Positions 1-64,000 of a DNA stretch of 64,000 nucleotides are shown here, piece by piece. Position 1 is the stretch's first letter; every line of letters starts with the position of its first letter. The stretch comes from Sphingomonas sp. SUN019. Lineage in GTDB: Bacteria; Pseudomonadota; Alphaproteobacteria; Sphingomonadales; Sphingomonadaceae. Where the stretch lies: positions 3,625,501 to 3,689,500 of the forward strand of contig NZ_CP096971.1 of assembly GCF_024758705.1 (NCBI RefSeq), in the 5' to 3' direction. Under the pieces are notes generated by a model. That model was not told the origin of the DNA and searched no databases. It saw nothing but the letters and a program-made list of their open reading frames with translations. The position numbers and the translations under genes are program-made.

Positions 1-863
1 TGCTCGACCTGGAAATGCCCGGCGTCGACGGGCTCAGCGCGCTGCCCGAACTGCTCAGCGCCAGTGGCGGGGCGAAGGTGCTGATCGTATCGTCGAACTG
101 CGGCGATGGCGCAGCGGCCACGCTTCGCGCGCTGGCGCTGGGGGCGGCGGATACGCTCGTAAAGCCCGGCGCGGGCGGCTTGTCGGGGCGCTTTGCCGAT
201 ACCCTCGTCGAAAGAATCACGCGGCTGACCGAGCGGACGGCCGCAGGACAGGCGCGGATCGTCGTGTCCACGCCGCAGCCGAACGCCTTCGACCTCGTCG
301 CGATCGGCGCATCGACCGGCGGCATCCACGCGCTCGGGCAGTTGTTCGCCGCGGTGCCGCGCGATTTCCAGCAACCGATCGTCGTGACGCAGCATCTTCC
401 GGCGTCGTTCACCCCGTATTTCGCGGCCCAGGTCGCGTTGCTGGCCGGGCGTCCGTGCGACGTCGCCGCGGATAGCGTGCGCTTGCGTCCCGGCCGCGTG
501 GTCATCGCGCCCGGAGACGCGCATCTGACCGCCGTCGCGCTGACGGACGGTGGCGCGGCGACACGGCTATCGCGCGATCCGGTGGTAAACGGCAACGTCC
601 CGTCGGTCGATCCGATGTTCGCCACGCTCGCCAACGTCTTCGGCCCGCGCCTGCTCGCGATCGTGCTGAGCGGGATGGGCCGGGATGGTCTGGAGGGCGC
701 GCGGCGGGTGCGCGATGCGGGGGGAATGGTCGTGGTGCAGGATCCGGCGTCGTCGGTGGTGTGGGGAATGCCCGGCGCAGTCGTGGACGCGGGGCTGGCC
801 GACGCAGTGCTGACCCCGGCCGAGATCGGCGCGCTGATCGCCGGCGGACGGCGCGGCGCATGA
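1..863 (+). CDS. cheB: CheB protein-glutamate methylesterase (5' end missing)
   Basis: Removes methyl groups from chemoreceptor glutamates (and deamidates glutamines) to reset sensitivity; acts in the cytoplasm on receptor arrays. The window opens inside the response-regulator domain: nt 3-20 read LDLEMP, where the Asp (nt 6-8) is the expected phosphoacceptor, so the first ~55 residues lie upstream. The methylesterase domain shows all three catalytic elements: Ser in GASTGG, His in TQHLPASF and Asp in SGMGRDG. The frame stays open from the window edge; the ATG at nt 15 is internal to the receiver domain and is not the start. The gene overlaps cheR by 4 nt (ATGA), as usual for this pair, implying translational coupling. 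Confidence 0.95.
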   Translation, partial: LDLEMPGVDGLSALPELLSASGGAKVLIVSSNCGDGAAATLRALALGAADTLVKPGAGGLSGRFADTLVERITRLTERTAAGQARIVVSTPQPNAFDLVAIGASTGGIHALGQLFAAVPRDFQQPIVVTQHLPASFTPYFAAQVALLAGRPCDVAADSVRLRPGRVVIAPGDAHLTAVALTDGGAATRLSRDPVVNGNVPSVDPMFATLANVFGPRLLAIVLSGMGRDGLEGARRVRDAGGMVVVQDPASSVVWGMPGAVVDAGLADAVLTPAEIGALIAGGRRGA

Positions 864-1696
864 CCGGTCTGCCACCCGCCACCACCGGCGCGGTCAACGT
901 GCTGGCCGCCTTGCTGGAGGCGAGGACCGGGCAGCAGATCGCGGCCAATCGATCGTGGCGGATCGACACCAGTCTTAAGCCCTTGCTCGTCGAACGCGGG
1001 CTCGACACGATCGAACAGCTCGTCGGGCAATTGCTCGATGGACGCGATACGGCGGTCGGCGACCGCATCGTCGACGCGATGCTGAATCAGGAAAGCTCGT
1101 TTTTCCGCGACGCGGGCGTGATCGAATCGACCGCCGCGGCGGTGCGGGAAATCGCCACCGGCGTACCGCGGATCTGGTCTGCGGGATGCGCGGCGGGGCA
1201 GGAGCCGCTGTCGCTCGCGATGGCGTTCGCGGAGGGCGATGGCGCCAGGCCCGAGATCATCGCCAGCGACGTGTCCGCTGCGACGATCGCGCGCGCGCGC
1301 GCCGGTCGCTTCAATCAATTCGAAATCCAGCGCGGACTGCCGATCCGGCGCATGATGCAATGGTTCGAACCCGATGGCGCGGATTGGGTCGCAGCGCCGG
1401 ATTTGCTGAAGATGGTGTCATTCCGCCGTCACAATCTGGTCGCGGACCGTCCGCCGCCGGGGCCGTTCGATGCGATATTCTGCCGCAACGTGCTGTTCTA
1501 TCTCACCCCCGCGCTCCGGACTCAGGTGCTCGACAGGATCGCCACCGCGATGCGCCCGGGCGGGCTGCTCGTGCTGGGTGCCGGGGAAACGGTGATCGGG
1601 CAGACCGAACGCTTCGTCCCCAGCCGCCGTTTCCGCGGCTTCTATGAAGCGGTAACCCCGCCAGCGGAGCCGCGCGCGGTTTACAACGCGTCCTGA
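860..1696 (+). CDS. cheR: CheR chemoreceptor methyltransferase
   Basis: Transfers methyl groups from S-adenosylmethionine to chemoreceptor glutamates, opposing CheB. 278 residues from the ATG that overlaps the cheB stop; longer upstream extensions in this frame run inside cheB and are rejected. The N-terminal helical CheR domain (about 1-75) is followed by a Rossmann methyltransferase fold with the SAM loop SAGCAAGQEP near residue 110 and the family signature FCRNVLFYL near 207. The length matches classical CheR (about 270-290). It sits as the second gene of a chemotaxis cluster that continues off the left edge. Confidence 0.95.
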   Translation: MTGLPPATTGAVNVLAALLEARTGQQIAANRSWRIDTSLKPLLVERGLDTIEQLVGQLLDGRDTAVGDRIVDAMLNQESSFFRDAGVIESTAAAVREIATGVPRIWSAGCAAGQEPLSLAMAFAEGDGARPEIIASDVSAATIARARAGRFNQFEIQRGLPIRRMMQWFEPDGADWVAAPDLLKMVSFRRHNLVADRPPPGPFDAIFCRNVLFYLTPALRTQVLDRIATAMRPGGLLVLGAGETVIGQTERFVPSRRFRGFYEAVTPPAEPRAVYNAS

Positions 1697-1715
1697 TCGC
1701 CGCAACGCGTGGGGC

Positions 1716-2606
1716 ATGACCGCCCCGCGTCCCACCAGCTTCGGCCCGCGCGACCTGTTGGTCGTGCTGGCGATGAACGTGCTGTGGGGCCTCAACATCA
1801 TCGCGGTGAAGATGGCGGTGACAGAGATCGCGCCGCTGACCGCCGGGTTCCTGCGACAGGCGATGGTCCTGTTAGTCTGCGGCGGGGCGCTGCGCATCGT
1901 GCCTGGCCGGATGAAGACATTGGTCGCGCTCGGCATATTGTCGGGCGGCGTATTCTACGTCGCGGTCAACCTCAGCCTGGCGGTGGCGGACAATGTCGGC
2001 GCGCTGGCCATCGCCGGGCAATTGGGCGTGCCCTTCTCGATGTTGCTCGCGATCCTCGTCTTTCGGGAGAAGATCCACGCCGCACGGATCACCGGCATCA
2101 TGCTGGCGTTCGCGGGCGTCGGGCTGCTGGTGTTCGATCCCGCCGCGGCGAAGGAGGGGCCGGGCCTCGCGCTGACCGCGATCGCCAGCTTCATCTGGGC
2201 GGTGTGCTCCTTGCTCCAGCGCAAGCTGATCGGGGTGCCGATCCTGACCATCTACGCCTGGGTCGGGCTGATGGGGTCGATCGTGATGGGCGCGATGGCG
2301 TGGACGTTCGAGCGCGATGCGATGCTTGGCGTCGGCGACATACGCCTGCAGTCGCTCGGCTGGGTCGCGTTCTCCGCGATCGGATCGAGCGTGCTGGGGC
2401 AGGGGGCGATGGTGTGGCTGCTACAGCGTCATCCCGTCTCCACCGTCACTCCGCTGACGCTCGCCGCGCCGGTCATCTCGGTCTTCGCCGCCGCCTATTG
2501 GTTTGACAGTCCGTTGGGATTGGCCATGTTGGCGGGCGGGGCGATCGCGATGCTGGGTGTCGCGATCGTCACCGTCCGCACCGCGCGCGCCGGGGAGGCC
2601 AAATGA
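1716..2606 (+). CDS. DMT-superfamily EamA transporter
   Basis: Integral membrane protein of 296 residues with about ten hydrophobic helices, arranged as two tandem EamA repeats, the drug/metabolite transporter architecture. The first half contains the characteristic stretch LWGLNIIAVKMAV after the first helix; the second repeat starts near residue 150. Family members export amino acids, metabolites or drugs; the substrate cannot be read from sequence. It starts 19 nt after cheR and its stop overlaps the start of the following amidase by 4 nt, so those two are probably co-translated. No functional link with chemotaxis is evident. Confidence 0.85.
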   Translation: MTAPRPTSFGPRDLLVVLAMNVLWGLNIIAVKMAVTEIAPLTAGFLRQAMVLLVCGGALRIVPGRMKTLVALGILSGGVFYVAVNLSLAVADNVGALAIAGQLGVPFSMLLAILVFREKIHAARITGIMLAFAGVGLLVFDPAAAKEGPGLALTAIASFIWAVCSLLQRKLIGVPILTIYAWVGLMGSIVMGAMAWTFERDAMLGVGDIRLQSLGWVAFSAIGSSVLGQGAMVWLLQRHPVSTVTPLTLAAPVISVFAAAYWFDSPLGLAMLAGGAIAMLGVAIVTVRTARAGEAK

Positions 2607-3292
2607 AACCGATCGACGCGCCATCGCCCAATTTCGACGACCGCGCGCTGCCGATCAGCATGATCGTGCTCCATTACACCGGCATGAAGGACGGTCCCTC
2701 GGCGATCGAACGCCTGCGCGATCCCGCATCCAAGGTCTCGTCGCACTATGTCGTCGCAGAGGACGGCACGATCATGAAACTGGTCGAAGAGGAAAAACGC
2801 GCCTGGCACGCGGGCGCATCGCACTGGCGCGAGATCGACGACGTGAACAGCGCCAGCGTCGGGATCGAGATCGTCAATCCCGGCCACGAATTCGGCTATC
2901 GCCCGTTCCCCGAGGAACAGGTCGATGCGGTCGTGCGCCTCGTCGCCGAGATCAAGGACCGGCACGAGATCACGCGCGGCAACGTCGTCGGCCATTCCGA
3001 CGTCGCCCCCGCACGCAAGCGCGATCCCGGCGAACTGTTCCCGTGGCACCGCCTCGCCCGCCTCCGTCTCGCCCTCCCGCGCCCGACGAAAAACCTGATG
3101 GACCCGTTCTGGACCGAGGCGGGCTTCTGCCTCGCGCTAGAAAGGTTCGGGTACGACGTGACCGACCGGATGGCCGCGATCATGGCCTTCCAGCGCCGCT
3201 TCCGTTCCGAACTGGTCGACGGCGAGATCGACGCCGAATGTCGCTGCATCCTCCTCGCGCTGCTGCTTCCCAAACCGACCGGGGACGAGTAG
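2603..3292 (+). CDS. N-acetylmuramoyl-L-alanine amidase (AmpD/AmiD type)
   Basis: Zinc amidase that cleaves the MurNAc-L-Ala bond of peptidoglycan or muropeptides. 229 residues. The amidase_2 fold covers about residues 15-150 with zinc ligands H24 (in VLHYTG), H131 (GHSDVAPARK) and D141 (DPGELFPW). The C-terminal third (about 165-225) looks like a peptidoglycan-binding helix bundle (AFQRRF), the AmiD-like arrangement. No signal peptide is visible, which would place it in the cytoplasm in a recycling role like AmpD; this is inference. It overlaps the upstream transporter by 4 nt and ends about 11 nt before the RNase P RNA. Confidence 0.9.
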   Translation: MKPIDAPSPNFDDRALPISMIVLHYTGMKDGPSAIERLRDPASKVSSHYVVAEDGTIMKLVEEEKRAWHAGASHWREIDDVNSASVGIEIVNPGHEFGYRPFPEEQVDAVVRLVAEIKDRHEITRGNVVGHSDVAPARKRDPGELFPWHRLARLRLALPRPTKNLMDPFWTEAGFCLALERFGYDVTDRMAAIMAFQRRFRSELVDGEIDAECRCILLALLLPKPTGDE

Positions 3293-3303
3293 GAGCCGTC
3301 CTA

Positions 3304-3660
3304 CCAGAGGGCTGGGCGACCGCGGGTGCTTGCACGCGAGGAAAGTCCGGGCTCCACGGAACGACGGTGCCGGGTAACGCCCGGCGAGGGTGACCTTAGG
3401 GAAAGTGCCACAGAGAGCAGACGGCTAAGGCTTAGGTCCAGTCAGAGTGAAAGGGTGCGGTAAGAGCGCACCGCGTTTCCGGTAACGGCGACGGCACGGC
3501 AAACCCCACCGGGAGCAAGATCGAATAGGGGCGGCAAATGGGCTTCGTTCCGGCCCGTCGCCCGGGTTGATTGCTTGAGCGCGCCGGCAACGGCGCGCCT
3601 AGAGGAATGGTCGCACATCTCCGCAAGGGGAGGACAGAACCCGGCTTACAGGCCCTCTGG
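3304..3660 (+). ncRNA. rnpB: RNase P RNA, bacterial type A
   Basis: Catalytic RNA that trims tRNA 5' leaders. The closing P1 helix is visible: CCAGAGGGC at 3304-3312 pairs perfectly with GCCCTCTGG at 3652-3660. Hallmarks inside are the conserved GAGGAAAGTCCGGGCTCC block (3338-3355), CACAGAGAGCAGACGGC-like CRII/CRIII sequence near 3410-3425, the GGTAAGAGCGCACCG segment, and the 3' block AGAGGAATGGTCGCACATC with GACAGAACCCGGCTTA. Length about 357 nt is normal for alphaproteobacteria. ORFs across it are spurious. Ends are set by P1 and may be off by a few bases. Confidence 0.96.
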
Positions 3661-3663
3661 TGC

Positions 3664-3714
3664 TTCGCGCGAGCCGCCTCGGAAACGAGGCGGCGGCGCG
3701 GAACGCGCGCGCGA
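3664..3714 (+). terminator. GC-rich hairpin after rnpB
   Basis: Immediately after the RNase P RNA, TTCGCGCG (3664-3671) can pair with CGCGCGAA (3707-3714), enclosing a perfect 9-bp hairpin GCCGCCTCG-GAAA-CGAGGCGGC (3673-3694) with a GAAA tetraloop. No U-tract follows, so it may be a processing or stabilising structure or a Rho-assisted terminator. Confidence 0.45.
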
Positions 3715-3811
3715 AGCCGGCCGGCGTCGCGCCAGCGACGACCGACGACACGCGATTTACTCGCGTGTCCGGTCTTTCATCATTGCGCCCTAACCTCTAC
3801 CTGCACCCACA

Positions 3812-4345
3812 ATGGCCCGCTCTTCCTCCCGTAACGACTGGGGTTTTCCCCGCTGGCGCAGCTATGGCTCGGGCACGGCGGCGACGGCGGTGCGGATCTG
3901 CGACCGTCACGGCTGCACCGAACCCGGCGATTGTCCCGCCCCGAAATCCCCCAACAGCCCCGAACGCTGGTATTTTTGCCAACAGCACGCCGGCGAATAC
4001 AACCGCGGCTGGAATTATTTCGAAGGGCTGACCGCCGAGGAAGCCGCCGCGCGCGAGGCGGAGGAAACCCGCGACACCTCCGGCTATGAGGAATCGCGCC
4101 ACCACAAATGGGCTGGGCCGGGCGACGGCAGCCGGTCACGCGACGAGATGCGCGCGCTCGATGTGCTGGGGCTGGAACCCGACGTCGAGTTCGATGCGAT
4201 CCGTGCGGCGTGGCGGATGCTGGCCAAGTCCAACCACCCCGACGTCCGCCCCGGCGACGCCGACGCCGCGACGCGTTTCCAGGCGATCCAGGCGGCGTAC
4301 GAAGTGCTCCGCGCGGCCGAGGAAGCGCGGACGTGGAAGCCCTGA
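3812..4345 (+). CDS. J-domain protein with N-terminal cysteine cluster
   Basis: 177 residues. The C-terminal part (about 113-172) is a DnaJ-type J-domain with the HPD motif at 142-144 (NHPDV), which stimulates Hsp70 ATPase. The N-terminal half has cysteines and histidines spaced like a small zinc-binding module (C30, H33, C35, C41, C56, H59), which is not part of canonical DnaJ. The middle is an acidic linker. So it is a specialised Hsp70 co-chaperone with unknown client. It overlaps the next gene, a cysteine-rich ferredoxin-like protein, by 13 nt; this and nearby sufE hint at Fe-S work, which is inference only. Confidence 0.85.
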   Translation: MARSSSRNDWGFPRWRSYGSGTAATAVRICDRHGCTEPGDCPAPKSPNSPERWYFCQQHAGEYNRGWNYFEGLTAEEAAAREAEETRDTSGYEESRHHKWAGPGDGSRSRDEMRALDVLGLEPDVEFDAIRAAWRMLAKSNHPDVRPGDADAATRFQAIQAAYEVLRAAEEARTWKP

Positions 4346-4731
4346 AACTTGCCAAGTCGCATTGGCACGGCTGCGTTCTGGTCTGCGGCAAATGTTCGAA
4401 AAAGCTGGACGGCGGCTTCGGTCCGAAGGGCCGCACCCCGCTCGCCAAGGCGCTGTCGAAACAGGACGGCTTCGGCCGCAAGCGCAAGGCCGCGATCGGC
4501 GTGGTGGAAACGAAATGCCTCGGCCTCTGCCCGAAACGCGCGGTGACGGTGGTCGACACCCGCGGCCCGGAACGCTGGCTGGTGGTGCCGGAAGCGACGG
4601 ATGCTGTTCATCTCGCGCAACTCCTCCGTCATTCCCGCGAAAGCGGGAACCCATCGCCGACACTATCCTCCGGCGAACCGGCGGTAGGCTTGGCGATGTT
4701 TGGCCCTGGGTTCCCGCTTTCGCGGGAATGA
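4333..4731 (+). CDS. (2Fe-2S) ferredoxin-like protein, tail encoded in a palindromic repeat
   Basis: 132 residues from the GTG at 4333, which overlaps the J-domain gene; longer readings of this frame lie inside that gene. Cysteines C14, C18, C21 and the CLGLC pair C62/C66 match the cysteine pattern of thioredoxin-like [2Fe-2S] ferredoxins, so an electron-transfer or sensing role is likely. Residues from about 99 to the end (starting HSRESGNPS) are encoded by an inverted repeat that also supplies the stop codon, so the native protein probably ended near residue 98 and was extended by repeat insertion. Function beyond the Fe-S inference is unknown. Confidence 0.7.
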   Translation: MEALKLAKSHWHGCVLVCGKCSKKLDGGFGPKGRTPLAKALSKQDGFGRKRKAAIGVVETKCLGLCPKRAVTVVDTRGPERWLVVPEATDAVHLAQLLRHSRESGNPSPTLSSGEPAVGLAMFGPGFPLSRE

Positions 4732-4733
4732 CG
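4628..4733. repeat. Intergenic inverted repeat, CCCGCGAAAGCGGG type
   Basis: Left arm GTCATTCCCGCGAAAGCGGG and right arm its reverse complement (ends about 4733), about 60 bp apart. Each arm is itself a short palindrome around GCGAAAGC. Related elements lie at 43419-43498 and 63894-63999. Here the element forms the 3' end of the ferredoxin-like gene. Confidence 0.85.
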
Positions 4734-4756
4734 GTTATGGCGCGCAGGGACGATCG

Positions 4757-5194
4757 CTAGGCTGAGGTATACCGCCCTGCCGTCTCTCGGATCAGCGCGA
4801 TCATGTTGGGGATGCCCTGCGTCCGGTTCGAGCTGAGCTGTTTACCCAGATCGAACGGCGCCAGTTCCCGCGCAATGTCGGTCTCCAGGATGTCCGCGGG
4901 CGTCCGATCCTGCACCGTCGCCAGCACCAGCGCGATGATCCCCTTGGTGATCGCGGCGTTGCTGTCCGCCAGGAAATGCAGCGCACCCCCCTCTGAACCA
5001 ACGGCGTCGGCGCGCGTGGGATAGACCCACACCGACGCCGAACACCCTCGCACAAGCGTCGCATCGGTCTTCAGCGCCTCGGGCATCGGCTCCAGCGCGC
5101 GGCCCAGCTCGATCAGCAGGCGATAGCGGTCGTCGGCGTCGAGGAAGTCATATTCGTCGTGGATGTCGGCGATCGTGCGGGGAGCGTCAGGCAT
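4757..5194 (-). CDS. sufE: SufE-family Fe-S assembly protein
   Basis: Accepts persulfide sulfur from the SufS cysteine desulfurase and passes it to the SUF scaffold. 145 residues, the normal SufE length. The acceptor cysteine is C51 in VRGCSASVW, the family signature (VRGCQSxVW in E. coli SufE). Helical core motifs such as LIELGRAL and TRTQGIPNM-like ending (SNRTQGIPNM) also match. It is alone on the minus strand and converges with the ferredoxin-like gene across the palindromic repeat. The rest of the suf operon is not in the window. Confidence 0.92.
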   Translation of the reverse strand: MPDAPRTIADIHDEYDFLDADDRYRLLIELGRALEPMPEALKTDATLVRGCSASVWVYPTRADAVGSEGGALHFLADSNAAITKGIIALVLATVQDRTPADILETDIARELAPFDLGKQLSSNRTQGIPNMIALIRETAGRYTSA

Positions 5195-5246
5195 GGGGGG
5201 CGATTAATGCGTGCGGGCATCAGGGGCAACTAACGCGACATCTTCA

Positions 5247-5356
5247 TCCTCCCCTGCAAGGGGAGGTGGCGCGTAGCGTCGGAGGGGTATCACCCTATCG
5301 AGAGGTCGACACCCCTCCGTCTCGCTTCGCGAGCCACCTCCCCTTGCAGGGGAGGA
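5247..5356. repeat. Long intergenic palindrome, family A copy 1
   Basis: Starts TCCTCCCCTGCAAGGGGAGG and ends with the complementary CCTCCCCTTGCAGGGGAGGA. Inner segments GGAGGGGT and ACCCCTCC also pair, so the element folds into a long interrupted hairpin. Lies between sufE and the psp operon tail. Relatives are at 10313-10434, 39760-39880 and 41386-41510. Confidence 0.85.
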
Positions 5357-5368
5357 GTTTTGATCCGC

Positions 5369-5608
5369 TCACAAATCCACCCCCGCCGCGATCGCCTCCA
5401 GCTTGCGGATGCGCTCCTTCAGATCGGCGATCTCGATCCGCGCGGTCGCGCTCGGCGGCTGTGGTGACCGCACGTCATGCTCGGTCACGATCTGCCGCTG
5501 CTTCAGCTCCAGCCAGCCGCGCCAGCCCGACAGGCCCGCAAAGACCAGCATCGCCAGCCCCGCCAACGCCGCGGACGCCATGGTGAGATAGAAATTGGGA
5601 TCGGCCAC
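5369..5608 (-). CDS. Small coiled-coil membrane protein, last gene of psp operon
   Basis: 79 residues from the GTG at 5608, chosen because AGGAGG lies 7 nt upstream; the TTG at 5614 would be too close to it. One hydrophobic helix (about residues 7-27, ending in an aromatic GWRGW) is followed by a polar linker and a short C-terminal helix LKERIRKLEAI that resembles the end of PspB and of the four genes upstream. It is the most diverged member of the series and lacks the EIExLR ending. Function unknown; envelope-stress role inferred from operon position. Confidence 0.72.
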   Translation of the reverse strand: MADPNFYLTMASAALAGLAMLVFAGLSGWRGWLELKQRQIVTEHDVRSPQPPSATARIEIADLKERIRKLEAIAAGVDL

Positions 5609-5622
5609 GGCCAAACCTCCTA

Positions 5623-5871
5623 TCAGTTATCGCGCAACCGCTCGATCTCACGGTCGAGATCGATGCTCTTGCGATCGTCGGTGATGACGCGCTCCAGTAC
5701 CTGGACCCGCTCCTTCAGCTTGCGGAGTTCCTCGCGCGCGGCGGCGGCGTCCGGGCCAGCCATCGGCTGCACCTCGGCGCGGCCCATCGCGCGGTAACGT
5801 TCCTTTGAAATCCGTCCGATCGTGGCGATCAATACGATCGCGATGACCATGAGGGCGACTGACCAGGGCAT
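5623..5871 (-). CDS. PspB-like small membrane protein
   Basis: 82 residues; the ATG at 5871 has AAGGAG 7 nt upstream. An N-terminal membrane helix (about 3-20) precedes a basic patch (SKERYR) and a C-terminal coiled coil with LKERVQVLERVITDD and the terminal EIERLR motif. These match the PspB coiled coil (LEDRVNTVERIVAAD) and the neighbouring paralogues, so it is inferred to be a duplicated PspB-type adaptor. Lies 14 nt upstream of the next psp-tail gene. No enzymatic motif. Confidence 0.8.
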   Translation of the reverse strand: MPWSVALMVIAIVLIATIGRISKERYRAMGRAEVQPMAGPDAAAAREELRKLKERVQVLERVITDDRKSIDLDREIERLRDN

Positions 5872-5894
5872 TCCTGTACTCCTTGAAAAGACAG

Positions 5895-6191
5895 TCAGTT
5901 GATCGGGTGGGCGTTCGGGCCGGGCAATTCGCGCAGCCGTTCGATCTCGTCGGACAGATCGGCGCCCTTGTCGGTCGCGATCCGCTCCAGTACGCGAACG
6001 CGTTGTTCCAGCCGCTCGGTGTGCGCCGCATATTGCGCCGCCCGTTCCGCGGTTTCGTGGTTCAGCGCCTCCGCCAGCTTCTCCTTGTGCTTCAGCCAGC
6101 GTTTGAACATGTCGCCGCCCACGCCGAAGATCACCGGCAGGCCGACCACGATCATGAAGAAGGCGAGTACGAACCAGTATTTGTCCTGCAT
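5895..6191 (-). CDS. PspB-like small membrane protein
   Basis: 98 residues, GAGGGG 5 nt before the ATG. One hydrophobic segment (about 6-27), then a long charged helix through residue 85 with LEQRVRVLERIATDKG and EIERLR, matching the coiled coil of PspB and the adjacent genes. This copy has a longer helical stalk (about residues 30-65, rich in Ala, Glu, Lys) than the others. Predicted inner-membrane protein with a cytoplasmic coiled coil, inferred to take part in the Psp envelope-stress response. Confidence 0.8.
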   Translation of the reverse strand: MQDKYWFVLAFFMIVVGLPVIFGVGGDMFKRWLKHKEKLAEALNHETAERAAQYAAHTERLEQRVRVLERIATDKGADLSDEIERLRELPGPNAHPIN

Positions 6192-6200
6192 GTCGGCCCC

Positions 6201-6527
6201 TCAGTTCGCGCGGTCGCGGAGGTTTTCGATCTCGTGGCTCAGCATATTCCCGCTGTCGGTCACGATCCGCTCGACGTTCTGCAGCCGGTCCTTGATCGAC
6301 CCGAGTTCGGCGCGCAGCCCGGCGTTCTCCTGCGTCAGCAGCTTCACGCGCTCGATCGTCTCGTCGTCGCGCTTCGGATACAGCGCCTGGCCCCATTGCC
6401 CGTCGAGCGGGTAACCGTTCTTGATCCGCAGCCAGGTGGTGATGACCCACCCGCCGATCCCCAGCGACGCCAGGATCGCGATGAACGGGAACAGCGTCTG
6501 CAACATGGCAAGTTTCTCGGGCGACAT
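6201..6527 (-). CDS. PspB-like small membrane protein
   Basis: 108 residues; AAAGGATAGG precedes the ATG. A membrane helix at about 8-30 ends in WVITTWLRIKNGYPL, closely similar to WVLTTWIRAKHGYPV in the next gene upstream (6546-6836), showing recent duplication of that pair. The C-terminal coiled coil carries IKDRLQNVERIVTDSG and EIENLR. Inferred psp adaptor paralogue; no catalytic residues. Confidence 0.82.
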   Translation of the reverse strand: MSPEKLAMLQTLFPFIAILASLGIGGWVITTWLRIKNGYPLDGQWGQALYPKRDDETIERVKLLTQENAGLRAELGSIKDRLQNVERIVTDSGNMLSHEIENLRDRAN

Positions 6528-6545
6528 ATCCTATCCTTTCAGAAT

Positions 6546-6836
6546 TCAGCGCAGCGCGTCGATTTCGCGGGCGGTCCGCTCGGCGGGATCGGTGGCGATG
6601 CGTTCCAGCACCGCGATCCGCTCTTCCAGCCGGCTGACCTGACCGGTCAGACGCTCGTTCTCGCTCGACAGCAACTGCACCTTCCGCGTGCCGTCGGGGT
6701 CGCCGCGATGCGTCGCGCCGCTCCATTCGTTTTCGACCGGATAGCCGTGCTTCGCGCGGATCCATGTCGTCAGCACCCAACCGATCGTGCTGATCGCGAT
6801 GATCGCCAGCACGAAACCCGGTCCACCAAAATGCAT
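6546..6836 (-). CDS. PspB-like small membrane protein
   Basis: 96 residues; AGGAG sits 7 nt before the ATG. Membrane helix about 7-26, then IRAKHGYPVENEWSG shared with the downstream paralogue (IKNGYPLDGQWGQ), then a coiled coil with LEERIAVLERIATDP and EIDALR. It directly follows pspC (26 nt gap). Together with the three genes after it this forms an array of PspB-like proteins; roles within the array cannot be separated from sequence. Confidence 0.82.
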   Translation of the reverse strand: MHFGGPGFVLAIIAISTIGWVLTTWIRAKHGYPVENEWSGATHRGDPDGTRKVQLLSSENERLTGQVSRLEERIAVLERIATDPAERTAREIDALR

Positions 6837-6862
6837 CGATCGTCTCCTGGTGGAGCCTGCGC

Positions 6863-7243
6863 TTAGCGCAGGCTCTCTATCTCATTGGCCAGCTGCGTGT
6901 TGCGGCTGGTGTAGTGCGTCTCGATGTCGGCGAGGCGCCGGTCGAGTTCGCGAAACTTGCTGCGGACCTCGGTGGTCGACCGCTTCGGGTTGGACCTGAC
7001 GCCCTGCCAGAATTTGGCGTCCTCCGGCGTCTCGTACAGGCCCATCGGCTTGTCGTGTGCCATCCAGGCGACCAGCATGTAGGCGATCAGCGTCCACGGA
7101 AACCCGCCCGCCAGCGTCAGAAGGATCAATCCGATCCGGACCCAGAGGACTTCGACGCCGGTGTAATCGGCGATCCCCGAACACACGCCCTTCCACTTGC
7201 GGTTCTGGCGGTCGAGGTAGAATTTGGTGCGGCTGTCAGCCAT
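6863..7243 (-). CDS. pspC: PspC envelope-stress membrane protein with coiled-coil tail
   Basis: Inner-membrane partner of PspB that, in the enterobacterial system, senses envelope damage and draws PspA to the membrane. 126 residues. The PspC domain occupies about 5-68: KFYLDRQNRKWKGVCSGIADYTG, with the GVCSGIAxY signature, then a membrane segment LILLTLAGGFPWTLIAYMLVAW. The C-terminal ~50 residues form a helix with RRLADIET and EIESLR, the same ending found in the PspB-like array. The start overlaps the pspB stop by 1 nt (TGATG). Confidence 0.92.
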   Translation of the reverse strand: MADSRTKFYLDRQNRKWKGVCSGIADYTGVEVLWVRIGLILLTLAGGFPWTLIAYMLVAWMAHDKPMGLYETPEDAKFWQGVRSNPKRSTTEVRSKFRELDRRLADIETHYTSRNTQLANEIESLR

Positions 7244-7527
7244 CAGTTCCTCCTCAGATTCTGGTCTTCCAGCCGGTAGTCGGCTGGTGGCCGGTAATCG
7301 CCGACCTGCGAGCGAAATTCGGGATTGTCGGCGGCGACGATGCGTTCGACGGTGTTGACACGGTCTTCCAGGCGGCGCGCGAGGTTGAACATCTCGTCGA
7401 GCAGTTTCTCATCCTCATCGGTGATCCGCGGGGCCTGCTTCCACTTCGTCATATAGTGGAGGATGACCCACGGCAGCCCGATGAAGAGCATTCCGACGAC
7501 CATGATCGGTACGAGAACGTCTTCCAT
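7243..7527 (-). CDS. pspB: PspB envelope-stress membrane protein
   Basis: 94 residues. N-terminal membrane helix (about 4-24, LVPIMVVGMLFIGLPWVILHY) followed by the PspB linker HYMTKWK and a coiled coil LLDEMFNLARRLEDRVNTVERIVAAD, closely matching canonical PspB (about 75 residues) plus a 20-residue tail. In known systems it acts with PspC to regulate and recruit PspA. Located 11 nt after pspA and overlapping pspC by 1 nt. Confidence 0.93.
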   Translation of the reverse strand: MEDVLVPIMVVGMLFIGLPWVILHYMTKWKQAPRITDEDEKLLDEMFNLARRLEDRVNTVERIVAADNPEFRSQVGDYRPPADYRLEDQNLRRN

Positions 7528-7538
7528 CTCTTTGATCC

Positions 7539-8213
7539 CTAAGCTTCGTTATTCTTGTTCAGCCGCGCCTTCAGCGCCGCCAGGTCCGCATCGACGCGCT
7601 CGCTCGATCGCAGTTCGGCGATTTCCTCGTCCAGCGACTTCGGCAGCGCGCCCAGGCCCATCGCATCGGCGCGGCCTTCGGCCTCGTCCACGCGGCGTTC
7701 CAGCACGTCGAACCGGCTGAACGCCTCGTGCGTCTTCGGCCCGTTCCACATTTCGCGCAGGCGGCTGCGGTTGTTCGCGCTTTCCAGCCGCGTCGCGATG
7801 CCGTTCTGCTTCGTGCGGGCCTCGCGGAGCTTCGACTGCAGCTTGCCGATGTCTTCCTCCGAACTGCGCAACGCATCGTCTAGCACCTTCACCTCGGCGC
7901 GAAGCTGATCGGCCATGTCGGTCGCCTTCTGGCGTTCGACCAGCGCGGCCTTGGCCAGATCCTCGCGGTCCTTCGACAGCGCCAGCTCGGCCTTTTCGGT
8001 CCAGTTGACCTCCAGGCCTTCCAGCTTGGCGATATGGCGCCGCATCTCCTTGCTGTCGGCGATGGTGCGCGCGGCGGACGCGCGCACCTCGACCAGCGTC
8101 TCCTCCATCTCCAGGATGATCATGCGGATCATCTTGGCCGGGTCTTCCGCTTTCTCAAGCAGTTCGGCCATGTTGGCGGCGACGATGTCGCGGGTGCGGG
8201 AAAAAATGCCCAT
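7539..8213 (-). CDS. pspA: PspA phage-shock protein
   Basis: ESCRT-III/Vipp1-family coiled-coil protein that binds and stabilises damaged inner membrane and, when free, inhibits PspF. 224 residues, the normal length. It starts with the amphipathic helix MGIFSRTRDIVAANM, then the conserved AEDPAKMIRMIILEMEETL, and is helical throughout, ending in a short C-terminal helix. Second gene of the sigma-54-type operon, 83 nt after the 46-residue peptide gene. Confidence 0.97.
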   Translation of the reverse strand: MGIFSRTRDIVAANMAELLEKAEDPAKMIRMIILEMEETLVEVRASAARTIADSKEMRRHIAKLEGLEVNWTEKAELALSKDREDLAKAALVERQKATDMADQLRAEVKVLDDALRSSEEDIGKLQSKLREARTKQNGIATRLESANNRSRLREMWNGPKTHEAFSRFDVLERRVDEAEGRADAMGLGALPKSLDEEIAELRSSERVDADLAALKARLNKNNEA

Positions 8214-8296
8214 TCACGAAACTCCTGTAGGACGGGCCCTTTATATACTGACCGCCGGGGCAGGGCGAGGGATCAGCGCCACCCCGGCGGCCCCGT

Positions 8297-8437
8297 TCAC
8301 GCAATCGCGCGAACGATCTTCGCCGGCGCGTTGTTCGCCGCTGCCGGGCCTACCGCGCCCAGCACCATCGTGGTGCTGAGAACCAGTGTGCAGGCGATGG
8401 CGGCAAGCGTGCGGCCGATGTTCTCGAACTTGATCAT
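8297..8437 (-). CDS. 46-residue secreted peptide heading the psp operon
   Basis: A short gene: ATG at 8435-8437 on the minus strand, stop at 8297-8299, with AGGAG 8 nt upstream (AAGAGGAGTTTCGCCATG). The product starts MIKFENIGRT, has a hydrophobic core LAAIACTLVLSTTMVLGAV and a likely signal-peptidase site after AVGPAAA, leaving a mature peptide of only about 12 residues (NNAPAKIVRAIA); it could instead remain membrane-anchored. It is the first gene after the sigma-54 promoter and so should be induced with pspA. Not a family I can name; function unknown. Confidence 0.72.
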   Translation of the reverse strand: MIKFENIGRTLAAIACTLVLSTTMVLGAVGPAAANNAPAKIVRAIA

Positions 8438-8497
8438 GGCGAAACTCCTCTTTTCCTGAACTTTAGCAACCGCTCCTTGGCAGGTTGCACGATGCTC

Positions 8498-8513
8498 TGC
8501 AGGGTGCGTGCCA
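8498..8513 (-). promoter_or_regulatory. Sigma-54 (-24/-12) promoter of the psp operon
   Basis: On the minus strand the sequence reads TGGCACGCACCCTGCA. Against the consensus TGGCACG-N4-TTGCA only one base differs, and the GG and GC elements are exactly 10 nt apart. Transcription would start near 8487, giving a leader of about 50 nt before the small peptide gene. The divergent gene encodes PspF, the sigma-54 activator, and its binding sites are expected in 8514-8613; I did not identify them individually. Confidence 0.85.
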
Positions 8514-8613
8514 ATTCGGAAAACGGCGGATTTGCGTCGTTTCGTGCGATCGTTTCGGTCTCGATGCGTTTCTCATCTTGCCAAGCGTTGGGGAATTGCG
8601 CCAATCGTTGGGA

Positions 8614-9639
8614 ATGGAGCGGGCGACTCAGGTCATCGGGCAATCGGGCGCGTTCCTCGACGCGCTGGAACGTGCCAGCCGCGCCGCGGCGCTCGACCGC
8701 CCGGTGCTGGTGATCGGCGAGCGCGGCACGGGTAAGGAACTGGTCGCCGAACGCCTCCACCGCCTCAGCCCACGCTGGGACCAGCCGCTGGTTATCATGA
8801 ACTGCGCCGCACTGCCCGAAACGCTGATCGAAGCCGAATTGTTCGGGCATGAGGCGGGCGCGTTCACCGGTGCGACGAAGGCGCGGGTCGGGCGGTTCGA
8901 GGAGGCCGACGGCGGCACGCTCTTCCTCGACGAACTCGGCACCTTGTCGATGGGCGCACAAGAACGGCTGCTGCGCGCAGTCGAATATGGCGAGATCCAC
9001 CGCATCGGATCGTCGCGCGCCACCCGCGTCGATGTGCGTATCGTCGCGGCGACCAATGAACACCTTCCCGACAAGGTCGACCGTCACGAATTTCGCGCCG
9101 ACCTGCTCGATCGTCTCTCGTTCGAGGTCGTGACGCTGCCCCCGCTGCGCGCACGTAAATCCGACATCCTCATCCTCGCCGACCATTTCGCGCGCCGCAT
9201 GGCGGCCGAACTGGGCTGGGACAGCTTTCCCGGCTTCGCGCCAGAGGCGCAGGAGGCGCTGCGCGACTATCGCTGGCCGGGCAACGTGCGCGAACTCCGC
9301 AACGTCGTCGAACGCGCGGTCTATCGCTGGGACGCCGACGATCCGATCGAGCGGATCGAATTCGACCCGTTCACATCGCCGTACCGTCCGGGCACGTCAG
9401 TGCCAACTTCGGCACCGGCAGTGCAAACATCCGACAACAACGGGGACGAGGTTGCGGCCTGCGACGTCGGTCCGTCGGATTTCAAATCCCGCGTCGCGCA
9501 ATTCGAACGCGACATGCTGACCCGGGCACTCGCCGACCACCGCTTCAACCAGCGCGCCACCGCAGAGGCGCTGGGCCTCAGCTACGACCAGCTTCGCCAC
9601 GCGCTCCGTCGTCATGATCTAATCGGAACGGTGGCGTAA
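8614..9639 (+). CDS. pspF: PspF sigma-54-dependent activator of the psp operon
   Basis: AAA+ enhancer-binding protein that drives sigma-54 RNA polymerase at psp promoters and is held inactive by PspA. 341 residues from the ATG at 8614, chosen because it aligns with the short N-terminus of known PspF (no receiver domain) and because an upstream ATG at 8485 would run through the psp promoter. Motifs: Walker A GERGTGKE, GAFTGA loop (HEAGAFTGA) for sigma-54 contact, Walker B GGTLFLDEL, arginine finger region FRADLLDRL, and a C-terminal Fis-type helix-turn-helix (NQRATAEALGLSYDQLRHAL). Confidence 0.95.
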   Translation: MERATQVIGQSGAFLDALERASRAAALDRPVLVIGERGTGKELVAERLHRLSPRWDQPLVIMNCAALPETLIEAELFGHEAGAFTGATKARVGRFEEADGGTLFLDELGTLSMGAQERLLRAVEYGEIHRIGSSRATRVDVRIVAATNEHLPDKVDRHEFRADLLDRLSFEVVTLPPLRARKSDILILADHFARRMAAELGWDSFPGFAPEAQEALRDYRWPGNVRELRNVVERAVYRWDADDPIERIEFDPFTSPYRPGTSVPTSAPAVQTSDNNGDEVAACDVGPSDFKSRVAQFERDMLTRALADHRFNQRATAEALGLSYDQLRHALRRHDLIGTVA

Positions 9640-9700
9640 CGATCACGGAGCGTTTAGGCCCGTTCCGCGTTACCTTCGCCAACATCCACAGGAGATTCCC

Positions 9701-10306
9701 ATGGCGTTCGAACTTCCCCCGCTGCCGTACGATTATGACGCGCTGGAGCCGGTCATCTCGAAGGAAACGATGACCTTCCACCACGACAAGCACCACGCCG
9801 CCTACACCGCCAAACTGAACGAAGGCGTCGCTGCCGATCCCAAGCTGGAGGGCAAGTCGATCGAGGACATCCTCGGCATGATCTCGACCCTTCCTCCGCT
9901 CGTCCGCAACAATGGTGGCGGTTTCTGGAACCACGATTTCTTCTGGAAAATCATGGCCGCCAAGGGTTCGACGAAGCCGTCAGGCGCGCTGGCCGACGCC
10001 ATCGAAACCTACGGCGGGCTGGACAAGCTGAAGGAAGATTTCAACACCAAGGGCGCGGGCCAGTTCGGCTCGGGCTGGGCGTGGGTCATCAAGGATGCGG
10101 GCGGCGCGCTGAAGGTCACCTCGACCCCGAACCAGGACAATCCACTGATGGACGACGCCAAGGAAAAGGGCACCCCGATCCTCGGCAACGACGTGTGGGA
10201 ACACGCTTATTACCTGACCTACAAGAACGACCGCCCCGGCTATCTCAAGGCATGGTGGGACGTCGTGAACTGGGACGAAGCCGGCAAGCGCTTCGACGCC
10301 GCGTAA
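9701..10306 (+). CDS. sodB: Fe/Mn superoxide dismutase
   Basis: Converts superoxide to oxygen and hydrogen peroxide in the cytoplasm. 201 residues. Metal ligands are H27 (FHHDKHH), H78 (FWNHDFFW), D164 and H168 (DVWEHAYY). The overall sequence is the SodB type, but Gly replaces the iron-type active-site Gln before the WNH motif and Gln appears at 145 (NQDNPLM), the position that carries Gln in Mn enzymes, so Mn use or cambialism is likely (inference). AGGAG lies 6 nt before the ATG. A family A palindrome follows and probably ends the transcript. Confidence 0.95.
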   Translation: MAFELPPLPYDYDALEPVISKETMTFHHDKHHAAYTAKLNEGVAADPKLEGKSIEDILGMISTLPPLVRNNGGGFWNHDFFWKIMAAKGSTKPSGALADAIETYGGLDKLKEDFNTKGAGQFGSGWAWVIKDAGGALKVTSTPNQDNPLMDDAKEKGTPILGNDVWEHAYYLTYKNDRPGYLKAWWDVVNWDEAGKRFDAA

Positions 10307-10312
10307 CGCAAA

Positions 10313-10434
10313 TCCTCCCCGGCACGGGGGGGGCGGCAGCCGTAGGCTGACGGAGGGGGCTGGCTGCGGGCGATGTCTTTGCGGCAAGCCCCCTCCATCA
10401 GCTTCGATGATCCCACTCCCCGTGCCGGGGAGGA
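10313..10434. repeat. Long intergenic palindrome, family A copy 2
   Basis: Outer arms TCCTCCCCGGCACGGGG and CCCCGTGCCGGGGAGGA are complementary; inner segments GGAGGGGGCT and AGCCCCCTCC also pair. Lies between convergent sodB and yciB and may end both transcripts. Confidence 0.88.
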
Positions 10435-10440
10435 ATTACG

Positions 10441-11055
10441 TTACGCCGAGGGCGGCACCGGCGGCGCATCCTCGCCCAGTTTCAGCCCATGCCGCATCAG
10501 CATCGGAACGTTCGCCATCGCGAACACCAACGTCATCGGCACTGCGCCCCACAATTTGAACGAAACCCACACGTCCCATGTCGTCGATCGCCAGACGATC
10601 TCGTTCAGCACCGCCATGAACAGAAAGAACAGCGCCCAGTTGCGCGTCAGCTTGCGCCAGCCTTCGCCGCTCAACCCCGGATAGGCCGCGCCCAGCAATC
10701 CCTGAAGCAGCGGACGACCAGTAGCCAGCCCGAACGCCAGGATGGCGGCGAACATCGCATAGACGATCGTCGGCTTCATCTTCAGGAACGTCTCGTCGTG
10801 GAAATACAGCGTCAGCCCGCCGAACACCAACACCAGCGCGCCCGACAACCATAACATCGCCGAGATATGCCCGGTCTTCACCCGGCTCACGATCATCGCG
10901 ACGATCGTCGCCACCATGAACGCCCCCGTCGCCGCCAGCACCCGCGCCAGCGCAGGCCCAGGAGTGAGGAAGTTCACCGCGAAGAAGATTGCAAGCGGTC
11001 CGTAGTCAATCGCCATGCGCAGGCCGGTGGAGGGGGCGGGGCGGGTGTCGGTCAT
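10441..11055 (-). CDS. yciB: YciB/IspZ inner-membrane septation protein
   Basis: 204 residues with five or six hydrophobic segments and the family motifs DYGPLAIFFAVNF near the N-terminus, MKPTIVYAMFA and RNWALFFLFMAVLNE in the middle, which identify YciB (intracellular septation protein A/IspZ). It is linked to cell-envelope synthesis at the division site in other bacteria. The start at 11055 is preferred over an ATG-like codon 5 residues upstream because AAAGGA precedes it. It stands downstream of ftsY in the same orientation, separated by a half-repeat. Confidence 0.9.
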   Translation of the reverse strand: MTDTRPAPSTGLRMAIDYGPLAIFFAVNFLTPGPALARVLAATGAFMVATIVAMIVSRVKTGHISAMLWLSGALVLVFGGLTLYFHDETFLKMKPTIVYAMFAAILAFGLATGRPLLQGLLGAAYPGLSGEGWRKLTRNWALFFLFMAVLNEIVWRSTTWDVWVSFKLWGAVPMTLVFAMANVPMLMRHGLKLGEDAPPVPPSA

Positions 11056-11067
11056 AGCGTCCTTTAC

Positions 11068-11095
11068 CACCCCGGCGCAGGCCGGGGTCCAGTTT
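11068..11095. repeat. Short CCCCGGC/GCCGGGG palindrome
   Basis: ACCCCGGCGCAGGCCGGGGT forms a compact hairpin between ftsY and yciB. It resembles a single arm of the C-type intergenic repeats found elsewhere in the window. Confidence 0.6.
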
Positions 11096-11150
11096 CGATG
11101 TCGATGTGATCGTAACCCGCCAGTGCGGCAAGTGTGCCGATGCCGAAGAT

Positions 11151-12080
11151 TCAGCTCTGCCGATCATCCACCCCGGCGATGATCCGGCTGACCTCATTCG
11201 CATCGAACGGGCGGAGATCGGTCATCCCCTCGCCGACCCCGATCGCATGGATCGGCAACCCGTACTTCTCCGCCGCCGCGACCAGCACGCCGCCGCGCGC
11301 GGTCCCGTCCAGCTTGGTCATGACAAGCCCGGTGACGCCCGCCACTTCCTTGAAAACCTCGATCTGCTGGAGCGCATTTTGCCCCGTCGTCGCATCCAGC
11401 ACCAGCACCACGTCATGCGGAGACGCCGGATTGATCCGCCCCAGCACGCGGCGAATCTTCGCCAGTTCGTCCATCAGTTCGCGCTTATTCTGCAGTCGTC
11501 CGGCGGTGTCGACGATCAGCACGTCGATGCCGGTCTCGGTCGCCTTCTTCACCGCATCCCACACCACGCCCGCCGCGTCGCCGCCCTCCGGGCCAGTGAC
11601 GATCGGAACGCCCACGCGGTCGGCCCAGGTGCGCAACTGCCCGATCGCGGCGGCGCGGAACGTGTCGCCCGCAGCCAGCATCACCCCGTAATCCTGTTCC
11701 ATGAACAGATGCGCCAGCTTGGCGATGGTCGTCGTCTTGCCGCTGCCGTTGACGCCGATCACAAGGATCACCTGCGGCCGCGGAAACGCCTCGATCGCGA
11801 TCGGCGTCGCGACCTGCCGCAATACCTTCTCGACCTCCTCCGCCACCACCAGCCGGATGCCGAGTTCCTCCATGTTGCGCTCGAAACTGCCCTCCGCCAG
11901 CCGCCCGCGGATCTTCCCCGCAGTCTGCGGGCCGAGATCGGACGCGATCAGCGCCTCCTCGATATCGTCGAGCGTCGCCTCGTCGAGCCGCGCGGTGCCG
12001 AGCCCCGCGAGATTTCCGACCAACCGATCCGACGTACGCTTGAAGCCGCCGAGCAATTTGTCGTGCCAGGAAGTGCTCAT
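11151..12080 (-). CDS. ftsY: FtsY signal-recognition-particle receptor
   Basis: GTPase that docks the SRP-ribosome complex at the inner membrane for co-translational insertion. 309 residues from the ATG overlapping the mtaB stop, giving the NG core with only a short amphipathic N-terminus (WHDKLLGGFKRTSDRL) and none of the long acidic A domain of enterobacterial FtsY. G motifs: GVNGSGKTTTIAKLA, DTAGRLQNK, TKLDGTARGG. Its partner Ffh is encoded about 3.5 kb away. The start overlaps the mtaB stop by 4 nt. Confidence 0.96.
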   Translation of the reverse strand: MSTSWHDKLLGGFKRTSDRLVGNLAGLGTARLDEATLDDIEEALIASDLGPQTAGKIRGRLAEGSFERNMEELGIRLVVAEEVEKVLRQVATPIAIEAFPRPQVILVIGVNGSGKTTTIAKLAHLFMEQDYGVMLAAGDTFRAAAIGQLRTWADRVGVPIVTGPEGGDAAGVVWDAVKKATETGIDVLIVDTAGRLQNKRELMDELAKIRRVLGRINPASPHDVVLVLDATTGQNALQQIEVFKEVAGVTGLVMTKLDGTARGGVLVAAAEKYGLPIHAIGVGEGMTDLRPFDANEVSRIIAGVDDRQS

Positions 12081-13261
12081 GAAAGGGTTCCGATGAGATG
12101 GGCGTCGTCGACCGAGGCGATGCGCAGGTGGGCGAGTGAACCGACCGACAATGGGGCGTCGATACGGATTTCGGCGAAGCCCGGTGAATGGCCGCGGTCG
12201 CCGGGCTTCTCGACGACAACCGCCTGCGTCGTCCCGACCAAGCCGCTCAGCCAACGCCGCTTCCGCGCTGCCGCCGCTTCACGCAACACCGTGGCTCGCT
12301 CCCGCCGCACCTCGGGCGCGACTTGCGGCATCCGGGCCGCGGGCGTCCCCGCACGCGCCGAATAGGGAAACACATGCGCATGAACGATGTCGCAATCGTC
12401 GAGCAGCGCCCGCGTGTTCGCGAACATCGCCGCATCCTCGGTCGGAAAGCCCGCGATCAGGTCTGCCCCAATCGCGATGTCGCGCTTCGCCTTGAGCCGC
12501 TCGACAATCCGCACCGCGTCGGCGCGCAAGTGGCGTCGCTTCATGCGTTTCAGGATCAGATCGTCCCCCGCCTGCAGCGACAAATGCAGATGCGGCATCA
12601 CCCGCACCTCGCCGGTCAGCAGGTCGAAGAGGCGGTCATCGATCTCGATCGTGTCGAGCGAGGACAGCCGTAGCCGGGGCAGGGCAGGGACGTCGCGCAG
12701 GATGCGCTCGATCAGGCCGCCCAGCGTGATCCCGCGGTCGTCGTAGCTGGTCAGGTCGACCCCGCTCAGCACTACCTCCTTGTGCCCCGCCTCCACCAGC
12801 CCGGCGATGCGATAAACCACCTCGCCCACAGGATCTGATCGGCTCGCGCCTCGCCCCGAAGGAATCGCACAGAACGTACAGGCATGATCGCACCCATTCT
12901 GCACCCCGACGAACGCACGTGCATGACGGCGTGGGGGCAGCGCGTTGGGAAAGCCGCCCCAGGTCGCGGGCAGCAATTTCGCCGTGTTCCCGACTACCCG
13001 ATCGACCTCAGGCATCGCCGCGAACGAAGCGCGGTCCATCTCCGCCGCGCAACCCGTCACGACCAGCTCCGACCCCGGCCGGCCACGCCGCGCGCGGCGG
13101 ATCGCGGCGCGGGTCTGCTTCACCGCTTCGTTCGTCACGCCGCAACTGTTGACGACCACCACGTCGCGCCGCTCGCCCAGCGCACCGCGGATCGTTTCGC
13201 TTTCGGCGATGTTCAGGCGACAGCCCAGCGTGATGACGTCGGGGCCGAGGGGAGGCAACAT
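12077..13261 (-). CDS. mtaB: MtaB tRNA t6A37 methylthiotransferase
   Basis: Radical-SAM enzyme that converts t6A at position 37 of ANN-decoding tRNAs to ms2t6A. 394 residues. The N-terminal UPF0004 domain has LGCRLN, NSCGVT and TGCAAEM, giving the three cysteines of the auxiliary cluster; the radical SAM motif is CDHACTFC; a C-terminal TRAM-like part follows. I place the start at 13261, about ten residues before LGCRLN; this codon has no clear ribosome site and overlaps the divergent DUF924 start. Co-directional with ftsY, overlapping 4 nt. Confidence 0.9.
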   Translation of the reverse strand: MLPPLGPDVITLGCRLNIAESETIRGALGERRDVVVVNSCGVTNEAVKQTRAAIRRARRGRPGSELVVTGCAAEMDRASFAAMPEVDRVVGNTAKLLPATWGGFPNALPPRRHARAFVGVQNGCDHACTFCAIPSGRGASRSDPVGEVVYRIAGLVEAGHKEVVLSGVDLTSYDDRGITLGGLIERILRDVPALPRLRLSSLDTIEIDDRLFDLLTGEVRVMPHLHLSLQAGDDLILKRMKRRHLRADAVRIVERLKAKRDIAIGADLIAGFPTEDAAMFANTRALLDDCDIVHAHVFPYSARAGTPAARMPQVAPEVRRERATVLREAAAARKRRWLSGLVGTTQAVVVEKPGDRGHSPGFAEIRIDAPLSVGSLAHLRIASVDDAHLIGTLS

Positions 13262-13835
13262 GGCAAGCGATCTAGGGATGACCGACAGCGAAGTCCACGC
13301 ACAGGCGCGGGCCGTGCTCGACTTCTGGTTCGGGCTGACCGAGGAACAGCATTTCGCGAAGGACGCGGCGCTGGACCGCGAAATCACCACGCGTTTCGGC
13401 AAATTGCGGGACGAGGTCTTCGAGAATGACGCCAAGGACTGGAGCGACGATCCCGATACGCTGCTCGCCGCGATCATCCTGCTCGATCAATTCTCGCGCA
13501 ACATCCACCGCGATACGCTGCGCGCATTCGAGGCTGATGATCTGGCGGTGTCCCTAACGCTGCTAGCGATCGATCGCGGCTGGGATGTGCGTCTCCCGCC
13601 CGACCGGCGTGCTTTCGTCTACATGCCGCTGATGCACGCGGAGGATGCCCCGCTACAGGCGTTGAGCGTCACGAAACTCGAGCAACTCGGCATCGCCAAC
13701 AATCTGAAATTCGCGCGCGACCACGCCGCCGTCATTGAACGCTTCGGCCGCTACCCATCGCGCAACGCGGCATTGGGACGGATCTCGACGCCGGACGAAC
13801 TGGACTATCTCAGCCAGCCAGACGCCGGCTGGTAG
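13260..13835 (+). CDS. DUF924 family protein
   Basis: 191 residues. Family signatures are VLDFWFG near the N-terminus, LAAIILLDQFSRNIHRDT, and FVYMPLMHAED; these helical, tetratricopeptide-like proteins are widespread in proteobacteria without an established biochemical role. The ATG at 13260 has GGGGAGG 5 nt upstream; a second ATG at 13278 is possible. Its start shares 2 nt with the divergent mtaB start (CATG). Confidence 0.85.
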   Translation: MASDLGMTDSEVHAQARAVLDFWFGLTEEQHFAKDAALDREITTRFGKLRDEVFENDAKDWSDDPDTLLAAIILLDQFSRNIHRDTLRAFEADDLAVSLTLLAIDRGWDVRLPPDRRAFVYMPLMHAEDAPLQALSVTKLEQLGIANNLKFARDHAAVIERFGRYPSRNAALGRISTPDELDYLSQPDAGW

Positions 13836-15414
13836 GCTCCGCCTCGGCTGTCTGGCTCGCCAGCATCCGGCGCTCGGCGAGCAGGCGACGGACGTTGGCG
13901 ACCGTCAGCGGCATCCCGTAAAGATATCCTTGTCCCTTCGCGCAACCGATCGCGCGCAGCCTGTCCTGGATCGCCGCGTCCTCGATCCCCTCGGCGGTGA
14001 CAGGCAGGTTCAGGCTGTCGCCCAACCGCGCGATCGCGGTGACGATCGCGGCGCTTTCGGGATTGTCGACGATCGAGGTGACGAAGCTCTTGTCGATCTT
14101 GATCCGGTCGAACGGCAGCGCGCGAAGGTGCGCCAGGCTCGAATAACCCGTTCCGAAATCGTCGAGCGCGATGCGGATGCCCTGGTTCTTCAGGCTGCCG
14201 ACGATCGACTGCGCGAGCGCGAGGTTGTCGAACAACGCGCTTTCGGTGATCTCGATCTCCAGCCGGTGCGCAGGGAAGCCCGTTTCGGTCAGCAGCTTGA
14301 TGATCTTCTGCGGTAACCACGCGTCGCGCAACTGGATCGGCGAGATGTTGACCGACAGCGTCAGATCCGCCTGCCAGTCGCGCGCGGCGGTGAACGCCTG
14401 CTGCATGATCGACAACGACAGATCGGCGATCAGGCCGCATTCCTCGGCGATCGGGATGAACTTGTCGGGGCCGATATGGCCGCGCGTCGGATGCTCCCAC
14501 CGCGCCAGCACCTCGAACCCGGTCAGGCGGCCGCTGCCCAGATCGATCTGCTGTTCGAAACAGGGAACCACCTGACCCTTGGGAATGGCGTCGCGCAGCC
14601 CCGCTTCCAGCTCCGAACGGCTGCGCAGCGCCTGTTCCATCGCGCGGTCGAACCAGACATAGCGGTTCCGCCCGGCCTTCTTGGCGGCATACATCGCGAT
14701 GTCGGCGGATCGCATCAGCGCGTCGATCGTGCTGTCCTCGAAATCGGATCGCGCGACCCCGAGCGACGCGGAAACGTGGAGATGCTGACCCTCGGCGCGG
14801 AACGGCTGGCCGAGCCGGCTGACGATGCGTTCGGCGACGCGGTCGACCGTCTCGGGATGATTCGGATCGAACACGATGCAACACGCAAATTCGTCGCCGC
14901 CCAGCCGCGCGACCAGCGCCTGCGGCGGCATCGCGTCGGCGATCTCGCCCGCGACCCGCACCAGCAAGGCGTCGCCGACCGCATGGCCGTGCAGGTCGTT
15001 GACGCCCTTGAAATGATCGAGGTCGAGCATCAGCATCGCGACCGCCTTGCGCCGCCGCCGCACGTTCGCCAGCAACGCCGCGCCGTCCTCGGCCAGACTG
15101 CGGCGGGTCAGGAATCCGGTCAGCGAATCACGCGATGCTATTTCGCGCGCGCGCGCCTCCACGGCGCCCTTCGGAACGAACGCGCTCAACAAGTCGCGGT
15201 GACGCCGCCAGCCGAGCAGGATCAGCGCGATATTGAGGACCAGCGCCACGACCAGCAGCCGGTCGAGATGCGCGTCGCCTCCGGAAACTTGTTTCAGGAC
15301 CGTCGACAGGACGGTGCTGCCGATTGCGACAAACATCACGATGGCGACGGCGGTGATCGCCACGATCGCGTTCGCTCTGTTCTTCGCTCCTCCACCGGCT
15401 GGATACGCGGCCAT
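13810..15414 (-). CDS. Membrane-bound GGDEF/EAL cyclic-di-GMP protein
   Basis: 534 residues from the ATG at 15414 (AAAGGA 6 nt upstream). Two membrane helices (about 17-38 and 52-68) anchor it, then a diguanylate cyclase domain with an intact GGDEF at 172-176 and a phosphodiesterase domain with EVL in place of EAL at 301-303; the catalytic Glu is kept and downstream motifs ITES and DDFGTGYSS are present. So both synthesis and hydrolysis of c-di-GMP are possible on paper; which dominates cannot be told. It overlaps the 3' end of the DUF924 gene by 26 nt, tail to tail. Confidence 0.92.
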   Translation of the reverse strand: MAAYPAGGGAKNRANAIVAITAVAIVMFVAIGSTVLSTVLKQVSGGDAHLDRLLVVALVLNIALILLGWRRHRDLLSAFVPKGAVEARAREIASRDSLTGFLTRRSLAEDGAALLANVRRRRKAVAMLMLDLDHFKGVNDLHGHAVGDALLVRVAGEIADAMPPQALVARLGGDEFACCIVFDPNHPETVDRVAERIVSRLGQPFRAEGQHLHVSASLGVARSDFEDSTIDALMRSADIAMYAAKKAGRNRYVWFDRAMEQALRSRSELEAGLRDAIPKGQVVPCFEQQIDLGSGRLTGFEVLARWEHPTRGHIGPDKFIPIAEECGLIADLSLSIMQQAFTAARDWQADLTLSVNISPIQLRDAWLPQKIIKLLTETGFPAHRLEIEITESALFDNLALAQSIVGSLKNQGIRIALDDFGTGYSSLAHLRALPFDRIKIDKSFVTSIVDNPESAAIVTAIARLGDSLNLPVTAEGIEDAAIQDRLRAIGCAKGQGYLYGMPLTVANVRRLLAERRMLASQTAEAEPTSRRLAG

Positions 15415-15642
15415 TGTCAATCCTTTGGCGATACTGAATCACCATGTCGCACGGCGCGATTTAGAAGCGGTTAAGGCGCGCGGCTTGCCCTTTTGCCGCG
15501 TCTCGGCTATTGGCCCGGCCACGTTCCGACAAAGAACGCAAAGACACGCGCATGAGCAGATGCTCCGGGGCGCACGCTGGCCGGCGAGGTTTCGCCCGCT
15601 GGCGCTTTTGCGTTTGGGCTTTCGGGCGGATGGAGTTTGTCG

Positions 15643-17151
15643 ATGTTCGATAGCCTGAGCGATCGTCTTGGCGGTGTGTTCGATCGGTTGCGCGGCCGTG
15701 GCGCGCTGACCGAGGCGGACGTGCGCGCGGCGATGCGCGAGGTGCGCGTCGCACTGCTCGAAGCCGACGTGGCGCTGCCCGTTGCGCGCAAATTCGTCGA
15801 CGATGCGACCGAAAAGGCGATCGGGCAGAACGTGCTGCGCTCGGTCACGCCGGGGCAACAGGTCGTCAAGATCGTCAACGATGCGCTCGTCGAGATGCTC
15901 GGCGGGGACAGCGGCGATCAGGCGGTCGAGCTTGAACTCGGCGTCACCCCGCCCGCCGTCATCATGATGGTCGGTCTGCAGGGGTCGGGCAAAACGACGA
16001 CCACCGCGAAGATCGCGAAACGGCTTGCTCAGGGTTTGGCGGGACGCGACCGCAAGAAGGTGCTGATGGCGTCGCTCGACGTCAATCGCCCGAACGCGCA
16101 GGAACAGCTTGCGACGCTGGGTGTACAGGTCGAGGTCGCGACCTTGCCGATCGTCGCCGGGCAGCAGCCGGTCGACATCGCGCGGCGCGCGCTGCAGGCG
16201 GCGAAGCTGCAGGGCTACGACGTCCTGATGCTCGACACCGCGGGCCGCCTGCACGTCGATCAGGCGCTGATGGACGAGATGAAGGCGGTCGCCGACGTCA
16301 GCCGTCCGCAGGAAATCCTGCTCGTCGTCGATTCGCTGACCGGGCAGGACGCGGTCAACGTCGCGCAGAATTTCTCCGATCAGGTGCCGCTGACCGGCGT
16401 GGTGCTGACCCGCATGGACGGCGATGCTCGCGGCGGCGCGGCTTTGTCGATGCGCGCGGTCACCGGCAAGCCGATCAAGTTCGCGGGCACGGGCGAAAAG
16501 ATGGATGCGCTGGAGGCGTTCCATCCCGGCCGCGTCGCGGGCCGCATCCTCGGCATGGGCGACGTCGTGTCGCTGGTCGAGCGCGCCGCCGAATCGATCC
16601 AGCAGGAGGACGCCGAACGCATGGCGTCGCGGCTGGCCAAGGGTCAGTTCGACATGAACGACTTGCGCGGGCAGTTGGCTCAGATGCGCCGCATGGGCGG
16701 CCTCGGCGCGCTGGCGGGCATGATGCCGGGCATGAAGAAGGCGCAGGCCGCGATGGCGAACGGCGCGGTCGACGAGAAGATCCTGGTCCATATGGATGCG
16801 ATGATCGGGTCGATGACGCCCAAGGAGCGCGGCAAACCCGAACTCATCAACGCCAAGCGCAAGATCCGCATCGCCAAGGGCAGCGGAACGAACGTGCAGG
16901 ATGTCAACAAGCTGCTGAAGATGCACATGGAAATGTCCAGCGCGATGAAGAAGATCCGCAAGATGGGCGGGATAAAGGGCATGATGGCGATGCTGGGCAA
17001 GGGCGGCATGGGCGGTGGTCTGGGCGGCATCGGCAATGCGATCGGCGGTCCTGACCTCGGCGATATCCTCGGCAAGGGCGGCGGCGGGCTTCCGGGACTT
17101 CCCGGCGGTCAGGGCCTGCCTCCCGGCTTCGGCAAGTTCGGCAAGAAATAA
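15643..17151 (+). CDS. ffh: Ffh, signal recognition particle protein
   Basis: Binds signal sequences of nascent membrane proteins and, with the 4.5S RNA, delivers them to FtsY. 502 residues. N domain about 1-90, G domain with [24 protein letters not shown] and [10 protein letters not shown], and a methionine-rich M domain from about 300 ([17 protein letters not shown]). The C-terminal ~50 residues are a Gly/Met-rich tail ([11 protein letters not shown]). The ATG at 15643 is preferred to a TTG two codons earlier; GGATGGAG stands upstream. First gene of the ffh-rpsP-rimM transcript. Confidence 0.96.
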
Positions 17152-17200
17152 CCCCAAAAAACAATCAACGTCTACAAATACGAAGAAGGAAAATCTACCA

Positions 17201-17779
17201 ATGGCACTCAGCATTCGCCTGTCGCGTGGCGGCTCCAAGAAGCGTCCGTACTACCGCATCGTCGTCGCCGACGCGCGCAGCCCGCGTGACGGCAAGTTCA
17301 TCGAGAAGATCGGCAACTACAATCCGCTCCTGTCGAAGGACGACGAGAAGCGCGTCGTGCTCGACGGCGACCGCGCGAAGCATTGGTTGAGCGTCGGCGC
17401 GCAGCCGACCGACCGTGTCGCGCGCTTCCTGGACGTTGCCGGGATCAAGGAGCGCCCCGCGCGCAACAACCCGAACAAGGGCAAGCCCGGTGAAAAGGCG
17501 ACCGAACGTGCAGACGAGCGCGCCGAGAAGGTGAAGGCCGCCGAGGAAGCCGCCGCAGAGGCGAAGGCCGCTGCCGCCGCCAAGGCCGCTGAGCCTGCGC
17601 CTGAGCCGGTCGCCGAAGCGCTCGCCGAGGAAGCGCCCGTCGAGGAAGCCGTAGCGGAAGCGCCCGCCGCTGCCCCGGCAGAAGAAGCAACCGCGAACGA
17701 AGCGACACCCGACAGCGATGCCGGCGACAGCGCCGAAACCGCCGAGGGCAAGAGCGCCCAGGCCCCGGCCGAGGGCTGA
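17201..17779 (+). CDS. rpsP: Ribosomal protein S16 with long Ala/Glu-rich tail
   Basis: 30S subunit protein. The S16 fold is residues 1 to about 80 ([21 protein letters not shown], then IEKIGNYNP). Residues from about 85 to 192 form a low-complexity extension, first basic ([19 protein letters not shown]) and then Ala/Glu/Pro repeats, making the protein about twice the standard 80-90 residues. Extended S16 occurs in alphaproteobacteria, but this tail is long. GAAGGAAAA lies upstream of the ATG. The stop overlaps rimM by 1 nt. Confidence 0.96.
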
Positions 17780-18249
17780 TGCCGAACGATGCTCCCGTCA
17801 CGCTGGCCGTCGTCATCGGCGCGCATGGCATTGCGGGAGAGGTGCGGCTGAAGGTCTTCGCCGAAGACCTGACGCCGCACCGATCGTTCAACCAGGGCGC
17901 GCTGACGCTGACGTCGTTGCGCCACGGTGGCAATGGCGCGATCGCACGCTTCGCCGAGGTGCGCGATCGTAACGCGGCGGAGGCCATGCGCGGAACCGAA
18001 TTGTCGGTCCCGCGCAGCGCGTTGCCGCCGCTCGCCGAGGGCGAGTATTACCACGCCGATTTGTTGGGGCTGCCCGCGGTGTCGACTGACGGGACCGCGC
18101 TCGGTCGTGTCGTCGCGATAGAGAATTTCGGCGCCGGTGACGTGATCGAGATCGAACGCGATACTGGCAAGCGTTTCATGACCCCGATGGCCGCGGTGCC
18201 TGAATGGAGCGCGGAACTGCTCGTCGTGGACGCGGCGTTCGTCGAATAA
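17779..18249 (+). CDS. rimM: RimM 16S rRNA processing factor
   Basis: Assembly factor that binds S19 and helps mature the 30S head. 156 residues with the N-terminal beta-barrel motif VVIGAHGIAGEVRLKVF and the C-terminal PRC-barrel segment YYHADLLGLPAV and GDVIEIER, ending FVE. The start overlaps the rpsP stop (TGATG). In most relatives trmD follows directly; here a minus-strand flavoprotein and three other genes intervene. Confidence 0.95.
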   Translation: MPNDAPVTLAVVIGAHGIAGEVRLKVFAEDLTPHRSFNQGALTLTSLRHGGNGAIARFAEVRDRNAAEAMRGTELSVPRSALPPLAEGEYYHADLLGLPAVSTDGTALGRVVAIENFGAGDVIEIERDTGKRFMTPMAAVPEWSAELLVVDAAFVE

Positions 18250-18254
18250 CCGCG

Positions 18255-19160
18255 TCAGCGCCGGATCGGGCGCTGATCGTCGAGCAGGTTGCGGATCGTC
18301 GTCGCGGCGACCCCGGCCTGGCCCATCGCATTGCTGATCTGATCCAGCCCTTTCACCACGTCGCCCGCCGCGAACAGGTCGGGGATGCTGGTCCGCTGGT
18401 GGTGATCGACCTCCAGGCATCCGTCCTTGTCCGCTTTCGCCCCCGCCGCCACCGCCAGTCTGGACCGGATGCGCGAGCCGAGCGCGGGATAGACGCTATC
18501 GAACGTCATCCGCCCGCGCGCGGTGTCCAGCGCCAGCCGCTCGCCGTCCAGCGCATAGCCGCCGCACGGCCCGTCGACGCGAACGATCCCTGCTTCGTCG
18601 AGCTTCGCTGCGCAGGCTTCATCGAGCATATGCTCCGCCCCGGGTGCGATCAGCGTCACGTTCTTCGTATAACCGCGCAGGAACAGCGCCTCCTGCGTGC
18701 CGTGATCGCCCGTGCCGATAACCCCGACACTTTGGTCGGTGACCTCATACGCGTCGCAGATCGGACAATAGCGCAACGCCCCAAGCGCCAGCGCGCGATC
18801 GTGCAAGTCGGGGTCGATATCGGGACGGTGATTCACCACGCCGGTCGCCAGCAGGACGGTGCGCGCGGCGTAGGCGCGATCGCCCACGCGAACCGCGAAG
18901 CCTTCATCCGTTACCGTAAGCGCGGTAACCTTCGCCTGCTCGCGCACCGCACCATACAATTCCGCCTGCTCCAGCATCCGCGCGAGCAGTTCGGTCCCGC
19001 CGACGCCGTCAGGAAAGCCCGCATGGTTATGGCTGGTCGGGATCAACGCCGCCCGGCTGTCACCTGCATCGAACAGCCGGATCGACAGGTGAAACCGCGC
19101 CAGATAGATCGCCGCGGTCAGCCCGGCCGGCCCCGCGCCGATGATGATGCAATCGTCCAT
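18255..19160 (-). CDS. Thioredoxin-reductase-like FAD oxidoreductase
   Basis: 301 residues. FAD-binding [10 protein letters not shown] at 8-17 and a second nucleotide motif at about 150 ([10 protein letters not shown]). The redox pair is CPIC at 132-135 where thioredoxin reductases have CATC. The NADPH 2'-phosphate motif HRRxxxR after the second Rossmann strand is missing ([10 protein letters not shown] stands there), so NADPH-thioredoxin reductase activity is doubtful; NADH or another partner is possible. C-terminal FAD motif [10 protein letters not shown] is intact. Convergent with rimM (5 nt apart), lying inside the split rpsP operon. Confidence 0.85.
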
Positions 19161-19215
19161 GATCGTGCGCCAAGCGACGACGGGGCGAGAGGTTCCTTGC
19201 GATCGCCGAATCCGT

Positions 19216-19240
19216 ATGTATATACATTATGTAGATACGG
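19216..19240 (+). promoter_or_regulatory. Palindromic operator candidate for vapBC
   Basis: Perfect 12-bp palindrome ATGTATATACAT at 19216-19227 followed by a related half site GTAGATAC (19231-19238), ending 9 nt before the antitoxin ATG and overlapping the likely promoter. AbrB/VapB antitoxins typically autoregulate from such sites; the assignment is inference. Confidence 0.55.
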
Positions 19241-19248
19241 AGGATCGG

Positions 19249-19608
19249 ATGGCGGAGGGATCATCGAACGAGGAGTCGGGGCGGCAAACGCAGTTGGATC
19301 GTGTTTATGGGTCAATGCCTTGGCTCAAAGCGGGTGAGCGTAAGCATTATCGCGTAAAAGTCTTCAAATCAGGCAATTCGGTAGCGGTGCGGCTTCCTGC
19401 CGCTTTGGGTCTGAAGCCAGGTGCCGAAATGGACCTCGACGTTGAAAATGACGACGCCTTGTATCTTACGCCGATCGAGCCGACGAAGCGCAAATTCAAC
19501 ATCGGTAAGGTGGCGGGATCAGCGCACGATCTGCGATTTCTCAGTGATGAAGATAGGCTGTTCGAAGATGAACCGGTGAGAGAATCGGATCCGGACGTCG
19601 GGCGGTGA
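19249..19608 (+). CDS. vapB: AbrB/MazE-type antitoxin (VapB)
   Basis: 119 residues; GGAGG is 5-6 nt before the ATG. A SpoVT/AbrB swapped-hairpin DNA-binding domain spans about 33-80 (KVFKSGNSVAVRLPAALGL), and the C-terminal acidic stretch (about 95-119) is the kind that wraps the toxin active site. The N-terminal ~30 residues are an unusual polar extension; a shorter start at 19315 is possible but has no ribosome site. Overlaps the PIN toxin by 4 nt. Confidence 0.85.
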   Translation: MAEGSSNEESGRQTQLDRVYGSMPWLKAGERKHYRVKVFKSGNSVAVRLPAALGLKPGAEMDLDVENDDALYLTPIEPTKRKFNIGKVAGSAHDLRFLSDEDRLFEDEPVRESDPDVGR

Positions 19609-20003
19609 AATATCTCTTGGACAGCAACGTCATCATCGCATTGGTCATGAACGCTGATGACGGCGTGATTCGCCGCGCCGCCGCGTGCGACGAAGGCGAC
19701 ATGGTGACCTCCGCCATCGCGTATGCCGAGGTTGCTTACGGTTCGGTGCGTGAACGTCCTCCGGCATTCGATCAGCTTCGCGCGTTCGTCGAGGAGGTGC
19801 AGGTCTTGAGTTTCGACTACAAGGCGGCGCTTGCCTACGCGTCGTTGCCCTTCAAGCGCGCCAGCTACGATCGGCTGATCGCAGCGCATGCCCTTTCCCA
19901 CGGGCTTACCGTCGTCACCGACAATGAACGGCATTTCGCGGATGTCCCGGGACTGATCGTCGAAAACTGGTCGCAAAAGGGGATGGCCGAATGCGATATC
20001 TGA
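19605..20003 (+). CDS. vapC: PIN-domain toxin (VapC)
   Basis: 132 residues from a GTG overlapping the antitoxin stop (GTGA). PIN-domain acidic residues D6 (LLDSN), E42 (AEVAYG), D89 (SYDRLIAAHA) and D106 (VVTDNERHF) are all present, so a functional Mg-dependent RNase is expected; VapC toxins usually cut tRNA or rRNA. The 3' end overlaps the next gene by 13 nt. Confidence 0.92.
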   Translation: MKYLLDSNVIIALVMNADDGVIRRAAACDEGDMVTSAIAYAEVAYGSVRERPPAFDQLRAFVEEVQVLSFDYKAALAYASLPFKRASYDRLIAAHALSHGLTVVTDNERHFADVPGLIVENWSQKGMAECDI

Positions 20004-21472
20004 CAGTCGCGCTGATCATGCTGACGGTCCCGGCCCAGGCCCGCGCGCCGGAGGCGGCGACCGTCGAGCAGGTCCGGCGCGGGTTCGAGGCGTGGGCCGA
20101 CGCGCAGCACGCGCCCGGCCTCGTCTGGGGCATCGTCGCGGACGGAAAATTGATCGCGACGGGCGGAAAGGGCGTGCGCGATCTGGACGGCGGGCGCGCG
20201 GTCGACGCCGATACGCGGTTCCGCATCGCGTCGATGTCGAAGGCGTTCACCGCCCTCGCGATCCTCGACCTGCGGGACCAGGGCAAGCTGTCGCTCGATG
20301 CGCCCGCCGAAACCTACGTCCCCGAACTGCGTGGGTGGAAGTATCCGACCGCCGACAGCTCGAAGATCCGCGTCCGCGACCTGCTGAACCATGTTGCCGG
20401 GTTCGTCGACGACAATCCCTGGGGCGACCGGCAGCAATCGCTGCCAGAGGCGGACTTCACGAAGATGCTGGCGGCGGGCGTCCCGTTCAGCCGCGCCCCG
20501 CAATCGGCGATGGAATATTCGAACTTCGGCTACGCCACGCTTGGCCGGATCGTGACCAACGTCTCGGGCAAGCCGTACCAGCAATATATCCGCGACCGGA
20601 TCATGGCCCCGCTCGGTATGAACTCTACCGGCTACGACATCGCGAAAAGCCCGGCTGGCAGCCGGGCGATCGGCTATCGCTGGGAAAACGAACGCTTCGT
20701 CCGCGAACCCGACATGGCGGATGGCGCATTCGGTGCGATGGGCGGGGTGGAGACGACCGCCAGTGATTATGCGAAATACGTCGCATGGCTGCTCTCCGCG
20801 TGGCCCGCGCGCGATGATGCCGAGAAGGGACCGCTGAAGCGATCGACCGTGAGGGAGATCGTGCAGGGATCGAACTTCACAGTCGTCGCCCCGCGTCCGG
20901 CCGCGCTCGGCCCGGCGTGCCCGCGCACGAACAGCTACGCGATGGGGTGGCAGGTCGTCACCGATTGCGACCTGTCCTACGTCACGCATACCGGCGGTTA
21001 TCCGGGCTACGGATCGGTCGTGATGCTGGTACCGGAGGCAGGGATCGGCGTGTTCGCTTTCTCCAGCCGCACCTATGGCGCGCCGTCGCCTGCCGCTTAC
21101 GAGGCGCTGCGGACGATGAAGGCGGCGGGGCTGCTGACGCCGCGAGCCGTTCCGCTCAGCCCCCGCGTCAAAGCCGCCTACACTGCGACTCAGACGATCT
21201 GGCGCGCTGGCGATGTGGCGGCCGCCCGCCCATCGCTGGCGATGAATTTCCTGATGGATCGCCCAGCCGCCAACTGGAAGGCCGAACTGACGCGACTGCA
21301 AGGCCAGACCGGCGCGTGCGACACGAGCGCGCCGATCGAGCCGACCACCGCGATGGCGGGCCGCTTCACCTGGAAATGCGCGACCGCCGACGTGAACGGC
21401 TCGATTCTGCTCGCCCCGACCGATCAGCCGACGATCCAGGAACTGCGCTTTACCGTCGCACCACACCAATGA
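19991..21472 (+). CDS. Secreted class-C beta-lactamase-fold serine hydrolase
   Basis: 493 residues with an N-terminal signal sequence (about 1-18, cleavage near AQARA). The active-site motifs are SMSK (S81, K84), YSN (176-178) and HTGG near residue 335. These define the beta-lactamase/DD-peptidase/esterase superfamily; the extra C-terminal ~120 residues form a separate domain. Substrate unknown: beta-lactam, D-amino-acid peptide or ester are all possible. Its start overlaps vapC by 13 nt and its stop overlaps the trmD start by 4 nt, so it bridges the toxin-antitoxin pair and the tRNA methyltransferase. Confidence 0.88.
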
Positions 21473-22203
21473 CCTTCGCCGCGACGATCCTGACGCTCTA
21501 CCCCGACATGTTTCCCGGCCCGCTTGGCCACAGCATCGCCGGACGCGCGCTGGCCGAGGGAAAATGGTCGCTCGATGCGGTCAACATCCGCGACTTCGCG
21601 ACCGACAGGCACCGGACCGTCGACGATACGCCCGCGGGCGGCGGGGCAGGGATGGTGCTCCGCGCCGATATCGTCGCCGCCGCGCTGGACGCCCAGCCGC
21701 AGGACCGCTCGATCCTCGCGATGACCCCGCGCGGAAAGCCACTGACACAAGCCCGCATTCGCGGTCTCGCGACCGGCCCCGGCGCGATCATCCTGTGCGG
21801 CCGGTTCGAGGGTTTCGACGAACGCCTGTTCGACGCGCGCCAGATCGAGGAAGTGTCGATCGGCGACTACGTGCTGTCGGGCGGGGAAATGGCGGCGCTG
21901 GTGCTGCTCGACGCTTGCGTTCGGCTGCTTCCCGGCGTAATGGGCGCGGCTTCCAGCGGGGACGAGGAAAGCTTCGAAAGCGGCCTCCTCGAATATCCGC
22001 ATTATACCCGACCGCAAATGTGGGAAGGGCGCACGATCCCCGAAGTGCTGCGATCGGGGGATCATGCAAGGATCGCGGCCTGGCGAAAGTCGATGGCCGA
22101 GACCGATACACGGCTACGGAGGCCGGACCTTTGGGAGCGCCATGAGGGCGCTCGGGTCGATCCTCCCTCTGGCGCGCGGCGCGAAGAAGGTAGACGCACA
22201 TGA
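21469..22203 (+). CDS. trmD: TrmD tRNA (guanine-37-N1) methyltransferase
   Basis: SPOUT-class enzyme that makes m1G37 and prevents +1 frameshifting; normally essential. 244 residues from the ATG overlapping the hydrolase stop (ATGA). Signatures: [30 protein letters not shown], the trefoil-knot motifs [12 protein letters not shown] and [10 protein letters not shown], and [10 protein letters not shown]. Overlaps rplS by 4 nt. It is separated from its usual partner rimM by about 3.2 kb. Confidence 0.96.
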
Positions 22204-22592
22204 ACCTGATCCAGCAGCTCGAAGCCGAGCAGATCGAAAAGCTGACCGCCAAGCGCGCGATCCCCGAATTCCGCCCCGGTGATACGCTGAAGGTCGGCGT
22301 CCGCGTGGTCGAAGGCGAGCGCACCCGCGTCCAGAATTACGAAGGCGTCTGCATCGCCCGCGCGAATCGCGGCATGGGATCGTCCTTCACCGTGCGGAAG
22401 ATGAGCTTCGGTGAGGGCGTAGAGCGCGTTTTCCCGCTCTATTCGCCGAACATCGATTCGATAGAAGTCGTCCGCAAGGGCGTCGTCCGTCGTGCGAAGC
22501 TGTACTATCTGCGCGGCCGCACCGGCAAGGCAGCCCGCATCGCCGAACGCCGCGACCCGCGGCCGGCAAAGGGCGCCGTCGCCGCCGAGTAA
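22200..22592 (+). CDS. rplS: Ribosomal protein L19
   Basis: 50S protein at the subunit interface. 130 residues, with the family core [50 protein letters not shown] and [16 protein letters not shown]. The Ala-rich C-terminal tail is short. Start overlaps trmD by 4 nt; last gene of the transcript, followed by a strong terminator. Confidence 0.97.
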
Positions 22593-22615
22593 TCGGACGG
22601 GACTATCGATACGAA

Positions 22616-22655
22616 AGGGGCGGGGTGACGATGGTCGTCACCCCGCCCCTTTTTC
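22616..22655 (+). terminator. Intrinsic terminator after rplS
   Basis: Perfect 15-bp stem AGGGGCGGGGTGACG (22616-22630) and its complement (22636-22650), 5-nt loop ATGGT, followed by TTTTT. Classic Rho-independent terminator. Confidence 0.95.
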
Positions 22656-22841
22656 GTTGCCGGGGGTCAGGATATCGAAACGGAGGGACCGCCGACGGGC
22701 CGGTTTCAGGTCTGCGCCAGCCATTGGCTGCCGTCCCACGACGTAACGGGCTTTCCCGAAAAGGATGGTGTTCTGGGAATCCCTTAACGCGCTGCCTGTC
22801 GGTCGTGAACCGACCTAGAAATTGGGACGCGTACCCGATTT

Positions 22842-22887
22842 ACGGGTGCACAATAATCATTGTCAGCGCCATTAAAACGGGTGTACA
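22842..22887 (+). promoter_or_regulatory. Operator/promoter candidate for brnTA
   Basis: Direct repeats ACGGGTGCACA (22842-22852) and ACGGGTGTACA (22877-22887), 35 nt start to start, flank an inverted repeat ACAAT-AATC-ATTGT (22850-22863). TTGTCA at 22860 with TACAGA 18 nt later could be -35/-10 boxes. BrnA-type antitoxins autoregulate from this kind of position; assignment is inference. Confidence 0.45.
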
Positions 22888-22893
22888 GAATCT

Positions 22894-23169
22894 ATGGAGA
22901 TCGAGTTCGACCCTGCCAAGGATCGCGCCAATGCCGCCAAGCACGGCATGTCGCTGGCGGCGGCGGAAGGGTTCGAGTGGGATACGGCGTTGGAGCGCGA
23001 GGACGACCGCTTCGATTACGGAGAGATCCGGTTCGTGGCCCTTGGTCTGATCGGTGATCGATTGCATGTGCTGGTGTTCACCGAAGGCTCTCACAAAAAT
23101 GCGGTGCGTGCCGTCAGCCTGCGCCCCGCTGAAAAGCACGAGGGGAGGTTCTATTATGGCCAAGTTTGA
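22894..23169 (+). CDS. brnT: BrnT-family toxin
   Basis: 91-residue RelE-like ribonuclease toxin that arrests translation. Family features: FDPAKDRANAAKHGMSLAAAEGFEWD at the start (the KHG motif), FVALGLIGDRLHVLVFTE in the middle and the SLRPAEKHE ending. No strong ribosome site precedes the ATG. The antitoxin gene overlaps its last 14 nt, the usual toxin-first BrnTA order. Confidence 0.92.
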   Translation: MEIEFDPAKDRANAAKHGMSLAAAEGFEWDTALEREDDRFDYGEIRFVALGLIGDRLHVLVFTEGSHKNAVRAVSLRPAEKHEGRFYYGQV

Positions 23170-23386
23170 TCCCGAAATTCACGACGACAACCCGCCGCTG
23201 GATGCTGCGTTCATGGCTGGCATGACGCCTTCCCGGCGCGGTCGGCCGAGGCTGGAAACGCCGAAAGTGGAAGTCAAAATCCGCTTGGACGCCGCGACGG
23301 TCGAGCATCTGCGTGGGAGCGGGCCCGGATGGCAGACCCGCGTGAACGCCTTGCTGGGCCGACTGGTAGCGGCGGGGCAGATTTAG
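23156..23386 (+). CDS. brnA: BrnA-family antitoxin
   Basis: 76 residues from the ATG at 23156, preceded by GGGGAGG. An N-terminal toxin-binding arm (DDNPPLD, family-typical) is followed by GRPRLETPKVEVKIRLDAATVEHLR and WQTRVNALLGRLV, a ribbon-helix-helix DNA-binding domain that neutralises BrnT and represses the operon. Confidence 0.9.
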   Translation: MAKFDPEIHDDNPPLDAAFMAGMTPSRRGRPRLETPKVEVKIRLDAATVEHLRGSGPGWQTRVNALLGRLVAAGQI

Positions 23387-23485
23387 CGGCCTATTCGTCC
23401 CAGAAGTAATCCAATTTCGGGATTTGCAGAGGCGTGCCGCTTGGCGGCGATCGGCACCCGTTGAATGTTGGTGTAGACGGCAGCT

Positions 23486-24277
23486 ATGCGTTCGCTCCCC
23501 CTTCTCCCCCTTCTCCCCCTTCTCCCCCTTCTCCCCCTTCTCCCCCTTCTCTTCCTTTTCCTCGTCGGCTGTGGTGATACGCGACCTGACGAACAGAGAA
23601 CCAACGGCTATGTCGTTCCGGCGAATGGTGATCCAACCAGCGTCACTTGGAGCGGCTATCCACGCCACAGGTATGCGGCATGTGGTCGATACATAGAGTT
23701 GTCGAAACCGTTTGAGGTCGTGCCGGGCGGTTTCAACGACCCTTTGGCTATACCTCTCAGCTATCTTGATGATCCTAAAACGGACGAGCGCGCGCCCGAG
23801 GGTGTTGATGAAAGTCGGCGCGTCTCTTTTGGCTTTCCAGCTCGATACGGAGGGGACGGCATGTGGGAATGGCAAACCCCCATGAACAGGCAGGGCAAGG
23901 TCAAGCCCATCGCGTCCGCCAGCGCCCTGTTGAATGCCGCGCAAGCGAGAGGTGGCTCTTATGCCGATGACGAAACCTACTTCCAAGGTGTCATCAATCG
24001 AAGCCCGGTTGCAATGACATGCACCATGGTCACGGTACCCAATCCATGGTGCGATGTAGAGGTTAAACTCAACCGCAATCAGCGCTTCCGCGCTCGCCTA
24101 CCGCCGCATGCCGTGACTAAACTGGATAGGGTTGTTGCGATCGGCAAGAAACTCTTTGATGACCTCGCCAACGAATGTGGCTCCAATTCGCAGCCGCGAT
24201 CCGGAGAAATTAGGATTTTCCCGTCTCGAAACGAGGCTGAGAAGTCTCTGTCGAAGCAGCCTGTGCTGGCCCGCTGA
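23486..24277 (+). CDS. Putative lipoprotein with a repeat-built signal peptide
   Basis: 263 residues, no family recognised. The N-terminus is MRS followed by six copies of Leu-Pro-Leu and a lipobox LVGC with Cys at 29, so a lipidated envelope protein is predicted. The mature part has a few cysteines (C66 in YAACGRY, C179-C188 region CTMVTVPNPWC) and no catalytic motif I can name. Codon use and base composition are less GC-rich than the neighbours, suggesting acquired DNA. Its only neighbours are brnTA and a long non-coding stretch, which say nothing about its job. ATG at 23486 has no strong ribosome site. Confidence 0.6.
   Translation: MRSLPLLPLLPLLPLLPLLPLLFLFLVGCGDTRPDEQRTNGYVVPANGDPTSVTWSGYPRHRYAACGRYIELSKPFEVVPGGFNDPLAIPLSYLDDPKTDERAPEGVDESRRVSFGFPARYGGDGMWEWQTPMNRQGKVKPIASASALLNAAQARGGSYADDETYFQGVINRSPVAMTCTMVTVPNPWCDVEVKLNRNQRFRARLPPHAVTKLDRVVAIGKKLFDDLANECGSNSQPRSGEIRIFPSRNEAEKSLSKQPVLAR
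23495..23548 (+). repeat. 9-bp tandem repeat, six perfect copies
   Basis: CTCCCCCTT repeated six times without mismatch, in frame, encoding (Leu-Pro-Leu)6 in the signal peptide of the lipoprotein gene. Because the unit is 9 bp, copy-number change would alter signal-peptide length without shifting the frame. Confidence 0.97.
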
Positions 24278-25009
24278 CAATAACGCAAACGACCGCTTCC
24301 TGCCCCGCAGCGTTCCCGATTGGGAACGTTCAGCGGGAAAGCGCATCGGGGAAGGTCGCCGGACTACCGCCGATCGCACCACGTTCCTAAAAAATGTTCC
24401 CGATTGCGTTTTCCCAAAACTGCCGATGGGACACGGAGAAACGGGACTTTCGGCGTGTCGCGTTGATTGGTTGAATGGCGGGGAGTGGACGGAAGCCGTC
24501 GCTGCATTTTCCTACACGATGTCGATCTGCTACGGCTTTCTGATTGCCCGCCGCTCTTTGACTTCGCCGATCCATCCCGCTGCAGCGCGCCAATCGCTGT
24601 TCTCGACATTCGCGACGAAAATTGCGTCAGCGTCTCAACATTCTCAACATTCGCGGCGCAATCCGCCAGAACCCTGGCCAATTTTGAGCCGCGTTCGTCG
24701 AGGCTGGGCCGGCGTGCATCGCGCCCATCCCGCGCCGGTGCGACCTGATGCCGGCGGCTAGTTTCGTGTGAACTTGTGTGAACTTTGATGAACGGACTGT
24801 CCCTGCCAACCCGCCCCCAAACCGCGTGCGTTGGCGTGAACTTATCGTGACTTTTGAAAAGCGCCGAAAGCGTTTTTGGCCTAACCTTACCCTAACCTTC
24901 CGCGCCGCTCCCGTCCCCGGTCGCAACCCGCCTTCCCGCCCGCCCCGCCACCCGCTAAGCCCTCCGCACGCGCGGCGGGTCGGCCGCGAAGGTTCCACCG
25001 GAGAGACGG
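24278..25009. other. 732-bp stretch without a convincing gene
   Basis: Overlapping ORFs on both strands have no recognisable family and poor codon character. Visible structure: a 7-bp inverted repeat CGTTCCC-GATT-GGGAACG (24311-24328) with its left half repeated at 24392 (GTTCCCGATT); the motif CAACATTC in close repeats near 24650; and a 10-bp tandem repeat GTGTGAACTT at 24766-24785 with a near copy at 24835. Composition is lower in GC than the flanks. Possibly decayed accessory DNA plus the promoter of the downstream peptidase. Confidence 0.5.
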
Positions 25010-27217
25010 ATGCGTGCATGGTTGGTCGGGGTTGCAAATGTGGCTTTGCTGTTCGGAACGCCCGCGTTGGCCGCTGAGCAAAAACCCGCGGCGCTGACGC
25101 TGGAGCGCATCTTCGGCAGTCCCGATCTGGCCGGTGCGCAGCCGCAGTCGCTGAAACTGTCGCCCAACGGGACGCTGATCACGTCGGTGCGCAACCGGGA
25201 TGACGAGAAGGCGCGGTTCGACCTGTGGGCGCTCGACACGCGCACCGGCATGTCACGGATGCTGCTCGACTCGAAGAAGATCGGCAGCGGCGCGGAATTG
25301 TCCGAGGCGGAGAAGATGCAGCGCGAGCGCGATCGATCGCTGACCGGCAAGACCGGGATCGTGCAGTACGACTGGTCGCCCGACGGGAAATCGATCCTCG
25401 TCCCGCTCGACGGAGACCTCTATCTCGCCGGACTCGACGGCACGGCGCGGAAGCTGGAAGCGAAGGACGCGCTCAACCCAGCAATCTCCCCGCGCGGTGG
25501 CTTCGTCAGCTTCGTCCGCGATCAGAACCTTTGGGTTCAGCCGCTCGGCGGCGGCGCCCCGCGCGCGCTGACCAAGGACGGCGGCGGGACGGTCCATTTC
25601 GGCGAGGCGGAATTCGTCGCGCAGGAGGAAATGGATCGCCGCACGGGTTACTGGTGGTCGCCCGATGACGCGCACGTCGCGGTCGAGCGTTTCGACGAAG
25701 CGCCGGTGAAGGTGTTTACCCGCGCCGCGATCGGCGCGACGGGGACGAAGCTGTACGATCAGCGCTATCCCGCGGCGGGCACGCCCAACGTGCTGGTCGA
25801 CCTCTATGTCATGCGCCCCGACGGCAGTGGACAGGTGAAGGTCGATCTCGGCGCGAACCGCGACATCTATCTCGCGCGGGTCGACTGGGCGCCCGACGGG
25901 TCGCTCTACGTCCAGCGGCAGAGCCGCGACCAGCGCACGCTCGATATGCTGAAGGTGGACCTCGCTACCGGCACGACGCACGTGGTTTTCACCGAGAAAG
26001 CGGGCGCGAAGAGCTGGCTAAACCTCACCAGCAACTACCGCTTCCTGCGCGACGGCAGCCTGATTTGGAATTCGGAGCGCGATGGCTACAGTCATCTGTA
26101 CCGCTACGCCGACAGCCGCTGGACACAGCTGACCAAGGGGCCCTGGGTCGTCACCGATCTGGTCGGCGTCGACGAGGCGCAGGGCCGCATCTATCTGAGC
26201 GGGCTGAAGGACGACGTACTCGAAAGCCACGTCTATGCGCTCGATATCGCCCGACCGAACGTGCTGACACGCCTGACCGAACGCGGCTGGACCAATAGCG
26301 CGCGGATGGACGGCGCGGCGTCACGGATGATCGTCACCCGGTCGAATCCCAGGCAACCGGCGCAAGCGTACCTCGCCGATACCAGCGGTAAGCGGCTGAA
26401 CTGGATCAACGAGAATGCGGTGGTCGCTGGCCATCCCTATGCACCATATCTCGCCAGCCACCGGACGACGCAGTTTGGTACGACCAAGGCGGCGGACGGA
26501 TCGACCTTGCATTGGGAGATGATTACGCCGCCATTGGTGGCGGGCAAGAAATACCCCGTATTCTTCCAGCATTACGGCGGCCCCGGCACCGGACAACAAG
26601 TGACGCGCGGCTGGCAGGGAGCGTTGCCGCAATATCTGGTCGATCGCGGTTGGATATTCTTCCAGATCGACAATCGCGGATCGTACAATCGCGGCAAGGC
26701 GTTCGAGGACCAGATTTTCCGCGCCATGGGATCGGTCGAGGTCGAGGATCAGCTTGCGGGTGCGAAGTATCTGAAGACGCTGCCGTTCGTCGACGCTGGT
26801 AAGATCGCGACCTATGGTTGGTCCTATGGCGGCTATATGTCGCTGAAGATGCTGGAGAAGAACCCCGGCGTCTATGCCGCGGCGGTATCGGGCGCGCCGG
26901 TGACCGACTGGGCGCTGTACGATACGCACTACACCGAACGCTATATGGGCGATCCGAAGAGGGACGCGAAAGCCTATGCCGGATCGGGCGCGGTGGCGGA
27001 CGCGGGCAAGATCAAGGATCCGCTGCTGCTGATGCACGGCATGGCCGACGACAACGTCTTCCTCGACAATTCGACCGCGGTGGCGGCGGAACTGCAGGCG
27101 AAGAACGTGCCGTTCGAAATGATGTTCTACCCCGGCAAGACGCATGGCGCGGGGAAGGACGTGCATCCGTGGACCACGATCCTCGATTTCCTCGACCGCC
27201 ACGTGAAGGACAAGTAG
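25010..27217 (+). CDS. Secreted S9 (DPP4-type) prolyl dipeptidyl peptidase
   Basis: 735 residues with a signal peptide (about 1-22, ending ALAAEQ). The N-terminal part (about 40-480) is the DPP4 beta-propeller, including the Glu pair region EFVAQEEMDR that in DPP4 binds the peptide amino terminus. The C-terminal alpha/beta hydrolase has the nucleophile in GWSYGGYMS (Ser about 606), Asp in GMADDNVF and His in KTHGAG. Expected to release X-Pro dipeptides in the periplasm. Length matches bacterial DPP4 (about 720-760). Confidence 0.93.
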   Translation: MRAWLVGVANVALLFGTPALAAEQKPAALTLERIFGSPDLAGAQPQSLKLSPNGTLITSVRNRDDEKARFDLWALDTRTGMSRMLLDSKKIGSGAELSEAEKMQRERDRSLTGKTGIVQYDWSPDGKSILVPLDGDLYLAGLDGTARKLEAKDALNPAISPRGGFVSFVRDQNLWVQPLGGGAPRALTKDGGGTVHFGEAEFVAQEEMDRRTGYWWSPDDAHVAVERFDEAPVKVFTRAAIGATGTKLYDQRYPAAGTPNVLVDLYVMRPDGSGQVKVDLGANRDIYLARVDWAPDGSLYVQRQSRDQRTLDMLKVDLATGTTHVVFTEKAGAKSWLNLTSNYRFLRDGSLIWNSERDGYSHLYRYADSRWTQLTKGPWVVTDLVGVDEAQGRIYLSGLKDDVLESHVYALDIARPNVLTRLTERGWTNSARMDGAASRMIVTRSNPRQPAQAYLADTSGKRLNWINENAVVAGHPYAPYLASHRTTQFGTTKAADGSTLHWEMITPPLVAGKKYPVFFQHYGGPGTGQQVTRGWQGALPQYLVDRGWIFFQIDNRGSYNRGKAFEDQIFRAMGSVEVEDQLAGAKYLKTLPFVDAGKIATYGWSYGGYMSLKMLEKNPGVYAAAVSGAPVTDWALYDTHYTERYMGDPKRDAKAYAGSGAVADAGKIKDPLLLMHGMADDNVFLDNSTAVAAELQAKNVPFEMMFYPGKTHGAGKDVHPWTTILDFLDRHVKDK

Positions 27218-27293
27218 CCCAAGTAAAGCTATGTAGCGCACGCGGCGCGCCCGGTTTATGGGCGCGCCGGATACCGCAATGAGGAACGTCGAA

Positions 27294-28322
27294 ATGGGTT
27301 ACCGGATCGTGGTCGCGGGCGCGACGGGCAATGTCGGGCGCGAGATGGTCAACATCCTGGCCGAACGCGAATTTCCCGCCGACGAGATCGCGCTGGTCGC
27401 CAGCTCGCGCAGCCAGGGCGAGCAGATCGAATATGGCGAAACGGGCAAGATGCTCAAGGTTCAGAACATCGAGCATTTCGATCCCACGGGCTGGGACATG
27501 GCGCTGTTCGCGATCGGCAGCGAGGCGACCGCGGTTTACGCGCCGAAGTTTGCGAAGGCGGGCTGCACCGTGATCGACAATTCGTCGCTCTACCGCATGG
27601 ACCCCGACGTGCCGCTGATCGTGCCCGAGGTGAATCCGGAGGCGATCAGCGGCTATACGAAGCGCAACATCATCGCGAACCCGAATTGCTCGACCGCGCA
27701 GATGGTCGTCGCGCTGAAGCCGCTGCATGACGTCGCGCGGATCAAGCGCGTCGTCGTCGCGACCTATCAATCGGTATCGGGCGCGGGGAAACAGGGGATG
27801 GACGAGCTGTTCGAACAAAGCCGCAACATCTTCGTCGGAGATCCCGCGGTCGCGCAGAAATTCACCAAGCAGATCGCGTTCAACGTGATCCCGCACATCG
27901 ACAGTTTCCTGGACGACGGTTCGACCAAGGAGGAATGGAAGATGGTGGTCGAGACGAAGAAGATCCTAGACCCGAAGATCAAGGTAACCGCGACGTGCGT
28001 GCGCGTCCCCGTCTTCGTCGGCCATTCCGAAGCGATCAACATCGAATTCGAGGACGAAATCTCGGCCGAGCAGGCGCAGAATATCCTGCGCGAAGCGCCC
28101 GGCGTCATGCTGATCGACAAGCGCGAGGACGGCGGATACGTGACGCCCGTGGAATGCGTCGGCGATTACGCGACCTTCATCAGCCGCGTGCGCGAGGATT
28201 CGACCGTCGAGAACGGCCTGAACCTGTGGTGCGTATCCGATAATCTCCGCAAGGGCGCGGCGCTGAACGCGGTGCAGATCGCGGAGCTGCTGGGGCGGCG
28301 GCATCTGAAGAAGGCGGCTTGA
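27294..28322 (+). CDS. asd: Aspartate-semialdehyde dehydrogenase
   Basis: Reduces aspartyl phosphate to aspartate semialdehyde, at the branch to lysine/diaminopimelate, threonine and methionine. 342 residues from the ATG at 27294 before GYRIVVAGATGNVGREM (NADP-binding); an upstream start in frame adds 12 poorly conserved residues. Catalytic Cys is C132 in NPNCSTAQM, with SVSGAGKQG and GHSEAINIEF also matching the family. Confidence 0.96.
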   Translation: MGYRIVVAGATGNVGREMVNILAEREFPADEIALVASSRSQGEQIEYGETGKMLKVQNIEHFDPTGWDMALFAIGSEATAVYAPKFAKAGCTVIDNSSLYRMDPDVPLIVPEVNPEAISGYTKRNIIANPNCSTAQMVVALKPLHDVARIKRVVVATYQSVSGAGKQGMDELFEQSRNIFVGDPAVAQKFTKQIAFNVIPHIDSFLDDGSTKEEWKMVVETKKILDPKIKVTATCVRVPVFVGHSEAINIEFEDEISAEQAQNILREAPGVMLIDKREDGGYVTPVECVGDYATFISRVREDSTVENGLNLWCVSDNLRKGAALNAVQIAELLGRRHLKKAA

Positions 28323-28327
28323 GGCTG

Positions 28328-28346
28328 TGATAGCATGATGCTATCA
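28328..28346. promoter_or_regulatory. Perfect palindrome upstream of fitAB-type genes
   Basis: TGATAGCATGATGCTATCA: 9-bp arms around a single central G, ending 7 nt before the antitoxin ATG. FitA-type ribbon-helix-helix antitoxins bind such inverted repeats to autoregulate; the site assignment is inference. Confidence 0.7.
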
Positions 28347-28353
28347 TTCGATC

Positions 28354-28599
28354 ATGGGACAGGTTCTTATCCGCAATCTGGATGATGCGTTGCTGACCGA
28401 CTATCGTCGGGCGGCGAAGAACAATGGTCGCTCGCTTGAGGCGGAACTGCGCGCAGCGTTGGCGCAAGGCCGCCCCAAGAACAGGCCGTCCGTGGAGGAA
28501 CTCGCCGAATTGTCGCAGCGATTGTGGGCGATGACGCCGGAAAGCGCCGCGGTAGTGGACAGCACCTCGTACATTCGGTCGATGCGCGACGATCGATGA
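28354..28599 (+). CDS. FitA-type ribbon-helix-helix antitoxin
   Basis: 81 residues. The N-terminal Arc/FitA-like segment GQVLIRNLDDALLTDYRRAA with LEAELRAAL forms the DNA-binding ribbon-helix-helix; the C-terminal part (about 50-81) would bind the PIN toxin. Overlaps the toxin gene by 4 nt (ATGA). Preceded by a perfect palindrome. Confidence 0.9.
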   Translation: MGQVLIRNLDDALLTDYRRAAKNNGRSLEAELRAALAQGRPKNRPSVEELAELSQRLWAMTPESAAVVDSTSYIRSMRDDR

Positions 28600-29003
28600 T
28601 CGTCATCGATGCGACGGTTGCCGTAAAACTGATAACGCGCGAGCCGGGGGCCGACGCCGCCTTAGCGCGCATCAGCAAAGAGACCGATCGACTGGCACCT
28701 GACTGGGTACGACTTGAGGTGGCGTCCGCGTTGTCGAAAAAAGTCCGTACCGACGGTCTGCCCGCGCAGGTCGCGACCATGGCGCTGGCAGCAGTGGACA
28801 GTTATCTTACGGAGACGGCGGCGTCGCTCGACCTGATCGACGAAGCGTTTGCGCTGTCCTTGCAGTTGCAACACGCGGTGTACGACTGCCTGTATCTCGC
28901 GCTGGCGATACGGCACGATGCTCTGGTCGTCACCCATGACGAGAAATTCGTGCGTCGTGCGATTGCCGCCGGATACGCAACGCAAGTGGAACTGCTCAAG
29001 TAG
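28596..29003 (+). CDS. PIN-domain toxin (FitB/VapC type)
   Basis: 135 residues from the ATG overlapping the antitoxin stop. Acidic active-site residues D5 (IDATVAVKL), E41 (LEVASAL), D97 (VYDCLYLALA) and D115 (THDEKF) are present, consistent with a working RNase. Independent of the VapC at 19605: the two share only the domain pattern. Ends 9 nt before the convergent efflux pump gene. Confidence 0.92.
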   Translation: MIVIDATVAVKLITREPGADAALARISKETDRLAPDWVRLEVASALSKKVRTDGLPAQVATMALAAVDSYLTETAASLDLIDEAFALSLQLQHAVYDCLYLALAIRHDALVVTHDEKFVRRAIAAGYATQVELLK

Positions 29004-29012
29004 CGACCCTCC

Positions 29013-30593
29013 CTATTCCGCGTGCACGACCTCTATCTTGCCCTTCGGCTTCTTCAGCAGCAGCACCAGCGGCACGACCGCGATCGATATCCACGCCATA
29101 AGATAGAAATCGTCGATATAGGCGATCATCGCGGCCTGCTGATTGATCATGCCGTCGGCCGCCATCATCGCCGCGTCGGACAGTGAGCCAAAGCGGTCTA
29201 GCGCACCCAAATCCATCGCGGGGATCGTGTTCGCGGTGACGTGCTGGACAAGGTCGGCATGGCTGGTCTGGATGTTGCGCGCGAGCAGGACGGTCACCAT
29301 CGAGATGCCCGCCGACTGTCCGATCGAGCGCATCAGGTTGAGCAGGCTTGCGCCGTCGGTACGGTATTTGCCCTCCAGCGTCGCGAAGGCCAGGCTGTTC
29401 AGCGGCATGAACACCAGCCCCATGCCGAGGCCCTGGATGAAGCCGCTGACCACTACCGGCCAGTAATCCATCTCCAGCGAATAGTTCGCCATCATGCGCA
29501 GCGACGCGGCGAAGATGATGAGGCCCACGACGATCACGATCCGCGTGTCGACCTTCCCCATCAACTGCCCCGCCAGCCACATCGTAAACAGCACGCCCAC
29601 GCCGCGCGGGGCCATCATCAGCCCGGTGTCGATCACGGGATAACCGAACAATTGCTGCAGCATCGGCGGCAGCAGCGCCATCGGCGCCATCGTCGAGATG
29701 CCGACGACGACCATGAAGATCATCCCCATCACCAGATTGCGGTTCCGGAACAGGTGCCGGTCGAACAATGGCGCACGCGCGGTGACGAAATGGATCACCG
29801 CCAGCCATGCCGCGCCCACCGCGACCAGCCCTTCGATGATGATCTCCCAGCTGGCGAACCAATCCTCGCTCTGCCCGCGGTCGAGCATCAGCTGGAACGC
29901 CGCGACCGCCACGCCGAGATAGACGAACCCGGCATAGTCGAACGACCGTTTCGCCTTCGGCCGCGACGGCAACAGGAACCACAGGATCGCGAAGGTTGCG
30001 ATGCCGACGGGGACGTTCACGTAGAAAACCCAGCGCCAGTTATAGCTCTCGGTCAGCCAGCCGCCGATCACCGGACCCATGATCGGGCCGACCATCACGC
30101 CCATGCCCCACACGCTCATCGCCTTCGCGGCGCGTTCGGGCGGGTTGATATCGAGCATCGCGGTCTGCGACAGCGGGTTGATGAAGGCGGCGAACACGCC
30201 CTGCAGGATGCGGAACGCGACCATCTCCTCCAGGCTGGTCGCGATGCCGCACAGCATCGATGCGATGACGAAGCCGCCGGTCGCGATCAGGAACAGGTTG
30301 CGCGATCCCAGGCGTTCGGAAAGCCAGCCGGTCGCGGGCAGCGCGATCGCGGTCGCGACGATATAGCTGGTCAGCACCCACGTCACGGTGTCGACCGTCG
30401 CGCCCAGGCTGGTCTGCATATGCGGCAGCGCGACGTTGGCGATCGTGGTGTCGAGGATCTGCATGATCATCGCACCCATCACGCCAACCGTCAGCAGCCC
30501 GCGGTTCGTCGTCGCGAGCAAAGGCTTGCCCTCGGCCGGCGTGATCGGGCCAGCGCCCGAGCCGATCCTGGGCGTTTGCGCGGCGCTGGCCAT
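29013..30593 (-). CDS. emrB: EmrB/QacA-family DHA2 multidrug transporter
   Basis: Proton-driven drug exporter of the inner membrane. 526 residues with about 14 hydrophobic helices. Family motifs: DTTIANVALPHMQ at the end of helix 1, TGWLSERLGSR (motif A), and GPIMGPVIGGWL (motif C, antiporter). It overlaps emrA by 1 nt, so together they would form a tripartite pump with an outer-membrane channel not encoded nearby. Substrate unknown. Confidence 0.93.
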   Translation of the reverse strand: MASAAQTPRIGSGAGPITPAEGKPLLATTNRGLLTVGVMGAMIMQILDTTIANVALPHMQTSLGATVDTVTWVLTSYIVATAIALPATGWLSERLGSRNLFLIATGGFVIASMLCGIATSLEEMVAFRILQGVFAAFINPLSQTAMLDINPPERAAKAMSVWGMGVMVGPIMGPVIGGWLTESYNWRWVFYVNVPVGIATFAILWFLLPSRPKAKRSFDYAGFVYLGVAVAAFQLMLDRGQSEDWFASWEIIIEGLVAVGAAWLAVIHFVTARAPLFDRHLFRNRNLVMGMIFMVVVGISTMAPMALLPPMLQQLFGYPVIDTGLMMAPRGVGVLFTMWLAGQLMGKVDTRIVIVVGLIIFAASLRMMANYSLEMDYWPVVVSGFIQGLGMGLVFMPLNSLAFATLEGKYRTDGASLLNLMRSIGQSAGISMVTVLLARNIQTSHADLVQHVTANTIPAMDLGALDRFGSLSDAAMMAADGMINQQAAMIAYIDDFYLMAWISIAVVPLVLLLKKPKGKIEVVHAE

Positions 30594-31669
30594 CAGCGCG
30601 ACTGGACGTCGATCGACACGTCGGCGCTCAGCCCGGCGATCATCTGCCGCGGCGGATTGCCTTCGATCGCGATCCGCACCGGCACGCGCTGAGTCACCTT
30701 CACCCAATTGCCGTTGGCGTTCTGCGCCGGGAGGACCGAGAATTCGCTGCCCGTGCCCGCGCCGATCGACTGCACACGGCCGCGCACCTTCATATCTGGA
30801 TAGGCGTCGAGTTCGATCGTCGCGGGTTGTCCGACGCGCATGTGATCGAGGTCGGTTTCCTTGTAGTTCGCCTCCACCCACGGCTGCTGGCTAACGACCA
30901 GGCTGAGCGCGGGGACGCCGCTGGGGGTGATGTTGCCCACCTGCAGGCGGCTGGTCTGGCTGACGATGCCGTCCTTGGTCGCGCGAACGGTCGTGCGTTC
31001 GAGGTCGAACGCGGCCTTCTCGCGCTGCGCCAGCGCGGACTGGATCGCGGCGGGGGTGCCCGAGCCATTGCCGCTGCCGACCTGCTGGCGCGCCTTCGCC
31101 GCATCGGCCTGCGCACTGGAAAGGCGTGACCGGGCCGCGGCGACCTGTTGCGTCGCTGCATCCACCGCCGCGCGTGTCGTGAAACCGCGCTGCATCAACG
31201 CGTCCTGCCGGTCATAGGTCACCTGCGCGAGCCGGATGTCGGCCTGCGCGCTGGCGATGTCCGCCGCCGCGCCGCCGGCGTCGGTCGCCATGGTCGAGAC
31301 CTCCACGCGCGCCGCGGACAGCGACGCATTCGCTTGATCGAGCGCGATCTGATACGGGCGCGAATCGATACGGAACAGCACGTCGCCCGCCTTCACCCGC
31401 TGGTTCTCGCGTACGTTGACCTCGACGATGCGGCCCGACACGTCGGGGCTGATCGAGATCATGTCTTGCTGGACGTACGCATTGTCGGTGGAAATGAAGC
31501 GGCCCGAGGTCAGCCAGAAATAGCCGGCGACCAATGCGAGCAGCAATGGCACGCTGATCATCAGCGCCAGCCGGTCCCATCGGCGTTTCGGCCGAGTTTC
31601 TGGCGGCGCGCTCGGGATGCCGAGTTCTTCTTCGGCGACGAAATCGCGGCGCGGATCGGCGTCAGCCAT
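30593..31669 (-). CDS. emrA: EmrA-type membrane fusion protein
   Basis: Periplasmic adaptor of the EmrAB pump. 358 residues: cytoplasmic N-terminus, one membrane helix (about 33-53), then TDNAYVQQDMISISPDVSGRI (first half of the lipoyl domain), a long alpha-helical hairpin (about 115-210), the second lipoyl half, and a beta-barrel (QPWVEANYKETDLDHMRVGQ). Overlaps marR upstream by 8 nt and emrB downstream by 1 nt. Confidence 0.94.
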   Translation of the reverse strand: MADADPRRDFVAEEELGIPSAPPETRPKRRWDRLALMISVPLLLALVAGYFWLTSGRFISTDNAYVQQDMISISPDVSGRIVEVNVRENQRVKAGDVLFRIDSRPYQIALDQANASLSAARVEVSTMATDAGGAAADIASAQADIRLAQVTYDRQDALMQRGFTTRAAVDAATQQVAAARSRLSSAQADAAKARQQVGSGNGSGTPAAIQSALAQREKAAFDLERTTVRATKDGIVSQTSRLQVGNITPSGVPALSLVVSQQPWVEANYKETDLDHMRVGQPATIELDAYPDMKVRGRVQSIGAGTGSEFSVLPAQNANGNWVKVTQRVPVRIAIEGNPPRQMIAGLSADVSIDVQSR

Positions 31670-32108
31670 GCGCGGCCTCCCGCGGTTCGGGAAGGTCGAG
31701 CAGATTTTCGCGGATGCGCGACAATGACGCGCTCAGATGAGCCTGATCGCGGGAAGAAAGACCGTCAAGCGCGCCGACGAACAGTTCGTCCGCCATCCCG
31801 CGCAGCGATTCGAGGATCGGATGCGATTTCGGGAGCAGGAAAAGCTGCCATGCGCGGCGATCATTCGGATCGCGCCGCCGCTCGACCAGCCCGGCTTCCT
31901 CAAGCCGATCGACCATGCGGCACAGCGTGATCGGCTCCACCTCCAGCAGGTCGGCCAGACCGCCCTGGTTGATTCCCTCGTTACGGCTGATCGAGGTCAG
32001 CGCGCGCCATTGCGCACGCGTCGCGCCGATCGTCCGCGCCCGCTCATCGAAACGACGCCGCATCAGGCGCGATACGTCGCTCAACAAAAATCCAAAACTG
32101 TCGCTCAT
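31662..32108 (-). CDS. MarR-family regulator of the efflux operon
   Basis: 148 residues from the ATG at 32108 (MSDSFGFLL); an in-frame start 16 codons upstream would run through the promoter. Winged helix-turn-helix with QWRALTSISRNEGINQGGLADLLEVE and the wing RRRDPNDRRAW. As first gene of marR-emrA-emrB it probably represses its own operon and is released by a small ligand (inference from position). Confidence 0.93.
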   Translation of the reverse strand: MSDSFGFLLSDVSRLMRRRFDERARTIGATRAQWRALTSISRNEGINQGGLADLLEVEPITLCRMVDRLEEAGLVERRRDPNDRRAWQLFLLPKSHPILESLRGMADELFVGALDGLSSRDQAHLSASLSRIRENLLDLPEPREAAHG

Positions 32109-32116
32109 GGCTGCGC

Positions 32117-32137
32117 ATATAATGAGTGTGCTTATAT
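32117..32137 (-). promoter_or_regulatory. Likely MarR operator
   Basis: Inverted repeat ATATAA (32117-32122) and TTATAT (32132-32137), 9 nt apart, in an AT-rich patch 9 nt upstream of the marR start. This is a typical position and symmetry for MarR autorepression. Confidence 0.5.
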
Positions 32138-32204
32138 ATTGGAATAGCTGTCTCATGCGAAGATCGAGACGACGAATGTCATTTCTGCAATCGGGAGAGC
32201 AGTG

Positions 32205-32645
32205 ATGAGCAATATGACCGGCGGCTGTCAGTGCGGCCGCATCCGCTACACGGTGAAGATCGACAGCGACGACGCGTATCTATGCCATTGCCGCATGTGC
32301 CAGCGCGCCACCGGCGGGGTGTCGATCGCGTTCAAGAACGTGAAGCGCGCGGACGTGGCGTGGGAACGTGAACCCGATCGCTATCGCTCCTCGCCATTCG
32401 CCCGGCGCGGATTCTGCTCGGCGTGCGGAACGCCGCTCACCTTCGAATTCGACGAGGGTTCGGACAAACTGGATCTGACGGTCGGCAGCTTCGACGATCC
32501 GGCGCGGTTCAAACCGACCAGCCATTTTGGCGTCGAGAGCCGGCACGAGGCATGGCTGGACACACGCGGCTTGCCCGAACAGCGCAGCGACACCTATGCG
32601 CCGCTGAACGAACGATGGGAGAAGGCTGGTGGTCGGCCCGATTGA
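32205..32645 (+). CDS. GFA/CENP-V family zinc protein
   Basis: 146 residues. Zinc-binding cysteines are seen in GGCQCGRIRY, CHCRMCQRATGG and FCSACGTPLTF, the GFA-domain set. The founding member was reported to assist glutathione-formaldehyde adduct formation, but most homologues are uncharacterised, so the enzymatic role is open. ATG at 32205 used (GTG one codon earlier also possible). Overlaps the next gene by 17 nt. Confidence 0.88.
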   Translation: MSNMTGGCQCGRIRYTVKIDSDDAYLCHCRMCQRATGGVSIAFKNVKRADVAWEREPDRYRSSPFARRGFCSACGTPLTFEFDEGSDKLDLTVGSFDDPARFKPTSHFGVESRHEAWLDTRGLPEQRSDTYAPLNERWEKAGGRPD

Positions 32646-33381
32646 ATATTTCGACAGTTTCGACGGCACGCGGCTGGCATGGCGCGAAATGGGGGCGGGC
32701 CGGGCGGTCGTCCTGCTGCACGGCTTTTTCTCCGACGCGGAGACCAACTGGATCAAATTCGGCCACGCCGCCGCCATCGCCGCGAAGGGCTTCCGCGTCA
32801 TCATGCCGGACCTGCGCGCGCACGGTGAAAGCGCGAAGCCGCACGACGCGGCTGCCTATCCGCCCGATGCGCTGACGAAGGACGGGCACGCGCTGATCGC
32901 GCATCTCGGGCTGACCGACTATGATCTCGGCGGCTATTCGCTCGGCGCGCGCACGACGTCGCGGATGCTGGCGACGGGCGCGACGCCGGGGAAGGTGATC
33001 TTTTCCGGCATGGGGCTGGAAGGGCTGACCGGCGCGGATCGGCGCGCCGGGCATTTCCGCAATATCCTCACCAATCTCGGGAGCCATGAACGCGGCAGTC
33101 CGGAATGGCTGGCGGAGGCGTTCCTGAAGACGACCGGCGGCGATCCGGTCGCACTGCTGGGCATCATCGAGACGTTTGTGAGCACGCCGCTGACCGAGAT
33201 CGAAGCGTTCGACTGGCCGACTTTGTGCGTCAACGGCGCGGACGACGACGACAACGGGTCGGCAGCGGCGCTGGCCGATGCGCTGCCGAATGCGCGCTAT
33301 GTCGAGGTGCCGGGCGGGCATATGAGCGCGGTGGTGAAACCCGAGCTGGGTCAGGCGATGGCGGATTTTCTCGCCGCTTGA
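32629..33381 (+). CDS. Alpha/beta hydrolase
   Basis: 250 residues from a GTG inside the end of the GFA gene. Features: oxyanion-loop VVLLHGFFSD, DLRAHGES, nucleophile elbow GGYSLGART (Ser about 105), acid LCVNGADDDD and a C-terminal GGHMSAV histidine. A complete triad, so an active hydrolase (esterase, lyase or similar) is expected; substrate unknown. Likely co-transcribed with the GFA gene. Confidence 0.88.
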   Translation: MVGPIEYFDSFDGTRLAWREMGAGRAVVLLHGFFSDAETNWIKFGHAAAIAAKGFRVIMPDLRAHGESAKPHDAAAYPPDALTKDGHALIAHLGLTDYDLGGYSLGARTTSRMLATGATPGKVIFSGMGLEGLTGADRRAGHFRNILTNLGSHERGSPEWLAEAFLKTTGGDPVALLGIIETFVSTPLTEIEAFDWPTLCVNGADDDDNGSAAALADALPNARYVEVPGGHMSAVVKPELGQAMADFLAA

Positions 33382-33435
33382 CCGGGCCGGGCGGCGGTTC
33401 CAGTGTATCGGCATAACGATACACCAAGGGTAGCC

Positions 33436-35259
33436 ATGATCCGCAACGCCATTTCGCTCGCCGCGCTCGCCGCGGCCATTTCCGCTGTTCCCGCCATCGC
33501 GCAGATCGCCGCGCCGGCCAAGCCGACCGCGGCGCAGGCCGACGCCTTCATCACGGAGGCCGAGGCGACGATGGCGCGCGAATCGGTCGATGGCGCGCGC
33601 ACCGCCTGGGTCAACGCGACCTACATTACCGACGATACCGACGCGTTGGCCGCGACGAGCGGCGCGAAACTGACCGAGATGGCGGTGAAGTATGCGGTCG
33701 AGGCCGCGAAATACGCGACCGCGCCGGGGCTGTCGCCGGACACCAAGCGCAAGCTGGACATCCTGCGCGCCGGCATCGTCCTGCCTGCGCCGACCCGCGC
33801 GGGGGCGGCGAGCGAGTTGGCGACGGTCTCGACCAAGCTCCAGTCCGCCTACGGCAAGGGCAAGGGCACGCTGAACGGCCAGCCGATCAGCGGATCGGAT
33901 ATCGAGGCCGCGATGGGCGCCGAACGTGACCCGAACAAGACCAAGGAGATGTGGGTTAGCTGGCACGACCAGGTCGGCGCGCCGATGCGCGCGGACTATG
34001 CGAAGATGACTGCGATTTCGAACGAGGGCGCGAAGGAACTTGGCTATGCCGATCTCGGCGCGATGTGGCGGTCGAACTACGACATGCCGCCGGCCGAATT
34101 TGCGCAGCTTACGGACAAGATCTGGGCCGAGGTCGAGCCGCTGTACAAATCGCTCCACACGTTCGTGCGCTGGAAATTGAACGAGAAATACGGCGATGCG
34201 GTGCAGGCGAAGACCGGCCCGATCCGCGCCGATCTGCTCGGCAACATGTGGGCGCAGGAATGGGGCAACATCTACGACGTCGTCGCGCCGAAGGGCGCGG
34301 GCGATCTGGGCTTCGACACCGGCGAATTGTTGGTCGCCAAGGGTTATGACCCGATCAAGATGGTGAAAACCGGCGAAGGTTTTTACTCCTCGCTCGGCTT
34401 TGCACCGTTGCCACCGACGTTCTGGGAACGGTCGCAGATTACCAAGCCGCGCGATCGCGAAGTACAATGCCATGCAAGCGCGTGGGACGTCGACAATGTC
34501 GAGGATCTGCGGATCAAGATGTGCACGAAGGTGAACGGCGACGATTTCGTAACGATCCACCACGAACTCGGCCACAATTACTATCAGCGCGCTTACAACA
34601 AGCAGTCGTATCTGTACCTGAACGGCGCGAACGACGGTTTCCATGAGGCGATCGGCGATTTCGTCGCGCTATCAATCACGCCCGACTATCTGGTTAAGAT
34701 CAACCTGCTCGACCCCGCCAAGGTGCCGAGTGCGGACAAGGACATCGGGCTGCTGCTGCGGCAGGCGATGGACAAGGTCGCGTTCCTGCCGTTCGGGCTG
34801 CTGATCGACAAATGGCGCTGGGGCGTGTTCGACGGATCGATCCCGACCGGCCAATATCAGGCCGGGTGGGATGCGCTGCGGCTGAAGTATCAGGGCGTCG
34901 TGCCCCCGGTGAAACGCGACGAGACGCGGTTCGATCCGGGCGCGAAGAACCATGTGCCGGGCAGCACGCCCTACGCCCGCTATTTCCTGGCGCGCGTGCT
35001 GCAATTCCAGTTCTACGAGGCGGCGTGCCGTCAGGCGGGATGGAAGGGGCCGCTCCACCGCTGTTCGTTCTACGGCAACAAGGCGGTCGGCGCGAAGCTG
35101 AACACGATGCTCGAAATGGGCATGTCGAAGCCATGGCCCGACGCGCTGGAGGCGTTCACCGGTACGCGCGAGATGTCGGGCAAGGCGTTGGTGAACTATT
35201 TCGCGCCGCTGAAGACGTGGCTTGACCAGCAGAACAAGGGAAAGCCGACCGGCTGGTGA
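33436..35259 (+). CDS. M2-family peptidyl-dipeptidase (ACE homologue)
   Basis: Secreted zinc dipeptidyl carboxypeptidase related to angiotensin-converting enzyme. 607 residues with a signal peptide (about 1-22, AIAQ). Zinc motif HEXXH at 376-380 (HHELGH) with the third ligand E404 exactly 24 residues after the second His, as in ACE. The MRSNYD and FHEAIGDF segments also match. The ATG at 33436 follows AAGGG. Upstream neighbour is an unrelated hydrolase. Confidence 0.94.
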   Translation: MIRNAISLAALAAAISAVPAIAQIAAPAKPTAAQADAFITEAEATMARESVDGARTAWVNATYITDDTDALAATSGAKLTEMAVKYAVEAAKYATAPGLSPDTKRKLDILRAGIVLPAPTRAGAASELATVSTKLQSAYGKGKGTLNGQPISGSDIEAAMGAERDPNKTKEMWVSWHDQVGAPMRADYAKMTAISNEGAKELGYADLGAMWRSNYDMPPAEFAQLTDKIWAEVEPLYKSLHTFVRWKLNEKYGDAVQAKTGPIRADLLGNMWAQEWGNIYDVVAPKGAGDLGFDTGELLVAKGYDPIKMVKTGEGFYSSLGFAPLPPTFWERSQITKPRDREVQCHASAWDVDNVEDLRIKMCTKVNGDDFVTIHHELGHNYYQRAYNKQSYLYLNGANDGFHEAIGDFVALSITPDYLVKINLLDPAKVPSADKDIGLLLRQAMDKVAFLPFGLLIDKWRWGVFDGSIPTGQYQAGWDALRLKYQGVVPPVKRDETRFDPGAKNHVPGSTPYARYFLARVLQFQFYEAACRQAGWKGPLHRCSFYGNKAVGAKLNTMLEMGMSKPWPDALEAFTGTREMSGKALVNYFAPLKTWLDQQNKGKPTGW

Positions 35260-35292
35260 TGATCTGAACGGCAGCGCGCGCGATGCGGGAAA

Positions 35293-35332
35293 TTGAGCAA
35301 GCCGAAGATCTGGCGACCATCGGCTTGCTCAA
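35293..35332. terminator. Bidirectional hairpin between convergent genes
   Basis: Perfect 13-bp stem TTGAGCAAGCCGA / TCGGCTTGCTCAA with a 14-nt loop. It overlaps the stop codon of the minus-strand membrane protein and follows the M2 peptidase gene. No long U-tract on either strand. Confidence 0.65.
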
Positions 35333-36081
35333 CCTTCATCGGACTGCTCCGAAGACAGGCACGCCGTAGCCAAGGTCTTTCTTTGACCGCTGCGAGCAGC
35401 GTTCAACCGCGATCGGTTCGCGGGATCGGCTGCAAATCGCCCCGCTTTCCGCCCGCTGAACCGGTATTGGGAAACGAACAGCGTCATGGCTGCGCCAAGT
35501 TCAAGCGACTCTTCGAGGATTCGAAGTTGCCACTTTTCCGCTATGTCGACCGCCATCGCCGTCAACAGCGCCATGGACGCGAACAGGACGAATTCAAACG
35601 CACTTTCCCGCCGGACATACTGAACGAAGGGATCCAAAATTCTGGTCGTCAATGGTTTCCTGAAGAACGCCATCGCTGCGACCGCAGCAAGCAGGCTCGG
35701 CAACACCAGATACAGATACAGATTCCATTCTGCGGTGATGGCGATCTGTACGAGATCCTGTCCGCCATCCAGTTCGCCCCCGCCCGCCATCTTGGGCATA
35801 TCCCAACCGAACATGCGCGCGCCGAAGCTTACTTCGGACAGAAAGCACAGAGCCGACAAGAGCAGGACATAGGATGTTGCGATACGATCGGCGACGCCGT
35901 CCGAACGAAGCAGGGATATCGCCGCCAGGTAGGCCGCGCCCAGAAACAGCGTCGCCGACGCCCATTCTACCACGCCGTCCTCGACGAAAAACCACTTTGC
36001 GTTCAATGCGTAGGCTGCTGCAATGGCCACCAGCATCAGCAGCGATACCGCCGCAATTCCCCGTACCGACCTGAACGGCAT
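35329..36081 (-). CDS. Hypothetical multi-pass membrane protein
   Basis: 250 residues from the ATG at 36081 (GGAGG upstream). About six hydrophobic segments: residues 8-25, 35-55, 65-85, 115-140, 165-190 and around 205. Notable are EDGVVEWASATLFLGAAYL near residue 35 and a polar amphipathic region EKWQLRILEESLELGAA near 195. I recognise no family with certainty; no catalytic motif. Codon use looks less GC-biased than the neighbours. It lies alone between the M2 peptidase and ctrA. Confidence 0.75.
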   Translation of the reverse strand: MPFRSVRGIAAVSLLMLVAIAAAYALNAKWFFVEDGVVEWASATLFLGAAYLAAISLLRSDGVADRIATSYVLLLSALCFLSEVSFGARMFGWDMPKMAGGGELDGGQDLVQIAITAEWNLYLYLVLPSLLAAVAAMAFFRKPLTTRILDPFVQYVRRESAFEFVLFASMALLTAMAVDIAEKWQLRILEESLELGAAMTLFVSQYRFSGRKAGRFAADPANRSRLNAARSGQRKTLATACLSSEQSDEG

Positions 36082-36154
36082 ACACGCCTCCGTCCGAAAC
36101 AAGTCAGACGGGTGACAGATATATGTCGCGATGGCTACGGCGCTTTTTGAAACG

Positions 36155-36187
36155 GGAAAGGCCGCGACACCCCCCAGTGTCGCGGCC
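36155..36187 (-). terminator. Terminator hairpin after ctrA
   Basis: Perfect 11-bp stem GGCCGCGACAC / GTGTCGCGGCC (36160-36170 with 36177-36187), followed on the minus strand by TTTCCCGTTT. About 25 nt past the ctrA stop. Confidence 0.75.
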
Positions 36188-36212
36188 TGCTCCCGTCGTC
36201 GGGGAGTGTACG

Positions 36213-36914
36213 TCAGGCGACCTGGGTCGCGACCGTTTCCTCGGGTTCGCGCAGCACGTAGCCGCGGCCCCAGACGGTTTCGATGTAGTTTTCGCCCTGG
36301 CACGCCAGCGACAGTTTCTTGCGCAGCTTGCAGATGAAGACGTCGATGATCTTCAATTCGGGCTCGTCCATTCCGCCATAGAGGTGGTTGAGGAACATTT
36401 CCTTGGTCAGCGTGGTGCCCTTGCGGAGCGAGAGCAGCTCCAGCATCGCATATTCCTTGCCGGTCAAATGGACGCGGCTGCCGTCGACTTCGACGGTCTT
36501 GGCGTCCAGGTTGACCGCGAGCTTGCCGGTCTTGATGACCGACTGGCTGTGGCCCTTCGACCGGCGGACGACGGCGTGGATGCGCGCGACCAGTTCCTCG
36601 CGATGGAACGGCTTGGTCACGTAATCGTCGGCACCGAAGCCGAACGACCGCACCTTCGAATCCATTTCGTTCACGCCGCTAAGGATCAGCACCGGCGTGC
36701 CGACGCGCGCGACGCGCAGTTTCTTCAGCACGTCGTAACCGTGCATGTCGGGCAGGTTCAGGTCGAGCAGGATGATGTCGTAATCATACAGCTTGCCCAG
36801 ATCGAGGCCCTCTTCGCCCAGATCGGTGGTGTAGATATTGAAGCCTTCGGTCGTGAGCATAAGCTCGATCGCCTTGGCGGTCGTCGGCTCGTCCTCGATC
36901 AGCAGCACCCGCAT
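36213..36914 (-). CDS. ctrA: CtrA cell-cycle response regulator
   Basis: Master regulator of the alphaproteobacterial cell cycle; phosphorylated through the CckA-ChpT relay it controls division, motility and polarity genes. 233 residues from the ATG at 36914 ([20 protein letters not shown]). Receiver domain 1-120 with acidic pocket E7/D8, phosphoacceptor D51 (IILLDLNLP) and K104-type lysine in VTKPF; OmpR-type winged helix from about 130 with [17 protein letters not shown] and [11 protein letters not shown]. Upstream DNA has a CtrA box and GANTC sites, implying autoregulation and methylation timing. Confidence 0.97.
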
Positions 36915-36967
36915 CGTCGCGTCCCCCGTTCGAGCAACCGCGACCCCCTGTGGCCCGGCCCCCGTCA

Positions 36968-37028
36968 GATTCATTAACTAAACTGCGTCTGAACGCAAAA
37001 GGTTAATTTCGACTTAATCGAGTGATTC
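36968..37028 (-). promoter_or_regulatory. ctrA control region: CtrA box and two GANTC sites
   Basis: TTAA-TTTCGAC-TTAA at 37003-37017 is an exact TTAA-N7-TTAA CtrA box, about 90-100 nt upstream of the ctrA ATG. GATTC at 36968-36972 and 37024-37028 fit the CcrM target GANTC. In Caulobacter the ctrA promoter region is controlled by both elements; the same logic is inferred here. The box overlaps the stop codon of the upstream transporter gene. Confidence 0.7.
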
Positions 37029-38108
37029 CGGCGAGTCGCGCCGCTTGCCGGACGGAGTGAAAAGCGTGCGGTGTTCGGCGGTCGGAATGTCCTCGCCCAA
37101 TGTCTCGCGCAGATACAGGCTGCGAATCAGCGTATAGATCACCACCAGCAGCGCGGCGGAAAAAAACAGCCCGAACAGGCCGAACACCGCGCCGATCGCG
37201 AGGATCGCGAACAAGGTGATCGCGGGCGGGATCGCGACGACCCGCGCGGTGACGAAGGGCGTGATGAGGTTGGTCTGCAACAGCCGCGCGACCGCGAACA
37301 CGACCAGGGTCCAGATGATCGGGCTGGTCCCCTGCGTCGCGGCGAGGCCGAGCGCGGGAAGCATCGCCGCCAGCGGCCCGACATAGGGGATGAATTCGCT
37401 GAGGCCGGTCAACAACCCCAGCGCGGGCGCCGAGGGGACGCCCGCGATCCACAGCCCGACGCCGACCATCACCCCCATCGTCGTCATCTGGATCAGTTGC
37501 GCGCGCAGCCACAGGCGGAGCGTCGCCGCGGTGTCGGCCAGCGCATCCTCCATCGCGGCGCGCTTCGACCGCGGCATCAGCAGCAGGAAACCACGTTCGT
37601 ACACTTTCGGATCGACCGCCAAGAAGATCGCCCCGACCAGCACCAGCAGCGAATTCAGGATCAGCGCGCCCGCGCCCTCTGCGACGCCGCCGATGTCCTG
37701 CGCGATCCGGCTGCCCGCGAACGCCGCCCGCACCGCGTCCGCGATCCGCGCGCCGACCGGCGTCTGCGCCATATACGCGCCCAACTGATCGAGCAGGCCG
37801 GGCAGGCGCGTGACGAGGAGGTTGACCTGCGCGCGGAATTCGACCCCGAACAGCCAGCCGAGCAGGCCGATGATCGCCAGCACCGTGACGATCGCCAGGC
37901 CCAGCGCGGGCTTCGCCGGCACGCGCAGCCGCTCGACATAGATTTCGGCGATGGCGTGGATCACGATCGCGCCCAGGATCGAACCGAACGCCAGGATCAG
38001 CAGGTCGCTCGCCAGATAGATCGCGCCAACCACAGCCGCGACCAACAATGTCAGGATCAGCCGCCGGACATAGCGCGCATCGTCGGCATCGGGGGACAGG
38101 CGGTTCAT
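37014..38108 (-). CDS. AI-2E/PerM-family transporter
   Basis: 364 residues from the ATG at 38108 (MNRLSPDADDARYVRRL). About eight membrane helices with a large soluble region after the third (about 120-210), the PerM/YdiK/TqsA topology. The conserved GLLTGLSEFIPYVGPLAAMLPA block near residue 265 identifies the family. Members move autoinducer-2, Na+/H+ or other solutes; the substrate here is unknown. Its 3' end carries the CtrA box for ctrA. Confidence 0.9.
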   Translation of the reverse strand: MNRLSPDADDARYVRRLILTLLVAAVVGAIYLASDLLILAFGSILGAIVIHAIAEIYVERLRVPAKPALGLAIVTVLAIIGLLGWLFGVEFRAQVNLLVTRLPGLLDQLGAYMAQTPVGARIADAVRAAFAGSRIAQDIGGVAEGAGALILNSLLVLVGAIFLAVDPKVYERGFLLLMPRSKRAAMEDALADTAATLRLWLRAQLIQMTTMGVMVGVGLWIAGVPSAPALGLLTGLSEFIPYVGPLAAMLPALGLAATQGTSPIIWTLVVFAVARLLQTNLITPFVTARVVAIPPAITLFAILAIGAVFGLFGLFFSAALLVVIYTLIRSLYLRETLGEDIPTAEHRTLFTPSGKRRDSPESLD

Positions 38109-38280
38109 CGCCGCCGGAGAAACGCATGGCACATGAACCGATCGTGGCAGAATCCGCGAGGCTAGCCCAGCCGCTTCGCACCCGTCCCGCATCCGGACCC
38201 ATCCGGCGCGGCGATATTGCATAGTCGATCGATGGGAATATCATTGCGTTTCGGCACGGTCGTCTGAAAGGTCCGATTTG

Positions 38281-38868
38281 ATGGTCTCTCATGCTGCGCA
38301 TCTTTCGATCGTCACGCTGGGTGATCGCGGCGTTTCCTTGCCTGCGTGGGAGACGATGTTCGCCTGGCCGCGCTTCGGCGACGCGCACGTCGATCTGTCG
38401 GCGGATACCGTGGCGCAGCGCAATCAATGGGCGGCGAAACTCGACACTGCGGTGGCGCACGCCGATCGCGCCGTGCTGCTGGTCGCCAATGGTGCGAGCT
38501 GCTTTGCCACCGCATGGTGGGCGCGGCTGACGCCAAAAGATTACGTTTCGCGTGTCGCGGGGGCATTGCTGTTCGTGCCGTCCGACGATCGCGATGGCGA
38601 GACTGCCGCGCGCTTCGCCTCGCCGCGAATCGCGCTGCCGTTTCCGTCACTGGTTGTGTCGCACGATATGGGCGCGGGGGACGCGGACCGGCTCCGGTTG
38701 CTGGCGGCAAACTGGGGCAGTCGGGTAATAGAAAGCTCGCGCGAGCGTCGCTTCCCCGGTGCCGGCGCGTGGCGGCAGGCGCAGCGCATGATCGAAAGCG
38801 TCACTGCGCGCGTGGTCGACCACGACGTGGCGCGGATGGAACGCCTGGTGTTCGGGCGGCCTGACTAG
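38281..38868 (+). CDS. RBBP9/YdeN-like hydrolase fold, probably inactive
   Basis: 195 residues. The layout LPAWE at the N-terminus, VLLVANGASCFATAWWA (about 65-81) and LPFPSLVVSHD (about 120) follows the small RBBP9-type alpha/beta hydrolases. However the nucleophile elbow, normally AHSLGC, reads ANGASC, so Gly71 stands where Ser should be, and the C-terminal GHIN-type histidine motif is not seen (RRFPGAG instead). A non-catalytic, binding or decayed role is likely. ATG at 38281 used. Tail overlaps the LysR gene by 4 nt (CTAG). Confidence 0.72.
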   Translation: MVSHAAHLSIVTLGDRGVSLPAWETMFAWPRFGDAHVDLSADTVAQRNQWAAKLDTAVAHADRAVLLVANGASCFATAWWARLTPKDYVSRVAGALLFVPSDDRDGETAARFASPRIALPFPSLVVSHDMGAGDADRLRLLAANWGSRVIESSRERRFPGAGAWRQAQRMIESVTARVVDHDVARMERLVFGRPD

Positions 38869-39752
38869 TCGCGCAGCCGTTCGCTCAGGAACGCGATCAG
38901 CGCCTCGACCCGCGCGGGACGCAGGGGACTGGGCGGGGTCATCAGGTGAAGCCCGACCGGCGCGGGCGTCCAGTCTTTCAGGATCGGCACCAGCGCGCCG
39001 GTTTCCAGCGTGTCCCCGAGGATGAACTCCGGCAGTCGCGCGATGCCGAGCCCGGCGAGCAATGTCGGCATCATCGCCTCTCCGCTGTTGGCGGCCAGCG
39101 GCCCTTCGGCGCGGACCGACACCTCCGCCCCGCCCGGACCGCGGAAACGCCACGGGCCGGTGATGTTGGTGTAGCCGAGCAGGCGATGCTCGCCCAACTG
39201 CCCCGGATGCGTCGGTTCGCCGTGCGTGGCGATATAGGCGGGGGCGGCGACGATGCTCGCTGCGATACTGCAAAGGCGACGTGCGCGGAGCGAACTGTCG
39301 GGCAAATCGGCGATGCGCAGTGCGAGGTCATATCCTTCCGCAACGATGTCGACGCGCGCGTCCGACAGGTGGAATTCAATCTCTATGCCGGGATGCGCGG
39401 CGAGAAATTCGGCGAGCAACGGCGCGACATTCTTCACCCCGAAGCTCATCGGCGCGGCGAGCCGGACGCGCCCCTCCGGCGCGGATGCCGAATCATGCGC
39501 GGCCTCCTCCGCGCAGCGCGCCTCGACCAGGATACGCGCGGCGCGTTCGGCAAGCGGCCGCCCCGCCTCGGTCAGCGACAGGTGCCGCGAAGTGCGGTTG
39601 AACAACGACTGGCCAAGCTGGGTTTCCAGCCGCGAGACGGCCTTGGACACGGTCGCCTTCGACAGCCCGATCGCGTCGGCGGCGGCGCTGAACGAGCGGT
39701 GCTCGACGACGCTTGCGAAGATCGCCCAGGCTTCGAGATCGGGTAAGCGCAT
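38865..39752 (-). CDS. LysR-family regulator next to pirin and wrbA
   Basis: 295 residues from the ATG at 39752 (MRLPDLEAWAIF). Winged helix-turn-helix at about 5-63 (FSAAADAIGLSKATVSKAVSRLETQLG) and a substrate-binding effector domain from about 90. LysR-pirin-wrbA neighbourhoods are common in proteobacteria and suggest this protein responds to quinone or redox stress and controls the two divergent genes. A family A palindrome sits between it and pirin. Confidence 0.92.
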   Translation of the reverse strand: MRLPDLEAWAIFASVVEHRSFSAAADAIGLSKATVSKAVSRLETQLGQSLFNRTSRHLSLTEAGRPLAERAARILVEARCAEEAAHDSASAPEGRVRLAAPMSFGVKNVAPLLAEFLAAHPGIEIEFHLSDARVDIVAEGYDLALRIADLPDSSLRARRLCSIAASIVAAPAYIATHGEPTHPGQLGEHRLLGYTNITGPWRFRGPGGAEVSVRAEGPLAANSGEAMMPTLLAGLGIARLPEFILGDTLETGALVPILKDWTPAPVGLHLMTPPSPLRPARVEALIAFLSERLRD

Positions 39753-39759
39753 AAGAAAA

Positions 39760-39880
39760 TCCTCCCCGGCACGGGGAGGGGGACCAGCGAAGCTGGTGGA
39801 GGGGGGATGCCGCAAGCGGGTCCTGTGCGGCGCGCCCCCTCCGTCTCGCTACGCGATCCACCTCCCCGTTCCGGGGAGGA
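39760..39880. repeat. Long intergenic palindrome, family A copy 3
   Basis: Outer arms TCCTCCCCGGCACGGGGAGG and CCTCCCCGTTCCGGGGAGGA; inner GCTGGTGGAGGGGG pairs with CCCCCTCCGTC. Lies between the divergent LysR and pirin genes, an unusual place for this family, which otherwise sits at gene ends. Confidence 0.88.
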
Positions 39881-39968
39881 CTTAAGTTGGGAAACGATCC
39901 GTTTCAATCGTTTCTATTCTCGCGCGTCGGTCAGCGCCTTATCTCCAGCGCAACAGATGGAGGTTTCC

Positions 39969-40685
39969 ATGATCGACACCGACACCAAGATTCAACGCCG
40001 GACTTTTGACAGTCTCGGCCATGCCAATCACGGTTGGCTCGACGCGCGGCATCATTTCTCGTTCGCCAGCTATCACGATCCCGACCGCATGGGCTGGGGC
40101 GCGATCCGGGTGTGGAACGACGACACGATCCAGCCGCAGAACGGCTTCCCGCCACACCCGCACTGCGACATGGAGATCATCACCTATGTCCGCACCGGCG
40201 CGATCACGCACCAGGACTCGATGGGCAACAAGGGTCGCACGGGTGCTGGCGACGTGCAGGTGATGAGCGCCGGGTCGGGCGTGCGCCACGCCGAGTACAA
40301 TCTTGAGGACGAAACGACGACGCTGTTCCAGATCTGGATCGAGCCGCGCACCAGCGGCGGTAGTCCGAGCTGGGGTGCGAAGCCCTTTCCCAAGGCTGAC
40401 CGTTCGGGCCGCTTCGTGACGCTTGCCAGCGGTTTTGCAGAGGATACCGACGCGCTGCCGATCCGCGCCGAAGCGCGCGTGCTGGCGGCGACGCTGCAGG
40501 CAGGTGAGACGCTGACGCACCCGGTCGGCGCGGGGCGTCACGCCTATCTGGTCCCGGCGACCGGCCGGATCACGATCGACGGCCAGCCGTTCGAGGCGCG
40601 TGACGGCGCGGCGCTGTCGGGCGGCCAGACCGTCACGATCGCGGCGCAGGAAGACGCCGAAATCGTGCTCGTTGATTCCGAATGA
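39969..40685 (+). CDS. Pirin (quercetinase-like cupin)
   Basis: 238 residues from the ATG at 39969 (GGAGG 5 nt upstream). N-terminal cupin metal ligands H63, H65 (PPHPHCDMEIITYV), H107 and E109 (GVRHAEYN) match pirin. Pirins oxidise flavonoid quercetin in vitro and may act as redox-sensitive regulators; the native substrate is unknown. Followed 95 nt later by wrbA. Confidence 0.93.
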   Translation: MIDTDTKIQRRTFDSLGHANHGWLDARHHFSFASYHDPDRMGWGAIRVWNDDTIQPQNGFPPHPHCDMEIITYVRTGAITHQDSMGNKGRTGAGDVQVMSAGSGVRHAEYNLEDETTTLFQIWIEPRTSGGSPSWGAKPFPKADRSGRFVTLASGFAEDTDALPIRAEARVLAATLQAGETLTHPVGAGRHAYLVPATGRITIDGQPFEARDGAALSGGQTVTIAAQEDAEIVLVDSE

Positions 40686-40691
40686 GTTCCC

Positions 40692-40762
40692 CCCGCCGCC
40701 CGGCTCCCCCGCCGGGCGGCAACCACTGCCGCCCCGGTTCCCCTGCCGGGGCGGCATTCTTC
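40692..40762 (+). other. Two GC-rich hairpins between pirin and wrbA
   Basis: CCGCCCGG-CTCCCC-CGCCGGGCGG near 40697-40720 and TGCCGCCCCGG-TTCCCCT-GCCGGGGCGGCA at about 40728-40756, the latter followed by TTCTTC. They could attenuate read-through from pirin into wrbA or protect the upstream mRNA. Confidence 0.5.
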
Positions 40763-40780
40763 GATTGAAAGGTTGATCCC

Positions 40781-41380
40781 ATGACCAAGGTTCTCGTCCT
40801 CTATTACTCGTCCTACGGCCATATCGAGCAGATGGCCGACGCCGTCGCCGAGGGCGCACGCGCCGGCGGGGCCGATGTCGACATCCGCCGCGTCGCCGAA
40901 ACCGCGCCCCCCGAAGTCGCGGCCGCCGCGCATTTCAAGACCGACAGCGCACATCCGCTGATCGAAGGCCCCGATGCGCTGGCGGACTATGATGCGGTGA
41001 TCGTCGGCTCACCGACGCGATTCGGCCGGATGCCGAGCCAGATGGCGGCGTTCTGGGACACCACCGGCGGGCTGTGGATGCGTGGCGCCCTGGTCGGCAA
41101 GGTCGGCGGCGCGTTCACCTCCACCGCCAGCCAGCACGGCGGGCAGGAGACCACGCTGTTTTCGATCATCACGAACCTGCTGCATCAGGGGATGACGATC
41201 GTCGGGCTGGATTACGGTTTCCAGGGCCAGATGGGCGTGGACGAAGTGAAGGGCGGATCGCCTTATGGCGCGACGACGATCGCAGGTGGCGATGGTTCAC
41301 GGATGCCGAGCGCGGCGGAGCTGGACGGCGCGCGGTATCAGGGCAAGCGCATCGCGGAGACCGCGGCGAAGTTAAAGTAA
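40781..41380 (+). CDS. wrbA: WrbA NAD(P)H:quinone oxidoreductase
   Basis: FMN-dependent two-electron reduction of quinones, avoiding semiquinone radicals. 199 residues. Flavodoxin-like phosphate loop [12 protein letters not shown] at 9-20; [24 protein letters not shown] and [14 protein letters not shown] are WrbA signatures. AAAGGTTGATCCC precedes the ATG. Follows pirin under the presumed control of the divergent LysR protein. Confidence 0.95.
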
Positions 41381-41385
41381 TCAAT

Positions 41386-41510
41386 TCCTCCCCGGCACGG
41401 GGAGGGGGACCAGCGAAGCTGGTGGAGGGGGGCGGGCCGCAGGCGAGCCGCTCGCGGCCCGCCCCCTCCGTCAGCGCTGCGCGCTGCCACCTCCCCGTGC
41501 CGGGGAGGAT
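41386..41510. repeat. Long intergenic palindrome, family A copy 4
   Basis: Outer arms TCCTCCCCGGCACGGGGAGG and CCTCCCCGTGCCGGGGAGGA are perfect complements; CCAGCGAAGCTGG forms a small inner hairpin shared with copy 3. Lies between the convergent wrbA and vanY-type genes and directly abuts the latter's stop codon. Confidence 0.9.
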
Positions 41511-42260
41511 CTATTTCCTCCGCCGCCGCTTCTTGTCCCGCTCCAGCACCGGCAACCGAATGTACACCGGCGTCACCGTCCGCACGACGCGCGGCGGCTG
41601 CACGATCTGAGGGTCGGCCGGGAAAGCCGCGCGCGCCTTTGCGAACAGCGCCCGCGCCCGCGCCGCGCCCGGCACGCTCGCGCTGCGCCCGACCCAGCGC
41701 CAGTGCCACGGCTCCCATTTCACATTCTGCGTATTGCTGGTCGGGAACGACATCTCGAACCCGTAGCGCGGTGCATTCTCAACCAGCCAGCGGAAGGCGG
41801 GCGTCGCGGCCATGCACGCCTCCGCATCGGGGCACCCGTTGGCGGGCCGGACCGCGAAATCCAGCGCATAGCCGGTCGCATGCTCGCTATGCCCCGGCGG
41901 CGCGACCGAGATTGCACGATCCAGCCCGCTCGCGGTCTGCTTCGTCCGGCAGAACGTCGCAGATTGCCGCGAGATCGACCGGTGGCACGACATCGCCAGA
42001 ATACGCCCGCCGACCGCCGGATCGCCCGCCGCGGCGGCCAGCAACCGCTCCAGATCGGGCAGCATATCGCGCCGCACACGGCAGCCGTTCACCGACAGCC
42101 CCGCGGGCACGCTGACCAACTCACCCTCCGCCACATCGCCATAAGGAAGATGGCCCAACGCGCGACCATCGGGCGAAATCGTCGCGTTCGCGCCATCGCA
42201 CATCTGCGCTTGCGCGGGCGCGGCGACGACTGCGAGAAGGACGAAGGCGTGGCGGATCAC
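41511..42260 (-). CDS. VanY-type D-alanyl-D-alanine carboxypeptidase (M15B)
   Basis: 249 residues from a GTG (AGAGG 7 nt upstream) with a signal peptide VIRHAFVLLAVVAAPAQAQ. Zinc ligands and catalytic Glu are H127 and D134 (HSEHATGYALDF), E183 and H186 (EPWHWRW), the M15B pattern. Expected to trim the terminal D-Ala of peptidoglycan stem peptides in the periplasm; association with glycopeptide resistance is not implied. A basic tail RDKKRRRRK ends the protein. Cysteine-rich (six Cys), so disulfides are likely. Confidence 0.9.
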   Translation of the reverse strand: MIRHAFVLLAVVAAPAQAQMCDGANATISPDGRALGHLPYGDVAEGELVSVPAGLSVNGCRVRRDMLPDLERLLAAAAGDPAVGGRILAMSCHRSISRQSATFCRTKQTASGLDRAISVAPPGHSEHATGYALDFAVRPANGCPDAEACMAATPAFRWLVENAPRYGFEMSFPTSNTQNVKWEPWHWRWVGRSASVPGAARARALFAKARAAFPADPQIVQPPRVVRTVTPVYIRLPVLERDKKRRRRK

Positions 42261-42307
42261 GCCTCCGCCTCTGGCGCGCCGGGCCGGGGGGTGGCAAGGG
42301 GCCGCGC

Positions 42308-42994
42308 ATGATCGGTGAGCGCGTACTCTTCCTCGATGGCGAGGCATTGGTGATCGACAAGCCCGCCGGATTGCCGGTGGATCGCCCGCGCGACGGCTCG
42401 ATCGCCCTCGAAAATCATATGTCGAACCTCACCTTCGGCTTCAAACGCTGGCCCGTGCCGGTGCATCGCCTCGATCGCGACACCAGCGGCTGCCTGCTCC
42501 TGTCACGCAACCCAAAGGCGCACGCGCGGTTCCAGCAGGCGTTCGAACAGGGACTGGTCAGCAAACGCTATGTCGCGATCCTGGACGGTGTTCCGTCGGG
42601 TGGCGAGGGCGAGATCGACATTCCGCTCGGCAAGGTGTCCACGATCGAGACAGGCTGGCGCATGACGCGCGATCCAAAGGGCAAATCGGCGCGAACGGCG
42701 TGGAAGCTGCTGGCGGAAAGGGACGGCCGCGCATTGGTCGAGTTCCGCCCTGCGACCGGCCGCACGCACCAGATCCGCGTTCATGCGCTGGAGGGGCTGG
42801 GCGTCGCGGTGCTCGGCGACCCCACCTATGGCAGCGCGTTTCCCGGCGGAATGATGCTCCACGCGATCGAACTGACGATCCCGCGCGGGGAAAAGGAAGC
42901 GATCGGCGCGGTCGCGCCGTGGCCCGAACGCTTCGCCGCGGGCGGCTTCGCCGAGGAATATGTAACGGACGCGGCGGGTGATCCGGCTTCCTGA
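42308..42994 (+). CDS. RluA-family pseudouridine synthase
   Basis: Isomerises uridine to pseudouridine in rRNA or tRNA. 228 residues with catalytic D56 in HRLDRDTSG and the family motifs VIDKPAGLPV and ATGRTHQIRVH. No S4 domain, as in RluA/TruC-like short members, so the target RNA site cannot be assigned. Overlaps arfB by 17 nt. Confidence 0.94.
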   Translation: MIGERVLFLDGEALVIDKPAGLPVDRPRDGSIALENHMSNLTFGFKRWPVPVHRLDRDTSGCLLLSRNPKAHARFQQAFEQGLVSKRYVAILDGVPSGGEGEIDIPLGKVSTIETGWRMTRDPKGKSARTAWKLLAERDGRALVEFRPATGRTHQIRVHALEGLGVAVLGDPTYGSAFPGGMMLHAIELTIPRGEKEAIGAVAPWPERFAAGGFAEEYVTDAAGDPAS

Positions 42995-43391
42995 CGCGGC
43001 GACGATCGACGCGGCGAGCGAGGAACGCTTCCTCGCCGCGACCGGGCCGGGCGGGCAGAACGTCAACAAGGTCGCGACCGCGTGCCAGCTCCGCGTCGAC
43101 GTGTTCGCGCTGGGCCTCGATCCCGAGACGTACCGGCGGCTGAAGCTGGTTGCGGGGAGCAAGCTGACGGCGAGCGGGACGCTTGTCATCACCGCCCGGC
43201 GTTACCGCACGCAGGAATCGAACCGCGCCGATGCGCGCGGACGGCTGGACGAACTGCTGAAGGCGGCGGCGACGCGTGAGGCGCGGCGGGTGAAGACCAA
43301 GCCGTCGAAGGCGGCGAAGGCGCGTAGGGTGGACGAGAAGAAGGGCCGCAGCACGGTGAAGGCGGGGCGTGGCAAGGTGAAACTGGACTGA
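42978..43391 (+). CDS. arfB: ArfB ribosome-rescue peptidyl-tRNA hydrolase
   Basis: Frees ribosomes stalled on mRNAs without stop codons by hydrolysing peptidyl-tRNA. 137 residues from a GTG within rluA. The release-factor GGQ motif is at 25-27 (GPGGQNVNKVAT), and the C-terminal tail is the lysine/arginine-rich extension (KPSKAAKARRVDEKKGRS) that enters the mRNA channel. The size equals E. coli YaeJ. Confidence 0.95.
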   Translation: MIRLPDAATIDAASEERFLAATGPGGQNVNKVATACQLRVDVFALGLDPETYRRLKLVAGSKLTASGTLVITARRYRTQESNRADARGRLDELLKAAATREARRVKTKPSKAAKARRVDEKKGRSTVKAGRGKVKLD

Positions 43392-43418
43392 CTCTTCCGG
43401 TCACCCAACCCCCAACCC

Positions 43419-43498
43419 GTCACCCCAGCGAAAGCTGGGGTCCCAAGCGGCTCCTTTCCCGCGCCATCGCATGAGACCCCAGCTTTCGCTGGGGTGAC
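43419..43498. repeat. Inverted repeat, CCCCAGCGAAAGCTGGGG type
   Basis: Left arm GTCACCCCAGCGAAAGCTGG and right arm its reverse complement, about 35 bp apart. Same architecture as the repeats at 4628 and 63894 with a different stem sequence. Between arfB and msrC. Confidence 0.88.
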
Positions 43499-43518
43499 GA
43501 GCGGGCTAAGGCGTCCCA

Positions 43519-44019
43519 ATGTACCAATTCGACGTATCGACCGGCTCGAAGGCCGAACTATACCGCGACATCGTCTCCGCACTCGACGCGTTGACCGCGG
43601 ACGAACCCGATTCCATCGCCAACATGGCCAACGCCGCGGCGCTGCTTTGGCAGTATCTGCCCGACCTCAACTGGGCCGGTTTCTACCGCTTGGTGGAGGA
43701 CGAACTCGTCCTCGGTCCATTCCAGGGCAAACCCGCCTGCATCCGCATCGCGCTCGGCAGCGGCGTCTGCGGCGCGGCGGCGGCGTCGCGCGAAACGCAA
43801 TTGATAGCGGACGTCCATGCTTTCCCCGGCCACATTGCGTGCGATGCGGAAAGCGCCTCCGAACTGGTCGTGCCGATCGTCGTCGGGGATCGACTGATCG
43901 GTGTGCTGGACCTCGACAGCCCGCACGTCGGCCACTTTGATGCGGAGGATGCGGCGGGCTGCGAGGCGATCGCGGCGCAGTTGGGACCGCGGATCGCGGG
44001 TTGGGGCGCCAAACTCTAA
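43519..44019 (+). CDS. msrC: Free methionine-(R)-sulfoxide reductase (GAF domain)
   Basis: Reduces free Met-R-sulfoxide, an oxidative-damage repair step. 166-residue GAF-fold protein. The three active-site cysteines are C74 (GKPACIRI), C84 (GVCGAAA) and C108 (HIACD), matching fRMsr enzymes. Lies alone between two different inverted repeats. Confidence 0.93.
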   Translation: MYQFDVSTGSKAELYRDIVSALDALTADEPDSIANMANAAALLWQYLPDLNWAGFYRLVEDELVLGPFQGKPACIRIALGSGVCGAAAASRETQLIADVHAFPGHIACDAESASELVVPIVVGDRLIGVLDLDSPHVGHFDAEDAAGCEAIAAQLGPRIAGWGAKL

Positions 44020-44029
44020 ATCTGTACCC

Positions 44030-44104
44030 GTCATTGCGAGCGCAGCGAAGCAATCCAGAGCGTCGCGCGTGACACTGGATTGCTTCGCTGCGCTCGCAAC
44101 GACG
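44030..44104. repeat. Inverted repeat, ATTGCGAGCGCAGCGAAGC type
   Basis: GTCATTGCGAGCGCAGCGAA... and its complement TTCGCTGCGCTCGCAACGAC enclose a short loop; ends 44030 and 44104. A well-known style of alphaproteobacterial intergenic palindrome, different in sequence from the other families here. Confidence 0.88.
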
Positions 44105-44168
44105 ATTCACAGATTGCGCGGCTCCCTCCACTTAACGTCAGTCCGGCATGACGAGGAAATCGAAAGTC

Positions 44169-45203
44169 TCAATCCTCAACCCCCTCCCGCGCGAGCAACA
44201 CCCGTTTCCGCTCCAGCCCGTAGGCGTAGCCCCCAAGCGTCCCGTCGGTGCGTTGGGCGCGGTGGCACGGCACGACCACCGCGACATGGTTCGCCCCGCA
44301 CGCCGACCCCGCTGCACGCACCGCCTTCGGGTTCCCCGCAATCGCCGCCAGCTCGGCATAGGTCCGCGTCTCGCCCGCGGGGATGTCGCGGAGCGCCTGC
44401 CACACCGCCTCCTGAAATGCGGTCCCGCGCACGTCTAACGGCAGGTCGTGGTCGCGCTCGGGCGACTCGACGCTCGCCACCACCTGCGCGGCGAGCTTCG
44501 CCAGCGCACCGCCGCCCGGCACGATCTCGGCCTTTGGGAAGCGCGCGCGCAATGCGGCTTCATTCTCGTCGAACGAAACGCGGCACAGCCCCTTGTCGGT
44601 CGCCGCCACGAATAATTTGCCCAGACTCGTATCCGCCACCGTCCAGCGGATCGTCACCCCCGCGCCGCCGCGCGCCCACGCGCTGGGACTCATTCCCAGC
44701 CGCTTCGCGCCATGGTCGTAGAAGCGGCTGGGCGCGGAATAGCCCGCTTCGTAGATCGCATTGGTCACGTTCGCCTCCTTCTTCAACGCCTCGCCCGCGC
44801 GGGTCGCGCGCAGGCCGCGGGCATAAGCGGCGGGGGTCACCCCCGTCGCGCGCTTGAACAATCGGTGGAAATGATGCGGCGCATAACCGACCCGCGCTGC
44901 CAGTTCGTCCAGCGGCACCAGCTCCTCGCTCGCCTCGATCAGCGCGATCGCCTCGGCCACCGCCACCCGGTCGCGTCCCACCGCATCGGGCAGGCAGCGC
45001 AGGCACGCGCGATACCCCGCCGCCCGCGCCGCTGCCGGGTCGGCGTGGAAGCTGACGTTCTCGCGCTTGGGATGTCGCGCGGCGCAGCTGGGTTTGCAGT
45101 AAATGCCCGTCGTCCGCACCGCGACGACGAAGCGGCCGTCGGCATTCCGATCACGCCGCTCGAACGCATCCCAGGCGGCGTTGATGTCGATGGTCTGTGT
45201 CAT
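44169..45203 (-). CDS. ada: Ada bifunctional alkylation-repair regulator
   Basis: Repairs O6-methylguanine and methylphosphotriesters and, once methylated, activates the adaptive response. 344 residues. N-terminal zinc cysteines C36, C40, C67, C70 (GIYCKPSC, ACLRC), of which C36 is the phosphotriester acceptor; AraC-type helix-turn-helix at about 85-180 (VPLDELAARVGYAPHHFHRLF); C-terminal methyltransferase with PCHR at 312-315. All parts are intact. The start at 45203 follows the region that holds only spurious extension upstream. Confidence 0.96.
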   Translation of the reverse strand: MTQTIDINAAWDAFERRDRNADGRFVVAVRTTGIYCKPSCAARHPKRENVSFHADPAAARAAGYRACLRCLPDAVGRDRVAVAEAIALIEASEELVPLDELAARVGYAPHHFHRLFKRATGVTPAAYARGLRATRAGEALKKEANVTNAIYEAGYSAPSRFYDHGAKRLGMSPSAWARGGAGVTIRWTVADTSLGKLFVAATDKGLCRVSFDENEAALRARFPKAEIVPGGGALAKLAAQVVASVESPERDHDLPLDVRGTAFQEAVWQALRDIPAGETRTYAELAAIAGNPKAVRAAGSACGANHVAVVVPCHRAQRTDGTLGGYAYGLERKRVLLAREGVED

Positions 45204-45303
45204 GAGCAGGGATGTAGGCGATCGATCCGCGCGCGACATCCCGCCCCTTGCGATCAAAGCGCGGGGCGATGACAGCGCGCGTGGTTTGGGGTACGAAAAG
45301 GCG

Positions 45304-46248
45304 ATGTTCGAGACCGATCCGTTCGTGAAACTGCCGCTGGCGTTCGATGCCGATGCGCTCGCGGAAGAAGTACGCGCGCTGCCGACGCGGGCGTGGCATC
45401 CGCATCCTGGCAAGCTGCCCGGCAATGAGGCGGCGTTCCTGGTCACGACGAACGGCGGGCTCAACGAAGACCTGACCGGCCCGATGGCGCCGACTGAATT
45501 CCTGCGCGCCTCCCCCTATACGATGCATGTCATGGCGGCGATCGGTGCGGTATGGGGCCGGACGCGGTTGATGAAGCTGGCGCCCGGATCCGTCGTCCCG
45601 CCGCACGTCGATACCAATTTCTACTGGCGTCGGCACATCCGCATCCATGTACCGATCATCACCACGCCGCAGGTGTCGTTCACCTGCCGCCAGCAGACGG
45701 TGCACATGGCGCCCGGTGAATGCTGGATGTTCGACACCTTTTCGCATCACAATGTCCGCAACGACAGCGCTGAGGCGCGGGTCCATCTGGTGATGGACAC
45801 GGTCGGCGGCGAACGATTGTGGGATATGGTCGAACGCGCTGCGGCTGGCGAACCAGCCGTTGCGATTCCGGCGGGCGCTGGCCGAGCGGAGGACATGGCG
45901 TTCGAGGGGCTGAACGACGCGTCGGTCATGTCGCCGTGGGAACTGGCGCATCACGTCCGCTTCATCGCCGATCACGCGCGACCCGATCCGCGGCTGGCGA
46001 TGGTCCTGAAGCGGCTAGACCGGTTCGTCGCCGCGTGGCGCGGGATCTGGGCGCAGCATGGCGCCGATGCCGCGGGCTTCGCGGATTATCGGCGGCTATT
46101 GCAGGCGCTCGATGACGATCTTCCTGGGCTGGGCGGACAGCAATTGCTGTTGCGCAACCAGTTGCCGGTCTATCGCCAGATTGCCGAGCTGATCTACACG
46201 CTCGACCTGCCGATGACCGCGGCGGCACCGGTGCGGCTGGCCTCTTGA
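45304..46248 (+). CDS. Aspartyl/asparaginyl beta-hydroxylase family dioxygenase
   Basis: 314 residues. Double-stranded beta-helix Fe(II)/2-oxoglutarate-type oxygenase with PPHVDTN (H101, D103) and a distal His in FSHHNVRND (about 148), plus an Arg in RVHLVMD for 2-oxoglutarate. Its substrate is unknown; related enzymes hydroxylate Asp/Asn in proteins or free or carrier-bound amino acids. The C-terminal ~100 residues are an extra helical domain. The stop overlaps a sulfotransferase start (TTGA), so the two are probably made together. Confidence 0.88.
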   Translation: MFETDPFVKLPLAFDADALAEEVRALPTRAWHPHPGKLPGNEAAFLVTTNGGLNEDLTGPMAPTEFLRASPYTMHVMAAIGAVWGRTRLMKLAPGSVVPPHVDTNFYWRRHIRIHVPIITTPQVSFTCRQQTVHMAPGECWMFDTFSHHNVRNDSAEARVHLVMDTVGGERLWDMVERAAAGEPAVAIPAGAGRAEDMAFEGLNDASVMSPWELAHHVRFIADHARPDPRLAMVLKRLDRFVAAWRGIWAQHGADAAGFADYRRLLQALDDDLPGLGGQQLLLRNQLPVYRQIAELIYTLDLPMTAAAPVRLAS

Positions 46249-47108
46249 GCGAACAAGCCGCGCGGGCGCAGTTCGACCGCCCGGTCTTTATCGTCAGCTC
46301 GCCGCGGGCGGGGTCGTCGATGCTGTTCCTTTCGCTGGCGCAGGCGCCCGGCGCCTTCACGATCGGCGGCGAAAGCCACCAGTTGATCGAAGGCGTACCT
46401 GGGTTGCACCCGTTCCAGCGCGGATGGACGTCGAACCGGCTGACTGCCGAGGACGCCACTGCGCCGATCGCCGAAGAACTGGCGCGCCGCTTTCACGCCA
46501 ACTTGCGCGACCGTGACGGGGTCGCGCCAACCGGGCGAGTGCGACTGATCGAAAAGACGCCGAAGAACAGCCTGCGCGTTCCGTTCCTCGACCGCATCTT
46601 TCCCGATGCGCAGTTCGTCTATCTTTATCGCGACCCGCGCGAAACGCTGGCCAGCATGATCGAGGCGTGGACGTCGGGTCGCTTCCGTACCTATCCGCGG
46701 TTGCCGGGTTGGCGGGGATTGCCGTGGTCGCTGCTGTTGACACCCGGCTGGCGCGACCTGAATGGTCTCGCGCTGCCCGAGATCGTGGCGCGGCAATGGG
46801 CGGCGACGACCGACGTTTTGTTGGCGGACCTCGCCATGTTGGCGCCGGGGCGGGTTCATGCGATCGACTATGCCGCTGTCACCGCGACGCCGGCAAAGGC
46901 GATGCGCGCGCTGGCGAATGCTGTGGGCTTGGTGTGGGATCGCGCGGTTGCGACGCTTCCGCTGTCGCCGACAGTCGTTTCCGTCCCCCGAGCGGACAAA
47001 TGGCGCGACCGCGCGGAGGAGATCGAGGGCGTCCTTCCCGTGATCGCCGAACCTGCCGCCGCGGCGCGCGCGATTCTTGGGCGCCACGATGTGGTGCAGG
47101 AGCGATGA
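46245..47108 (+). CDS. Sulfotransferase family protein
   Basis: 287 residues from a TTG that overlaps the hydroxylase stop. PAPS-binding 5'-phosphosulfate loop VSSPRAGSSML (about 17-27) and 3'-phosphate motif YLYRDPRETLASM (about 125). Expected to move sulfate from PAPS to a hydroxyl or amine. Pairing with the upstream hydroxylase suggests the hydroxyl it creates may be the acceptor (inference). Overlaps the enoyl-CoA hydratase by 4 nt. Confidence 0.88.
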   Translation: MSEQAARAQFDRPVFIVSSPRAGSSMLFLSLAQAPGAFTIGGESHQLIEGVPGLHPFQRGWTSNRLTAEDATAPIAEELARRFHANLRDRDGVAPTGRVRLIEKTPKNSLRVPFLDRIFPDAQFVYLYRDPRETLASMIEAWTSGRFRTYPRLPGWRGLPWSLLLTPGWRDLNGLALPEIVARQWAATTDVLLADLAMLAPGRVHAIDYAAVTATPAKAMRALANAVGLVWDRAVATLPLSPTVVSVPRADKWRDRAEEIEGVLPVIAEPAAAARAILGRHDVVQER

Positions 47109-47890
47109 GGATGGCCGATCTGGTCCTCATAGACACCGCGGACGGCGTCGCCACCGTGACGCTCAACCGGCCCGAGGCGATGAACGCGTTGTCCACCGCG
47201 CTGCGGGCCGAACTGTACCGCGCGATGCTGGCGGTCGACGCAGACGACGCGGTGCGCGCGGTGGTGCTGACCGGGGCGGGGGAACGCGCGTTCACCGCCG
47301 GGCTGGATCTGAAGGAACTGGGATCGACTGCCGGTGCGCTCGGCTCGGCCAATGCGCGCGGCGCCGAAGAAAATCCGGTCACGGCGATCGAAGCGTGCCG
47401 CAAGCCGGTGATCGGCGCGATCAACGGCGTGGCGATCACCGGCGGGTTCGAGGTCGCGCTGGCGTGCGATATCCTGATCGCGTCGACCAACGCGCGCTTC
47501 GCCGACACGCACGCGCGGGTCGGGGTGATGCCCGGCTGGGGACTGAGCCAAAAACTGTCGCGGTTGATCGGGATCGCGCGGGCGAAGGAACTGTCGTTCA
47601 GCGGCAACTTCCTCGACGCGGCGACTGCCGAGCGCTCGGGCCTGGTCAACCGCGTCGTCGCGCCCGAAGACCTGCTGCCGCTCGCACGGCTGCTCGCGCG
47701 CGACATCGCCTCTGCCGACGCCGCCTTCATCGCGGCCTACAAGAGCCTGATCGACGACGGCTTCGCGCTGCCGTTCGGCGAAGCGCTGGCGCTGGAGCAT
47801 CGCCGGTCATCGGCCGCGAACGCCGCGGTCACTCCGGCAGCGGTCGAGGCGCGCCGCGCGGCGGTCCAGGCGCGCGGGCGATCGCAATAG
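47105..47890 (+). CDS. Enoyl-CoA hydratase/isomerase
   Basis: 261-residue crotonase-fold protein. Oxyanion-hole segments are FTAGLDLKEL (about 60-70) and INGVAITGGFEVALACD (about 100-116); the Glu in VGVMPGWGLSQ position is replaced by a non-acidic residue, so it may be an isomerase or a non-canonical crotonase rather than a standard beta-oxidation hydratase. Starts at the ATG overlapping the sulfotransferase stop. Confidence 0.9.
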   Translation: MRMADLVLIDTADGVATVTLNRPEAMNALSTALRAELYRAMLAVDADDAVRAVVLTGAGERAFTAGLDLKELGSTAGALGSANARGAEENPVTAIEACRKPVIGAINGVAITGGFEVALACDILIASTNARFADTHARVGVMPGWGLSQKLSRLIGIARAKELSFSGNFLDAATAERSGLVNRVVAPEDLLPLARLLARDIASADAAFIAAYKSLIDDGFALPFGEALALEHRRSSAANAAVTPAAVEARRAAVQARGRSQ

Positions 47891-47913
47891 GGTCCGGCGC
47901 AATAGGGTCTGGC
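47884..47913 (+). repeat. 15-bp tandem duplication at the hydratase stop
   Basis: GCAATAGGGTCCGGC followed directly by GCAATAGGGTCTGGC (one mismatch); the first copy contains the TAG stop. A small local duplication. Confidence 0.8.
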
Positions 47914-47956
47914 GCTTTGCCGATCGCGCGATAATCTCTCCGCCGGGGGAAGAATC

Positions 47957-49483
47957 ATGAAGCTTCTTGAGACCTTAGCCGCGGTGCTGACCGTGATCAC
48001 ATCAGCCAGCCCCGCGTCGGCCGATTGGCTGCAGGCGACGTCGCGGCATTTCGTGCTGTACGCCGACACCAGCGAAGCCAGTCTGCGCAAGCAGGCGGTG
48101 GCGCTGGAGCGGATGGATCAGGGTTTGCGCCGCTTCATGAAGACCGACGATCCGCCCGAGGCCGCATCGAACAGGCTGACGGTGTTCGTCGTCAGCGAAC
48201 GCGATATCCGGTCCTTGTGCCGATGCGACAACGTCGCCGGCTTCTATCAGGCGCGCGTCAACGGGCCGGTGGCCTTCAGCGCGAAGAGCGTGGGCATGGG
48301 GGAGGGGACGTCGGACAGCGGCCGGATCGTGCTGTTCCACGAATATGCGCACCATTTCCTGCTCGGCAGTTACGGCATCGCGTTTCCGGCCTGGTATTCG
48401 GAAGGGTTCGCGGAATTCGCCTCCACGATGAAGATATCGCCGGGTAAGGTGCTGATCGGTAGCGCGGCGCAGCATCGCGCTTGGGGCCTGCTCGCCGGGC
48501 AGCGGCTGAGCGCCGCGCAGATGTTCGACACCGCGCAATGGGGCAAGCTGAAGCGCGACGGCTTCGACGCATTCTATGGCCGCGGCTGGCTGATGACGCA
48601 TTATTTCCACTTCAATCCCGAACGCCGGAAACAATTCGTCCGCTATCTGACCCTGCTTAATACCGGCACCCCCGGCGTCGTAGCGGCGACCGAGGCGTTC
48701 GGCGACCTGAAGGCGCTCGATCGCGATCTGGCGGGATATCTCGGGCGATCGACGATCCCGGGCATGACGATGATGATGGGCGACACGCCCGAACCGGTAG
48801 TGACGGTGCGGACGCTTGGTGCGGGGGAGGCAGCGCTGATCCGGCTGCGGATGGAATCGGTCCGCGGCGTCGATGCCAAAACCGCCGCGCCGTTGTTCGC
48901 AAAGGCCGCGCCGATCGCCGCGCGGTATCCAGAGGATTCAGTGGCGCAGGGCTGGTTTGCGGAAATGGCGTATGACGCGGGCGATAACGCCGTCGCGGAG
49001 AAGGCCGCCGATCGCGCCGTCGCGTCGGATGCGAAATCGGTGCAGGGGCTGCTTTACAAGGCGCGCGTTCGATTGCGTGCGTTGTCGCAAGACCAGAAGG
49101 CCGATGCCGCCGCCTGGACCGCGGCGCGTAAACCCATCATCGCCGCCAACCGGCTCGACCCCGACGATGCGGAGCCGTTGTGGCTGTTCTGGGAAAGCTT
49201 CGGGATGGAAGGCCGCGAGCCGATCAAATCGGCGATGACCGGTCTGTACCGCGCGCAGGAACTGGTGCCGCAAGACCCGTCGGTGCGCTTCGCCGCGGCG
49301 GCGAGCCGGATCATGGCGAGGGAAAACGACGCCGCAAAACGCCTGCTCCGTCCGCTCGCCTACGATCCCCACGCGGGAAACGACAATCCCGCCACGCGGA
49401 TGCTCGCCGCGCTCGACGCCGGAAAAACAGGCGCGGCGGTGATGGCGGCTGCGGGAGACAAGCCGAGCGCGGCCGCCGAATGA
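47957..49483 (+). CDS. Secreted HExxH protein, DUF1570-like putative metallopeptidase
   Basis: 508 residues with a signal peptide (about 1-22, SASPASA). A zinc-binding HEYAH at 128-132 followed by SEGFAEF (E149 or E153 as possible third ligand) gives a gluzincin-type active site. The C-terminal half (about 250-490) is helical and repetitive, tetratricopeptide-like (AQGWFAEMAYDAGDNAVAEKA). No family member of known function that I can name; a periplasmic peptidase with protein-binding repeats is the best guess. RBS is GGGGGAAGAATC before ATG. Confidence 0.78.
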   Translation: MKLLETLAAVLTVITSASPASADWLQATSRHFVLYADTSEASLRKQAVALERMDQGLRRFMKTDDPPEAASNRLTVFVVSERDIRSLCRCDNVAGFYQARVNGPVAFSAKSVGMGEGTSDSGRIVLFHEYAHHFLLGSYGIAFPAWYSEGFAEFASTMKISPGKVLIGSAAQHRAWGLLAGQRLSAAQMFDTAQWGKLKRDGFDAFYGRGWLMTHYFHFNPERRKQFVRYLTLLNTGTPGVVAATEAFGDLKALDRDLAGYLGRSTIPGMTMMMGDTPEPVVTVRTLGAGEAALIRLRMESVRGVDAKTAAPLFAKAAPIAARYPEDSVAQGWFAEMAYDAGDNAVAEKAADRAVASDAKSVQGLLYKARVRLRALSQDQKADAAAWTAARKPIIAANRLDPDDAEPLWLFWESFGMEGREPIKSAMTGLYRAQELVPQDPSVRFAAAASRIMARENDAAKRLLRPLAYDPHAGNDNPATRMLAALDAGKTGAAVMAAAGDKPSAAAE

Positions 49484-50158
49484 CTATCCGCCATTCGCCC
49501 GGAACAACGCCAACGTCCGTTCGCGCGCCAGATCGGCGCTCGGTTCGTGATAGTCCTTGCGGCGGTCGGAATTGAAGCCGTGTCCGGCGTCGTACACGTG
49601 CACCTCGGCGTTCGGCCAATCCTTCGCGATGACCTCCTCGACGCCCTCGATCGGGATGCCTGAATCGAATCGCCCGAAATGCAGGATGGCCGGCACCTTG
49701 GGCTCTTGGTCCTTCGCGGCGGGGATCAGGCTGCCGTAATAACCGCTCGCCGCCGCTACCCCGGTCAATTGCGTCGCCGCATACCAGGCGACTGACCCGC
49801 CGTAGCAATAGCCGACGACGAACACCGGCCCCTTGTCCTTCAACGCATCAATGCAGGTCTGGACGTCCTTCAGCGACAGGTCGAACGGGTGAAGTTTCCG
49901 CGCCAGTTCCACCGCGCGCTCGAAACCGGGGCCGCTGTACTCTGCCTCGAATCCGGGATGCTCGCGATCGAACAGCGCGGGGGCCAGCACTTCATATCCG
50001 TCGGCGGCATATTCGTCGCACAGCTCGCGAATATGGTCGGTGACGCCGAAAATTTCCTGCACCAGCACCAGCCCGCCTCGGCTTTCGCCCTCCGGTTCCG
50101 CATGATAAACCGCCACCGCGGCCCCGTCCGACATCGTCATCGTCTGCATCTCGCCCAC
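49484..50158 (-). CDS. Dienelactone hydrolase family protein
   Basis: 224 residues. Nucleophile is Cys118 in VGYCYGGSVAW, the DLH signature, with Asp165 (GRFDSGIP) and His193 (DAGHGFNSD) completing the triad. Members hydrolyse dienelactone from chlorocatechol breakdown or other cyclic esters; the real substrate is unknown and no aromatic-degradation genes are near. GTG at 50158 has GGAGAG upstream; ATG at 50149 is an alternative. The stop abuts the stop of the convergent HExxH protein gene. Confidence 0.9.
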   Translation of the reverse strand: MGEMQTMTMSDGAAVAVYHAEPEGESRGGLVLVQEIFGVTDHIRELCDEYAADGYEVLAPALFDREHPGFEAEYSGPGFERAVELARKLHPFDLSLKDVQTCIDALKDKGPVFVVGYCYGGSVAWYAATQLTGVAAASGYYGSLIPAAKDQEPKVPAILHFGRFDSGIPIEGVEEVIAKDWPNAEVHVYDAGHGFNSDRRKDYHEPSADLARERTLALFRANGG

Positions 50159-50314
50159 GCCGGTTCTCTCCTCCGATTGCGGAGGGAGATATGACGCAAG
50201 GATTGCATCCCCGCGACCCCTTTGCTACGCGCCCGCCAACTCAAGCGAAGGTGCCTTCAGCGCGCCGCTCGTTCGCTTGGGGCCAATTCTTGTCCGAACA
50301 GGGAATCGAATCGC

Positions 50315-50884
50315 GTGGATAGTTCCAGCGGTACTACAGGCGGCAGTATTCAGGCGAGCCTCGGCGGGCGGTACGCGACCGCGCTGTTCGAACTCGCGCG
50401 CGATGCGAAGACGATCGACGTGGTCGAGGAAAGCCTGACGAAGGTCCGCGCCGCGCTCGACCAGTCGGACGATTTCCGCGCGCTCACGCTGTCGCCGGTC
50501 GTCGCACGCGGCGCCGCGGCCAAGGCGGTGTCCGCCACCGCCGATACGCTGGGCGTCGATCAGACGACGAAGAACTTCCTCGGCGTGCTGGCCGAAAACC
50601 GCCGCCTGACCCAGCTTCCCGCTATTATTCGCGCGTATCGCCAGCTCGCCGCCGCGCACCGCGGCGAAACCACCGCCGAGGTCGTCAGCGCGCATCCGCT
50701 GACCGACGAACAGGTCGGCGAATTGAAGCAGTCTCTCCGGACGCGTGTCGGTCGCGAAGTCAGCGTCGATCTCTCGGTCGATCCCGCGCTCCTCGGCGGA
50801 TTGGTCGTCCGCCTCGGTTCCCAGATGATCGATTCGTCGATCCGCACCCGTCTCAATGCTCTCGCGCACGCGATGAAAGGTTAA
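50315..50884 (+). CDS. atpH: ATP synthase F1 delta subunit
   Basis: Connects F1 to the stator. 189 residues from the GTG at 50315 (VDSSSGTTGG); earlier frames run into non-conserved sequence. OSCP/delta core with LGGRYATALFELARD, FLGVLAENRRLTQLPAI, and the C-terminal GGLVVRLGSQMIDSSIRTRL signature. First gene of atpHAGDC; a 3-nt gap separates it from atpA. The F0 genes are elsewhere, as usual in alphaproteobacteria. Confidence 0.94.
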   Translation: MDSSSGTTGGSIQASLGGRYATALFELARDAKTIDVVEESLTKVRAALDQSDDFRALTLSPVVARGAAAKAVSATADTLGVDQTTKNFLGVLAENRRLTQLPAIIRAYRQLAAAHRGETTAEVVSAHPLTDEQVGELKQSLRTRVGREVSVDLSVDPALLGGLVVRLGSQMIDSSIRTRLNALAHAMKG

Positions 50885-52417
<1,533 letters not shown>

Positions 52418-52430
52418 GTAAGGGCGCCCG

Positions 52431-54814
<2,384 letters not shown>

Positions 54815-54820
54815 AAGATT

Positions 54821-54916
54821 CCCCTCCCGCTAGCGGGAGGGGTTAGGGGTGGGGCTGTCCGCAAGCGGCGGCCCCTCGACAGACCTCCCCAGCCCTTTCC
54901 GCAAGCGGGAGGGGAG
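54821..54916. repeat. Inverted repeat inside the atp operon
   Basis: CCCCTCCCGCTAGCGGGAGG at the left and CCGCAAGCGGGAGGGG at the right, with inner GGGGTTAGGGGTGGGG and CCTCCCCAGCCC that can also pair. It lies between atpD and atpC. Its right edge, GGGAGGGGAG, ends 11 nt before the atpC ATG and may serve as ribosome binding site. Confidence 0.85.
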
Positions 54917-54927
54917 TGAGAAAAAAG

Positions 54928-55179
54928 ATGCTTCACTTCGAACTCGTCACCCCTGAAAAGCTCGTCCGGTCGGAGGAGGTGTACATGGTCACCGTCCCCG
55001 GTTCCGAAGGTGATTTCGGGGTGCTGGAGGGTCACGCGCCGCTAATGTCGACGATCCGCGACGGCGACCTGCTGGTGCAGCGTTCGGCGAACGCAGCGCC
55101 CGAGACGATCGCGATCCGCGGTGGTTTCGCCGAGGTCAACGCCAAGGGCCTGACCGTCCTGGCCGAGCACGCGGATTGA
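54928..55179 (+). CDS. atpC: ATP synthase F1 epsilon subunit, short form
   Basis: 83 residues from the ATG at 54928 ([18 protein letters not shown]). Only the N-terminal beta-sandwich is present ([20 protein letters not shown]); the C-terminal two-helix domain that inhibits ATP hydrolysis in E. coli epsilon (about 139 residues) is absent. A GTG four codons earlier is possible but lies in the repeat. Last gene of the operon. Confidence 0.95.
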
Positions 55180-55197
55180 GTATGCGAGCACCTTGAA

Positions 55198-55265
55198 TTC
55201 CGTTCGCCCTGAGCGAAGTCGAAGGGCATGGGCATGGGCTTCCACTTCGCTCAGCCCGAACGGAA
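55198..55265. repeat. Inverted repeat, CCTGAGCGAAGTCGAAGG type
   Basis: TTCCGTTCGCCCTGAGCGAA at 55198 onward and CGAACGGAA at 55257-55265 form the outer stem; CTGAGCGAAGT pairs with ACTTCGCTCAG. Lies between atpC and the convergent priA and may end both transcripts. Confidence 0.85.
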
Positions 55266-55290
55266 GTTGGAGCGTGCGGCAGGTGGTCGA

Positions 55291-57459
55291 CTACAGGAAG
55301 CTGTAGGGGTCGACGTCGACCGTCACCCGCACCTTCGCGGCCCACTCCACCCCGCCCAGCCAGTCGCGGATCACGTCCTGAACATCCAGCGCGCGTCGCG
55401 CGTGAACCAACAGCCTGTACCGATGGCGGCCGCGTAGCATGGCAAGCGGGGCGGGGGCGGGGCCGTATACTTCCATGCCGTCGACCGTCGGGGCGGATCG
55501 CCCGACCAGCCGTGCGGTTTCCAGCGCGGCGGGCTGATCCTCCGACGACACGACGATCGCGGCATAGCGGCCGAACGGCGGCGCGCCCGCCTCGCGCCGC
55601 GCATCGGTTTCCGCTTCGTAGAATGCCGTCGCGTCGCCGGTGATCAGCGCCTGCATGACCTGCGCCTTCGGGCTGTGCGTCTGGATGAAGACGTGTCCGG
55701 GTTTCTCGCCACGACCCGCGCGGCCCGATACCTGCCGAATTTGCTGAAAGGTCCGTTCGGCCGCGCGCAGGTCGCCGCCTTCCAGCCCGAGATCGGCGTC
55801 GACCACCCCGACGAGCGTCAGGTTGGGGAAGTGATAGCCCTTCGTCACCAGCTGCGTGCCGACGACGATGTCGATGTCGCCCGCCTCCATCCGCCCGACG
55901 AACTCCGCCGCCTTGGCAGGGGACCAGATCGTGTCCGAGGTGACGACCGCGGTCCGCGCGGCCGGGAACAGCGCCGCGACCTCGTCCGCGATCCGCTCCA
56001 CGCCGGGGCCGCAGGCGACCAACGAATCTTCGGTGCTGCATTCCGGGCAGACGCGCGGGACGGGTTCGACATGACCACAATGGTGGCACGCGAGACGGCG
56101 CGTCAGGCGGTGTTCGACCATCCACGCGGTGCAATTGGGGCATTGGAAGCGATGCCCGCAGGTCCGGCAAAGCGTCAGCGGGGCGTAGCCGCGCCGGTTG
56201 AGGAACAGCAAGGACTGCTCGCCCCGCGCCAGCGTCTCCTCCATCGCTGTCACCAGACTCGGCGCGAGCCAGCGGCCGCGGTCGGGCTTCTCCTGCAACA
56301 GGTCGATCGCCTCGATCGTCGGCATCTCCGCCGCGCCGAACCGCGCGGGCAGCCTTAGTTCGGCATAGTTTCCGATCTCGACCTGCTGGCGCGTCTCGAT
56401 CGCGGGAGTGGCGGAGGCGAGGATGACCGGGCAGGCCTCGAATTTTCCGCGCATCACCGCCACGTCGCGCGCGTGATAGTGGACGCCTTCTTCCTGCTTG
56501 AAGCTGGTTTCGTGCGCCTCGTCGACCACGATCAAACCGAGATTTGCATAGGGCAGGAATAGCGCCGAGCGTGCCCCTACCGTCACCAGCGCCTGCCCGC
56601 TGGCGATCGCCCGCCAGGCGCGGCGGCGCTGGGTCGAGCGTAACCCCGAATGCCACGCGACGGGTTCGCAGCCGAAGCGATCGTGAAAGCGTTTCAGGAA
56701 TGGTTCGGTCAGCGCGATCTCCGGCAGCAGCACGAGCGTCTGGCGGCCCTGGCAAATCGCTTCGGCGACGGCCTCGAAATACACTTCGGTCTTGCCCGAA
56801 CCGGTAACGCCGTCGAGCAAGGTTGGCGCGAATGCGTGCGCCGCGACGTTCGCGGCGAGCACCTCGGCCGCCGCACGCTGATCGTCGGATAGTTTGGGCG
56901 GCGCGTGGGTCGGATCGGGACGCGGAAAAGGGCTGTCGATGTCGACCTCAACCCCCTCGATCGCCCCAATCTTCACCAAGCCCCGGATCACCGCGTCGGA
57001 CACGTCGGCGATCGTCGCTAGTTCGCGGATCAGCCCCTGGCGGTCGCCGATCCGTTCCAGCGCCTGCGCGCGCTGCGGGGTCAGACGGTCGGGCGTAACG
57101 CCGGTTGCGCGATACTCCACCACCAGCCGCGCGCCCTCCAGTGCCGACGTGGAGGCAAGCGCCATCCGCACCACTGCGGCGGGCGGCGCGAGGTAATAGT
57201 CCGCGGTCCATTCCACCAGCCTTCTGAGCGGCGCGGCGAGCGGCGGCACGTCCATGACACCCAGCAGGTTGCGCAGCCGGTTGTCGCCGACCTCCGCGTC
57301 GGACGGCATCCGATCGGCTTCCCACACCACGCCGAGCAACTGCCGCGGGCCGAGCGGCGCGACGACGACCGATCCCGGCTCGACCGTCATGCCGTGCGGC
57401 ACCCGGTAGTCGAGCGGGCCGAGCGCAGAATTGAGGACGAGGACGCGGGCGCGGGACAT
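55291..57459 (-). CDS. priA: PriA primosomal helicase
   Basis: Restarts stalled replication forks. 722 residues: N-terminal DNA-binding domain (LDYRVPHGM...GSVVVAPLG), Walker A DGVTGSGKTEVY, DEAH box VVDEAHETSF, and zinc-binding cysteines in CRTCGHRFQCPNC and CHHCGHVEPVPRVCPEC. QIRQVSGRAGRG is helicase motif VI. Length normal. Stands between atpC and the c-di-GMP gene on the minus strand. Confidence 0.97.
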   Translation of the reverse strand: MSRARVLVLNSALGPLDYRVPHGMTVEPGSVVVAPLGPRQLLGVVWEADRMPSDAEVGDNRLRNLLGVMDVPPLAAPLRRLVEWTADYYLAPPAAVVRMALASTSALEGARLVVEYRATGVTPDRLTPQRAQALERIGDRQGLIRELATIADVSDAVIRGLVKIGAIEGVEVDIDSPFPRPDPTHAPPKLSDDQRAAAEVLAANVAAHAFAPTLLDGVTGSGKTEVYFEAVAEAICQGRQTLVLLPEIALTEPFLKRFHDRFGCEPVAWHSGLRSTQRRRAWRAIASGQALVTVGARSALFLPYANLGLIVVDEAHETSFKQEEGVHYHARDVAVMRGKFEACPVILASATPAIETRQQVEIGNYAELRLPARFGAAEMPTIEAIDLLQEKPDRGRWLAPSLVTAMEETLARGEQSLLFLNRRGYAPLTLCRTCGHRFQCPNCTAWMVEHRLTRRLACHHCGHVEPVPRVCPECSTEDSLVACGPGVERIADEVAALFPAARTAVVTSDTIWSPAKAAEFVGRMEAGDIDIVVGTQLVTKGYHFPNLTLVGVVDADLGLEGGDLRAAERTFQQIRQVSGRAGRGEKPGHVFIQTHSPKAQVMQALITGDATAFYEAETDARREAGAPPFGRYAAIVVSSEDQPAALETARLVGRSAPTVDGMEVYGPAPAPLAMLRGRHRYRLLVHARRALDVQDVIRDWLGGVEWAAKVRVTVDVDPYSFL

Positions 57460-57495
57460 GAACGCCCCGCATATGGCGATTTGATACCGGCGCGG

Positions 57496-58923
57496 CTAGC
57501 TGGCGCGGCGCTCCATCACGCGCCGGTCGAGACCGACGCGTGCGCGCTTCGCGGCATAGAGCGCAGTATCGGCGCGGTGGATCATGTCGCGGATATTGGC
57601 GGTGTCGGGGGACACGAGCGCGACGCCGACGGTGCCTGCCGTCATGATCGTCAGGCCGTTCGCGGTGACCGGCACCGCCAGCGCCGCCTCCAGCCGTCGT
57701 ACGAAGGCGGCGGGGCTCGAGGCCAGAGCGGGATCGGTCACGATCAGCGCGAATTCGTCGCCGCCCAGCCGTGCGGCGACGCTGCCTTTCAACCACGGCT
57801 GTTCCAGGCGACGCCCGACCGCCTTCAGGACATCGTCGCCCGCGAGATGGCCGAGCGTGTCGTTGATCGCCTTGAACCCGTCGAGGTCCACCAGCGCGAG
57901 CAACAACGGCAGGCCGTCGCGCTGTGCGATCGTTATTTCGGTTTCGAGCGTGCGATTGAACACCGCGCGATTGGCGATTCCCGTCAGGTCGTCGAGCTCG
58001 GCCGAGCGGCGCAACGCCTGTTCCATCGTGTAGCGATCGGTGACGTCCTGGACGATGCCGACGATGGCGATCGGCTGGCCGTCATTTCGTTCCAGTTCGG
58101 CGATCGAACGAACGCGGCGGAACTCGCCACGCGCCGTCACGAAATCGGTTTCGATATCGAGCGGTTGTTCTTCGTCGATCAACTGCGCCAACGCACCGCT
58201 GACGATGGCGCGCGCGTGTGGCGGATAGAAATCCAACGCCTCGCTCAGCGCAGGCTGATCGCCCATCTCCAAACCGTGGATGCGATAGACGTTGTCGGAC
58301 CATTCGACATGATCGGTGCCCAGCGGCAACCGCCACGATCCGATCATCGCCATACGCTCGGCTTGCAGCAGGACACGCTCCTGACGCGCCATCCGCTCCG
58401 CCTGCCGCTTGCTTTCGTTCGCCGCTCCGCGCGCCGCAATCAGCGCCTCGGCGACCGTCGCCAGATGCCGCAACGCCTCGGCGGCGGCGGGCGACAGTTG
58501 ACGCGGTTCGGTATCAACCACGCAGATCGCGCCGATCGGCTGGCGCGTGCCGTCCGCGTCGGGCGCGTGGACCGGCATGCCGGCATAGAAGCGAAGGCCG
58601 TCGCCGGTCACCAGCGGGTTCATCTGAAAACGGACATCTTCGCGCGCGTCCGGTACGACCATCAGGTCGCGTTTGCGTACCGTATGGTTACAGAATGCGA
58701 CGGTTCGCGGCAGTTCGGAGAGTTCGATCCCGTGTCCTGCAACGGTGCGTTGGGCGTCGCGATCGACCAGGTTGAGCATGGCGATCGGACAATCGACGAA
58801 GCGCGCGGCCATCGCAACCAGCGCCGAAAACTCCGCCCCCGTGCCGTCCGTCAGGTCGCCCAGCGCCCTTAATGCCTCCAGACGATTCGTTTCGTCGATG
58901 ATCGGTGAACGCGCGACAGCCAT
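57496..58923 (-). CDS. GAF-PAS-GGDEF diguanylate cyclase
   Basis: 475 residues, no membrane helix. GAF domain about 15-165 (the segment with CNHTVRKRDLMVVPDA is typical of this GAF type), a coiled linker about 168-190, PAS/PAC about 190-305 (WSDNVYRIHGL; IVGIVQDVTDR), and a GGDEF domain about 310-470 with RLGGDEFAL. The I-site RxxD upstream of GGDEF is not evident. Expected to make c-di-GMP in response to a soluble signal. Second c-di-GMP protein of the window. Confidence 0.93.
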   Translation of the reverse strand: MAVARSPIIDETNRLEALRALGDLTDGTGAEFSALVAMAARFVDCPIAMLNLVDRDAQRTVAGHGIELSELPRTVAFCNHTVRKRDLMVVPDAREDVRFQMNPLVTGDGLRFYAGMPVHAPDADGTRQPIGAICVVDTEPRQLSPAAAEALRHLATVAEALIAARGAANESKRQAERMARQERVLLQAERMAMIGSWRLPLGTDHVEWSDNVYRIHGLEMGDQPALSEALDFYPPHARAIVSGALAQLIDEEQPLDIETDFVTARGEFRRVRSIAELERNDGQPIAIVGIVQDVTDRYTMEQALRRSAELDDLTGIANRAVFNRTLETEITIAQRDGLPLLLALVDLDGFKAINDTLGHLAGDDVLKAVGRRLEQPWLKGSVAARLGGDEFALIVTDPALASSPAAFVRRLEAALAVPVTANGLTIMTAGTVGVALVSPDTANIRDMIHRADTALYAAKRARVGLDRRVMERRAS

Positions 58924-58973
58924 GACGATCGTGGTATCCGCGAACGCTTAATATTGTTTGTCGATTGGCATAG

Positions 58974-59867
58974 ATGATCATGGTGACCGACCTGCCCCGC
59001 GCCTTTGCCGATCATCTCGCGCGCGACCGGCGGCGCAGCGTGCATACGGTGCGCGCCTATCACGCGACGGCCGAGCGGATTATCGGCTTTTTGCAACGAC
59101 ATTGGGGCGAGCCGATCGATCGCGCGGCTTTGGCGCGGGTGAGCGCGACCGACCTGCGCGCCTACCTCGCGCTGCGGCGGGGCGAGGGGCTCGGCAATGC
59201 GTCCGCCGCCCGCGAATTGTCGGCGGTGCGTGGATTCCTTGACTGGGCGGGCGGTGAGGGGGCGGCCCCGCGCTTGCGTGGGCCGCGCGTCAAGCGCGGG
59301 CTGCCGCGGCCGATCGCTCCCGATGAGGTGATGGCGCTGGCGGGGGAGGTCGCGGACGGGGCGCGGACGCCGTGGGTCGGGCTGCGGGATTGGGCGATCC
59401 TCTTGCTGCTGTACGGCGCGGGGTTGCGGATCGGGGAGGCGATGGCGCTGACCGGCGCGGTGCTGCCGCTGGGCGAGACGCTGGTGGTGACGGGAAAGCG
59501 CGACAAGACGCGGATCGTGCCGCTGCTGCCGCAGGTGCGCGACGCGATCGACGCTTACGTAGCTGTGGTCCCGTACGCGATGTCGCGCGATCAGCCGCTG
59601 TTTCGGGGGACGCGTGGCGGACCGCTGTCGCCGGGGGTCATCCGCGCCGGCGTGCGCGATGCGCGGGGGCGGCTGGGGCTGTCAAACCGGACGACGCCGC
59701 ACGCGCTGCGCCATTCGTTCGCGACGCATCTGCTCGGGCGCGGGGCGGATCTGCGCGCGCTGCAGGAGCTGCTGGGGCACGCCAGCCTCAGTTCGACGCA
59801 GGTCTATACCGCGGTCGATGCGGCTCATCTGATGGACGTCTATCGCAACGCGCATCCGCGTGCCTAG
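58974..59867 (+). CDS. xerC: XerC tyrosine recombinase
   Basis: Resolves chromosome dimers at dif with XerD. 297 residues; N-terminal SAM-like domain (about 5-95), catalytic domain with R152 (GAGLRIGE), K175, H243 and R246 (HALRHSFATHL), H269 (LLGHASL) and nucleophile Y278 (STQVYTAV). Size and position next to priA fit chromosomal XerC rather than a phage integrase. Start codon ATG at 58974 or 58980. Tail overlaps the DedA gene by 4 nt (CTAG). Confidence 0.93.
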   Translation: MIMVTDLPRAFADHLARDRRRSVHTVRAYHATAERIIGFLQRHWGEPIDRAALARVSATDLRAYLALRRGEGLGNASAARELSAVRGFLDWAGGEGAAPRLRGPRVKRGLPRPIAPDEVMALAGEVADGARTPWVGLRDWAILLLLYGAGLRIGEAMALTGAVLPLGETLVVTGKRDKTRIVPLLPQVRDAIDAYVAVVPYAMSRDQPLFRGTRGGPLSPGVIRAGVRDARGRLGLSNRTTPHALRHSFATHLLGRGADLRALQELLGHASLSSTQVYTAVDAAHLMDVYRNAHPRA

Positions 59868-60469
59868 CGCTCGGCGCGCGGTTTCCAGGTGACGACGCGG
59901 TAGAGGTAGGCGATGGCGATCAGGACGGTGGTCGCGATCGCGACCGGGCCGACATATTGCTCCAGCACCTGAAAGCGCGAGCCGAGATAGAAGCCGGCGC
60001 CCGCCAGGACGGTGTTCCAGATCAGCGACCCGGCGAACGTCCAAAGCAGGAATTTCCACAACGGCATCCTGGTCATGCCCGCAGGCAGCGAGATGATCGT
60101 GCGGAACGTCGGCATGAAGCGGAACACGAACACCACCCATCCGCCATGCTTCGTAAAGAAGCGGTGGAGGTTCTCGACGTTCCGCCACTCCATCGTTAGC
60201 CAGCGGCCGTGGCGCGCGATGAACGGGCGGAAGCGTTCGTAGCCGATATTGCGGCCGATGAAATACCAGAAGTAATTGCCTGCCGTGGTTCCTGCGGTGC
60301 CCCACAGCACCAACGGCACCAACGCCATGTCGCCGCGCGCGACCGCCATCCCGCCCAGCCCCATGATTACCTCCGACGGAACCGGCGGCACGACGTTTTC
60401 CAGCGCCATCAGCAGGAATATGCCGAAATAGCCGCCCCACGCGATCAGGTTTAGGATGAATTCGGTCAT
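59864..60469 (-). CDS. DedA-family membrane protein
   Basis: 201 residues, four to five membrane helices. Family motifs: ENVVPPVPSEVIM near the N-terminus, NYFWYFIGRNIGYERF, and VFRFMPTFRTIISLPAGM (the arginine-containing DedA signature), then WNTVLAGAGFYLG. DedA proteins are involved in undecaprenyl-phosphate or lipid flipping and membrane homeostasis. Start at 60469 chosen; longer frames enter gshB. Confidence 0.93.
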   Translation of the reverse strand: MTEFILNLIAWGGYFGIFLLMALENVVPPVPSEVIMGLGGMAVARGDMALVPLVLWGTAGTTAGNYFWYFIGRNIGYERFRPFIARHGRWLTMEWRNVENLHRFFTKHGGWVVFVFRFMPTFRTIISLPAGMTRMPLWKFLLWTFAGSLIWNTVLAGAGFYLGSRFQVLEQYVGPVAIATTVLIAIAYLYRVVTWKPRAER

Positions 60470-60495
60470 GGAATGATCCGCCAACGGCGGGCGCG

Positions 60496-61458
60496 TCAGC
60501 TTCGTTCCGCGTGCCTGCGCTCGATCGCGTCCCAGATCAGCCCGGCGACGTCGGTGCCGTCGAGCTTCTCGATCGCGACGATACCGGTGGGGGAGGTGAC
60601 GTTGATCTCTGTCAGCCATTCGCCCGCGATCACGTCGATCCCGACGAAGATCAGGCCGCGGCGCTTCAGTTCCGGCCCCAGCGCGGCGCAGATTTCGCGT
60701 TCCTTGTCGGTCAGTTCCGTTTTCTGCGCGGAGCCGCCGACCGCCAGGTTGCTGCGGAATTCGCCTTCGCCGGGCAGGCGGTTGATCGCGCCCGCGACCT
60801 TGCCGTCGACCAGCACGATGCGCTTGTCGCCCTTCGCGACGCCGGGCAGGAACGCCTGCACCATATGCGGTTCGCGCCACGTCTGGTTGAACACCTCGAT
60901 CAGCGCCGACAGGTTTTCGCCATCGGGACCGACGCGGAAGATCGCCTTGCCGCCGTTGCCGTGGAGCGGCTTCACGACGATCGCGCCATGCGTTTTCAGG
61001 AACGCGCGCGCTTCGTCCAGGCTGCGCGTGACGAGCGTCGGCGGCATGAAGCGCGCATAGTCGAGCACGAAGACCTTTTCCGGCGCGTTTCGCACGCTGA
61101 CGGGATCGTTCACGACCAGCGTCTTGTCCGCGATGCGCTCCAGCAGGTGCGTCGCGGTGATGTAGCCGAGGTCGAACGGCGGATCCTGCCGCATCAGCAC
61201 GACGTCGACCTCATCGCCCAGGTCGAGCTTCACCGGATCGCCGACGGTGAAATGGTCGCCTTCAACGCGTTGCACCGTGACGGGGTGCGCCTTCGTCCAC
61301 AATCGCCCGTCGGACCAGTTCAGGTCTTCGGCGCTATAATGGAACAGCCGATGCCCGCGCGCCTGCGCCGACAGCATCAGCGCGAACGACGAATCGCCTG
61401 CAATGTTGATCGAATCGAGCGGGTCCATCTGGACCGCGACGGTGAGCGATTGCGTCAT
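60496..61458 (-). CDS. gshB: Glutathione synthetase
   Basis: ATP-grasp enzyme joining gamma-Glu-Cys and Gly. 320 residues with VAVQMDPLDSINIAGDSSFAL at the N-terminus, QDPPFDLGYITATHLLE, VVKPLHGNGGKAIF (ATP-grasp loop) and TEINVTSPTGI near the end, all GshB signatures. Lies in the chain rsmI-yraN-gshB-dedA on the minus strand. Confidence 0.96.
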   Translation of the reverse strand: MTQSLTVAVQMDPLDSINIAGDSSFALMLSAQARGHRLFHYSAEDLNWSDGRLWTKAHPVTVQRVEGDHFTVGDPVKLDLGDEVDVVLMRQDPPFDLGYITATHLLERIADKTLVVNDPVSVRNAPEKVFVLDYARFMPPTLVTRSLDEARAFLKTHGAIVVKPLHGNGGKAIFRVGPDGENLSALIEVFNQTWREPHMVQAFLPGVAKGDKRIVLVDGKVAGAINRLPGEGEFRSNLAVGGSAQKTELTDKEREICAALGPELKRRGLIFVGIDVIAGEWLTEINVTSPTGIVAIEKLDGTDVAGLIWDAIERRHAERS

Positions 61459-61490
61459 GCGGCGCGATGTAGGGGGCGCGGTCGGGGAAG

Positions 61491-61844
61491 TCACCCGATC
61501 CACGCATTCTCGATATGTCGTGGCCGTGCGCCGGGCGCGAGCAGGATTACGTCGACGCGGATGTCCTCGCCGTTCGTCGCATAGCGCGGCATCAGGATTT
61601 CGGCCGCCGCCGCGACGCGCGCGAGGCGCCGTTCGTCGATCGCGAAGTCCAGTTCGGCCGCGGTCGCGCGGGTCTTCACCTCGACGAAAGCGATCAGGTC
61701 GCCGCGCTTCGCCACCAAATCGACCTCGCCCGCAGGCGTCCGCACGCGCCGGTCGAGAATCTGCCAGCCCTTCAGCCGCAACCACCACCCTGCCAGCCGC
61801 TCGCCGCGCCGTCCGGCGGCCTCGGCGACGCGGCGGTCCCTCAC
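61491..61844 (-). CDS. yraN: YraN-family (UPF0102) protein
   Basis: 117 residues from a GTG overlapping the rsmI stop by 4 nt. Restriction-endonuclease-like fold: [16 protein letters not shown], then [21 protein letters not shown] with the D-(E)VK nuclease-type motif. Activity unproved; the rsmI-yraN linkage is conserved in bacteria. Confidence 0.92.
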
Positions 61845-62683
61845 GCCTTCAACTCCATCGCCCGCGCATAGAGCGCCCTCCGATCGAGGCCGAGGCGCTT
61901 CGCCACCTCGCCTGCGGCTTTCGACGCCGGGAGCCGTTCCAGTGCTTCGATCAATGCCGCGTCGCCTTCGTCGGCGGTGGGCGGCGCTGGCTCACCGGGT
62001 GGAGCGACGACAACGACGATCTCGCCCTTGGGCGGCGCGTCGGCGTAGCGGGCGGCGAGCGAGGAAAGCGAACCCGTCACCGCTTCCTCGAATTTCTTCG
62101 TGATCTCGCGCGTCACCGCCGCCTCGCGATCCCCCAGACCCGCCGCCAGCGCGGCCAGCATCGCGCCGAGTCGCGGCCCGCTCTCGTAGAAGACCAACGT
62201 CGCGCGGATGCCGGCGACTTCGGCAATCGCGGTCGCGCGGGCGACCGATTTGGCGGGAAGGAACCCCGCGAACAGGAAACGATCGGTCGGCAGCCCCGCC
62301 AGCGTCAGCGCCGCCACCGCTGCGCACGGGCCGGGGATCGTCACGACGTTGTGCCCCGCCGCGCGCGCGTCGCGCACCAGCTTGAAGCCGGGGTCGGAGA
62401 TCAGCGGCGTCCCCGCGTCGGACACCAACGCTATCGCCTCCATCCCCATCCGCGCGACAAGGCCGGGCCGCACCGCATCGGCATTGTGATCGTGGTACGG
62501 CGTCATCGGACGCTTGGTGCCGATGTGGCGCAACAGCCCGGCGGTGACACGCGTATCCTCCGCCGCGATCAGGTCCGCGCGCGACAGCACGTCCGCGGCG
62601 CGCGCGGTGAGGTCGCCGAGATTGCCGATCGGGGTGGCGACGATGTACAGACCGGGGACAAGAGGGTTCACGAGAGGTGTCAT
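61841..62683 (-). CDS. rsmI: RsmI 16S rRNA C1402 2'-O-methyltransferase
   Basis: 280 residues. Tetrapyrrole-methylase fold with [53 protein letters not shown] and [20 protein letters not shown], the RsmI signatures. The ATG shares 2 nt with the divergent lpoA-like start (CATG) and has no clear ribosome site. Confidence 0.95.
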
Positions 62684-63881
62684 GGCAGAGGCTGCAACCG
62701 TCCCGCAACGGGTGAGCGATCTATTTCGGGGAATTGCGCTTGGCGCGGCGATGCTGCTGGGCGCGTGTTCGACGATCGTCCCGCGCGGCGCGGAGGGGCC
62801 ACGCGGCCCGGATCGTGTCGCGCCGCCGCCGGTGCGGCCCGACACGGGCGTCGATACAGGTGTGATCCGCGATTCGGCGCGCAACCGCGTCGCATTGCTG
62901 GTGCCGCTGTCGGGGCCGAATGCGGGCGTGGGGCAGAGCCTCGCCAACGCGACGATGCTCGCGTTGCTGGATACCAAAACCGAGAAGGTCCGCATCACCA
63001 ATTACGACACCGCGACCGGCGCAGCGGCGGCGGCGAGCCGCGCGATCGCCGACGGTGCGCAACTGATCCTGGGGCCGCTGCTGGCGGAGGATGTGCGGCA
63101 GGTCGCGCCGATCGCACGACAGGCGCGCGTGCCGGTGCTGGCGTTCTCCAACGATGTCAGCGTCGCGGGCGATGGCACCTATGTGATGGGCTATGCGCCG
63201 GCGCAGTCGATCGAGCGCGTCGTGACCTATGCCAAGGGTCGCGGCGTTACGAACTTCGGCGGGCTGGTCCCCAACGCTTTGTACGGCACGCGCGCATCGA
63301 CCGCGTTCCTGCGCGCGGTAGAGAGTGCGGGCGGTCGCGTCGTGGCGCTGCAAACCTATGACCGCGGCGGCGGGGCCTTGTCCGGCGCGGTGAGCCGCAT
63401 GGACAAGGACGCGCCATTCGACGGCGTGCTGATCGCCGACAGCGGGACGACCGCTGCGATGGCGGTGCCGTTGTTGCGACGCGCGAGTCCCAACACTCGC
63501 GTGCTGGGCACCGAATTGTGGAATTCGGAAGCGTCGATTGTCAGCAAGTCGTCGTTGAACGGCGCGTGGTTCGCGAGCGTGTCGGATACGCTCTACCGCC
63601 AGTATGCCGCGAAATATCGCGCGCGTTTCGGCAGCGCGCCGTACCGGTTGTCCAGCCTTGGCTACGACGCGGTGCTGCTCGCCGCGCGCATCTCGCGCGA
63701 CTGGCGCGTAGGCGCGGCGTTCCCCGAGGCGCGGTTGCGGTCGGGCGAGGGCTATGCCGGGATCGACGGCGCGTTCCGCTTCGGGCGCGACGGGGTGGCC
63801 GAACGCGCGCTGGAAGTGCAGGAGATTCGTGGCGGAACGACGGTGACGGTGTCGCCCGCGCCGGCGAATTTCGGGAAGTAG
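62682..63881 (+). CDS. LpoA-like penicillin-binding-protein activator lipoprotein
   Basis: 399 residues; AGAGG 6 nt before the ATG. Lipoprotein signal with lipobox LLGAC (Cys about 29), a Pro/Asp-rich linker, then a periplasmic-binding-protein-like fold (about 65-390) beginning VALLVPLSGPNAGVGQSL. This matches the C-terminal domain of LpoA / YraM, here without the N-terminal TPR domain, as in alphaproteobacteria. In E. coli LpoA sits beside rsmI and yraN (as here) and activates PBP1a. A similar role is inferred. Confidence 0.88.
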   Translation: MAEAATVPQRVSDLFRGIALGAAMLLGACSTIVPRGAEGPRGPDRVAPPPVRPDTGVDTGVIRDSARNRVALLVPLSGPNAGVGQSLANATMLALLDTKTEKVRITNYDTATGAAAAASRAIADGAQLILGPLLAEDVRQVAPIARQARVPVLAFSNDVSVAGDGTYVMGYAPAQSIERVVTYAKGRGVTNFGGLVPNALYGTRASTAFLRAVESAGGRVVALQTYDRGGGALSGAVSRMDKDAPFDGVLIADSGTTAAMAVPLLRRASPNTRVLGTELWNSEASIVSKSSLNGAWFASVSDTLYRQYAAKYRARFGSAPYRLSSLGYDAVLLAARISRDWRVGAAFPEARLRSGEGYAGIDGAFRFGRDGVAERALEVQEIRGGTTVTVSPAPANFGK

Positions 63882-63893
63882 CCAAAGTAAACC

Positions 63894-63999
63894 GTCGTCC
63901 CCGCGAAAGCGGGGATCCAAGGTGTTCGGCTTGCCGCAACATATCGCGGTGGCGTCGGTGAAGTTCGGCCATGGGTCCCCGCGTTCGCGGGGATGACGG
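63894..63999. repeat. Inverted repeat, CCCCGCGAAAGCGGGG type
   Basis: GTCGTCCCCGCGAAAGCGGG and GGGTCCCCGCGTTCGCGGGG-ATGAC lie about 70 bp apart at the right edge, after the lpoA-like gene. Same architecture as the elements at 4628 and 43419. Confidence 0.85.
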
Positions 64000-64000
64000 A

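Follow-up and report, generated by a model that had tools for sequence, protein, structure and literature searches.

The window analysed here, a stretch of 64,000 nucleotides from Sphingomonas sp. SUN019, carries a psp locus on its (-) strand, where a 46-aa ORF, pspA, pspB, pspC and five further small genes, named P1 to P5 and together called the array, follow one another in that order, and a pspF-type gene diverges from them on the (+) strand. The features of the locus are the following:

8614..9639 (+), pspF-type activator gene, divergent; the ORF opens at 8485 and the ATG at 8614 is the likely start
8498..8513 (-), sigma54-type -24/-12 site TGGCACGCACCCTGCA, the sole match with at most one mismatch in the window
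8297..8437 (-), small hydrophobic ORF of 46 aa, between the sigma54-type site and pspA
7539..8213 (-), pspA, TIGR02977 266.9 bits
7243..7527 (-), pspB, PF06667 90.3 bits and TIGR02976 81.0 bits
6863..7243 (-), pspC, TIGR02978 120.3 bits (cut-off 104), with a C-terminal zipper tail ending EIESLR
6546..6836 (-), P1, single-pass membrane zipper protein of 96 aa, GYP(L/V)E..W juxtamembrane motif class, zipper at 6549-6650
6201..6527 (-), P2, membrane zipper protein of 108 aa, same class as P1, zipper at 6216-6317
5895..6191 (-), P3, membrane zipper protein of 98 aa, TAExAAQYA class, zipper at 5931-6032
5623..5871 (-), P4, short membrane zipper protein of 82 aa, class usually last before P5, zipper at 5632-5739
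5369..5608 (-), P5, terminal subfamily, 79 aa, signature RIExADLKERIRKLEAIAxGVDL, GTG start with a perfect AGGAGG

The intergenic gaps from pspC through P1, P2, P3 and P4 to P5 are 26, 18, 9, 23 and 14 nt, respectively. A terminator-like site was searched on the (-) strand between 4700 and 9000, and none was found. Downstream of P5 lie an inverted repeat (5247-5356) and then a sufE-like gene. Long palindromic elements are found in intergenic DNA at 4626-4734 and 5247-5356, with arms of 33 and 27 nt, respectively, that are 94-96% complementary; the latter is the repeat directly past P5. The window also contains a bacterial RNase P RNA of class A (3304-3664, (+) strand, 294.7 bits).

A preliminary description of this DNA had noted five genes in the same direction after pspC, each coding for an N-terminal membrane helix and a C-terminal coiled coil, and the ORFs, their hydropathy and an AlphaFold model of P1 agree with it. 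Each of the five proteins has a single N-terminal hydrophobic stretch, with a 19-residue mean hydropathy of 2.0 to 2.6, and a C-terminal zipper, and the P1 model (mean pLDDT 82) consists of a helix at residues 6-30 and one continuous helix at residues 47-95. The AlphaFold model of PspC was poor (pLDDT 59) and was set aside, and the search for relatives of solved structure gave only generic coils, none of them useful. The motif [LI]xxRxxx[LV]ER[IV]xTD and an EI[ED]xLR end are common to P1-P4, in line with the EIExLR-type end previously attributed to four of the proteins, whereas the stricter motif LxxRxxxLERIxTD, also attributed to four, is exact in P1 and P3 and has one or two changes in P2 and P4. 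P5, which had been called diverged, indeed belongs to a separate and strongly conserved subfamily; it has the zipper core but ends in LEAIAAGVDL and lacks an EIxxLR-type ending. Its start had been placed at 5614, a TTG codon with a poorer ribosome site, and is moved here to the GTG at 5608.

Array members throughout the Sphingomonadaceae have the same form, with one hydrophobic stretch and a second one in none of 327 proteins. The C-side flank of the membrane helix is the more positive one in 270 of the 327 and the N-side flank in 23, so that the proteins are predicted to have their N-terminus outside and their C-terminus in the cytoplasm. To evaluate selection, the 15 closest usable relatives of each protein were compared. 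The dN/dS values of P1 to P5 are 0.32, 0.26, 0.28, 0.44 and 0.23, respectively, and those of PspA, PspB and PspC in the same comparison are 0.15, 0.21 and 0.12. P1-P5 are under purifying selection, P4 the least.

The sigma54-type site ahead of pspA was then surveyed in the 94 of 101 family loci that were usable for this purpose. In 71 of the 94 loci the DNA upstream of pspA contains such a site with no more than one mismatch, compared to 8 of 1880 mononucleotide shuffles. P1-P5 thus probably lie behind the pspF/sigma54-type promoter in the same transcription unit as pspA, as judged from the layout of the locus; the literature searched yielded no transcript data for array genes. The 46-aa ORF at 8297-8437, which is hydrophobic, looks secreted, has a Shine-Dalgarno site and gave no Pfam match, is probably the first gene of this operon. 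Hydrophobic small ORFs were found at the same place, between the sigma54 site and pspA, in 77 of the 94 loci by a simple pattern that takes no account of likeness between them. The ORF may be the counterpart of ZMO1062 of Zymomonas, which is named pspD in the part of PMC8645129 available to us. Two Zymomonas papers, this one included, report the psp genes and ZMO1062, and the array is absent from the portions of their texts that were accessible.

PspB was detected in 137 of 149 genomes of the family, and 100 of these 137, together with the window, provided 101 psp loci for comparison. At least one array gene other than P5 lies behind pspBC in 99 of the 101 loci, with one to seven genes per locus: none in 2 loci, one in 10, two in 8, three in 40, four in 23, five in 12, six in 5 and seven in 1. 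These members total 335, including one weak, P5-like member (L083). P5 occurs once in 90 of the 101 loci, some of the 11 misses being possibly due to contig ends, and it is the last gene, both by start and by stop, in all 89 loci that also have other array members. The genes are closely spaced, with 98% of 527 gaps between neighbouring genes ranging from -60 to 150 nt. Similarly, among the 80 named loci nearest in P5, mostly from Sphingomonas, 78 read PspA, PspB, PspC, then two to five array genes, then P5, and the remaining two read as the strings '5' and 'xx5'; by stop position all 80 end in P5, and by ORF opening 6 of the 80 differ. The array is more than a chance arrangement, since it follows pspBC in 99 of the 101 loci and its five genes in the window have dN/dS values of 0.23-0.44.

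The array members were assigned to classes by ad hoc motifs and by clustering, and the cluster counts are preferred here because class III, as defined by motif, is a mere remainder. Clustering of the 335 members gave three large clusters (120, 98 and 93 members), represented in 78, 76 and 91 loci of the 101, respectively, and eight small ones with 24 members in all. The short P4-type cluster is the last before P5 in 77 of 82 loci, compared to 23.1 expected at random order. The array had been presented as duplicated, and it is a row of paralogues, but they are not recent copies: the best match is in the same locus for only 1 of the 335 members. Recent tandem duplication was thus rejected, and the array genes are old paralogues that have been kept separately. 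Between members of different classes the zippers are 43-47% identical and the N-terminal parts 26-28%, and within a class the values are 60% and 40%, respectively (150 sampled pairs per group).

The coil of these proteins had been reported to match PspB. Against the Pfam PspB model PF06667 (gathering cut-off 25.6 bits), P1 and P3 score 11.8 and 12.0 bits, and P2, P4 and P5 give no match; against NCBIfam TIGR02976 (cut-off 51.7), P4, P3 and P1 score 20.1, 19.0 and 9.9 bits, and P2 and P5 give no match. The PspC domain PF04024 matches none of the five, and P1-P5 thus remain below all PspB and PspC cut-offs. We had considered that they might not be PspB at all. However, in 6 of the 149 family genomes a second gene scores above the Pfam PspB threshold, and the five of these six that could be placed are all array members, four of P3 type and one of P4 type. 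The idea was therefore dropped, and the scores indicate that the array family shades into PspB and that the kinship is real. When 36 varied array members were compared to the models at E <= 0.05, TIGR02978 (PspC) matched 16 of them, TIGR02976 (PspB) 14 and the Pfam PspB family 7. The last is the Pfam family matched by most of them, and the lowest single E-values are on PspB models.

Profile-profile comparisons, in which one truncated PspC row (L108) was left out of the alignment, extend this kinship to PspC. With hhalign, the match of the array to the PspC tail spans 36 columns and runs to the C-terminus (E 3.1e-6, probability 88), that to PspB spans 18 columns (E 2.5e-5, probability 75) and that to P5 spans 51 columns (E 2.5e-7, probability 93), and PspB and PspC align with each other at probability 52. 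P5 gave no match to PspB in this comparison. The end of the zipper distinguishes the two partners: the pattern [EQ][IM]xxL closes 315 of 335 array members and 101 of 102 PspC sequences and is found in 0 of 101 PspB. By these alignments, the array shares its zipper core with both PspB and PspC, and the end of its zipper with PspC alone. The earlier assignment of the coil to PspB is borne out to the extent that array members of relatives pass the Pfam PspB score, and is corrected as regards the end.

A resemblance of this kind might be that of coiled coils in general, with no function in common with Psp. Array profiles also match prefoldin, KcsA and a designed zipper (E 8e-4 to 0.04), a bZIP model weakly matches 5 of the 36 varied members, and in the window's own genome the zipper-only model finds PspB and PspC at E 0.05 and 0.28, with one match ranked between them and another just after and with P5 not among the matches at E <= 1. 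Yet this explanation appears most improbable, as the median scores of PspC, PspB and P5 with the same model are 12.6, 9.7 and 8.0 bits, respectively, compared to 1.4 for PspA, itself a coiled coil, and the medians of reversed sequences and of shuffles that keep the heptads do not exceed 0.3. Chance coiled-coil likeness was rejected on these controls. The array members of relatives above the PspB cut-off, the linkage in 99 of 101 loci and a near-invariant charge pair argue against it as well.

This charge pair stands within zipper heptads that have hydrophobic residues at positions a and d. An R at g and an E at e', from i to i+5, are present in 331 of 335 array members, 90 of 90 P5 and 101 of 101 PspB. 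The pair is also found in all 77 PspC rows that are aligned at these columns, 25 of the 102 PspC rows falling short of them, and by a simple pattern in 99 of the 102; by reading, E. coli PspB and PspC carry it too. Pairs of this type bridge two helices in parallel coiled coils. Since the pair is near-invariant in the array, P5, PspB and PspC, all four could pair with each other. Mixed coiled-coil complexes, as proposed in the preliminary description, would be consistent with the heptads and the R(g)/E(e') pair that the groups have in common, and they might, as also proposed there, broaden the range of stress signals sensed.

Genomes that lack parts of the system were also informative. Thirteen family genomes are without a PspB match, twelve of them being the remainder of the 149 and one coming from a further search, and 9 of these, which were searched with PspB and PspA, are also without PspA and array matches. 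Two others (G065 and G082) have psp cut at contig ends, so that their missing PspB is uninformative. A further one (G261) has no pspB match and keeps pspF, pspA, pspC and three array genes. The last (G040, L296:3288-4904) combines pspA with a pspC that stops short of the zipper tail, gives no pspB match and has two array genes whose tails are intact; this single case reads like a PspC tail function that would be carried in trans by array genes. The order-wide comparison covered 147 genomes, three array-negative ones being assigned by elimination: 122 have both the array and PspB, 2 the array only, 12 PspB only and 11 neither (Fisher p 7.5e-9, kinship of the genomes ignored). With four weak matches counted as absent, the numbers are 118, 2, 16 and 11 (Fisher p 6.8e-8, again ignoring kinship). 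In the order-, class- and phylum-wide searches the candidates were partly scored for some genomes, and absences in these sets are soft. That the array is appended to the psp operon, as first suggested, thus agrees with the short gaps, the sigma54-type site, the survey of psp loci, the order-wide co-occurrence with PspB and the absence of the array in the 9 family genomes without PspA and PspB.

These distributions bear on another explanation, according to which the array would be a different single-pass zipper system, of the FtsL/FtsB/DivIC-like division type or a secretion system, that shares just its transcription with psp. It draws on weak matches to FtsL, ZapB and DivIC models and on relatives outside the family that are situated near rpoD- and dnaG-like genes. 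The FtsL type, however, has a topology opposite to N-out/C-in and is disfavoured by the charge pattern of 270 of 327 members, all 9 family genomes that lack PspA and PspB matches lack the array as well, and no Pfam family matches more of the 36 varied array members than PspB does, with 7. We consider such a system improbable.

Outside the family, copies are fewer and mostly unlinked to psp. Genomes of other families of the order usually have one or two array-type matches, and three in one case. Among 21 chosen genomes of these families, 19 have matches, most copies being far from psp or on another contig; a copy adjoins pspC in three of the 21, all of one family and each with a second copy elsewhere. 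Of 16 unlinked loci, 10 share an RpoD-like and 5 a DnaG-like neighbour, as assigned by eye without a family search. The class-wide search gave a match in 9 of 240 genomes, three of them in the window's family, which suggested an order-restricted gene. This was dropped, as other classes of the phylum carry copies: in a phylum-wide sample, 34 of 299 genomes have a match, of which 18 (6 of them weak) belong to other classes, 13 to the window's family and 3 to the rest of its class. One of these proteins (G709) is identical to a protein of Thalassotalea agarivorans and has relatives in Colwellia and Pseudoalteromonas. Thirteen stretches outside the family, of about 4.5 kb either way, contained no match to PspA, PspB, PspC or PspF of the window's genome or to E. 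coli PspB. Three loci outside the order (L288:4471-5035, L293:4230-4724 and L294:4374-4874) have tandem pairs of array-like genes with no psp match within about 4.5 kb.

As copies outside the family are mostly unlinked to psp, the module may also act apart from it. The stand-alone protein appears to be wider in distribution and perhaps older, and the Sphingomonadaceae appear to have captured it and multiplied copies behind pspC; this direction is read from the distribution rather than from a rooted tree, and copies might instead have escaped from psp. A profile search of a large database kept at least 7998 of 7999 scored candidates, and the named ones among the 120 matches listed are nearly all from Sphingomonadales. 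The same tail is also found in a soluble zinc-ribbon-like protein of 127 aa, encoded in the same genome far from psp (L153:5751-6134), one further strong match of the zipper-only model. It scores below the cut-off of DUF6487, a family that is precomputed for part of its listed homologues; it has 719 homologues in the large database and is present at full length in 3 of 147 genomes of the order.

We consider it on balance likely that the array is part of the Psp system and supplies the PspA/PspF switch with further copies of the PspB/PspC interaction helix on different anchors. Rows of array genes occur throughout the family but not in the sampled relatives that lack the stress genes, which makes it probable that these genes are additional components of the stress switch. 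The product of each array gene would be a small protein of the inner membrane that has its N-terminus outside and presents, at its cytoplasmic C-terminus, a zipper helix as in PspB and PspC. The members could then take part in the same pairing, binding PspB, the PspC tail, PspA or one another, and PspA might be held or released according to what their differing membrane and juxtamembrane parts sense. Both the sensing by the N-terminal parts and the effect on PspA/PspF are what we infer from the arrangement.

To our knowledge, the field has yet to settle how PspB and PspC perceive stress and pass the signal on to PspA, and a study of 2016, as its title is said to put it, found that cytoplasmic contacts between PspB and PspC silence the response. 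In the known switch, PspB and PspC pair through their cytoplasmic parts as long as the system is off. According to the accessible part of PMC5596341, PspB and PspC of Yersinia are joined in a membrane complex, and once the system is on, the cytoplasmic tail of PspC binds PspA and thereby frees PspF. The leucine zipper of E. coli PspC is likewise described, in the part of PMC3068692 available, as needed for interaction with PspA and for induction. However, the same part describes PspB-PspC binding that does not depend on the zipper, and two topologies of PspC with a tail that is putatively periplasmic; these findings speak against a simple zipper switch. As support for the switch reading, heptad and charge rules are only suggestive.

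Alternatively, the array proteins might be effectors instead of signal adaptors, anchoring PspA scaffolds at the membrane or stabilising the membrane themselves, as PspD and PspG of enterobacteria are thought to do. The array is in the same probable transcription unit as pspA, a copy number that varies from 0 to 7 between loci suits a dose more than a fixed switch, and the tail of the soluble zinc-ribbon-like protein suggests that such a tail may merely recruit partners. We nevertheless regard this role as rather unlikely, since the likeness to the tail of PspC, which is regulatory, extends to the very end, and since the class order is nearly fixed and the N-terminal parts are conserved within classes, which suggests separate roles and not a bulk effect.

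A wider version of the adaptor reading, which we regard as less likely than not, is that Psp of the Sphingomonadaceae is a combinatorial sensor with one to seven anchors, each having its own membrane and juxtamembrane sequences and all using one interchangeable zipper code. The possible partners of any anchor would be PspB, the PspC tail, P5, PspA and even the soluble zinc-ribbon-like tail carrier. Lineages might then tune their stress spectrum by gaining or dropping anchors, and the function of the PspC tail could even be handed over, as in L296. Nature offers hundreds of variants of this helix on differing anchors (335 in 101 loci), and together with the two genomes that keep the array without a PspB match they make it directly testable which part senses and which docks. 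A function is also suggested for many genes annotated as 'hypothetical protein'.

Compared to known systems, the array proteins resemble PspB (PF06667, TIGR02976) in their one N-terminal membrane helix, the same charge pattern, the R(g)/E(e') zipper core and the same operon. They differ from it in that P1-P5 reach at most 12.0 of 25.6 bits with Pfam and 20.1 of 51.7 with NCBIfam, and in that PspB has an invariant P after the core (16 of 16 rows) and never the [EQ][IM]xxL end (0 of 101). With the PspC tail (TIGR02978 positions 73-121) they share the zipper and the EIxxLR end, aligned over 36 columns to the C-terminus, but they have no PF04024 domain and a single membrane helix, and thus look like free-standing tails on other anchors. 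The stand-alone relatives of Thalassotalea, Colwellia and Pseudoalteromonas, variously named in their sources hypothetical protein, phage shock protein B or phage shock protein C, among others, are mostly membrane zipper proteins of 75-80 aa that match the same profile. Unlike the array, they give one to three matches per genome, with no psp match in stretches of 9.5 kb.

The array is not mentioned in the accessible part of a survey of 2022 (PMC9239133), and no account of it, its classes, its order, its PspC-tail kinship or its joint loss was found in the literature searched, subscription papers and supplements being beyond reach. The closest description is that of PMC11237479 (2024), which in its available part states that PspB duplicates occur in the psp operon, with AOL22920.1 as an example, and that a divergent PspB part is found at the C-terminus of PspC. 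The duplicates are treated there in one sentence, and the available text says nothing on the length of an array, its classes, P5, the gene order, a joint loss or the spread. As far as these partly available sources allow, 'PspB duplicates' in psp operons are thus already in print, and the classes of the array, their order, the kinship with the PspC tail and the joint loss with PspA and PspB appear to be new.
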